A DNA stretch of 29,119 bases from a virus. The stretch is taken from the IMG/VR virus record IMGVR_UViG_3300004463_000541, positions 1-29,119 of that record, one strand, 5' to 3'. How positions within the stretch are numbered: position 1 is the first letter of the stretch; each line of letters begins with the position of its first letter. The notes beneath the pieces were generated by a model. That model did not search any database, was not told the origin of the DNA, and saw nothing but the letters and a program-made list of their open reading frames with translations. Shown here one piece after another: positions 1 through 29,119 of the stretch. A program made the position numbers and the translations under genes.

Positions 1-16
1 TCCTGAGGGACAAACC

Positions 17-373
17 TTGCCCGACAAGACGGACAACCCTGTCCGTGGCACCGTTCCGATCGAGATCGGCGGCGCCACCTACGTCATGCGCCTGAACTGG
101 CATGGTATCGCCCAGATCAGGGAACTCTATCCCGATGGCTACGACCTGATGGACGTCAAGACGCTGGCGACTATCATCTCGATCTGTCTGCATGGCCATG
201 ACGACATGACGCCGGACAGGATCATGGACGAGGCTCCGGCGATCGAGCCTGCGATCGAGAAGGTCTCTGACATGATCAACTACTCTTGGTTCGGCGCCAA
301 GCTGCCTCCGGAGAAGGAGCAGAAGGAGCCTGAAGCGGAAAACCCTCCCAGGAAGGCGGCGACAAAGGGGTGA
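17..373 (+). CDS. Tail assembly chaperone, lambda gpG-like (frame 0)
   Basis: Encodes 118 residues. By position (directly before the tape measure gene) and size it is the short tail assembly chaperone, which coats the tape measure protein in the cytoplasm during tail assembly and is not expected in the virion. The body is an acidic helical protein (LNWHGIAQIRELYP, ATIISICLHGHD), followed by a charged, proline-rich C-terminus (PPEKEQKEPEAENPPRKAATKG). The start is TTG at 17, chosen because a good ribosome binding site (GAGGGA, 5-10) lies 6 nt upstream. A TGA at 4-6 may be the end of the preceding tail tube gene. The stop at 371-373 directly follows a slippery heptamer, so this is also the N-terminal part of a frameshift fusion with the next frame. 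Sequence similarity to lambda gpG itself is not evident; the call rests on context plus the frameshift site. Confidence 0.8.
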   Translation: MPDKTDNPVRGTVPIEIGGATYVMRLNWHGIAQIRELYPDGYDLMDVKTLATIISICLHGHDDMTPDRIMDEAPAIEPAIEKVSDMINYSWFGAKLPPEKEQKEPEAENPPRKAATKG

Positions 374-390
374 GTGGCGTCCTCAGGACG
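364..390 (+). promoter_or_regulatory. Programmed -1 ribosomal frameshift site with stem-loop
   Basis: The heptamer A AAG GGG at 364-370 is in the X XXY YYZ phase relative to the first frame, with the TGA stop directly after it. Slipping back one base re-pairs AAA and GGG and continues into the frame that begins GTG AGT GGC at 370. A stem-loop CGTCC-TCA-GGACG (378-390) begins after a 7-nt spacer, the usual distance for a stimulatory structure. This matches the lambda G/GT logic, where a minority of ribosomes make the fusion. Confidence 0.8.
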
Positions 391-753
391 GCTTACCGGG
401 CCGGTGTCCCGACTGCCGCATTCTGGGAACAGACCCCCTTCGAGACCCGGCTCTGCGTCGAAGCCTATAACGAAATCCGGCTCGATGAGAATGAGCTTTT
501 CATGCACACCGCCTGGCATGTCGGCTACTTCAGCCGCGTCAAGGACATGCCCCGCCTGTCCGAGATGCTGGCGCCCTACCGCAAATCCCGCCAGATCGAG
601 GTCAAAGCCAAGGAAGCCGTTGAGACGGCAGCCGGGCCGGACCCCGAGATGAGCCGCAACCTGATGAACGCGCTGCTCCAGTTCCCAGCCGGGAAGGTTC
701 CCGGAGAGCGTTTCGGCGATAGAGACAAGTCCCCTGAGGTGCCGCCCGCATGA
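370..753 (+). CDS. Tail assembly chaperone T-domain, made as G-T frameshift fusion
   Basis: This frame of about 127 codons is most likely expressed as the C-terminal half of a G-T fusion of about 245 residues through the -1 slip at 364-370. In lambda the T domain binds the tail tube protein while the G part binds the tape measure, so the fusion recruits tube subunits to the tape. The core (AAFWEQTPFETRLCVEAYNE, then AWHVGYFSRVKDMPRLSEML) has the look of T-type chaperone domains, whose usual pattern is an aromatic-rich helix and an AWH...R.K.MP.L..LL stretch. The tail is acidic and disordered-looking. A GTG at 370 overlaps the upstream stop (GTGA), so separate coupled initiation cannot be excluded, but there is no well-spaced ribosome binding site. 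The 3' end overlaps the tape measure start by ATGA. Confidence 0.75.
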   Translation: MSGVLRTAYRAGVPTAAFWEQTPFETRLCVEAYNEIRLDENELFMHTAWHVGYFSRVKDMPRLSEMLAPYRKSRQIEVKAKEAVETAAGPDPEMSRNLMNALLQFPAGKVPGERFGDRDKSPEVPPA

Positions 754-3700
754 CAGAGAGAGACGCCCATCTTCAGCTTCTGGTCGATGGCTCTAAGGCC
801 CTTTCCGGCATCACGGCCCTGGAAGCGGCGCTGGGGAAGCTTGCCGACAAGGCTGAGCGGACTCAGGGAGCGCTTGACAAGCTGGGAGCCAAGCGGGGCG
901 TCACCACCACGCGGGCACCCGCCAGCGGACCGACCGCGGCCCAGACGGCGGCCCCGGCTATTCGGGCAGAAGCGGAGAACCGGGCCAGGGACCGTGCTTC
1001 TCGACAGGCCCAGTCCCAGACCGCGCGTGCAGAGCAGCAACGCCGGTCCATGGTGGCACCGCCCAGTTCCCCAGCATTCGTTGGCCCGATGCCGGAAACC
1101 CGGAGGCAGGTAACCCAGCGGCTGGCCACTTCCAGGGCATCGACCTATGACGCCTCTGTCGCCATAGAACAGTCGATGAAGAAGCTGTCCCGGTTGGCAA
1201 TGCCAGTCTTCGATACCAGCCTGGCGGTCAAGCACGCGCAGAAGCTGTCAGAAGCCTTCGGCAAGGTTGGCGCCTCGTTCACCAGCATGAACGGCATGAT
1301 CGCCGGGATCGGTATCGTTGCGGTCGGACAGAGCATCGCCAAGGCAGGCATGGAGATGGAGAACCTACAGAAGGGCCTCGACGTCGCCACCGGCTCCAGC
1401 GCGCAGGGCAAGGTCGAGATGGAGCGGCTGCGCACCGAAACGGATCGCCTTGGTGTGGACCTCCAGCACACCGGCAAGGAATACGTCAACTTCACGGCAG
1501 CCATCAAGGGCGGCAATGTCGATGCTGACAAGGCCAAGGACAGTTTCTTCGCCGTCGCCCAGGCCATGGCCCTGCTCGGCAGAAGTCCGGAACAGGCCGG
1601 ACGAGCCTTTAAAGCTTTAGAACAATTTGCCTCAAAAGGGCAAATAATGTCCGAAGAGCTGAAAGGTCAGCTCGCGGAACAACTTCCAGGTGCATTCGCC
1701 ATTGCCGCCAAGTCACTTGGTATGAGTGCTCAAGAACTTGGCACAGCGATGGCGAATGGTGCGGTCAGCGCCGACCGTCTATTCGCCGTTTTTGGTGATG
1801 CCATCCGGGGTGATTTTGCGATTGCCGGAGATAAGGTCGATACTGCTACTGCTGCCTTCACGCGCTTCAACAACGCCCTGTTCGAGATCAAGGCCACCAT
1901 TGCCAATGGCGGCTTCCTCAAGGCCCTGGCGGACGGCGCGGACGAGCTTTCGACTTTCCTCAAAAGCGATATCGGCAAGGAAACCGCCAACCAGCTCGGA
2001 GGGGCGCTCAAGAGTGCCGTGGATACCTTGATCGGAGGCTTCAAGCTGCTGGTCGAGAATGCAGAATTGACCAAGGCGGCGTTCATCGGCCTGGTCGGTA
2101 TCGGCGTGACGCGCTGGGTCATGGGCATTGCGGCGGCGGTCGGAGAGCTTGCCGTCCAGTTCGCCCTGCTCGCCCGCTTCATGATGCTCAATCCGCTGTT
2201 CGCACTGGCCTCCGTGGCGCTGGCCGGAGCGGCTGCGATCTATGTCTACAGTAAGTCGGTGAGCCAGGCGACCAAGGCCCAGCTTGAACACAATCAGGCG
2301 ATGAAGGAGCTGAAGTCCCTCCAGGAGAAGCTTAAGGCAACACCATCTGGCAACAAGGAAGAGATCGCCGAGCACCGTGCCGCCATCACCGCCATCCGGG
2401 ACCGAGCCAGGGAAGAACAGAAGCGCTACGACGACAACATCAAGAAGGCCAAGGAACTCAGCAAGTACGAAGAAGCCATGGCCGCCACCGGCCTCGGCGC
2501 CGAGTTTGGCGGTCTCGGAACCGATATCGCCAGTATGTTCGGCATGGGCGCCGGAGAAAGCATCGAGAAGCAGAAGCGGGAGATGGAGCTTGCCCGCCAG
2601 AGGGAACGCGCGGCCCAACGTGCCCTGATGGTCGGCCAAACCGGCTTTACCGGCGGGATGACCAATGCCGGAACGCAGAGCGCCATCAACGACACCCCGA
2701 TGGCCGACAACCTGCGCAAGTCCCTGGCGGAAGTCGAACGGTTGATCTCGGAGCAACAAAAGCTGGCGGAAGCCTTCACCCGCAGTGCCGCCGCTGCCGC
2801 CGAGATCAAGTCCGAACTGGAGATGGCCTCCAAGATCAAGGAATTCGACGGCAAGGTCAGCGCAGAGGGCCTGGAACAGCTCAAGGCCAAGTACCAGGAA
2901 CTGCGCGACGTCAAGGAGCAGGTCGCCGCCGGTCCGGTCCTCCAGGAGATGCGTCAGTCGATTGCGGACCTGGATGCCCTGTCCAGTGCCCACAACCGGG
3001 GCGGTGATGCCGCCAACACCGAGCGGATAGCCCAGGAAGCCCGTAACAAGGCCGTGGAAGCCGGTATCCGCATCAGCGGAGCTGCGGCAGACGAAATCTT
3101 CAGGCTGGCCCAGGCCCATGATGAGGCCGCCAAATCTGAGATGCTGTCAGCCCGGCGTGCCGAGATTGATCAGAATATCCAGGATGAGCAGCGCCGGACG
3201 AATGTCCTGGTCAACGAAGCCGGAACGCCGCGCATCGCCCTTCTCGGCGCTCTCCAGGAAACAGAGAACCTCCGGGCCAAAGGCATCAATCCAGATGACG
3301 AGAGGCCAACTAAGTTCAACGCCGAGGTTCAGGCGACTATTCAGGCCGGTGCCCGCCAGGAGGTCGCCAAGACCACGGAGGAGCGCAAGCGGGAGAACGC
3401 CGCCCTGGAACTCCAGGTCGATACCATGGGTAAGCTGGCGGCCCTGGAGCGCGGTCGCTCCGAGAAAAAGGCCAAGGAGGCGGGTGAACTCAGAGGGCTG
3501 ATCGAACTGCGCAGCAAGCTCGGCAATGTCGAGATGAAGGATCTGTCCGAAGAGGACAAGCAATACGTCGCCCTGAAGGGGCGGGAATCGGTCGAGCAGT
3601 TCAAGATTAATCAGGGCAATCGGGTCGGCCGCGCCGGGCCACAGGACATCTACGGAGAAAAGCTTCGGGAACTGTCCGAAAGTATCACGGCTGAGCGGGA

Positions 3701-5213
3701 ACTGGCCTCGGCCCAGAACGAAGGTGCCGCGGCGGTCGAGAACCAGACCCGCAAGCAGGCCATTATGAACCAGGTCCATGCCCTGTCCGAGAAGCTGACG
3801 GCCGGGCAGAAGGCCAAGCTGGAAGAACTGATCGGCACGTTGTACGACGCCAAGACGGCCTCCGCCTTCGAGGGTGCCAAGATGGATCTGCGGGATGAGA
3901 TCAGCCAGATCGAGGCGATGGCGCAGGCAGAACTCAAGAGTGCCGAAGCAGCCAACATGGAAGCCCTCGCTCAGGAGGCCAGGCAGCGGGCCATCGAGCT
4001 TGGTGTCGTCGGTAACGATGAAGCCATCAGAAGCCTGGAAGAACTGATGGCGGCGCGCCTCAGGGCCAACCAGGAGAAGGAGATTGCCCAAGGCACCCGC
4101 GCCAACCGGGATACCATTGATGAACTCAACGAGGAGCGTGAAGCCCTCAAGCTGGTCGGCGTTGAGCGCATCCGCAGGCTGGGAGAGCTTCAGGCGGAAC
4201 AGGAACTGCGCTCTCAGGGAACTCCGCGCAACACCAAGGGAGCAGATGCCTTCGTGGAGAGTGGCGGTAATCGGGCGATAGCCGAATACAGCGATGCCCA
4301 GGAACGGGCCATCGGCAGCTCAGAGCGCGGCATCGTTGCCATCGAGAACCAGACGGGTGCCCTCAGCCTGCTCGGTGAAGCCTATGTCCGGCGCAGCGCC
4401 GAACTCCAGATGGAAGCCCAACTGATTGAGCAGAACGGGGCGGCCACCGACGAGTATAGTCAGAAGATGATCCAGTTGGCCGGTGATACGGCTGTTGCCA
4501 CGGACCAACTCAACCGCCAGAACGACTCCCTGCGTGGCCTTGCCGACAGCGGCCTGACGCTTAACGAACAGATGCGCTCCCTGTCCCATGACGGTTTGAT
4601 GTCGTTCGAGGATGCCTTGGTGGACATCATCACCGGGACCAAGGGCGTCAAGGAAGCCTTTGCCTCGATGGCAAAATCCATCGCGGCGGATCTTGCTCGT
4701 ATGGCTGTCCGCCAGGCCATCACCATCCCGCTCGCCATGGGTCTGAATAGCATGTTCATGGGTGGTGCCATGGCTGGTGGTGGCGCGATGGCCGGTGGCA
4801 TGGCAATGGGTGGCGGCATGCCGTTCCACACCGGTGGCATCGTGGGACAGGATACGGCCCCCATCAGATCCGTGCCAAGCTCGACCTTCTCCACGGCCCC
4901 CCGGTTCCATACAGGCAAGCCGGGAGCGGCGAAGGAACCAGCCCTCAAAGCCGGGGAGATGCCTGCGATCCTCAAGCGGGACGAAGGCGTTTTCACACCC
5001 GCCCAAATGGCCAGTCTGGCACCCGCTGGCGCCGCAAACAGCAACACCGTGGTCCTGTCTCCCACCATCAACGTTACGCAGCCTCAGGGAGCCACGGAGG
5101 AGCAGGGACAAAAATTCGGCAAGGGCATCGTCCGGGAGATGCAGGGCATGGTCGATGAACGGATCAACCGCGCCTTCCGGCCGGGTGGCATTCGCAATCA
5201 GTCCGGGTTCTAA
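750..5213 (+). CDS. Tail tape measure protein, lambda gpH-like
   Basis: 1487 residues. It sets tail length and is ejected ahead of DNA into the cell envelope. Residues about 200-350 hold the conserved N-terminal tape-measure domain (GLDVATGS, then ALEQFASKGQIMSEELKGQL, then GTAMANGAVSADRL). A hydrophobic region lies at about 442-502. Residues about 505-1330 are long charged, Ala/Gln/Glu-rich helices with internally repeated segments. A Gly/Met-rich run (about 1331-1362) leads to the gpH-like C-terminus (FHTGGIVG, PRFHTG, GEMPAILKRDEGVFTPAQM). At 0.15 nm per residue the predicted tail is about 220 nm, longer than lambda's. The start overlaps the chaperone stop (ATGA). Bases 1610-1860, within the conserved domain, use AT-richer codons than the flanks. 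Confidence 0.95.
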   Translation: MTERDAHLQLLVDGSKALSGITALEAALGKLADKAERTQGALDKLGAKRGVTTTRAPASGPTAAQTAAPAIRAEAENRARDRASRQAQSQTARAEQQRRSMVAPPSSPAFVGPMPETRRQVTQRLATSRASTYDASVAIEQSMKKLSRLAMPVFDTSLAVKHAQKLSEAFGKVGASFTSMNGMIAGIGIVAVGQSIAKAGMEMENLQKGLDVATGSSAQGKVEMERLRTETDRLGVDLQHTGKEYVNFTAAIKGGNVDADKAKDSFFAVAQAMALLGRSPEQAGRAFKALEQFASKGQIMSEELKGQLAEQLPGAFAIAAKSLGMSAQELGTAMANGAVSADRLFAVFGDAIRGDFAIAGDKVDTATAAFTRFNNALFEIKATIANGGFLKALADGADELSTFLKSDIGKETANQLGGALKSAVDTLIGGFKLLVENAELTKAAFIGLVGIGVTRWVMGIAAAVGELAVQFALLARFMMLNPLFALASVALAGAAAIYVYSKSVSQATKAQLEHNQAMKELKSLQEKLKATPSGNKEEIAEHRAAITAIRDRAREEQKRYDDNIKKAKELSKYEEAMAATGLGAEFGGLGTDIASMFGMGAGESIEKQKREMELARQRERAAQRALMVGQTGFTGGMTNAGTQSAINDTPMADNLRKSLAEVERLISEQQKLAEAFTRSAAAAAEIKSELEMASKIKEFDGKVSAEGLEQLKAKYQELRDVKEQVAAGPVLQEMRQSIADLDALSSAHNRGGDAANTERIAQEARNKAVEAGIRISGAAADEIFRLAQAHDEAAKSEMLSARRAEIDQNIQDEQRRTNVLVNEAGTPRIALLGALQETENLRAKGINPDDERPTKFNAEVQATIQAGARQEVAKTTEERKRENAALELQVDTMGKLAALERGRSEKKAKEAGELRGLIELRSKLGNVEMKDLSEEDKQYVALKGRESVEQFKINQGNRVGRAGPQDIYGEKLRELSESITAERELASAQNEGAAAVENQTRKQAIMNQVHALSEKLTAGQKAKLEELIGTLYDAKTASAFEGAKMDLRDEISQIEAMAQAELKSAEAANMEALAQEARQRAIELGVVGNDEAIRSLEELMAARLRANQEKEIAQGTRANRDTIDELNEEREALKLVGVERIRRLGELQAEQELRSQGTPRNTKGADAFVESGGNRAIAEYSDAQERAIGSSERGIVAIENQTGALSLLGEAYVRRSAELQMEAQLIEQNGAATDEYSQKMIQLAGDTAVATDQLNRQNDSLRGLADSGLTLNEQMRSLSHDGLMSFEDALVDIITGTKGVKEAFASMAKSIAADLARMAVRQAITIPLAMGLNSMFMGGAMAGGGAMAGGMAMGGGMPFHTGGIVGQDTAPIRSVPSSTFSTAPRFHTGKPGAAKEPALKAGEMPAILKRDEGVFTPAQMASLAPAGAANSNTVVLSPTINVTQPQGATEEQGQKFGKGIVREMQGMVDERINRAFRPGGIRNQSGF

Positions 5214-5216
5214 CCA

Positions 5217-5570
5217 ATGGCACAGACGTTCAACGTCGCGGAGGTCTCCTACGCGCCGACTCAAACCCGTGAACCCCGCATCACGGAAATCCGCTTCGAC
5301 GACAACGGATACAGCCTGCGCATGAAGCGCGGCATGAACGCGGACCTCCAGACCTGGGAGATCCCGATTAATGCCATTACGATCCAGAACGCCAATATAG
5401 TCGAGGGATTCCTGGCCCTTCATGGTGGCGTCGATTGGTTCTGGTGGCTTCCGCCTCGCCATACGACGCCGAAGAAGTTCATCTGCAAAAGATGGACGCG
5501 GGAGGCCATCAGCCGGACGCACGACCGAATGACCCTGAGCTTCCAGGAAGTCGTGGACATCGTGGGATGA
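5217..5570 (+). CDS. Minor tail protein, lambda gpM-like
   Basis: 117 residues. Tail-tip component by homology to lambda gpM, a small beta-rich protein found in the distal tail/tip complex. The diagnostic features are the DWFWWLPP stretch (about residues 73-80), followed by KFICKRW and RMTLSFQEV near the end; in this family an F.W.PP segment and F.C..W recur. The start follows the tape measure stop after 3 nt. Twenty-eight bases separate it from the L-like gene, with a GAGGA ribosome binding site in that gap. The order tape measure-M-L-K-I-J is exactly that of lambda, which strengthens the call. Confidence 0.85.
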   Translation: MAQTFNVAEVSYAPTQTREPRITEIRFDDNGYSLRMKRGMNADLQTWEIPINAITIQNANIVEGFLALHGGVDWFWWLPPRHTTPKKFICKRWTREAISRTHDRMTLSFQEVVDIVG

Positions 5571-5598
5571 CACGTAAGATCGAGGAAATACTTTAAAA

Positions 5599-6306
5599 AT
5601 GCCAGCACCTCTTGCCCGTTCCCAACAACTCACGCCCGGAACGCTGATCGATCTTTTCGACATCAACATGTCCGAACTTGGCGGCGGCGTTTACCACTTT
5701 ACCCCCGGTGTTTTGGGAAGCAAAAAGCCAGTCTGGAAAGGCGTTACCTACGAGCCCTTGCCAATCACCGCCAGCGGCTTCGAGAAGCAGGGACGCGGAG
5801 AACAGCCGACCCCAACCCTGTCCATGCCCGCCACCCAGCTTATCATCGCCAGCATCATCTCCCTGGATGACCTGCGCCGCGCCCGCGTTACCCGCTGGCA
5901 GGTCTACGAAGATAACCTGGACAACGGCGCCACCCCCTACGACAGCTACTTCCCACCCGAAATCTACATGATCCAGCGCAAGACCCGGCATAACACCTCG
6001 ACCGGCATTATCGAGTGGGAGTTGTCCACGGGGCTCGATCTCTGGGGGGATATGGTGCCAAGACGCCCAGCAACACAACGTGTTTGCATGTGGCGGTATC
6101 GTACCTGGAATGGTAGTAAGTTTGATTATTCGAGAGCAACCTGCCCTTTCGCTGGAAACTCTTATTACAACGAGGATGGTGTAAAGGTAAGCAATCCTGC
6201 TCTCGACAAGTGCGGGAAGGGAATTGAAGATTGTATCTTACGCTTTGGTCAGTTCGCTCCACTTCCCATGGGCGCGTTTCCGGGAATTGGGATGGGCAGA
6301 AGTTGA
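5599..6306 (+). CDS. Minor tail protein, lambda gpL-like, intact, with four-Cys cluster
   Basis: 235 residues, close to lambda gpL (232). gpL is a tail-tip protein whose C-terminal domain carries a four-cysteine metal or iron-sulfur site. The four cysteines are present here: C163 (RVCMWR), C182 (ATCPF), C205 (DKCGKG) and C212 (EDCILRFG). The ending LPMGAFPGIG is the usual terminus of the family, so the gene is complete despite the mobile element downstream. The N-terminal domain (residues 1-150) is typical: LTPGTLIDLFDINMSELGGG and a YFPPEIYMIQRK strand pair. From about 6085 to the stop, codon use becomes markedly AT-richer than in the first two thirds, suggesting the Cys-cluster end has a different recent history or a different constraint. 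Confidence 0.9.
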   Translation: MPAPLARSQQLTPGTLIDLFDINMSELGGGVYHFTPGVLGSKKPVWKGVTYEPLPITASGFEKQGRGEQPTPTLSMPATQLIIASIISLDDLRRARVTRWQVYEDNLDNGATPYDSYFPPEIYMIQRKTRHNTSTGIIEWELSTGLDLWGDMVPRRPATQRVCMWRYRTWNGSKFDYSRATCPFAGNSYYNEDGVKVSNPALDKCGKGIEDCILRFGQFAPLPMGAFPGIGMGRS

Positions 6307-6312
6307 TTGGAT

Positions 6313-6387
6313 ATGCTGTTCAAGATCGTTATCGTACTTTACGTCGTTTTGCTTCGGACCATCTGGAGATACCGGAAGCAAGTTTAA
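6313..6387 (+). CDS. Possible 24-residue membrane microprotein
   Basis: A short frame starts ATG 6 nt after the L-like stop and ends at TAA 6385-6387, inside the 17-bp direct repeat. It encodes a hydrophobic helix (MLFKIVIVLYVVLLR) followed by a basic tail (WRYRKQV), the shape of a single-span membrane microprotein with a cytoplasmic C-terminus. The ribosome binding site is poor (GGA directly adjacent to the start). Nothing identifies a function, and a frame this short can occur by chance. It is listed because the amino-acid pattern is unusually protein-like and it lies in a gap in an otherwise gap-free operon. Confidence 0.3.
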   Translation: MLFKIVIVLYVVLLRTIWRYRKQV

Positions 6388-6396
6388 GTGCTTAAG
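6380..6396 (+). repeat. 17-bp direct repeat, copy 1 (at tnpB-element right end)
   Basis: AAGTTTAAGTGCTTAAG occurs here and again, identically and in the same orientation, at 7702-7718. The two copies bracket the TnpB element exactly. This copy abuts the predicted right end of the element (GTTCAC on the minus strand). Confidence 0.9.
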
Positions 6397-6540
6397 GTGA
6401 ACACTCCCACCCCTAAAGGGATGGGCTTCCAGCTTCATTGGCACGTGCGGATCTAGAAGCTAGCTTCTTTCTCCGACTTATCGTCCCTCGACTGGCAGAA
6501 GCCCCGGTTCCCGAGGCCAACATACGCAATCCTTCGTCGC
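6397..6540 (-). ncRNA. Predicted omega RNA (reRNA) scaffold at the tnpB right end
   Basis: Known TnpB systems make their guide RNA from the 3' end of tnpB through the right end, with the guide being the bases just outside. Here the scaffold would end in the hairpin CCCATCCCT-TT-AGGGGTGGG (minus strand, 6425-6406), then GTGTTCAC. The predicted guide begins with the 17-bp repeat (CTTAAGCACTTAAACTT). The 5' limit is a guess based on typical scaffold lengths. Confidence 0.5.
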
Positions 6541-7597
6541 GGATATTCTTCGCGGCGTTCACGTCCCGATCATGCGAAGCGCCGCAGTGAGAGCAGGTCC
6601 AATGCCGAACCTCCAAACCCATCCTGTCACAAACGTGTCCGCACGCGGAACACGCCTTGCTGGATGGGAACCAGCGGTTGGTTTTGATGAAGGCTTTCCC
6701 CTCACGCTCGCACTTGTATTCGATGAAGCGGGTTAGCGTTCCCCATCCAGCGTCGGAAATCGCCTTCGCCAGATTGGGGTTCTTCACCATGCCCTTCACA
6801 TGCAGGTCTTCCACAACGATCATTTGGTTTTCGTTGACCAACTTGCGGGAGACTTTGTGTAGATGATCGCGCCGCGCATCAGAGACACGTTGATGGGCGC
6901 GGGCGACAAGGCGGCGTGCCTTGGCCCGGCTATTGGAGCCTTTCACTTTGCGCGCCAGCTTGCGCTGTTTGCGCTTCAGGTTGCGTTCCGCCGCCTTGAT
7001 GTGGCGGGGGTTGGCGAACTTGGAACCGTCGCTGGTCACCGCCAGATCGATCAACCCAACATCGATACCGAGGGCATTGCCTTCGGTGCTGACGGACGGA
7101 AGGGGCATGGCGTCATCAGTCAGGACAGCCGCATGAAACTGACCGCAGGCGTTCCGGCTGATCGTCACCGTCTTGATCTTGCCCAAGATCTCACGATGAA
7201 CGATGCACTTCACCCAACCAACCTTCGGCAGATAGATGCGGTTTCCGTCCAGTTTCACCCGCTGCGGATATTGGATAGACTGACGACCGTGCTTCGACTT
7301 GAAGCGAGGGTACTTTGCCCTCTTGGCGAAGAAGTTATCAAACGATGCGGACAGATTCATCAAAGACATTTGAAGCGCTTGGCTATCCGCATCTTTCAGC
7401 CACTCAAACTCTTTCTTCAAGTCAGGGAGTCGAAGATTCAGCGCATGATAGCCAAGCCCTTTGCCTGTTTCCCGGTAGGTCTGCTGCGTCAGATCGAGAG
7501 CGTTGTTCCATACCCACCTTGCACAGCCGAACTGCACAGCAAGTTTTTGCTGCTGTGCAGGAGTTGGGTGGAGGCGGATACGGGTTGCGTTCAACAT
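6413..7597 (-). CDS. tnpB: TnpB RNA-guided nuclease
   Basis: 394 residues, full length for TnpB, with no frameshift. TnpB is an RNA-guided DNA nuclease that cuts at sites specified by an omega RNA made from the element's right end, which helps the element persist; it is the ancestor of Cas12. Visible features in order: N-terminal helix-turn region (RLHPTPAQQQKL, CARWVWNNAL), the OTB_IS605 core (KYPRFKSK), RuvC motif I GIDVGLIDLA with D179, RuvC II VVEDLHVKGM with E263, a four-Cys zinc finger (C316, C319, C335, C338) and RuvC III DRDVNAAKNI with D345. All three acidic residues are present, so it should be active. There is no ribosome binding site ahead of the ATG, and a promoter-like TTGACA lies so close that the message may be leaderless. 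The gene runs against the tail operon. Confidence 0.95.
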   Translation of the reverse strand: MLNATRIRLHPTPAQQQKLAVQFGCARWVWNNALDLTQQTYRETGKGLGYHALNLRLPDLKKEFEWLKDADSQALQMSLMNLSASFDNFFAKRAKYPRFKSKHGRQSIQYPQRVKLDGNRIYLPKVGWVKCIVHREILGKIKTVTISRNACGQFHAAVLTDDAMPLPSVSTEGNALGIDVGLIDLAVTSDGSKFANPRHIKAAERNLKRKQRKLARKVKGSNSRAKARRLVARAHQRVSDARRDHLHKVSRKLVNENQMIVVEDLHVKGMVKNPNLAKAISDAGWGTLTRFIEYKCEREGKAFIKTNRWFPSSKACSACGHVCDRMGLEVRHWTCSHCGASHDRDVNAAKNIRDEGLRMLASGTGASASRGTISRRKKLASRSARANEAGSPSL

Positions 7598-7603
7598 AGG
7601 TTA

Positions 7604-7632
7604 AACATGGAGCATCATTGTTTAATTGTCAA
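7604..7632 (-). promoter_or_regulatory. Possible tnpB promoter
   Basis: On the minus strand a perfect -35 box TTGACA (7632-7627) is followed 17 nt later by CATGTT, a weak -10 match. Initiation would fall at about 7597, on the A of the tnpB ATG, implying a leaderless transcript. This fits the absence of a ribosome binding site. Confidence 0.35.
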
Positions 7633-7650
7633 CACCTCTCCTTACAATTT

Positions 7651-7666
7651 TCCCCCTGGAGGGGGA
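7651..7666 (-). other. Left-end hairpin of the tnpB element
   Basis: TCCCCC-TGGA-GGGGGA forms a perfect 6-bp stem with a 4-nt loop. It lies about 35 nt inside the left copy of the 17-bp repeat and upstream of tnpB. Subterminal hairpins near each end are the transposase recognition structures of IS200/IS605 elements. Confidence 0.6.
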
Positions 7667-7701
7667 TTAAGGGGGGGTTACTTTCTTTCTTACTTACGTT
7701 T

Positions 7702-7718
7702 AAGTTTAAGTGCTTAAG
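7702..7718 (+). repeat. 17-bp direct repeat, copy 2 (at tnpB-element left end)
   Basis: AAGTTTAAGTGCTTAAG, identical to 6380-6396. Upstream on this side the repeat is extended by GTTT, giving a tandem GTTTAAGTTTAAG that copy 1 lacks. This helps locate which bases belong to the element. Confidence 0.9.
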
Positions 7719-7784
7719 CTGAGAGAAAGCTAACAGAAAGCTGTAGCTTTTGGTGAATTGAGGAATTTCAATCACTTAGCGTTT

Positions 7785-7836
7785 CAAGTTTCGCAAATCT
7801 CCTGGAGAAAAACCTTGAGAAGATTTGCCAAACTTG
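7785..7836 (+). promoter_or_regulatory. Long stem-loop ahead of the K-like gene
   Basis: Arms CAAGTTTCGCAAATCT (7785-7800) and AGATTTGCCAAACTTG (7821-7836) pair at 15 of 16 positions (one C-C mismatch) around a 20-nt loop. The loop carries GGAG (7804-7807) and, 7 nt later, a TTG (7815-7817) that opens a small frame ending on the K start. It could be a translational control element or the remnant of another mobile element. No T-run follows, so it is not an obvious terminator. Confidence 0.6.
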
Positions 7837-7877
7837 GCCGCGTTTTCCGCCGCCTGCCACAGTTCAGGACCCCCTGA
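7815..7877 (+). CDS. Possible 20-codon basic leader peptide coupled to K
   Basis: Starts TTG with a well-spaced GGAG and ends at TGA 7875-7877, overlapping the K-like ATG (TGATG), a classic termination-reinitiation junction. The product is basic (RRFAKLGRVFRRLPQFR). The frame is open back to 7734, and a TTG at 7758 would give 39 codons, but the ribosome binding site there is poor. The start and binding site sit in the loop of the 7785-7836 hairpin. No homolog is recognised. The frame could be fortuitous, but the junction geometry supports a translated leader. Confidence 0.4.
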   Translation: MRRFAKLGRVFRRLPQFRTP

Positions 7878-8671
7878 TGCCCGAAATGTTCCCCGCCGCT
7901 TCCACTGCGGCCATGCGTCATGCAGAGTCAGAGTACCCGAACGAGTGTGTCGGCGTTATAACCTTAGATGGTGAGTATATACCGCTAAAAAATGTCTCAA
8001 CTACCCCCACAGAGACATTCTGTCTGTCCGAGGAGGACGACTTCCAGTATGCAACACTGGATGATGACGGCAACTGCAAGGTGTCCGCCATCATCCATTC
8101 AGAGTGCTACGGCAAGGGTGAGATTGAGGCCCCGTTGATCGGTCCGTCCAAGACAGACATGGAGCAGCAGATCGCGACCAAATGCACCTGGGGACTGATC
8201 GGCGTGATCAACCGCGTAGCCGAGGACCCGATCTACTGGGGTGACTTCGTCCTGGATACCCCCCTGCTTGGCCGCAAGTTCATCCCTCAGGTGACCGACT
8301 GCTGCAACGCCATCCTGAGCTTCTACTGGCAGATCTACGGCATCAAGCTGCCGGACTGCCCGCGCGACTGGAACTGGTGGCGCGACGGTGGGAACCTCTA
8401 CGAGGACAACTTCGAGAAGGCCGGATTCATCAAGATAGAGATGGACGAGGTGGCACCGGGAGACGTGGTTCTAGCTCAACTGCGCTCACCGGTTCCCAAC
8501 CATGCCGTGATCATCCTCGACGACGGCCTGATGTACCACCACCCGCAGCAGATGCTCAGCGTCCGTGAGCCGATCGGCCGCTGGCGCCCCTACGCCGTCC
8601 AGGCACTGCGGCACGGCAGCTTCGAGGGCCTGCCGCCGCTGCCGCCCATCGAACTGTCCAGCTATTTCTGA
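7877..8671 (+). CDS. Tail tip assembly protein, lambda gpK-like (JAMM + NlpC/P60)
   Basis: 264 residues. gpK-type proteins have an N-terminal JAMM/Mov34 metallopeptidase-like domain and a C-terminal NlpC/P60 cysteine peptidase domain, and are needed to finish the tail tip. The P60 catalytic set is intact: C142 in VTDCCNAI, H209 in PNHAVIILDDG, and a histidine at YHHP (221-222). The DWNWWRDGGNLYEDNF stretch is characteristic of gpK. In the JAMM half, E23 (NECVG), H74, S91 and D94 (PSKTDM) are present, but the second histidine of the HSH motif is Glu76 (HSEC), so metal binding is probably lost. Codons 20-50 are AT-richer than the rest. The start at 7877 gives the expected N-terminus, and the weak AGGA site is compensated by possible coupling to a leader. 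Confidence 0.9.
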   Translation: MPEMFPAASTAAMRHAESEYPNECVGVITLDGEYIPLKNVSTTPTETFCLSEEDDFQYATLDDDGNCKVSAIIHSECYGKGEIEAPLIGPSKTDMEQQIATKCTWGLIGVINRVAEDPIYWGDFVLDTPLLGRKFIPQVTDCCNAILSFYWQIYGIKLPDCPRDWNWWRDGGNLYEDNFEKAGFIKIEMDEVAPGDVVLAQLRSPVPNHAVIILDDGLMYHHPQQMLSVREPIGRWRPYAVQALRHGSFEGLPPLPPIELSSYF

Positions 8672-8680
8672 GGTGCAACT

Positions 8681-9301
8681 ATGCCGAGAAAAGTATTTTT
8701 ACATGGCAACCTTAGGGAAAATTTTGGTGGTCCCTTCGAATTCTACTGCCAGAGCACGGCAGAGGCGGTGCGCCTGCTCGTCGCCAACTTCCCGGACTTC
8801 CCGGCCTTCATCGCCAAGGGCAGCTACCGGGTGATCGTCGGCTCGCGCCGGAAGGGGCGGCACCTGGAAGAGAAGGAACTGCCCATGATCTTCCCGGAGA
8901 AGGACTCTATCCACATCATCCCGACCATTAGCGGCGCCAAGGGAGGCACTGGCAAGATCATCATCGGTGTGGCTATCCTGGCGGTGGCGGCCGTGGCAAC
9001 CGGCGGCTTCGCCCTGGGGGCCACCGGCACGGCCCTGGGCATGGGAGCCGCCGGGTGGGGCTCTGTTGCCATGATCGGTGCCTCCATGGCGTTGAGCGGC
9101 ATCGCCATGCTGCTGACGCCCACGCCCAAGTCGCCGGACATGAGCCAGAAGGAGAGGCCGGAGGATCGTCCCAGCTTTCTGCTGGGCGGTGCCGTCAACG
9201 TGGTTGAACAGGGCCACCCGGTCCCGATCTGCGGCGGCCGTAACATCCTCGGCGGTATTGTCATCAGCGCTGGCGTCACGGTCGAGAAAATACCGGTATG
9301 A
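8681..9301 (+). CDS. Tail assembly protein, lambda gpI-like
   Basis: 206 residues. gpI acts in tail-tip initiation with J and K. The N-terminal part has the family's beta-grasp-like start (VFLHGNLRENFGGPFEFYC) and NFPDFPAFIAKGSYRVIVG; the middle (about 92-146) is Gly/Ala-rich and hydrophobic (IIIGVAILAVAAVATGG), and the end is VPICGGRNILGGIVISAGV, all usual for gpI. The start follows K by 9 nt with a GAGG site, and the stop overlaps the J start (ATGA). The first 15 codons are AT-rich compared with the remainder. Confidence 0.88.
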   Translation: MPRKVFLHGNLRENFGGPFEFYCQSTAEAVRLLVANFPDFPAFIAKGSYRVIVGSRRKGRHLEEKELPMIFPEKDSIHIIPTISGAKGGTGKIIIGVAILAVAAVATGGFALGATGTALGMGAAGWGSVAMIGASMALSGIAMLLTPTPKSPDMSQKERPEDRPSFLLGGAVNVVEQGHPVPICGGRNILGGIVISAGVTVEKIPV

Positions 9302-12300
9302 GCATCACGGACGAACTCAAGCCTGGCACGCTCCATGTCTCCCGTGCCCATGGGGCCAAGGGTGGCGACACACCAAAGTCTCCACCGCCTCCGGTTGAAG
9401 ACCCAAACACCCTACAGAGTCGCGCCACCGGGCGTATTCTCTATTGCCTGGGAGAAGGGCCGTTTCAGGGGATCGTCGGTGGCTATGCCAACGGTGCCAA
9501 GAACATCTTCCTCAACGACACACCGCTGATGAATGCGGACGGCACGCTGAACTTCCAGGGTGTCACGTGGGACTATCGGGTGGGAACCCCGGACCAGTCC
9601 TGGATCGAGGGTTTCCCGGCGGTCGAGAATACACACTCCGGTGATGTTGGCCTGCCGGTCGAAATCAAGCGTTCCAGTCCGGCCATACGCTCGATCACCA
9701 ACGTCAATGCCAATGCTATCCGGGTCGTTATCTCAACCCCGGCCTTGGTTGACCAAAACGTCAAGACTGGTGACGCCAGGGGCACCCGCCTAGACTTCGT
9801 GATCCGCATTCGTAGGCAGGGCCGTTCCTTCTGGGAAGCGGAATACCCGATCGCCATCATCGGCAAGACGGTCAGTACCTACGAGGAACAGTACCGCCTC
9901 GGCCTTCCCGGAGAAGGTCCCTGGGATGTCATGGTTGAGCGCATGACGCCAGACAGCGACCGTTCCAGCCTGAACAACGGGATGTCATGGTCCTCCTATA
10001 CCGAGATCATCGACCGCAAGATGCGGTATCCAAACTCCGCCCTGCTGGCCCTGACCTTCGACGGCAAGCTGTTTGGCAGTTCGATGCCAACCGTCACCAG
10101 CCGCTGGGATACCTGGATCGTCAAGGTGCCATCCAACTACGATCCAATCAGCCGGACCTACAACGGGGTATGGAACGGAGCCTGGAAGAACGCCTTCACG
10201 TCCAATCCAGCATACCTGTTCCGAGCCCTGCTGACCCACCGCGCCGGATGCGACCTACCGGAAAGCGCCGTCGACAGCGGCGCCATCTACGCCTGCGGCC
10301 GGTACTGCGACGAGAAGGTTCCCAGCGGCTACAAGAACCCGGACGGCTCAGACATCCTGGAGCCGCGCTTCGAAGCGCACTTCAATCACAACACCCGCCA
10401 GGAAGCCTACGCGATTATTAACGCGTTGGCCTCGTCATTCAGAGCCATGGCCTATTGGGCCGCCGGTGCCGTCACCGTCGTGGCCGACGCTCCCAGAGAT
10501 CCCCTGTTCGCCGTCACCGCCAGCCAGACAATCGGCGGCTTCGAGTTCTCCGGTCCGGCGGTCCGCGCCATCAAGACCGTGGCCCTGGTCAGCTATCTCG
10601 ACCCAGACGATCTTGACCGGCCCAACATGGAGATCTACGAAGACTTCGACCTCATCAAGAAATATGGCTGGCAACCAGAAAGTATTACCGCTTTCGCGTG
10701 TAAGTCGAAGGGTCAGGCAAAGAGGCTTGGTAAGTGGTACATAGAGACCGGCAAGCTGGGGGACACCCTTACCTATAAGGCGAGCATAGACCACCTGCAC
10801 GCCCAGCCCGGCGACGTCATTGTCATGACGGAAAAGAGCATTGTTGGGGCAGACCTGGGAGGGCGTATCGTCAGCGCCTCTACCTCTGGCGCCGTGCTCG
10901 ACCGTGATATCACCATCCAGGGCGGCAAGGGCTATACGCTGCACGTCACGCTGCCAGACGGCACCGTGGCCCAGGCCAAGGTCACCACCTCTCCCGGCAC
11001 CACCCGCAGCGTTTCCTTCGACAAGGCCCTGGCGCTGTCCCCTATGCCGGAAGCTTCCTGGGTCCTGGAGGTTAGCGACCTCAGGCCGCGCCAGTTCCGC
11101 GTCATGGGCGTTTCCGACGATGGCGACCTGGAATACACCATCGCCGCCGTACCCTACGATCCGACAATCTACGCCAGGGTCGAGCGTGGCATCAACATCA
11201 AGCTGCCGCCGGTCTCCAAGCTTCCCAACCCCGGCATCGTCCAGCCGCCTGCCAACGTCCGGGTCGATCGGCAATACGTCAACACCTCCGGCGGCTTTAC
11301 TACCGCCCTGCAACTGTCCTGGGACCCCAGCCCGGACGCCTACGTCAAGAGCTACACGATCCGCTACAGGCGCAACAACGGCAATTTCCAATCCATTGCC
11401 GATGTCAGCGGTTCTACGCACACGATCTACGGTGAAACCTCCGGGACCTTCACCTTCCACGTCCAGGCCGTCAATCTGGCCCAGGTTGAGAGCCGTCCGG
11501 CCATCCTAGATATCTTCATCCCGGACAACTCCCCGATCACCCTGATCCGGCCGACCGGCCTGGAAATTGAAAACCAAGGTAACGATCACGACTTCAAGGG
11601 CCGTGACCCGGTCTTTGTCTGGCGCGGCACTGGCCTGAGCGGGGCCTACGATATCGGCGCGGAACCGGCGGTCGGCGCCGGTTTCCTGGACAGTGTGTTC
11701 CGGGACTACGAAATCCGTGTCTACAATACCAAGAACGTCCTGGTCTTCGTCGACCACACGCCGATCAACCGCTACATGTTCTCGTTCGACGTCAACAGCC
11801 AGGCTCCCGGCGGTCCCCACCGTGCCTTCAAGTTCGAAGTGGTGATGCGCGACCGCTGGGGCAATTACAGCCTGCCCGCTGCGATCGAGGTACAGAACCC
11901 GGCCCCCGCTGCCGTTACCGGCCTGGAGGTGATGGGCGGTTTCGGCTCGATCATGATCAAGTTCGATGAACCGAAGGACTTGGACTGGGAAGGCACCCTG
12001 GTCTACATGAGCGACAAATCCGGCGTCAAGGCAGGGCCGGAAACCGTCGTCTATGACGGTCCAAACCGCTTCATCGTGATCCAGACACCGGTCGAGGTGG
12101 ACCGCTTTGTACAGGTCGCCGCCTATGACAGCTTTGGTAAGACCAACCTCAATCTTTCCGCAGAGATCAAGGTCAGGTCTGTCGGTGTTGCCCCAGCCGA
12201 CTTCCTGCCGCCCGCTGTTCCGACCGGCCTGTCCCTGACGGATAGCGTCAAGACCGCAGAGGACGGCACCAAATTCTACGAACTGGAAGCGACCTGGACT

Positions 12301-14277
12301 GCTAACACGGAAGGGGACCTGACGGGATACGCGGTCGAGATCGCAGAGGAAGGTGGAAACTTCCTGTACTACCAGACCAACAAGACGCGCTACACCTGGA
12401 TCGTTCAGGCCGGAACTACCTACCGGGTGCGCTTGGCTTCCCACGACAAGGAGTCCAACGCTTCTAGCTATAGTGCTGAGGTCAGCCACCTCGTCGCGGC
12501 AGACGACACACCGCCATCTGCCCCAACCGATCTGATCATTACGCCAACCTTCAAGTCGATCTGGCTCAAGTGGTCTCAGCATCCAGATCCAGATTTCAGT
12601 CACATGGAAATCCATGAGGCTCCGGCCAACGACCGCTCTCAGGCTGTCTATATCGGCAATGCGACCGGCACCACCTTCATTCGGGAAGGACTAGCAGGCG
12701 GCCAGCAGGTCTACTACTGGATCAGGGCGGTGGACCGGTCGAGGAACATGAGCGCCTTCTTCCCGGCTTCGCTGAGTGGTGGCATCGGCGGAAAGACGAA
12801 AAAGGTCGAGGAGGCGGACTACCAGGAACTCAGCATTACCAACGCCATTATCGCCAATGGCGCCATCGACGATGCCAAGATCCTAAGCCTTGACGCCAAA
12901 AAGATCGTAGCCGGCAGCATCTTGTCCGGAGAGGTCATTATCGGTGGCACTGGCCAGACCCTGTCTGCGGCTACCCAGGCGACCGGCGATCCTGCGGCAA
13001 TGATCAACAAAGGCACCACCCAGATCCTGCCGGGAAAAATCATCCTGTCCGGCGGCACAACCCTCCAGAGCATGCTGTACGGGCCGGACCAGACCAAGAT
13101 CGATGGCGGCAACATCGCGGCCTCAACCATCAGCGCCAATAAGGTCGTAATTGGTCTCCGCGGTGTTGAGCTGGTTGGCATTGAGTTCACCGCGATCAAG
13201 GAAGAGGCACGCGTCATCTGGACCGCTGGAACCATCAAGTATCCAGGTTCTATCGCCGGACAGCATGCAACGGAGAGCATTTCTGCGGGTAGTTGGACTT
13301 GGCAGGGTGGTACCGACTATCTGTTCTGGAAGGTTGGATCGGGCATCATCAGCGGAACAACCGACGCCAATATGACGGCCTCGGACAACTCAGTCGTCCT
13401 GGGAACCTATCTTGGCGGTGCCTTGCTCAAGATGACATACGCCAGAACCGTGATCGATGGATCGACCATCAGGACGGGGACAATCGCGGCGGACCGCATC
13501 CAGGCAAACTCGATCACCGCGACCCAGCTCAGCGCCACCAACCTGATCACGCAGAAGGCCCAGATCTCCCAAGGCGTCATCAACGATGCTCATATTGCTA
13601 ACGGCACTATTCTTAACGCCTTCATCACCAACCTGTCGGCAGACCGCATTTCCAGCGGCATGATCAATTCAAAATACATCGATGTTGGTGACAGGGCCGA
13701 TGGCGGCGGGTTCATTACGATTGAGTCCAGGGATGGATACCGGCATCTCGCCTTCTATGACGGTCAGAAGCCTGCTGGTGTCAGAAGAGTTCTGATCGGC
13801 AGACCGAACAAAACTGCGGCCAAGGAACTCGACGGGCTCTATGTCTATGACATGAATGGCAAGGCCATCCTGACTGCCAACGGACTCGGTGTCGAGGTTG
13901 CCGGATCGGCGAACATCGGAAACAGTTCGATAACCCAGGTCGCCAGTTCCAACAGCGGTGGACTATTGAACTGGACGCCGCAAGGGACCGGTATCGCCGG
14001 TCAAAACACCTTGACCGCCATCCACGCGATAGCTCGCGTCATTCTCGGTGGCTATACCACGACGCCGGGTCTTACACAGAGCACAGATACGATCCAACTG
14101 TCGCTAGATGGCAATAATGTGATATCAAATACCTATACCGGCACGGGTCCTTATGCCATTCCGATGAACTTCGTGATCGCCTGGGCAGGAGGAAGCTCCC
14201 ATACAATCAAGGTCGTAAGCACCACATCAGGCAATATCTTATCCAGTACGATCCTGGCTGTGGAATATCGCAAGTGA
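9298..14277 (+). CDS. Central tail tip / host specificity protein, lambda gpJ-like
   Basis: 1659 residues. gpJ-type proteins form the trimeric tip and carry receptor-binding regions at the C-terminus. The N-terminal tip domain (1-about 640) includes GEGPFQGIVGG, FLNDTPL, the ALASSFRAMAYW stretch and the conserved block FACKSKGQAKRLGKWY (about 465-480). Then come fibronectin-type-III-like modules at about 645-735, 872-960, 970-1070 and 1072-1160 (the last begins PPSAPTDLIITPTFKSIWLK), with one less clear module near 750-865. The C-terminal third has collagen-free repeats of the type ADRIQANSITATQLSATNL, common in J proteins, and a Gly/Ser/Thr-rich end that would bind the receptor. It overlaps the gene before (ATGA) and after (GTGA). 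Confidence 0.93.
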   Translation: MSITDELKPGTLHVSRAHGAKGGDTPKSPPPPVEDPNTLQSRATGRILYCLGEGPFQGIVGGYANGAKNIFLNDTPLMNADGTLNFQGVTWDYRVGTPDQSWIEGFPAVENTHSGDVGLPVEIKRSSPAIRSITNVNANAIRVVISTPALVDQNVKTGDARGTRLDFVIRIRRQGRSFWEAEYPIAIIGKTVSTYEEQYRLGLPGEGPWDVMVERMTPDSDRSSLNNGMSWSSYTEIIDRKMRYPNSALLALTFDGKLFGSSMPTVTSRWDTWIVKVPSNYDPISRTYNGVWNGAWKNAFTSNPAYLFRALLTHRAGCDLPESAVDSGAIYACGRYCDEKVPSGYKNPDGSDILEPRFEAHFNHNTRQEAYAIINALASSFRAMAYWAAGAVTVVADAPRDPLFAVTASQTIGGFEFSGPAVRAIKTVALVSYLDPDDLDRPNMEIYEDFDLIKKYGWQPESITAFACKSKGQAKRLGKWYIETGKLGDTLTYKASIDHLHAQPGDVIVMTEKSIVGADLGGRIVSASTSGAVLDRDITIQGGKGYTLHVTLPDGTVAQAKVTTSPGTTRSVSFDKALALSPMPEASWVLEVSDLRPRQFRVMGVSDDGDLEYTIAAVPYDPTIYARVERGINIKLPPVSKLPNPGIVQPPANVRVDRQYVNTSGGFTTALQLSWDPSPDAYVKSYTIRYRRNNGNFQSIADVSGSTHTIYGETSGTFTFHVQAVNLAQVESRPAILDIFIPDNSPITLIRPTGLEIENQGNDHDFKGRDPVFVWRGTGLSGAYDIGAEPAVGAGFLDSVFRDYEIRVYNTKNVLVFVDHTPINRYMFSFDVNSQAPGGPHRAFKFEVVMRDRWGNYSLPAAIEVQNPAPAAVTGLEVMGGFGSIMIKFDEPKDLDWEGTLVYMSDKSGVKAGPETVVYDGPNRFIVIQTPVEVDRFVQVAAYDSFGKTNLNLSAEIKVRSVGVAPADFLPPAVPTGLSLTDSVKTAEDGTKFYELEATWTANTEGDLTGYAVEIAEEGGNFLYYQTNKTRYTWIVQAGTTYRVRLASHDKESNASSYSAEVSHLVAADDTPPSAPTDLIITPTFKSIWLKWSQHPDPDFSHMEIHEAPANDRSQAVYIGNATGTTFIREGLAGGQQVYYWIRAVDRSRNMSAFFPASLSGGIGGKTKKVEEADYQELSITNAIIANGAIDDAKILSLDAKKIVAGSILSGEVIIGGTGQTLSAATQATGDPAAMINKGTTQILPGKIILSGGTTLQSMLYGPDQTKIDGGNIAASTISANKVVIGLRGVELVGIEFTAIKEEARVIWTAGTIKYPGSIAGQHATESISAGSWTWQGGTDYLFWKVGSGIISGTTDANMTASDNSVVLGTYLGGALLKMTYARTVIDGSTIRTGTIAADRIQANSITATQLSATNLITQKAQISQGVINDAHIANGTILNAFITNLSADRISSGMINSKYIDVGDRADGGGFITIESRDGYRHLAFYDGQKPAGVRRVLIGRPNKTAAKELDGLYVYDMNGKAILTANGLGVEVAGSANIGNSSITQVASSNSGGLLNWTPQGTGIAGQNTLTAIHAIARVILGGYTTTPGLTQSTDTIQLSLDGNNVISNTYTGTGPYAIPMNFVIAWAGGSSHTIKVVSTTSGNILSSTILAVEYRK

Positions 14278-14795
14278 CAGATATTTCGTTCAATCTCACG
14301 ATTTACTTGAAATCCACCGGGGAGATCAAGTACGGGACCTATCATGCCTGCGAAGCCATTCACAAGGATGTCATCATTGCGAATACCCTGGCATCCTTCG
14401 GCAGCGATTATGGTGTCCTCGACGTTGCCTCAGATCCGCAAATCCACTATGTCTCAATACAGGACGGCATACCTCAGATCCAGGAAAGGCCGCCTGTCCC
14501 GTATAAGATAGACAGATCAACCGTCGCCGCCAACGGCGTCGATTTTGTCACGATCAGCGGCCTCCACGATCCCTGCACAATCGTAATAGACGATCCTGAC
14601 CCCCTAGTTGAGACCGTCACGGAAACCGTCACCGGCGGCGGATTTGAGTTTTCCGCCGACACGATCGGCGTCTATACAATCCAGATCAGCAAGTTTCCGT
14701 TTCTGCCGCTTACCTTCCAGATCACCGCGATCTCCCCGGTCGGCGCGGCAAACAGCGATTTTTCAACAGACTTCTCCTATGAGTTCGGCCATTGA
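14274..14795 (+). CDS. Unknown structural protein following J
   Basis: 173 residues, GTG start overlapping the J stop. No family recognised. The sequence is beta-rich: an N-terminal module (ISFNLTIYLKSTGEIKYGTY) and, from about residue 80, an Ig-like module (VDFVTISGLHDPCTIVIDD, then GVYTIQISKFPFLPLTFQIT). No signal peptide or TM segment is present. Its place between J and the fibre genes and its 4-nt overlaps on both sides suggest a small tail-tip or fibre-attachment component made in fixed ratio with J. Confidence 0.7.
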   Translation: MTDISFNLTIYLKSTGEIKYGTYHACEAIHKDVIIANTLASFGSDYGVLDVASDPQIHYVSIQDGIPQIQERPPVPYKIDRSTVAANGVDFVTISGLHDPCTIVIDDPDPLVETVTETVTGGGFEFSADTIGVYTIQISKFPFLPLTFQITAISPVGAANSDFSTDFSYEFGH

Positions 14796-15238
14796 TCCGG
14801 ATAACCGCAAGCAAGAACACGGCCCTCTTGAGATATCGGGGGCAGGTCGAGATCGACCAAAAGGCCAATGAGGTTCGCGCCCGCTTTGCCACCCTGGAGA
14901 AGTACCAGATCTATGCGGACAAACGCGAGGAAGCCCAACGCTTCCTGGCCGAAATAGATGCCGGGGGAGAGCCGGACGCCTCCGGATATCCCTACCTGGC
15001 GGCAGAGACCGGCCTGTCCGCCGCCACTATGGTAGACCTCGCCTCGATGTGGGTTGCCATGGACGCAGCCTGGAAGGGCGTCTCCGCCCTGATCGAGGAA
15101 ATCACCATGGGGGCCAAGATCAGGATTGGAGAGGCATTGCACCAGCAGGCAATTTCCGAAATCGTGTCAGAGACCCAGGTAATCCTCGACGTTCTGGGTG
15201 ACAAGCCGCCCACCGTTCCCAAGGCCAGACAGGTCTGA
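14792..15238 (+). CDS. Small helical tail-fibre-associated protein, unknown role
   Basis: 148 residues, TTG start overlapping the previous stop (TTGA). Largely alpha-helical. The segment AQRFLAEIDAGGEPDASGYPYLAAETG followed by an Asp-Leu-Ala...W helix and IEEITMGAKIRIGEA resembles a recurrent small-protein type found beside tail fibre genes in many proteobacterial prophages, where fibre-assembly roles are proposed. I infer a fibre assembly or scaffold role from that pattern and from position; no catalytic motif is visible. Confidence 0.65.
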   Translation: MIRITASKNTALLRYRGQVEIDQKANEVRARFATLEKYQIYADKREEAQRFLAEIDAGGEPDASGYPYLAAETGLSAATMVDLASMWVAMDAAWKGVSALIEEITMGAKIRIGEALHQQAISEIVSETQVILDVLGDKPPTVPKARQV

Positions 15239-15246
15239 GCCAACAG

Positions 15247-15261
15247 CCGCGCCTCGCGCGG
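15247..15261 (+). other. Short GC-rich hairpin in an intergenic gap
   Basis: CCGCGC-CTC-GCGCGG is a perfect 6-bp stem with a 3-nt loop, followed by ATTTCCC. It lies in the 51-nt gap before the fibre gene and could attenuate transcription or stabilise the mRNA end. The T-tract is too weak to call a terminator. Confidence 0.4.
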
Positions 15262-15289
15262 ATTTCCCTACTTCTGGAGCCTTGAGGCT

Positions 15290-16783
15290 ATGGCGCAATA
15301 CCGCACCGGCACCGTGACGGTCACGACCAACTCTGCCACTATCTTCGGTCTTGGTACGACCTGGGTTACCTCCGGCATCGAACCCGGTCACTGGTTCACG
15401 GTCAGGGACGAGGGTGTCACCTATACCGTCGCAGCCGTGTTGGCGGAGGACCAGATTGTCCTGAGCGCTGCCTACCAGGGCATTTCAAAAGTCGGCGTCT
15501 ACTATCTCCTGCACACCGACTTTACGCCCAGAGGGTACGCAGTTCCGGGACCCAACGACGTTGAGGCCACCATGATCGTCCGCCGGGCGATCTATGACAT
15601 CGATGCCGACATGACCAAGAACCTGGGAAGCGGCATAGGGGGTGCTGCCAGCATCACGGTCTCCAGCATCAAGGATCTCAACTCGTCCACCGCTCTGACC
15701 GGGCAGGTTCTGACCAAGCTGGCGGACGGCAGTTACGGCTTCTCGTCACCTGCTGCCCTGAGCATCACCCTCGTCAACATGGCGGCGCAGAGTGCGGATA
15801 CCGGACTGATTTATGCTGGAGCCAATGCCAGCGGAGCCCACCAGTTCCGCGGCATCCAGGTTGTCAACGGAACTCTGACGCAAAACAGCGATCGGCTGAC
15901 CATCACAGTACCGCCAGTCGGTGAAGTCAACACGCTGGGCAGTTTGGCAAACACCGCGTCAGTCTCCATCGCCGCTCCGAAGACTGGAACCACCCTTAAC
16001 ACCTACGGCCTGCGCGGCATCAACGGCGTTACCGTCGTCCGGGATCTCAACGACATCGTGATCAGCGGCAGCGGCACCGGCGGCGGTGGCGGTACTACTG
16101 GCGGCGAGGCCAACATCGGGGAGAACATCGGCGCTGCCGGAACCAACGTGGTCCGCATCTACGCCGACAAAGTTGCCACGGCACTGCGCTTCCGCACGAT
16201 CCTGTTCAACATTGACCACTTCACTGTGGCTGGTGAAACAAGCGGCCAGTATACCATCTCCTTAAAACGCCAAAAACTGTCGGACAGTCCGGACACGGAT
16301 CTCGTCAACGCTATTCCCGGCCATATTCTACGGCTGGAAAGCGATAAGATCTGGCGCGGCCAGCCAATGCCGACACCCGGCATCGCCAGTCTCCAGGCAG
16401 ATCCGACGCCGAAGCTCGGCGGAGACCTGGCAACGGCCGGGAAACGCATCGTCGGCGTTGCCGGAACCCTGAGCGGTATGATCGAGCGGCCCAAGGATAA
16501 GATCTACACCCTGATGCTCCAATCTGCTCATCCGTTTAGCATCAGCAACATCACGACAACCTGCTTTGGCGGACAGATCAACTTCACGCTGTTCCTGGGG
16601 GCAGAGCTTGATGACACCCTGCTCTCCAAGATTTCCGGAACGGCCAATGCCGGTATTGTCTCCGACACCATCCCGCAGGACCCGTTGCAGGTCCCGGCCG
16701 GGTCCCGGCTGAGCCTGAAGCTGTCTCCTCAGACCGTGACAACGGAGGATTTCCTATTTTCCATCGCCACCGCAAGCACCTGA
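15290..16783 (+). CDS. Tail fibre protein with phage-type N-terminal attachment domain
   Basis: 497 residues. The N-terminal about 80 residues (YRTGTVTVTTNSATIFGLGTTW, then EDQIVLSAAYQG) match a domain that recurs at the start of many siphophage and myophage fibres and is thought to attach the fibre to the tail. The middle is Gly/Thr/Ser-rich, including a GTGGGGGTTGGEAN linker (about 262-275). Near 370-395 is the motif ADPTPKLGGDLATAGKRIVG, a version of the DPSPxLGGDLDxNGxxI signature typical of phage fibres, followed by a small beta-rich head (about 400-497). There is no signal peptide, as expected for a virion protein. The next gene starts 3 nt after the stop. Confidence 0.8.
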   Translation: MAQYRTGTVTVTTNSATIFGLGTTWVTSGIEPGHWFTVRDEGVTYTVAAVLAEDQIVLSAAYQGISKVGVYYLLHTDFTPRGYAVPGPNDVEATMIVRRAIYDIDADMTKNLGSGIGGAASITVSSIKDLNSSTALTGQVLTKLADGSYGFSSPAALSITLVNMAAQSADTGLIYAGANASGAHQFRGIQVVNGTLTQNSDRLTITVPPVGEVNTLGSLANTASVSIAAPKTGTTLNTYGLRGINGVTVVRDLNDIVISGSGTGGGGGTTGGEANIGENIGAAGTNVVRIYADKVATALRFRTILFNIDHFTVAGETSGQYTISLKRQKLSDSPDTDLVNAIPGHILRLESDKIWRGQPMPTPGIASLQADPTPKLGGDLATAGKRIVGVAGTLSGMIERPKDKIYTLMLQSAHPFSISNITTTCFGGQINFTLFLGAELDDTLLSKISGTANAGIVSDTIPQDPLQVPAGSRLSLKLSPQTVTTEDFLFSIATAST

Positions 16784-16786
16784 GCG

Positions 16787-19700
16787 ATGTGGTTCTTTCA
16801 GGAAGCGACGGGAGCGCCGCTGCCACCGGCGGACAGCACCTTCGACTTCAGTGCGGCCCTACCATCGTCCTTCAGCATCTCTCGGGCAAGCAGCACTGCT
16901 TTGGGCCGCAACAGCACCGGCAGATGGGTGGCCTTTCCCGCAGACACGCCGAGGTCCTGGTACAATCCGGTCACCCTATCCCACCCCTATACCCTGATAG
17001 AGCCGGAAAGAACCCAACTTCTCTTCCACACGCGGCAGCCGACACCGACCATCATTCAGTCCGTCTCCAGCATCGATACCGGCGTCCAAACACCATTTGG
17101 GCTCGGGTCCGTTCTCTACGTCCCGAATGCCATTAGCACCACTCACGGCTGGAACCTGTTCTTCGGCACCTCGACCCACGGTACGGCGTTGTCCGACAAC
17201 ACCACCGTGGCACTGACCGCCGTCATGAAGCCAACCGGCTCCTATACAGACATCACCTTCCTGTTGCTGAACAAGACCGGCATCTATTCGTCTGTTCGGA
17301 TATCCCTCCAGGGAAACGGCATCGTCGTCTCCAGCGCCGGGATCATCCACGCCGAGGTCAGCAGGGACACCGACGAGTTCTATAGCATCACCATCATCAA
17401 CAATTTTGGCGCCGGAACCACGACTGCGGCCTTCAATGCCGGGTTCCACGACCAGACCGGGTCTCAGACCTTTGCTGGGGATGGCGTCAGCGGCTTTTAC
17501 CTGGCCTATATCGGTGCCGAGATCGGTACGGAAGCCACTTCCCCCATTATCAACACGGGGACGAACCCGATTGCCAGGCCAGCAGACGTCCTGACTTCCT
17601 CGGCCCAATGGGTGGAAACCGGCTCCAAGACCTTCGGGTTGACCTATGTGCCGTTGGGCAGAAGCCCCGCAACCATCTTGAACATCTCCGGAACCGATCA
17701 GATCGACCTCAGGAACAGCCTGAATACCGTTTCCCTGGCTGCCATGGTCGGAGGCCAGCAGATGGTTTCGATCACGGCATCGTCGCCAGTCGTCGGGATC
17801 GAGAGGACGGTTGTCTTCACCCTGGCGGTCGGAAGCTCCCTGCTGACCCAGGACGGCCTGGTGGTTGGTAACGACAACAGCGGAGTCAGCGTTCCCAACG
17901 CGCTTTCCACGTTGAGGCTCGGCAGTGGACCGAATGGCCTCGGCGCAGAGCCGATGCGTCTCAGGTTGCTCAAATACTGGTCAGAGGCTCTGTCTCAGGA
18001 TGCCGCCGTCTCCTACTCCGACGACCTGACCCAGGAATTCACCACCGGCAAGAAAACGGGCGTCACGATCCAGCCCACGATGACGATCACAGCCTCCTAC
18101 GACGTCGTCTCACTGCTGGTCGTCGTGACCGGAGATCCAGTCGGAACCACCGTCACCTACGGTACGGTCAACGGCACCGCCGTGGCCGGGGTGGACTATG
18201 TCGGCGGCACGGGCAGCCTCACCATCCCGGTCGGGGAGATGTCCGGTACCATCACCATCTCCCTGATGCCGAGGGGCTTCCTGGAGGACAAGACCTTCAA
18301 GATCGTCCTGAGCAGCGCCACCGGTGCGGCCATTGACAACGGCGTCTGCGATGTCCTGCTGCTGAGGAAGGTCCCAGAGGGCGGCCCAGCCTCGACCAAG
18401 CTGGACTTTGGATCAACCCTGCCGGAGGGCCTCACCCTGACCAGGGCTTCCCCGGCCTGGACCCGCAACAGCACCGGCGTCTGGACCCAGGTGGCGGCGA
18501 ACACCAACCGCCAGCACTTCGTTTCCCCAGGAAACTCTGGCCTGTTGCTTGAACCGGCAGCGGCACAGCAATGCCTGTTCGACAGCGTAGATCCCGCCTT
18601 CTTAGCCACTGGCGGAACCCGCACAATCGTTACCAATGGCGATACGCCGACTGGCACGAAGCTTATCCAGTTCAGGGAGGCAACCTCTACCAGCCAGCAC
18701 AAGCTGGCAACCGCCTTGGTGTCCACAAACAGCGCCCTGCCGACCGGCCAGTTCACCACCTTGATCCTGATCCGGCCGGTCTCCCGGACAAACTTCCTGC
18801 TCTCGGTTAAGGCGCCGGACAACGTAACAAAGTCACTGATCCTGACCCTGTCCAGCTCAGGAACCGTCACGACGGCGGAAAGCGATATCTCATGGTCCAT
18901 TGAAGCGGACCCGTTTCGCAGCCAATGGTACTGGGTTGCCCTGTGTCGCAACCAGTTCAGTGGTGTAGGTGTCTCCGCAGCCCTGGAAATCTGCTGCGCG
19001 ACATCTTCCGGGGATACCGTCATGGCGGGATCGACGGGCAGCGGCTTCGACATCGCGCATGTGCAGATCGAGGCCGGGTCCCTGGCATCGTCCCCGATCA
19101 TCGTCACGGGGGCTACTGCCGCAACAGTCAGGGCAGCAGATGTCCTGAAGGCGTCCGGAACCTGGTATCAGCGCCAGTCCTATTCCCTGGGCGTGCGCTT
19201 TAGGCGGCTGAAGGACTCTCCCGAGAACCAGCGCTTATGGATGGCAAAGGATATCGTCGGGGCTGTCAACGGCGTCTCGATCAGAAACGGACTGATCGAC
19301 TACGACCTGGTCGGAGAAGGTCCTCTGCTGTCACTGGACGTGATTGCCTCCGGTGGACAAACGACCTGGGAATTGCCCGACAGCAAAACGGATGCCGGAG
19401 GCTATAATCTCGTCATTGCCATTGACGGCGTTTCCCAATCGGCTGCGGCCTATACCTTGACCGGCAATACCCTTGTTTTCAGCGATCCACCGCCGAGCGG
19501 CTCCCTGGTAAGCATTCGGGGTATCTCCGTTCTGACCGGATTGATGGAAAGCCTCGGGACCGGCAACCAGACATCGTGGATCTTGCCGGTGGAGATTTCC
19601 GGACTGGCTGCCTCCCTGCTCGTTGCAGTGGACGGTGTGGTCCAGGCGCCAAGCAGCTACAGTATCCTGCTGGATCAATTGATCCTCAGCGAAGCACCTC

Positions 19701-19945
19701 CCGTTAATGCCATCGTCAGTGTGCGTGGTTTGCCGTCAGAGACGCTGGCCCATGAAACGGCCTTTTCAGCACTTTCGAATACCATCACCATGCCCGTCTC
19801 GGTGACGGCTGGGGCTTCCTCCCTCATCGTCTCCGTCGATGGTGTGATCCAGCCCGTCAGCGCCTACAGCGTCTTGGGAACCCAGTTGGCCTTCCCCGAG
19901 TCTCCGCGGGCCGGTTCCCTGGTCGATATCCGCTTCCTCGGCTGA
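16787..19945 (+). CDS. Multidomain adhesin/fibre: two lectin-like modules, Calx-beta, three C-terminal repeats
   Basis: 1052 residues. Two copies of a phage concanavalin-like module are visible: copy 1 starts TFDFSAALPSSFSISRAS (about residue 18) and ends with SPIIN..IARPADVL; copy 2 starts KLDFGSTLPEGLTLTRAS (about 539) and ends with IEAGSLASSPII..VRAADVL. The ending is the familiar EAGS.ATS.I.T...RAADV signature of phage carbohydrate-binding modules. Between them (about 440-520) is a Calx-beta domain (VNGTAVAGVDYVGGTGSLTI). The C-terminus (about 856-1052) is three tandem repeats of about 70 residues with the pattern W.LP...L.V.VDGV.Q....Y......L.F...P..G..V.IRG. The protein likely binds surface polysaccharide. 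No enzyme motif is seen. Confidence 0.78.
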   Translation: MWFFQEATGAPLPPADSTFDFSAALPSSFSISRASSTALGRNSTGRWVAFPADTPRSWYNPVTLSHPYTLIEPERTQLLFHTRQPTPTIIQSVSSIDTGVQTPFGLGSVLYVPNAISTTHGWNLFFGTSTHGTALSDNTTVALTAVMKPTGSYTDITFLLLNKTGIYSSVRISLQGNGIVVSSAGIIHAEVSRDTDEFYSITIINNFGAGTTTAAFNAGFHDQTGSQTFAGDGVSGFYLAYIGAEIGTEATSPIINTGTNPIARPADVLTSSAQWVETGSKTFGLTYVPLGRSPATILNISGTDQIDLRNSLNTVSLAAMVGGQQMVSITASSPVVGIERTVVFTLAVGSSLLTQDGLVVGNDNSGVSVPNALSTLRLGSGPNGLGAEPMRLRLLKYWSEALSQDAAVSYSDDLTQEFTTGKKTGVTIQPTMTITASYDVVSLLVVVTGDPVGTTVTYGTVNGTAVAGVDYVGGTGSLTIPVGEMSGTITISLMPRGFLEDKTFKIVLSSATGAAIDNGVCDVLLLRKVPEGGPASTKLDFGSTLPEGLTLTRASPAWTRNSTGVWTQVAANTNRQHFVSPGNSGLLLEPAAAQQCLFDSVDPAFLATGGTRTIVTNGDTPTGTKLIQFREATSTSQHKLATALVSTNSALPTGQFTTLILIRPVSRTNFLLSVKAPDNVTKSLILTLSSSGTVTTAESDISWSIEADPFRSQWYWVALCRNQFSGVGVSAALEICCATSSGDTVMAGSTGSGFDIAHVQIEAGSLASSPIIVTGATAATVRAADVLKASGTWYQRQSYSLGVRFRRLKDSPENQRLWMAKDIVGAVNGVSIRNGLIDYDLVGEGPLLSLDVIASGGQTTWELPDSKTDAGGYNLVIAIDGVSQSAAAYTLTGNTLVFSDPPPSGSLVSIRGISVLTGLMESLGTGNQTSWILPVEISGLAASLLVAVDGVVQAPSSYSILLDQLILSEAPPVNAIVSVRGLPSETLAHETAFSALSNTITMPVSVTAGASSLIVSVDGVIQPVSAYSVLGTQLAFPESPRAGSLVDIRFLG

Positions 19946-19979
19946 CCAGCGCAGACTTCACTTTTCCAGGATTTTAGAG

Positions 19980-22457
19980 ATGTCCAACCTAGCGCCACGT
20001 GGAGACGCGGTCACCGTCCTCATGACGGTCGATAGCACGGACCGGATCTCCCTGTTCAGCGGCGGGACCAAAATTGCAGAGCAACAGGTCGGCAGCAAGA
20101 CCCTGTCCACGACATTGACCGTCGCTAGCCTGCGTTTCGGCGCCACAGAACCCAATGGCTACGATCCGGGAACCTTCCTGATGGAGCAGGTCTCCGGCTG
20201 GACTTTCCCGCTGGTCGATAGCCATGCCCTGCCAGTCTCCGCCGACCTCAACTACGTCCAGGTTACTCCGCAGACCGTCAAGCCGGTCGTCAGCATTCCA
20301 CCCGCGCTGACGGTCAAGGAAGGAGAAACCCTACAGATCCCCGTCACCAAGGAAGGAGCCGGAGCCTGCACCGTACAGCTACGCACCATTGGGGTCAGCG
20401 CCGTGACGCCGACCGACTATACCGGCTTCCTCCTGCCCGTCGCATTCGGCGCCAACGACACCGTCGTGACCGTCCCCTTGGTCACGATCGCCGACACGGA
20501 AGACGATCCGGACCAGACGCTGAAGATCGAGCTGAGTCTGGCCGGATCTACGGATTGCACCCTCGGAAATTCAAACGGAGTCATCACCATCACGGAACCG
20601 CCCCGGATATCGGTTCCGACTACGGCCAGTGTCAAGGAAGGGAATGTCCTTTCCGTCATTGTCACGAAGCTGGGGAGCGGGGCCTGCTCGGTGACGTGGA
20701 GAACTTCCCCTGACACCGCCACTGTCCTGTCCTCAGACTATACCGGTGTCAGCGCCACGACGCTGAACTTCACCTCAGCCGAGACCAGCAAGACGATCAC
20801 GGTGCAGACCCTTACAGATGCCTTGGTCGAGGGCAACGAGTTTTTCTACATCTTCATCGAGAACCCGGCCAACTGTAAGGTCACGACCGGCTCCTGCAAG
20901 GTCACGCTCCTGGACGCCAACAGTCCGGAAGTGCCGGTCCAGACCGCCTATACCCCGGCATCAGGATTTGCCTCCGCCGCCGACTGCGGTCTCGGTTATC
21001 CGGTCTATAAGGTTACCAACCTTGACGACAGCGGACCTGGCTCCCTGCGGGACTGCGTCTCCGGTTCCGGCCGGATGGTCGTGTTCGAGGTCGCCGGGCG
21101 GATCATCCTGTCAACGGATATCCGCCCCTCCGCGAACATCACTATTGCTGGGGAAACCGCACCGCCGCCAGGCATTACCATCCAAAAAAAAGAACTGGTC
21201 ATCACGAACAGCAATGTTCGAGTCAGCCACATAATCTTCGAAAGGGGGTACGAAAACTCAGACCTCTACCGGGACAACGGCGACGTTGCCAAGATCGGTA
21301 CGGGCAGTTCCGTATCCGCCACCACCCTGCCGGACTACACGCCGAAAACGGCCTACACAAACATCCACATCTACCACTGCGCCTTCTACTGGGGTATGGA
21401 TGAGACGGTCCAAATGTTCCCGTGGAACTCCCACACCCTGAGTGCGAGCTATCACGACTGCATCATCACGGAACCGCTCTACAAGCCGTCCATCTATGAC
21501 TCGACCCTACTCAACCACGTCAAACTCTATTCTCCGTACAATCAGTCTAACCACAATTACGGCATGATCTGTGCCTTTAACACCAAACAGACAGACATTC
21601 AGTACTGCCTGTTTTCCGAGATTTCTATGCGTTGTCCGTTCATCGACCACAGCACAGAAATCGTCATCGCCAACAACATTGCCAACAACTGCCGCAATGG
21701 CGCTACGATCCAACAAAACCAGTACATGGTTCTCAACACGACGACCAACACGTTGGAGTCAAAGCCACTTCCTGATTCCTATACCTACAAAGTCACGTGC
21801 AAGGGCTACCTGGCGATCTCCGGACCGGACACGATAACCTCTGTCTACGGCGGCTTCCGCTTTACCAGCTACCTCCTACCGCAGCCCGCCAACTCCAAGG
21901 TCTTCGTCGAAAAACTGTACGGTTGGAAGGGCGGCACTTCCAACAGCACCTACATGCAGCCGAACGATTACGTCACCTACGGTAGTACCGCAGCCGGTTA
22001 CAACGACGTCAAGGGTAAGCCCTACTGGCTCGACGCCATTGGCACCAAGGTGGCCGTCGAGGTCACGACGCCGCCGATCGACACGCCGACACCGACCGTT
22101 GGTCTTGAGGCGCAGGAGATCTTCGACCGTGCCGTCCTCAACGTCGGTCCGCGGCCCAAGGAGATCCGTAACCTGATCGACAAGAAGACCGGCGCCATCG
22201 GGAACCACAATGTCGCCCGTTCCGTCACAAACTTGAAAAATAAGACCGGCCGCTGGGTCAATCACCAAGACGAAACCCAGGTCGGCGGCTACTACGCCCC
22301 GGTCAAGGTCACCCGCACTCTGAATGCCACCGCCAAGTTTCCGGACGGCACCCTGATCGGTGACATCCCGGCCCAACCGCAGCCCGCTACGGCCACCAGC
22401 AAGGCCACCATGAAGGCGTGGCTGCGCAAGCACCTGGACCAAGTCCAGAACGACTAG
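19980..22457 (+). CDS. Tailspike candidate 1: two Calx-beta domains + PL1 pectate-lyase-like beta-helix
   Basis: 825 residues. After an approximately 95-residue N-terminal beta domain (start MSNLAPRGDAVTVLMTV) come two Calx-beta domains (about 98-203 and 205-312), each with a GAC cysteine and a second cysteine near the end. From about 324 is a right-handed beta-helix of the polysaccharide lyase family 1 type: YKVTNLDDSGPGSLRDCV, VVFEVAGRI, ITIAGETAPPPGITIQ, CAFYWGMDETV, HNYGMICAF and MRCPFIDH (about 551), where the Arg aligns with the catalytic Arg of R-x-x-P/SRNPR segments. The end (DRAVLNVGPRPKE, VNHQDETQVGGY) also matches bacterial PL1 enzymes. It has no signal peptide, consistent with a virion depolymerase cleaving an acidic polysaccharide. 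Substrate unknown. Confidence 0.85.
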   Translation: MSNLAPRGDAVTVLMTVDSTDRISLFSGGTKIAEQQVGSKTLSTTLTVASLRFGATEPNGYDPGTFLMEQVSGWTFPLVDSHALPVSADLNYVQVTPQTVKPVVSIPPALTVKEGETLQIPVTKEGAGACTVQLRTIGVSAVTPTDYTGFLLPVAFGANDTVVTVPLVTIADTEDDPDQTLKIELSLAGSTDCTLGNSNGVITITEPPRISVPTTASVKEGNVLSVIVTKLGSGACSVTWRTSPDTATVLSSDYTGVSATTLNFTSAETSKTITVQTLTDALVEGNEFFYIFIENPANCKVTTGSCKVTLLDANSPEVPVQTAYTPASGFASAADCGLGYPVYKVTNLDDSGPGSLRDCVSGSGRMVVFEVAGRIILSTDIRPSANITIAGETAPPPGITIQKKELVITNSNVRVSHIIFERGYENSDLYRDNGDVAKIGTGSSVSATTLPDYTPKTAYTNIHIYHCAFYWGMDETVQMFPWNSHTLSASYHDCIITEPLYKPSIYDSTLLNHVKLYSPYNQSNHNYGMICAFNTKQTDIQYCLFSEISMRCPFIDHSTEIVIANNIANNCRNGATIQQNQYMVLNTTTNTLESKPLPDSYTYKVTCKGYLAISGPDTITSVYGGFRFTSYLLPQPANSKVFVEKLYGWKGGTSNSTYMQPNDYVTYGSTAAGYNDVKGKPYWLDAIGTKVAVEVTTPPIDTPTPTVGLEAQEIFDRAVLNVGPRPKEIRNLIDKKTGAIGNHNVARSVTNLKNKTGRWVNHQDETQVGGYYAPVKVTRTLNATAKFPDGTLIGDIPAQPQPATATSKATMKAWLRKHLDQVQND

Positions 22458-22481
22458 GAAACGTCACAGAGGCGCTACAGG

Positions 22482-22503
22482 GCGTGCCCGGCAGCGGGCG
22501 CGC
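22482..22503 (+). other. Strong GC hairpin between the two spike genes
   Basis: CGTGCCCG-GCAG-CGGGCGCG (22483-22502) pairs over 8 bp with one G-U, extendable by one G-C pair to 22482/22503, and is followed by TTCCTCCCTCCC. It sits in the 79-nt gap between paralogous spike genes and could reduce downstream expression or protect the upstream mRNA. There is no clear U-tract. Confidence 0.45.
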
Positions 22504-22536
22504 GTTCCTCCCTCCCGTGCAAAAGGAAGTCATCCT

Positions 22537-24612
22537 TTGTCCCTCATCACCGTCAGCCTCCCCCAGAAACTCGTCGTCAACGAGGGCGAGTCTGTCAAGA
22601 TCCCATTGACCAAGACCGGTATCGGCGCTTGCTCCGTTCAACTCAGGACATCCGGCATCACCGCGACGACGCCCCTAGACTACGAGGACGTCAGTGATCC
22701 TCATGTCGTCAGTTTCACAGACACCCAGATGGAGAACGTCGGTCTACTGGTCACCCTACCGGACGAACTGATCGAAGGTCAGGAGATCCTCACGGTGTGG
22801 GCGCTAAATGCCGAAAACTGTGTCATCATGCAGCCTCGCTGCGAAGTCACCATCATCGACAAGACCGCCCTGCCGGAGCCGCCGCCAGACGCCGAGCTGC
22901 CGACCGTCAGCATCGCGGAGAAGGTCAGCGGTTTGGAAGGAACGGACCTTGCCATTCCCCTGACCAAGACCGGCACGGGAGCCTGCCAGGTCAGCCTCGT
23001 GACGGCTGGGGACACCGCCCAAACGCTGGAGGATTACACCGGCTACAAGACACCGCTGGTCGTCACCTTCGCCGAGGACCAGTCCCAGGTCATGGCAACC
23101 CTGCCGCTGCTGGCCGATACCGCCCCGGAGTCAGACGAGATCCTGAACATCTACGTCAAGGACCCGGTCAACTGCGTGATCGGAAACGGCAAGTCCGAGA
23201 TCACCATCATCGAGAACCCGGAGACCAACCCGCCGCCGGGGGAAGAGCCACCGGTTGGTGACGGCACGGTACCGAGCGCCCCGACGGGTAAGTATCCGCG
23301 CGCCGTCGGTTTTGCCACCGCCATGGCCGCCGGACGGGGCAAGCCGTTCTACCGGGTGACCAACCTCAACGACAGCGGTCCCGGTTCTCTGCGGGAAGCC
23401 ACCAGGGGCGGCAATCGGATGATCGTCTTTGAGGTCGGCGGCTGCATCAAGCTTAAGAGCACGCTGCTGATCGATGCTGACAACATCACCATCGCCGGTC
23501 AGACCGCACCGGGCAGCGGCATCACGATCCAGGCCAAGGAACTGGTGATCAAGGCATCCTTCATCCGGATAGAGCACATCAATTTCGAGCGCGGTCATGA
23601 TCCCAGTAATCTAGGCAATGCCGACTGCGTCAAGGTCAACCCCGGCGCCGACAGCAGTCGCTGGTCCCGCTCTAACGTCCACTTCAACCACTGCTCGTTC
23701 ATGTGGGGGATGGACGAGACAGTCGAAATATGGCCAGCATCGGGCAAACTGACCAACGTTTCCTTCACCAACTGCCTGTTCTCCGAGCCGATGTGGCGCC
23801 CGCAGAAGCTCGGCTACGCGCCGCACGAAAAGGTCAAGGCGGGCAAGCAGAGCGAGCACAACTACGGCGTCCTAATCGGCTTCAACACCAAGAAGGTAGA
23901 CATCCAGCACTGCCTGTTTTCCGACATGTACATGCGCTGCCCATTCATCGACCACGGCACCACGAGTGTCATCGCCAATAATATCCTGATGAACGTCAGG
24001 ATGGGCGTCACGATCCAGCAGAACCGCTCGCCGAAGCCGACCGCCGCCTGCCTGGTCAACTGCCAGGGAATCTTGGTGATCTCCGGTCCGCAGAGCAGCG
24101 ATGCCACCGGCTTTCGCTTCCATTCCTACCACGACAAATGGCCGTCCGGCTCGGCGGTCTACGTCTCCAACCTGTACGGCTGGAAGGGCGCCAACGGCGC
24201 GATCACGCCGGGCACCAACGTTACTTTCAGCCGGGGACAGCCGGTCCAGGGATCTAACAACACCAAGGTTCGGGTCTCAAAGTCGCCGATCGAACCGCCG
24301 GGCACCACCATCAAGGCGCTGAGCGCCAACGATATCCATGACCGTATCGTCAACAATTCCGGCCCGATGCCAAAGGTCTCTAAGCGTCCGGCCTCGGTTG
24401 CCAGGATCATCAAGAAGGTAGCCACCAAGACCTCCGGTTGGGTCGATCATCCGAGCCAGGTCGGCGGCTTCTCCAGCTACCCCGTGGTTACCCGGAAGCT
24501 GGAGGATGCAACCCTGCCCGATGGCAGCAGAATCCCGGTCCCCAACCACGGGGATGCGGAAGGGGTTCAGAAGTGGCTCGACATTTTCAACAGCCTCGTG
24601 AGCTACGACTGA
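22537..24612 (+). CDS. Tailspike candidate 2: paralogous Calx-beta + PL1 pectate-lyase-like protein
   Basis: 691 residues. TTG start chosen for the well-placed AAGGAAG site 7 nt upstream. It lacks the N-terminal domain of the preceding paralog and begins directly with Calx-beta domain 1 (about 1-108: KTGIGACSVQLRTSG) and domain 2 (about 110-225: KTGTGACQVSLVTAG), then a proline-rich linker and a PL1 beta-helix from about 252: YRVTNLNDSGPGSLREAT, ITIAGQTAPGSGITIQ, CSFMWGMDETVEIWP, HNYGVLIGF, MRCPFIDH (about 466), ending DRIVNNSGPMPK and WVDHPSQVGGF. All PL1 landmarks are kept, so both copies may be active. Without the N-terminal domain it may attach to the virion differently, perhaps through the first spike. 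Confidence 0.83.
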   Translation: MSLITVSLPQKLVVNEGESVKIPLTKTGIGACSVQLRTSGITATTPLDYEDVSDPHVVSFTDTQMENVGLLVTLPDELIEGQEILTVWALNAENCVIMQPRCEVTIIDKTALPEPPPDAELPTVSIAEKVSGLEGTDLAIPLTKTGTGACQVSLVTAGDTAQTLEDYTGYKTPLVVTFAEDQSQVMATLPLLADTAPESDEILNIYVKDPVNCVIGNGKSEITIIENPETNPPPGEEPPVGDGTVPSAPTGKYPRAVGFATAMAAGRGKPFYRVTNLNDSGPGSLREATRGGNRMIVFEVGGCIKLKSTLLIDADNITIAGQTAPGSGITIQAKELVIKASFIRIEHINFERGHDPSNLGNADCVKVNPGADSSRWSRSNVHFNHCSFMWGMDETVEIWPASGKLTNVSFTNCLFSEPMWRPQKLGYAPHEKVKAGKQSEHNYGVLIGFNTKKVDIQHCLFSDMYMRCPFIDHGTTSVIANNILMNVRMGVTIQQNRSPKPTAACLVNCQGILVISGPQSSDATGFRFHSYHDKWPSGSAVYVSNLYGWKGANGAITPGTNVTFSRGQPVQGSNNTKVRVSKSPIEPPGTTIKALSANDIHDRIVNNSGPMPKVSKRPASVARIIKKVATKTSGWVDHPSQVGGFSSYPVVTRKLEDATLPDGSRIPVPNHGDAEGVQKWLDIFNSLVSYD

Positions 24613-24646
24613 TCAGGGGCGCGCAAACGGTGGGAGTGTACCTGGA

Positions 24647-25057
24647 ATGGCCAATGATTACGAAGAGGACGTTCCCCCGAGAAAAGTAAAGATGTCCAGC
24701 AACGCCGATCTTCTTGAGTATCGGATCGAAGCCCTGGAGCGGGAGATGCGGGTGTTCCGGGGGCAGGCGGATCGCAAGTACAGGGATCTCGACGAGGCTA
24801 TCCAGAAGCGGTTTCAGGAACTGGCGGATACCTTGGACAAAAAAATAAAAGAAATCTCGGCCCATATTGAGAAAAAAGACAAAGAAATCATGGAAGATAT
24901 GGAGAAGAAGGTCAAGGAAATGGAAGGGGATTTCGATAAAAGAACCTCCAGAATAGAGTCCTTCCTGCTGGGAGGGCTCTGTCTTGTGGCGACTCTGTTC
25001 ATCGGAGCCCTTTTCGCAATCACCAATGGCTCAATGCCGGGAGTTCCAGGAGGATGA
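24647..25057 (+). CDS. Coiled-coil protein with C-terminal membrane segment, XhlA-like holin candidate
   Basis: 136 residues. Residues about 20-105 form a long, highly charged helix with heptad spacing (ALEREMRVFRGQADRK, KKIKEISAHIEKKDKE), then one TM helix (about 106-126: FLLGGLCLVATLFIGALFAI) and a short GP-rich tail. The amphipathic helix plus C-terminal TM layout is that of XhlA-type lysis proteins, and it opens the membrane/lysis block, so an accessory-holin role is plausible. Sequence identity to XhlA is not claimed. Codons around 24835-24960 are A-rich (runs of A7 and A6), unlike the flanking genes. The stop overlaps the next start (ATGA). Confidence 0.6.
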   Translation: MANDYEEDVPPRKVKMSSNADLLEYRIEALEREMRVFRGQADRKYRDLDEAIQKRFQELADTLDKKIKEISAHIEKKDKEIMEDMEKKVKEMEGDFDKRTSRIESFLLGGLCLVATLFIGALFAITNGSMPGVPGG

Positions 25058-25620
25058 TAAAGTTCAGCAGTCGAACCTCCACCCTGCCGTCGAGGGATAC
25101 TTTCGTCAAATGGGGAATGAGGATTTGCACCGCCATCATCCTGTCTGGATTGACGGTGGTCTTCTACTGGATGGCGATCGACCGGGAAATTCCGGTCACC
25201 GTCGACTATGGCGAAGTCATCCGCTTCGAGCATCAGTCAGACGACTCCTGGGTGATGATCGTCAAGTGGCATGGTGTTCGCCATCGCCAGTGCTGGGGCA
25301 ATTCGAAGCGCTGGATTTCCGGCGACCTGTTCCTGCCGTTGCCAGACATTCCCTATCCGCCGGAGAGACCGCAGCAGGAACTCGGGAAGTTCACCTGGGA
25401 AGTGCCGATCCACATCCCGCCCTACTACGTCAGTACCGGCCATGTCAGCGGTAAGTATGCGATCCGGATCTTCTATGCCTGCAATCCGATCCAGGAATAC
25501 CTGTTCCCGATTACGGTCGAGCCAAACCCAATTCCGTTCGTTATTCCGACCGACATGCCGATGAAACGTCTTCAGATGGGAGACCTCGGGGCAGCCCCGC
25601 CGAAAGGTCCGGAAAAATGA
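25054..25620 (+). CDS. One-TM envelope protein, paralog 1 of 3
   Basis: 188 residues, family not recognised by name. A cytoplasmic N-terminus of about 20 residues ending RDTFVKWGM, a TM helix (about 21-41), then a periplasmic beta-rich domain starting AIDREIPVTV. Landmarks shared with the next two genes: YW...DR..P just after the TM, an R-x-C (C80), W..P.......VP or IP strands, and near the end YACNPIQEYLFPI (C143). The two periplasmic cysteines are about 63 residues apart in each paralog, suggesting a disulfide. GGAGG directly abuts the ATG, an unusually short spacing that should weaken initiation unless coupled to the upstream stop. A role in lysis or superinfection immunity is possible but not shown. 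Confidence 0.7.
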   Translation: MIKFSSRTSTLPSRDTFVKWGMRICTAIILSGLTVVFYWMAIDREIPVTVDYGEVIRFEHQSDDSWVMIVKWHGVRHRQCWGNSKRWISGDLFLPLPDIPYPPERPQQELGKFTWEVPIHIPPYYVSTGHVSGKYAIRIFYACNPIQEYLFPITVEPNPIPFVIPTDMPMKRLQMGDLGAAPPKGPEK

Positions 25621-26177
25621 TGGATTTCATTCACAGTCCCCATCACATGCCGAAGCGGGACGCCTTCGTCAAGTGGGGAATGACCCTCTCGACCGCCAGT
25701 ATCCTGGCCGGTCTGTCCGTCTGCATCTACTGGACCGTGTTAGACCGACGAGTTCCCATCGACGTCCTGCGCGGAGAGGTTACGCTGTACCAGAAACAGT
25801 CTGACGACTCCTGGGTCTTCGTCGTTAGGTGGTACGGTATCCTGAAGCGGCGCTGTGGCGGCATCTCCAACCGATGGATCGTTGATGGCTTCCGGCTGCC
25901 GCTGGCCGACATTCCCTATCCGGCGGAAACCGAACCGATCGAACTCGACAAGGAATTCCATTGGGAGGTTCCGGTCCACGTCCCAAGCTATTACGTCTCC
26001 ACCGGCCACATCTCCGGACGTTACCGCGCCCGCTTCCTGTATTCGTGCAATCCCCTCCAGGAGCGGATCTTCCCGATCTCCTACGTGCCACCGGCCGTCG
26101 AGTTTACCCTTCCCGTCAAGGACATGCCCGAAGAGATCCCAAAAACGCTCAGCAAGCAGCCGTCCAGCGTCCGGTGA
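25617..26177 (+). CDS. One-TM envelope protein, paralog 2 of 3
   Basis: 186 residues, the closest relative of the preceding protein: PKRDAFVKWGMTLSTASILAG against PSRDTFVKWGM, QSDDSWVFVVRWYG against QSDDSWVMIVKWHG, ADIPYP against PDIPYP, YYVSTGHISGRY against YYVSTGHVSGKY, and SCNPLQERIFPI against ACNPIQEYLFPI. TM at about 21-41; cysteines C80 and C144 correspond to C80 and C143 of paralog 1. Two adjacent ATGs (25617 and 25620) could start it; the first overlaps the previous stop. The DNA has diverged at most third positions, so the duplication is old and both copies have been kept by selection. Confidence 0.7.
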   Translation: MMDFIHSPHHMPKRDAFVKWGMTLSTASILAGLSVCIYWTVLDRRVPIDVLRGEVTLYQKQSDDSWVFVVRWYGILKRRCGGISNRWIVDGFRLPLADIPYPAETEPIELDKEFHWEVPVHVPSYYVSTGHISGRYRARFLYSCNPLQERIFPISYVPPAVEFTLPVKDMPEEIPKTLSKQPSSVR

Positions 26178-26197
26178 AAAAGAGGGAAAACCGTCCA

Positions 26198-26674
26198 ATG
26201 AGAGACATGATAGCCGCATCATTCTCGATCGCGGCCTTTTGCCTTGCCATCCTGACGCTGATCCCGGCAGCGCTGATCGTCTATTGGGCGCTCGACCGAA
26301 CGCCGCCGATCCGGCACCTGATGGGTCAGTTCATCCAATGGGAAAGCCTGGACCCGCCGATCGTCAAGATCAAGTGGATGGCGGAACGGAGTCGGCTCTG
26401 CCTCGGCCAGACCACGAGCTGGATCTTCACCGACAGGGCGATGGATCTGGCACCCTCCGCCTTGCCTCACAAGGACGCCGTCAACAAGGATGGAGCCGGT
26501 CCCGTCTCATGGGCCGAGTCGATCCCGATCCCGCCGGAAGCGATGAAAAACAGTGGAGAGGACATCGTCCTCAGTGTTCGCTTTACCTGGTACTGCAATC
26601 CCCTCCAGGAATACTGGCCCATCGAAATGGACGCCCCGCTGATCAACCTGCCGATCCCGGACAGGCTTAAATGA
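26198..26674 (+). CDS. One-TM envelope protein, paralog 3 of 3 (shorter)
   Basis: 158 residues from ATG 26198 with an AGAGGGA site about 10 nt upstream; the frame is open further upstream, but earlier starts would run through the previous gene. TM at about 7-30 (SIAAFCLAILTLIPAALIVYW), then ALDRTPPI, matching the DR..P landmark of its neighbours. The shared pair is C68 (RSRLCLG) and C133 (WYCNPLQEYWPI). The middle diverges from paralogs 1 and 2 (SWAESIPIPPEAM replaces the YYVSTGH strand). The first 20 residues of the neighbours, before the TM, are missing, so the cytoplasmic part is almost absent. Confidence 0.7.
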   Translation: MRDMIAASFSIAAFCLAILTLIPAALIVYWALDRTPPIRHLMGQFIQWESLDPPIVKIKWMAERSRLCLGQTTSWIFTDRAMDLAPSALPHKDAVNKDGAGPVSWAESIPIPPEAMKNSGEDIVLSVRFTWYCNPLQEYWPIEMDAPLINLPIPDRLK

Positions 26675-26702
26675 TCATTTTGGCAATGTTAGGTAAACAA
26701 CA

Positions 26703-27494
26703 ATGGTAACATCCCTCGGATTGAGAAATAACAACCCGATGAACCTCCGGCATTCCGGAGACAAGTGGATCGGCATGCGCGCGGAGCAGACGGACCCCGG
26801 CTTCGTTCAGTTCCAGACCAGCTTCCACGGCCTGCGCGCCGCCGCCAAGAACCTGCTGACGTACTATCGGCGGTACGAGCGCAAAACCGTCTCTGCCATC
26901 GTCACCGCCTGGGCTCCGAGCAGCGACGGCAACGACACCGCGGCCTATATCACCACGGTGGCAAAGTCCATGGGCGTCGATCCTGACGGTATCATCGACC
27001 TCAACGACAAGCTCACCCTGCGCCGCCTGATGGATGCCATGATCCGCGTCGAGCTTGGGTCCCAACCCTACAGCACCATTGAACTGGAGGCAGCCATAGA
27101 GTCCGCCCATACGACAGACCAGGCACCGCCTGTTGTCGAGACCCGCCCGTCCCCCGGACCTTCCCCTGACGGAAAACCGCCGCTGGTCGACCAACCCAGC
27201 AAGATGCCTACCCGCAAGATCCTGGTCGGCGGCATCGTCGGCGCCTGTACCTTCATGCTGATGGTGATTTGGAACCGGATCTTCCCGGAAAGCCCGCTCA
27301 GCACTGAGTATGCAACGGAAATCGCCAGCGCCATCGTTCTCGGGGTGACCCTGGTAACCCAGTATATGGTCCGCAACCGGGCTACGGATGTCCCTCCCGG
27401 AGACGAGGGAGGTGTGGAGAATGGGACTCCCGTCAAAAAGGACGTCGTGATTTATCCAGCCCCGACCAAGTCCAGGACGGAGACGCCGTCGTGA
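26703..27494 (+). CDS. Murein-hydrolase-like protein fused to a two-TM holin-like tail
   Basis: 263 residues. Residues 1-130 match the phage lysin/structural type that begins RNNNPxNxRxxxxxWxGM (here LRNNNPMNLRHSGDKWIGM), continues FVQFQTSFHGLRAAAKNLLTYYRRY, then IVTAWAPSSDGNDTAAYITTVAK and ends near a PYS segment; such proteins are annotated as PRD1 P5-like structural proteins or muralytic enzymes. A proline-rich linker (about 135-170) leads to two TM helices (about 173-190 and 205-222) joined by a short loop, then a polar tail. This C-terminal module looks like small phage holins. A single chain with lysin and holin-like parts would tether the enzyme to the inner membrane. The catalytic residue cannot be assigned from sequence alone. 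Confidence 0.7.
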   Translation: MVTSLGLRNNNPMNLRHSGDKWIGMRAEQTDPGFVQFQTSFHGLRAAAKNLLTYYRRYERKTVSAIVTAWAPSSDGNDTAAYITTVAKSMGVDPDGIIDLNDKLTLRRLMDAMIRVELGSQPYSTIELEAAIESAHTTDQAPPVVETRPSPGPSPDGKPPLVDQPSKMPTRKILVGGIVGACTFMLMVIWNRIFPESPLSTEYATEIASAIVLGVTLVTQYMVRNRATDVPPGDEGGVENGTPVKKDVVIYPAPTKSRTETPS

Positions 27495-27706
27495 CCGCAT
27501 CCAACCGATGGACATGCTATCGCTGTACGATGGAATTCCATATCCGGAAATCGCACGGTGAAGCGGAACACCACCTCTGTCCCGAATGCGGTCTACCGTT
27601 CTGGTCTGCCAAACTGAGATCAGAGGCCCCTTCCCATGGCCGGGTGCGGGTCGGTGTCGATCCCCAGTGCTCCCTGATCCACCCGCTTGAAGGCGTCTGC
27701 CTATGA
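27491..27706 (+). CDS. Small zinc-ribbon-like protein, unknown role
   Basis: 71 residues, GTG start overlapping the previous stop (GTGA). Two CxxC knuckles, C9-C12 (TCYRC) and C30-C33 (LCPEC), with histidines between them, form a zinc-ribbon or rubredoxin-like knuckle of about 35 residues; the rest is short and polar. There is no TM segment. It could be a small nucleic-acid-binding or regulatory protein. The stop overlaps the next start (ATGA), so it is part of the coupled lysis-region operon. Function not recognised. Confidence 0.6.
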   Translation: MTASNRWTCYRCTMEFHIRKSHGEAEHHLCPECGLPFWSAKLRSEAPSHGRVRVGVDPQCSLIHPLEGVCL

Positions 27707-28080
27707 TACGCTATGCAATCCCGCTCCTGGTCCTGGCGATCTCCGCCTGCGCCGGGTTGCCGCCGGACTTTCCTAATTCCACGGGTGCAGGCACCCAGGA
27801 AGAAACCCTCTGGGGGCGTGCGGTTGCCCGCTACAGCGAGCACCAGCATGCGGCCCTGGATTACGCCATCAAGTGCGATGCCCAGTTGTCAGCGGATGTC
27901 CAGCCGTGCGATGTGGTCGTGGACCAGTTGGCCGATATCGACAACCTTGGGGCAGCCGTCCAGAAAGACGGAGAACAGGCGTTGCTGCGCAAGGACCTGC
28001 CCCGACTCAACGAAGCCATCCGGGACCTGGACGCCGTGGGAGATGAACTGACTCTAGCCATGCAACGAGGTGTACCATGA
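27703..28080 (+). CDS. Small lipoprotein, outer-spanin candidate
   Basis: 125 residues. An N-terminal signal peptide ends in a lipobox (I-S-A-C16), so the mature protein is about 110 residues and lipid-anchored. Residues 30-125 are alpha-helical and acidic, with two further cysteines (C42 and C52). A lipoprotein just after the lysin-like gene is the usual place for the outer-membrane spanin that fuses inner and outer membranes at the last step of lysis, but it is longer than Rz1 and not proline-rich, so this is an inference from position. The overlap with the next gene (ATGA) suggests a pair. Confidence 0.6.
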   Translation: MIRYAIPLLVLAISACAGLPPDFPNSTGAGTQEETLWGRAVARYSEHQHAALDYAIKCDAQLSADVQPCDVVVDQLADIDNLGAAVQKDGEQALLRKDLPRLNEAIRDLDAVGDELTLAMQRGVP

Positions 28081-28349
28081 TTCCGCTGATCGCCAGCCTG
28101 GTCTTGACCGGCCTCGACCTCGCCGTCCAGGTGGACCGCCAGCGCCGCCGTCCCGGTTACGTTCCGAATGAACGGGAAGTAGAGGCAGCCAAAACCGTCG
28201 AGCAGTTCAGAGAGCTTCTGGCATCGGCCGTTCGGGAAAACCGCACGATGTCCACGGACGAAATCAAGTTCTGGTTCAGCCGCGTGAACGCTGACCGGAA
28301 CGAGTTGCAGCGGCGGGCCGATGAAAATGAGGCCGGGGGGATGAAGTAG
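28077..28349 (+). CDS. Small helical protein with hydrophobic N-terminus, possible partner of the lipoprotein
   Basis: 90 residues. GAGGTG binding site 6 nt before the ATG, which overlaps the lipoprotein stop. Residues 1-18 are hydrophobic (MIPLIASLVLTGLDLAV), then a basic stretch (RQRRRPGY) and a charged helix (about 30-85). This could be a membrane-anchored partner of the lipoprotein (inner spanin-like), although inner spanins are usually longer and encoded first. No family recognised. It is the last plus-strand gene of the operon, and its final 74 bases are overlapped by the convergent minus-strand gene. Confidence 0.6.
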   Translation: MIPLIASLVLTGLDLAVQVDRQRRRPGYVPNEREVEAAKTVEQFRELLASAVRENRTMSTDEIKFWFSRVNADRNELQRRADENEAGGMK

Positions 28350-28968
28350 GCTTGTTGTTGGCTTTGGCCTTGTTGGACCCGCCTCCTCCCGGAGATTTTT
28401 CCTGCTTCATCCTGAACGATCCTGAACGAAACGGGTACGTCCTGGATATCTTTCCTTCGGACATCGTCCACACGGAGATGTAGCCATCCGCCTGGGTGGG
28501 CCAGCGCTTCTTCTTGCGGGCGATCCGCCTAACCCTTCGCGCGGCTTTCTCCACGGCTGCAATCGCCCGCCCGATCCCCTTCTCCCCCTTGGCGTAGAAC
28601 CATTCCGTGCCGCGCCTCGATCCTCTGACCCAGGTTACCCGCCAGCGCGCCATGAACCGATGCGCGACGAATTCCACCGAAGCCGGAAAGGGCACATGGT
28701 CCAGCTTCCAGATGCAGACCGGATCACCTCCCATATCCCGGCGGATCTCCTCGATCCGGACAGTGATGTCCCGCCGCCGGGTAACGCCGATCTTGATGAC
28801 ACCGACATCCGACAAGCTTCTGTCCCACAGGATATAAACCGTTCCCGTCATGGCATCCCCGAGCGTGACGCGCGGCCTGAAGCGCCTCACGACCCGCCAG
28901 ACCAATCGTCCCAACCATATCACGAGAGAAAACAGGGCAAAGACCGTTGCGGTCCATTCCACCGGCAT
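28276..28968 (-). CDS. Membrane-anchored T5orf172 (GIY-YIG superfamily) nuclease candidate
   Basis: 230 residues from ATG 28968; a TTG nine bases earlier is possible, but AAGGA and GAGG sites serve the ATG. One TM helix (about 6-24) is followed by a strongly basic stretch (RLVWRVVRRFRPR), so the rest should face the cytoplasm. Residues about 41-126 match the T5orf172/Mug113 branch of the GIY-YIG fold: GTVYIL, VIKIGVTRR, R71, VEFVAHRF with E99, and TEWFYAK with E122. The C-terminal 100 residues are basic and low-complexity (KKKR, GGGGSNKAKANNK), probably DNA-binding or disordered. It is the only phage-like gene on the minus strand and lies at the end of the lysis block, a common site for lysogenic-conversion or exclusion genes. 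The nuclease role is inferred from the fold. Confidence 0.75.
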   Translation of the reverse strand: MPVEWTATVFALFSLVIWLGRLVWRVVRRFRPRVTLGDAMTGTVYILWDRSLSDVGVIKIGVTRRRDITVRIEEIRRDMGGDPVCIWKLDHVPFPASVEFVAHRFMARWRVTWVRGSRRGTEWFYAKGEKGIGRAIAAVEKAARRVRRIARKKKRWPTQADGYISVWTMSEGKISRTYPFRSGSFRMKQEKSPGGGGSNKAKANNKPTSSPRPHFHRPAAATRSGQRSRG

Positions 28969-28987
28969 GAGCCTCAATCCTTTGCTG

Positions 28988-29020
28988 AACGGGGCGGCTC
29001 CTCGTCGGAAACGCCCCGTT
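28988..29020. terminator. Hairpin at the window's right edge, possible terminator
   Basis: AACGGGGCG (28988-28996) pairs perfectly with CGCCCCGTT (29012-29020) around a 15-nt loop, followed on the plus strand by TTTGG. The strong stem and partial T-tract suit a terminator in either direction, lying between the minus-strand gene and whatever follows. Beyond it, 29021-29119 holds no gene that can be assigned. Confidence 0.45.
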
Positions 29021-29119
29021 TGGTCTATCTGTCAGATCTGGTCTTGATCTGCCGCTGGCTATGTCTGGTAGCCCTCAAGCTGCTGACCATCGGCGTCCTG
29101 TGCCTTCTGGTAATCAGGC

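Follow-up and report, generated by a model that had tools for sequence, protein, structure and literature searches.

The window, that is, the whole 29,119-nt stretch of viral DNA analysed here, carries three adjacent genes of one family (Y), which we call A, B and C, between a small upstream gene (X) and a group of putative lysis genes:

24647-25057, plus strand: gene X, 136 aa; N-terminal part charged and helical (coiled-coil-like), a single TM segment at the C-terminus
25054-25620, plus strand: gene A (Y family), 188 aa; N-terminal TM helix at residues 14-42, C80 and C143
25617-26177, plus strand: gene B (Y family), 186 aa; A-like paralogue, C80 and C144
26198-26674, plus strand: gene C (Y family), 158 aa; shorter, more distant paralogue, C68 and C133
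26703-27494, plus strand: putative endolysin; lysozyme-like N-terminal part (phrog_873, 6.3e-50, residues 4-140)
27703-28080, plus strand: small lipoprotein-like ORF; signal sequence ending LAISAC, weak match to phrog_26675 'endolysin' (0.0013)
28077-28349, plus strand: 90-aa ORF; short N-terminal hydrophobic stretch and helical tail

Genes A, B and C are tandem paralogues, each encoding one N-terminal TM helix and a predicted periplasmic domain with two cysteines. Re-reading of the ORFs placed the three adjacent genes at exactly the 25054-26674 given by an earlier, sequence-only reading, and a longer TTG reading of gene C from 25961 is not needed. The motifs claimed in that reading are present in all three proteins, namely YW, (D)R..P, R.C and CNP(I/L)QE, then FPI or WPI, and so is the conserved cysteine pair, whose spacing in the ectodomain is kept at 63, 64 and 65 residues in A, B and C, respectively. 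The strong divergence it described holds for C, which shares 21-28% identity with the A and B types, but not for A versus B, which are ~50% identical. Local alignment scores were 22 sd (A-C) and 16 sd (B-C) above chance in 500 shuffles, and in the same test (500 shuffles) the ectodomains alone scored 19 and 11 sd above chance. Genes A and B overlap by 4 nt. The conserved unit extends upstream of A and takes in gene X, whose stop overlaps the start of A by 4 nt (ATGA).

Four distinct related loci were compared, including the window itself (window, L002, L003 and L004), and gene X is kept in all three relatives. The A-B-C trio recurs in the distinct relatives L002 and L003, and in the tree A, B and C group as a single clade, within which B and C each make up a supported sub-clade; together these results support one family by common descent. 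Loss of individual copies, which if frequent the sequence-only reading had named as a point against itself, is seen at most at one locus among these four: three keep A, B and C, and L004 has A followed by a partial C with no B between, an arrangement that a later A-to-B duplication would explain as readily as loss of B would. Outside the window group, 10 of 19 inner branches are open and long branches meet, so the phylogeny beyond that group was left unused. The dN/dS ratios of A, B and C (0.14-0.30, compared with 0.17-0.25 for the endolysin) indicate purifying selection on all copies and give no average sign of diversifying selection, but they are only a rough guide because dS approaches saturation in several of the comparisons, at 0.76-1.83, and is infinite for two X pairs. 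The earlier suggestion that all copies are probably functional is thus supported at the level of constraint.

Structure prediction of the soluble part, which had been proposed as a check, gave an Ig/FN3-like beta-sandwich for A and C. In the AlphaFold model of A (mean pLDDT 85) the TM helix is followed by a sandwich at residues ~48-163, and in that of C (mean pLDDT 91) the TM helix spans residues 2-32 and the sandwich 38-152. The predicted folds match solved Ig/FN3-like domains with moderate Z values, up to 9.4 across 98-110 residues for A (GH2 Ig-like domain, ApaG-type 1tza) and up to 8.6 for C, and a Z near 8 may reflect merely a common arrangement. Among the residues before the hydrophobic helix, K/R exceed D/E in A and B and are balanced with them in C. 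The topology, fold and disulfide of Y are predictions.

Homology searches for a characterised lysis or tail family returned none that was convincing for A, B or C, in agreement with the view that the family is undescribed. Searches against PHROGs, Pfam, NCBIfam and PADLOC gave no convincing family, the best match being phrog_7636 (unknown function; E 0.093, 1 of 11 members). PADLOC, in which exclusion proteins were covered only as far as that collection goes, gave 0 families for A, B, C and the Y proteins of L012 and L051. A DUF5389 match for C (E 0.12) was taken as chance. Against phage records, megablast of 22000-29119 and tblastn of B and of C found nothing, and tblastn of A found only two 'Listeria phage' wastewater contigs (E 0.5), rejected as chance because the reading frame is that of an OppA-like peptide-binding protein.

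Single-copy relatives of Y occur in prophages of Methylobacterium and other Alphaproteobacteria and in Rhizobium phages. The Y profile matches A, B, C and their relatives in 10 of 10 records (E 1e-13 to 1e-60), a match by construction since the rows of those records sit inside the profile; L048-L051 were first found with profile A5, which was built without them. Two ectodomain cysteines (spacing 58-68) and an N-terminal TM helix are present in all 22 full-length Y rows; L004_C, cut by a contig end, was left out of the cysteine count, and in L018 the TM start of Y crosses a contig end. QWY83367.1 (Rhizobium phage RHph_X3_2) and YP_009598485.1 (RHEph04 gp43), both annotated as hypothetical proteins, are single-copy Y relatives with a coupled X and lie 3' of endolysin and spanin-like genes. 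L054 has weak sequence support (E 6.8e-4, not recovered with profile A7) and was retained, marked as weak, because it has an X and an adjacent Phage_lysozyme gene. L052 and L053 (E 1e-6 to 7e-6 with A5, not recovered with A7, no clear X) were excluded from all counts. A structure search separately returned M4QT02 of Loktanella phage pCB2051-A; LOKG_00048, of the same length, closes a gene run in which a muramidase, a spanin-like pair and a small TM/coiled-coil gene precede it. The sequence similarity of the Loktanella protein to the Y family is not significant.

Every one of the 17 sequence-supported X-Y pairs (16 plus L074) shows an overlap of 1 or 4 nt, compared with 24 of 76 same-strand neighbours in three annotated phage stretches, a baseline that includes two X-Y pairs. 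In the window, A overlaps both X and B, and neither of these has a lipobox. In each of the 16 sequence-supported pairs, X has a hydrophobic segment close to its C-terminus, with 4-19 residues following the scored stretch; the segment is weak in L016 and L012, and in the window hydropathy reaches its maximum of 2.51 at residue 107. The TM segment is C-terminal in 16 of 17 X proteins when Loktanella, the exception, is counted. The sequences are too diverged to establish homology of all X proteins. Pfam XhlA (PF10779) matched X of L051 (4.7e-6, 27.1 bits) and L050 (0.0077, 16.8 bits), with the cut-off of 34.7 bits reached by no X scanned and no Pfam XhlA match for the window X. DUF2730 did not match X in the Pfam scans, which for the window, L002 and L004 means among the best 25 families. 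The window X also matched phrog_937 'hemolysin' weakly (7.5e-5), among 37 coiled-coil-type PHROG matches. XhlA, coiled-coil and ZorA labels for this protein were rejected as lying below cut-offs or spreading across dozens of unrelated coiled-coil families.

The putative endolysin 3' of gene C has a hydrophobic C-terminal region with two TM segments as read by eye. To judge by sequence, the 27703-28080 ORF is possibly o-spanin-like or another lysis accessory, and the 28077-28349 ORF, which matched no PHROGs or Pfam family, is possibly i-spanin-like. A lysis enzyme or holin lies within ~4 kb of X-Y in 9 of 11 lineages (window group; L012; L016; L018/L074; L019; L020; L048/L049/L060; L050/L051; L054). 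These genes are the phrog_873 endolysin in the window, Phage_lysozyme2 in L012, GH25 in L016, Phage_lysozyme in L074 and L054, GH19 in L049, GTA_holin_3TM in L050, and an annotated lysozyme-like protein or endolysin in L019 and L020. In the other two lineages (L072 and L073) no lysis gene occurs within the stretch read, and X-Y lies beside tail genes or at the prophage end. Spanin-looking pairs of TM-protein and lipoprotein ORFs, overlapping or adjacent, are found 5' of X in L019, L020, L048, L049 and L060. Several relatives apparently already have a complete cassette of endolysin, holin and spanins, for which X-Y is not required. The integrase family PF00589 was looked for in seven virus records, the longer twin of the window among them, and found in none; these records may be fragments.

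Since single-copy X-Y pairs occur in the lysis cassettes of relatives, A, B and C appear to be the triplicated form of the same element. Our preferred reading, with a probability of about one half, is that they are the triplicated Y of a two-gene late X-Y module of alphaproteobacterial phages that modulates lysis. It builds on common descent, reading-frame coupling, the lysis-cassette context of the relatives and purifying selection. Of the roles offered earlier, lysis control is favoured by context (relatives in lysis cassettes, coupling to a small membrane protein), which is circumstantial evidence, and a receptor shield found no specific support. X would keep its helical part in the cytoplasm, held by the C-terminal TM anchor, and Y would use its single TM helix to hold a disulfide-stapled Ig/FN3-like domain in the periplasm. 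Synthesised by coupled translation, the two would probably form one inner-membrane complex, probably modulating the lysis machinery through holin timing or inhibition, or by freeing or holding back an endolysin bound to the membrane; the Y ectodomain would do the binding or sensing. Two duplications of Y would have taken place in this phage, and the resulting A, B and C may build a mixed ectodomain assembly beside an endolysin that seemingly has membrane segments of its own; a hetero-oligomer of the three, as suggested before, is plausible. A tentative and rather unlikely extension is that X-Y is an undescribed two-component TM lysis regulator, made of a cytoplasmic helical subunit and an Ig-like receptor with the triple Y as hetero-oligomer, in which Y would set lysis in response to a cue sensed in the periplasm, be it the DNA or tail of an incoming phage, or spanin or endolysin state.

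The main rival to lysis control is superinfection exclusion, which we regard as unlikely, and in which A, B and C would bind an incoming phage's tail tip, tape measure or inner-membrane receptor and stop DNA entry. A single-TM protein whose variable, Ig-like periplasmic domain is of a binding type would suit such a task, and a recognition arms race would yield tandem duplication and divergence, the triplication then widening the range of phages blocked. Against this, dN/dS is low, with no average sign of diversifying selection. The window genes lie directly 3' of tail-fibre and tailspike genes, but the pair sits inside one late-gene run and shows no obvious separate promoter: a consensus scan of the plus strand of 24500-29119, itself weak evidence, gave 0 sigma-70-like sites. 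Exclusion also has no PADLOC match to draw on, and it gives no reason for the constant coupling of Y to X or for the lysis genes nearby.

Two further readings are considerably less probable. Y itself could be a class III holin or antiholin, N-in/C-out, with a regulatory disulfide-bonded periplasmic domain like that of T4 T. Its predicted topology would be the one described for class III holins in PMC3556154, yet other holin candidates adjoin the X-Y of relatives (GTA_holin_3TM in L050) and the T4-type bridge helix is absent from the models of A and C, where the first strand starts 5 residues past the TM helix (helix 14-42, strand 48-60 in A; helix 2-32, strand 38-51 in C). No solved chain was matched by sequence (0 PDB matches with the family profile), and no T4 holin chain is among the fold-comparison matches listed. 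Equally improbable is an envelope or virion-assembly helper, with Y serving the tail or tailspikes as a chaperone in the periplasm, an adhesin or a minor structural component. Ig-like domains are common among phage structural proteins, the window genes lie 3' of two beta-helix spikes, and Y lies among or after tail genes in L072 and L073. However, inner-membrane anchoring is not normal for virion proteins, and in the stretches read the relatives have no common tail or spike type; what they have in common is X and, mostly, lysis neighbours.

Little is known about the lysis cassettes of alphaproteobacterial phages, in which the last genes carry no annotation beyond 'hypothetical protein'. Conserved and coupled in prophages as well as in cultured Rhizobium phages, the X-Y pair is a small, testable candidate for an additional lysis regulator of Gram-negative hosts, and the window shows that its outer subunit Y can multiply and diversify inside one phage. 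If exclusion were true, an Ig-like membrane exclusion family would be of similar interest.

Among known systems, spanins Rz/Rz1 resemble X-Y in being small overlapping membrane-protein genes that end lysis cassettes, and i-spanins have one N-terminal TM segment and a periplasmic domain (PMC3556154). In contrast to them, the Y ectodomain is predicted to be a beta-sandwich rather than helical, the partner X is not a lipoprotein, and several relatives have distinct spanin-like pairs 5' of X-Y. PBSX of Bacillus subtilis reportedly cannot bring about lysis without XhlA, and its cassette also encodes a beta-sandwich protein, XepA (PMC6834076). The X proteins of L050 and L051 are XhlA-like, below the cut-off. 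XepA is described there as soluble, pentameric, two-domain C2-like and without a TM segment, whereas Y is a single-domain TM protein, so the likeness is one of cassette plan, without demonstrated homology. Mu gp25 (DUF2730) is the releasin required for release of the SAR endolysin in Mu (PMC9239132). Like X, it is small, membrane-tethered, mainly cytoplasmic and encoded 3' of endolysin genes; it is N-out/C-in, whereas X has its TM segment at the C-terminus (except in Loktanella) and lacks a DUF2730 match, and the part of that source available to us notes no Y partner of gp25. T4 T has one TM segment and a regulatory periplasmic globular domain with a key disulfide (PMC12162936), and Y would share with T4 T/RI a single TM segment (N-in/C-out by prediction), a periplasmic globular domain, a cysteine pair and a probable regulatory partner. 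Y has no detectable sequence similarity to T and no bridge helix, is predicted to be an Ig/FN3-like beta-sandwich coupled to a tail-anchored X, and occurs in some cassettes with other holin candidates. The X-Y element, itself uncharacterised, most likely tunes lysis in a way that resembles T4 T/RI, Mu releasin or PBSX XhlA, without membership in any of them.

The window is a 29,119-base virus record; a 56.6-kb IMG/VR contig carries the same locus, and its A is 100% identical. In the window, a lambda-like tail module (tape measure and M-, L-, K- and I-like proteins) is followed by a tail fibre, a tandem pair of spike proteins and a series of short genes in the order X, A, B, C, endolysin-like, Zn-ribbon-like, lipoprotein-like and small helical ORF. 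X overlaps A, and A overlaps B, by four bases, while B and C are separated by 20 bases and C and the endolysin gene by 28.

Features of the window around X, A, B and C
19980-22457 and 22537-24612: tandem paralogous spike genes (beta-helix/Calx-beta), before X
24647-25057: X, first of the short-gene series
25054-25620, 25617-26177 and 26198-26674: A, B and C, tandem paralogues
26703-27494: endolysin-like gene; the C-terminal region of its product is hydrophobic and was read as two TM segments
27491-27706: small Zn-ribbon-like ORF rich in cysteine, flanked by the endolysin and lipoprotein genes
28276-28977, minus strand (opposite to X-A-B-C): T5orf172-domain protein (PF10544, 6.4e-7)

A, B and C are of common descent and under selection. 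A and B share ~50% identity, and C shares 21-28% with proteins of the A and B types; in shuffle tests the A-C and B-C similarities lie 22 and 16 sd above chance (19 and 11 sd for the ectodomains only). Two relatives, L002 and L003, carry orthologous trios in which A, B and C are each 62-74% identical. Compared pairwise among these and the window, A, B and C give dN/dS values of 0.14-0.30 and the endolysin 0.17-0.25, with dS near saturation. In a 22-row tree, the window group forms one clade (96/96), as does C (98/97), and B occupies one side of a branch (89/100). A further relative, L004, has A followed by a C truncated at the contig end, with no B in between. The simplest history is that the A/C duplication predates the split of L004, and that A was duplicated to B after it or B was lost in L004. 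Since the spikes are also paralogous, tandem duplication here extends beyond A-B-C; they are ~38% identical over 747 aa, and the pair is also present in L003 and L004.

In L002 the lipoprotein gene comes directly after the endolysin, and no counterpart is seen of the Zn-ribbon-like ORF, which in the window weakly matches Lar-like phrog_6422 (0.0045) and Zn_ribbon_19 (1e-4). The T5orf172 gene, with a weak PADLOC match to PDC-S57 (4e-4), is retained in L002 and L003. L003 is a virus contig of 143,333 bases, whereas its relatives have far shorter records of 56 kb, and bears the spike-X-A-B-C-endolysin block near its end.

No family library (PHROGs, Pfam, NCBIfam, PADLOC) gives a name to A, B or C. 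Pattern-plus-tblastn searches led to a Methylobacterium terricola prophage (L012) and the virus contigs L016 and L018, which as tblastn queries matched Rhizobium phage RHph_X3_2 at E 9e-6 and 3e-10, with weak matches (E 0.1-0.7) to RHEph04-type phages. The full genes of these phages match the profile of the family (Y), but the profile includes them. Profile searching gave matches for 6 of 397 genomes from Methylobacterium's order, 3 of 385 from its class and 2 of 398 from its phylum, tallies that overlap (G001 in all three, G204 in two). Y thus looks rare, phage-borne and, within the genomes sampled, alphaproteobacterial. Late, weak finds by profile, L072 (E 1e-14) and L073 (E 3e-4), share the X-Y arrangement, which supports both the matches and the pair. 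In virus record G004, Y spans both contig ends (L018:1-471 and the end of L074), which share a repeat of ~127 bases (counted by eye; ~171 by another count); the record is therefore probably circular and listed from a mid-gene start. Another candidate, L008 (OR848696.1, Listeria phage LM 4-14-1), encodes OppA-like peptide-binding and permease-like proteins; it appears to be bacterial DNA within a collection of phages and was rejected.

The reading frames of X and Y are coupled. Y starts within the stop codon of X (ATGA or 1-base overlap) in all 16 sequence-supported pairs, which are not independent and, with L018/L074, group by similarity into 11 lineages; L074 shows the same, compared with 24 of 76 same-strand neighbour pairs in three annotated phage stretches. 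X measures 60-158 aa, and its most hydrophobic stretch is near the C-terminus in 16/16. The X proteins of L051 and L050 weakly match Pfam XhlA (4.7e-6 and 0.0077, neither reaching the cut-off).

A lysis enzyme or holin lies within ~4 kb of X-Y in 9 of the 11 lineages.

Lysis genes near X-Y
Window group: phrog_873
L012: Phage_lysozyme2
L016: GH25
L018/L074: Phage_lysozyme
L019 and L020: lysis genes per annotation
L048/L049/L060: GH19, in L049
L050/L051: GTA_holin_3TM, in L050; no lysis gene identified in L051
L054: Phage_lysozyme
L072 and L073: no lysis enzyme or holin in the stretch read

Spanin-like ORF pairs (a TM-protein gene followed by a lipoprotein gene in a different frame), identified by eye, directly precede X in L019, L020, L048, L049 and L060. 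Hydrophobic C-terminal ends also occur on lysozyme-like proteins of L019 and L049.

The same order exists in Loktanella phage pCB2051-A, whose protein M4QT02 came up through structure search alone and was equated on protein length with LOKG_00048. There a muramidase, a spanin-like pair and a small TM/coiled-coil gene precede this 192-aa Ig-like candidate, and the X-like gene overlaps by 14 bases and encodes a protein with its TM at the N-terminus. Because its own sequence similarity is not significant, LOKG_00048 was counted as an analogue.

Y is predicted to have a TM anchor, a periplasmic Ig-like domain and a disulfide. The AlphaFold model of A (16 family rows; mean pLDDT 85) has a TM helix at 14-42 and a beta-sandwich with strands in 48-163, and that of C (mean pLDDT 91) has the same element order. 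In both, the first cysteine is just ahead of the third strand, and the second immediately follows a long strand (132-142 in A, 122-132 in C), positions compatible with a disulfide. The best-fitting solved structures are Ig/FN3-like sandwiches (Z to 9.4 for A, 8.6 for C) of unrelated functions, so the fold points to no function; viral models fitting it are uncharacterised phage proteins.

Based on gene neighbourhood, lysis is the likeliest process for X-Y, the two proteins of which would work together at the inner membrane. Superinfection exclusion by A, B and C would account for the duplicated Ig-like ectodomain and the position after the tail genes, but would explain neither the constant presence of X as a partner nor the nearby lysis genes, and we consider it rather unlikely. 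That Y is a true class III holin is quite improbable, given that relatives have other holin candidates and that the Y models lack a bridge helix. A role in virion assembly agrees with the tail neighbourhood, but with that feature only, and is similarly hard to credit.

Within a role in lysis, X-Y would more likely regulate the process than be a core component, since endolysin, holin and spanins seem to be already in place in several relatives. In the window, the triplicated Y adjoins an endolysin whose C-terminal region seems membrane-embedded, and restraint or release of this enzyme is thus one concrete possibility. Among the papers listed by searches of the open-licence PMC literature on alphaproteobacterial lysis cassettes and their Ig-like membrane proteins, holin/antiholin and disulfides, XhlA/PBSX and coiled coils, exclusion and RHEph04/Kleczkowskavirus, none describes X-Y, judging from titles and abstract openings. 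According to passages of the respective papers, T4 T is a one-TM holin with a regulatory periplasmic domain that depends on a disulfide (PMC12162936), Mu gp25 is a membrane-tethered cytoplasmic protein required for endolysin release (PMC9239132), and PBSX XhlA is essential for lysis (PMC6834076). These systems show that parts of this kind exist, and X-Y would, by analogy, act like them; their membership criteria do not place it in any of the three.

Follow-up and report, generated by a model that had tools for sequence, protein, structure and literature searches.

Why would a siphophage carry, at the edge of its late region and on the opposite strand, a small nuclease that appears to be fixed in the inner membrane? 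The gene lies near the end of a viral contig of 29,119 nucleotides (IMG/VR record IMGVR_UViG_3300004463_000541), the whole of which is referred to here as the window. The original prediction, made from the DNA alone, described it as a possible minimal superinfection-exclusion nuclease, related in its logic to the defense protein SNIPE and expressed from a prophage.

Gene location and late-gene neighborhood

In the late region of the window, a lambda-type siphophage tail module that includes two pectate-lyase tailspikes precedes an endolysin-like protein containing a membrane hairpin, a small gene of lipoprotein-like character and finally a small membrane gene. As genes of these three kinds end the late region, describing the nuclease as being beside the lysis genes is fair, and its open reading frame was found at exactly the predicted coordinates. 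The features at this end of the window are as follows.

26703..27494, plus strand: endolysin-like late protein with a membrane hairpin (PHROG 873, N-terminal part)
27703..28080, plus strand: small lipoprotein-like late gene of the lysis region, conserved
28077..28349, plus strand: 90-aa late gene, convergent with the nuclease and conserved in the related loci L002 and L003
28276..28968, minus strand: membrane-anchored T5orf172 (GIY-YIG type) nuclease of 230 aa, with the ATG at 28968 and the stop codon ending at 28276
28276..28349, minus strand: end of the basic, disordered C-terminal tail of the nuclease, a 74-bp overlap with the convergent late gene
28989..29019, minus strand: GC-rich hairpin (RNA fold), some 20 nt before the start codon
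29020..29119, plus strand: beginning of a small membrane-protein frame that runs divergently and is truncated where the contig ends

A hairpin is also located just upstream of the L003 homologue, and no T-run terminator is scored in the window. The divergent membrane-protein frame is common to the window and L003, with an alignment score of 84, where 2000 shuffles peak at 54. At L002, two tail-fibre-like genes separate the nuclease from the convergent 90-aa late gene.

The position beside the lysis region could indicate a late action, for example the degradation of host DNA at the membrane during lysis. However, the gene and the late operon are on opposite strands, which would make late transcription antisense to the nuclease, and a weak scan found no late promoter on the nuclease strand, making such a role extremely unlikely.

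A lone RNA-guided TnpB gene (6413-7597, minus strand) sits between the L-like and K-like tail genes, flanked at 6380-6400 and 7702-7722 by near-identical 21-nt repeats (AAGTTTAAGTGCTTAAGGTGA), and its product shares 69% identity with a TnpB-like transposase of plasmid pSR-4, which is described below. The two pectate-lyase tailspike genes (19980-22457 and 22537-24612) are in tandem and have the look of a duplication, with a 182-nt repeat at 70% identity. The related record G003 is the same virus, being 100% identical over window bases 1-27098 and stopping short of the nuclease gene; in the tail region just upstream of the window it has a second, conventional GIY-YIG gene (G003 28302-28826, locus L015, minus strand; GIYKITN...KIYIGSA) with an HNH-like gene nearby, both being ordinary homing-type candidates. 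The related contig G001 encodes a 1036-aa protein with an intein-splicing domain (G001 71825-74935, L032 825-3935) just upstream of a portal-like gene, the usual position of the large terminase.

Predicted catalytic domain

The window protein is a member of the T5orf172 family (Pfam ID PF10544), with an E value of 6e-7 and a score of 30.3 bits against a curated Pfam cut-off of 20 bits; two close homologues score 39.6 and 40.0 bits. The original prediction had named the domain T5orf172/Mug113, of which the first name holds, whereas the window's own protein has no match above the Pfam cut-off for Mug113, which is passed by homologue L002 alone (24.7 bits against 22.3). The domain and its two key codons are placed as follows.

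28543..28845, minus strand: T5orf172 domain, residues 42-142 (GTVYI...KIG...R...E99...GTEWF), from the Pfam match, viral fold matches and invariant residues
28792..28794, minus strand: codon of K59 in the KIG motif, at the place of the second Tyr of YIG
28672..28674, minus strand: codon of E99, the predicted metal-binding catalytic glutamate

In an alignment of eight homologues with identity down to 28%, the positions G42, T43, V44, Y45, K59, G61, T63, R65 and R71, and further along P93, E99, R110, R119, E122, W123, A143 and W156, are invariant. Both residues that had been singled out for mutation, E99 and the lysine of KIGVT (K59), are thus among those that do not vary in this alignment. A catalytic role for E99 is predicted by inference from characterized GIY-YIG enzymes.

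The AlphaFold2 model, computed from an input alignment of three sequences, has a low overall confidence (pLDDT 59.6) and shows a helix at residues 3-29, a core of mixed alpha-beta structure at 41-126, a second helix at 128-152 and a disordered tail. When this fold is compared with viral structure models, T5orf172, Mug113 and Bro proteins are among the best matches, of which 18 have E values of 0.001 or below, so that the protein resembles the T5orf172 family both in having the same nuclease domain above the cut-off and in the fold class of its viral structure matches. A fold search of the PDB with the model gave nothing significant, the GIY-YIG nuclease Slx1 being found at an E value of 0.86 only.

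Predicted membrane anchor and topology

The segment preceding the nuclease domain had been read as a membrane anchor with a positive-inside flank, and the analysis supports this, predicting one N-terminal transmembrane helix and then a basic flank, both kept in the two close homologues.

28888..28956, minus strand: N-terminal transmembrane helix of residues about 5-27, with a basic flank (WRVVRRFRPR) after it, from hydropathy, conservation and the AlphaFold2 helix

The top 19-residue hydropathy window covers residues 9-27 with a mean of 1.90 (Kyte-Doolittle), a value attained only 12 times when the same residues are shuffled 1000 times, and past residue 40 all windows are at or below 0.94. Because residues 22-40 hold five K/R against one D/E, the protein is predicted to be N-out, C-in, and by the positive-inside rule the nuclease domain is predicted to be on the cytoplasmic side, separated from the helix by only about 15 residues.

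Conservation in related viruses

Single-sequence searches with the window protein gave no match in phages, plasmids, viral contigs or genome contigs, and a profile search of genome contigs and the PDB gave none either. Relatives were reached by synteny via the neighboring endolysin-like gene, which yielded three useful records (G001, G002 and G003). The nuclease has the same locus and strand in the viral contigs G001 (143 kb, 56% identity) and G002 (24 kb, 57% identity), and is therefore present at the same place in all three viruses covering the locus, with no empty site seen. The alignment of the close homologues retains the helix, the flank WRVVRR[FY]RPR and the motifs GTVYI, K[IV]GVT, E99 and GTEWFYA.

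Between L003 and L002, substitutions per codon position are 0.14, 0.13 and 0.36, with the third position highest. The dN/dS ratio is 0.21 for this pair and 0.27-0.31 in comparison with the window; within the pair, constraint is strongest in the helix (0.14) and the nuclease domain (0.12), with the C-terminal tail changing fastest. The reading frame is a real conserved gene under purifying selection and not a chance antisense frame, since two viral contigs share its locus and strand, third-position changes dominate and dN/dS is 0.21-0.31.

These observations also bear on the role that T5orf172 proteins most often have in phages, that of a homing endonuclease, which would make the gene a selfish element. 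T5orf172 homing nucleases are frequent in phages and carry CapR-like zinc fingers (PMC10448857), and the same virus has the separate GIY-YIG and HNH-like genes in its tail region. In the window protein, on the other hand, Pfam finds no zinc-finger DNA-binding module (CapR, DUF723), there is a single cysteine, and a membrane anchor replaces the zinc-finger repeats of the phage homing enzymes. The gene furthermore lies on the opposite strand, outside the late operon, and keeps one locus in three viruses with a divergence not far above that of the neighboring genes. Given the lack of a zinc-finger DNA-binding domain and the conserved locus, we regard homing as very unlikely here.

VirD4 neighbor and plasmid pSR-4

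In G002, the next gene upstream on the nuclease strand encodes a VirD4/TraG coupling protein (Pfam ID PF02534, 257 bits). G002 is the one related contig in which sequence continues beyond the nuclease gene; in the window, 151 bp precede the nuclease start. At L003, the divergent membrane-protein frame sits between the nuclease and virD4, and because the same frame is found in the window, this virus may have the same order of nuclease, membrane frame and virD4.

The nearest relative found for the G002 VirD4, at 59% identity, is on plasmid pSR-4 of Skermanella rosea (NZ_CP086115.1, circular, 100,864 bp). The annotation of pSR-4 includes a siphophage part with terminase, portal, capsid, tape measure, tail genes and lysozyme, and a conjugation part, in which VirB3, VirB8-VirB11, VirD4 and a MobF relaxase are accompanied by further type IV secretion proteins. 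The plasmid (L022, L023 and L024) is a candidate conjugative phage-plasmid and is typed as "non-mobilizable" in PLSDB. No nuclease homologue lies beside virD4 on pSR-4. The gene that follows virD4 there also encodes 230 aa, but it was rejected as a counterpart, being non-homologous (hhalign probability 0.05 of 100).

Searches of the four related records, each possibly a fragment, found neither a tyrosine integrase (PF00589) nor ParA (PF13614), and neither VirB4 nor a MobF/TrwC relaxase. The minus-strand orientation against the late operon had been read as fitting expression from a prophage; as no tyrosine integrase was found in the four possibly fragmentary records and VirD4 is the next gene in G002, the setting appears to differ from that of a simple prophage end. 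A phage-plasmid life is suggested for this virus group.

Homologues on roseobacter plasmids

Weak matches on plasmids were found when the L003 protein was used as the query, and profile comparison confirmed these as true homologues; the hhalign comparison with a Thioclava protein has a probability of 95 and an E value of 2e-8 over 125 columns, reaching past the nuclease domain into the following basic helix. This wider family is made up of proteins of 140-160 aa on roseobacter plasmids of conjugative and mobilizable kinds, roughly half of them typed conjugative, with WP_259993183.1 (Leisingera) and WP_339115631.1 (Thioclava) as examples. The proteins are labelled "GIY-YIG nuclease family protein" or "hypothetical protein" or have no annotation. 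They share with the window protein the nuclease domain and the basic helix, but the roseobacter plasmid GIY-YIG proteins, at 140-159 aa, have no transmembrane helix and no C-terminal tail and begin with a short basic-aromatic N-terminus. The helix, whose absence in conserved homologues had been named as evidence against the original prediction, is hence kept in both close homologues and missing in the wider plasmid family. As none of the plasmid homologues examined has a transmembrane helix, the anchor is, as far as these sequences indicate, specific to the phage lineage, either gained there or lost elsewhere in the plasmid nuclease family.

On two backbones the homologue directly follows a virB operon. 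In Leisingera unnamed4 it comes after virB9, virB10, virB11 and further type IV secretion genes and is convergent with virD4, and in Phaeobacter pP73_d it comes after virB11. Other plasmid homologues are near ParB, ssb and thermonuclease genes. These positions, together with the virD4 gene immediately upstream in G002, which has the same orientation, would fit a conjugation or plasmid-maintenance nuclease that acts where the type IV secretion channel has its base in the inner membrane, processing or resolving DNA during transfer or establishment and taking no part in exclusion. However, in pP73_d and Leisingera the homologue stands apart as a small gene of its own at the operon's edge, and the nuclease does not seem to be needed for a pSR-4-type system, because no homologue follows virD4 on the S. 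rosea plasmid, which carries the closest VirD4. We consider this explanation possible but rather doubtful. Judged by the neighborhood, conjugation-linked exclusion or DNA processing fits as well as superinfection exclusion does. Among the papers searched, mostly those available without subscription, nothing was found on conjugation-linked GIY-YIG nucleases.

On pP73_d, an unlisted 49-aa frame with one transmembrane helix (L041 6823-6972) ends 2 bp before the homologue; it may be the anchor half of a split anchor-nuclease, but as it is found on one backbone only and the other homologues examined have no comparable transmembrane frame directly upstream, we give it no weight. A conserved gene of 64-65 aa (L026 3225-3419 and L025 5744-5941) overlaps the start of the soluble nuclease by one base, an arrangement of translational coupling, and in Thioclava an 85-aa gene with several transmembrane helices precedes it. 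The idea of a type IV secretion effector with an arginine-rich C-terminus was rejected, as the tail is the least conserved part of the window protein and is missing in the plasmid homologues, and the N-terminal anchor speaks against export.

A further similarity is to PDC-S57, a PADLOC defense candidate, whose profile resembles the nuclease core weakly (best E value 1e-5, homologue L002). The match is partial, and unlike the window protein, the profile begins at the nuclease core and has no N-terminal transmembrane helix.

Comparison with SNIPE and proposed function

SNIPE (Saxton et al. 2026) has one transmembrane helix with a periplasmic N-terminus, a DUF4041 region and a GIY-YIG nuclease, and cuts phage DNA during injection; the E414A exchange abolishes defense, the protein without its transmembrane helix is toxic, and DUF4041 is needed for defense (PMC13190303). 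In the literature covered, mostly papers available without subscription, SNIPE was the one membrane-bound GIY-YIG nuclease found in an exclusion context. The window protein resembles SNIPE in its single N-terminal transmembrane helix, its cytoplasmic GIY-YIG-type nuclease and its catalytic glutamate, all of them predicted here, and the periplasmic N-terminus, measured for SNIPE, is likewise predicted for the window protein. Unlike SNIPE, it is phage-encoded and about 230 aa long, its wider homologues are plasmid genes without a transmembrane helix, and Pfam matches no DUF4041 region in it, in agreement with the original prediction. Because DUF4041 is absent, we do not count the window protein as a SNIPE, although by analogy it may work like one.

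Our tentative preference, held at somewhat less than an even chance, is for a compact membrane-tethered nuclease that cuts DNA at entry and excludes competing elements, for which SNIPE provides a precedent. The helix (residues 5-27, N-out/C-in) would tether the T5orf172 catalytic domain (residues 42-142), the basic helix and the disordered basic tail to the inner membrane. We infer a catalytically active protein with this topology, which would cut DNA just entering the cytoplasm and would thereby keep competing elements out for as long as the cell harbors the virus or phage-plasmid. With the nuclease tethered, cutting would be confined to the point of entry and resident DNA would be left intact, and the target could be phage DNA, conjugating DNA or both. 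Against this explanation stand the missing DUF4041-like targeting domain, the conjugation gene seen in a single related contig, the negative searches for VirB4 and a MobF/TrwC relaxase in the four possibly fragmentary records, and the plasmid homologues without a transmembrane helix; given these homologues, membrane entry need not be the basic job of the nuclease family.

Superinfection exclusion is a reasonable function for the nuclease. Many superinfection-exclusion proteins act at the membrane, which could favor exclusion aimed at phages only, with incoming phage genomes cut at the membrane. The gene is encoded by a siphophage, and the combination of a transmembrane helix with a GIY-YIG nuclease is that of SNIPE (PMC13190303), but there is no targeting domain, the family context is that of plasmids, and no integrase or lysogeny gene was identified in the related records. 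We judge this restriction to phages unlikely; our confidence in it overlaps with that in the tethered entry nuclease, because it is a special case of that explanation, in which the target is left open. A broader reading joins the two contexts, proposing a DNA-cutting entry exclusion common to phages and conjugative plasmids, in which a conjugation-module GIY-YIG family became anchored in the phage-plasmid lineage and destroys any incoming DNA. This seems improbable to us as a whole.

Significance

SNIPE is an example of a membrane-held nuclease that tells self from non-self by place alone (PMC13190303). If a SNIPE-like logic were true for the window protein, which has no DUF4041, either the anchor and nuclease would suffice or another form of targeting would exist. 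The link to conjugation genes raises the question of whether mobile elements use membrane-tethered nucleases against the DNA of rival phages and plasmids. The proteins described here add a family to searches for defense and exclusion systems, whose plasmid homologues have so far been listed under generic names or left without annotation.
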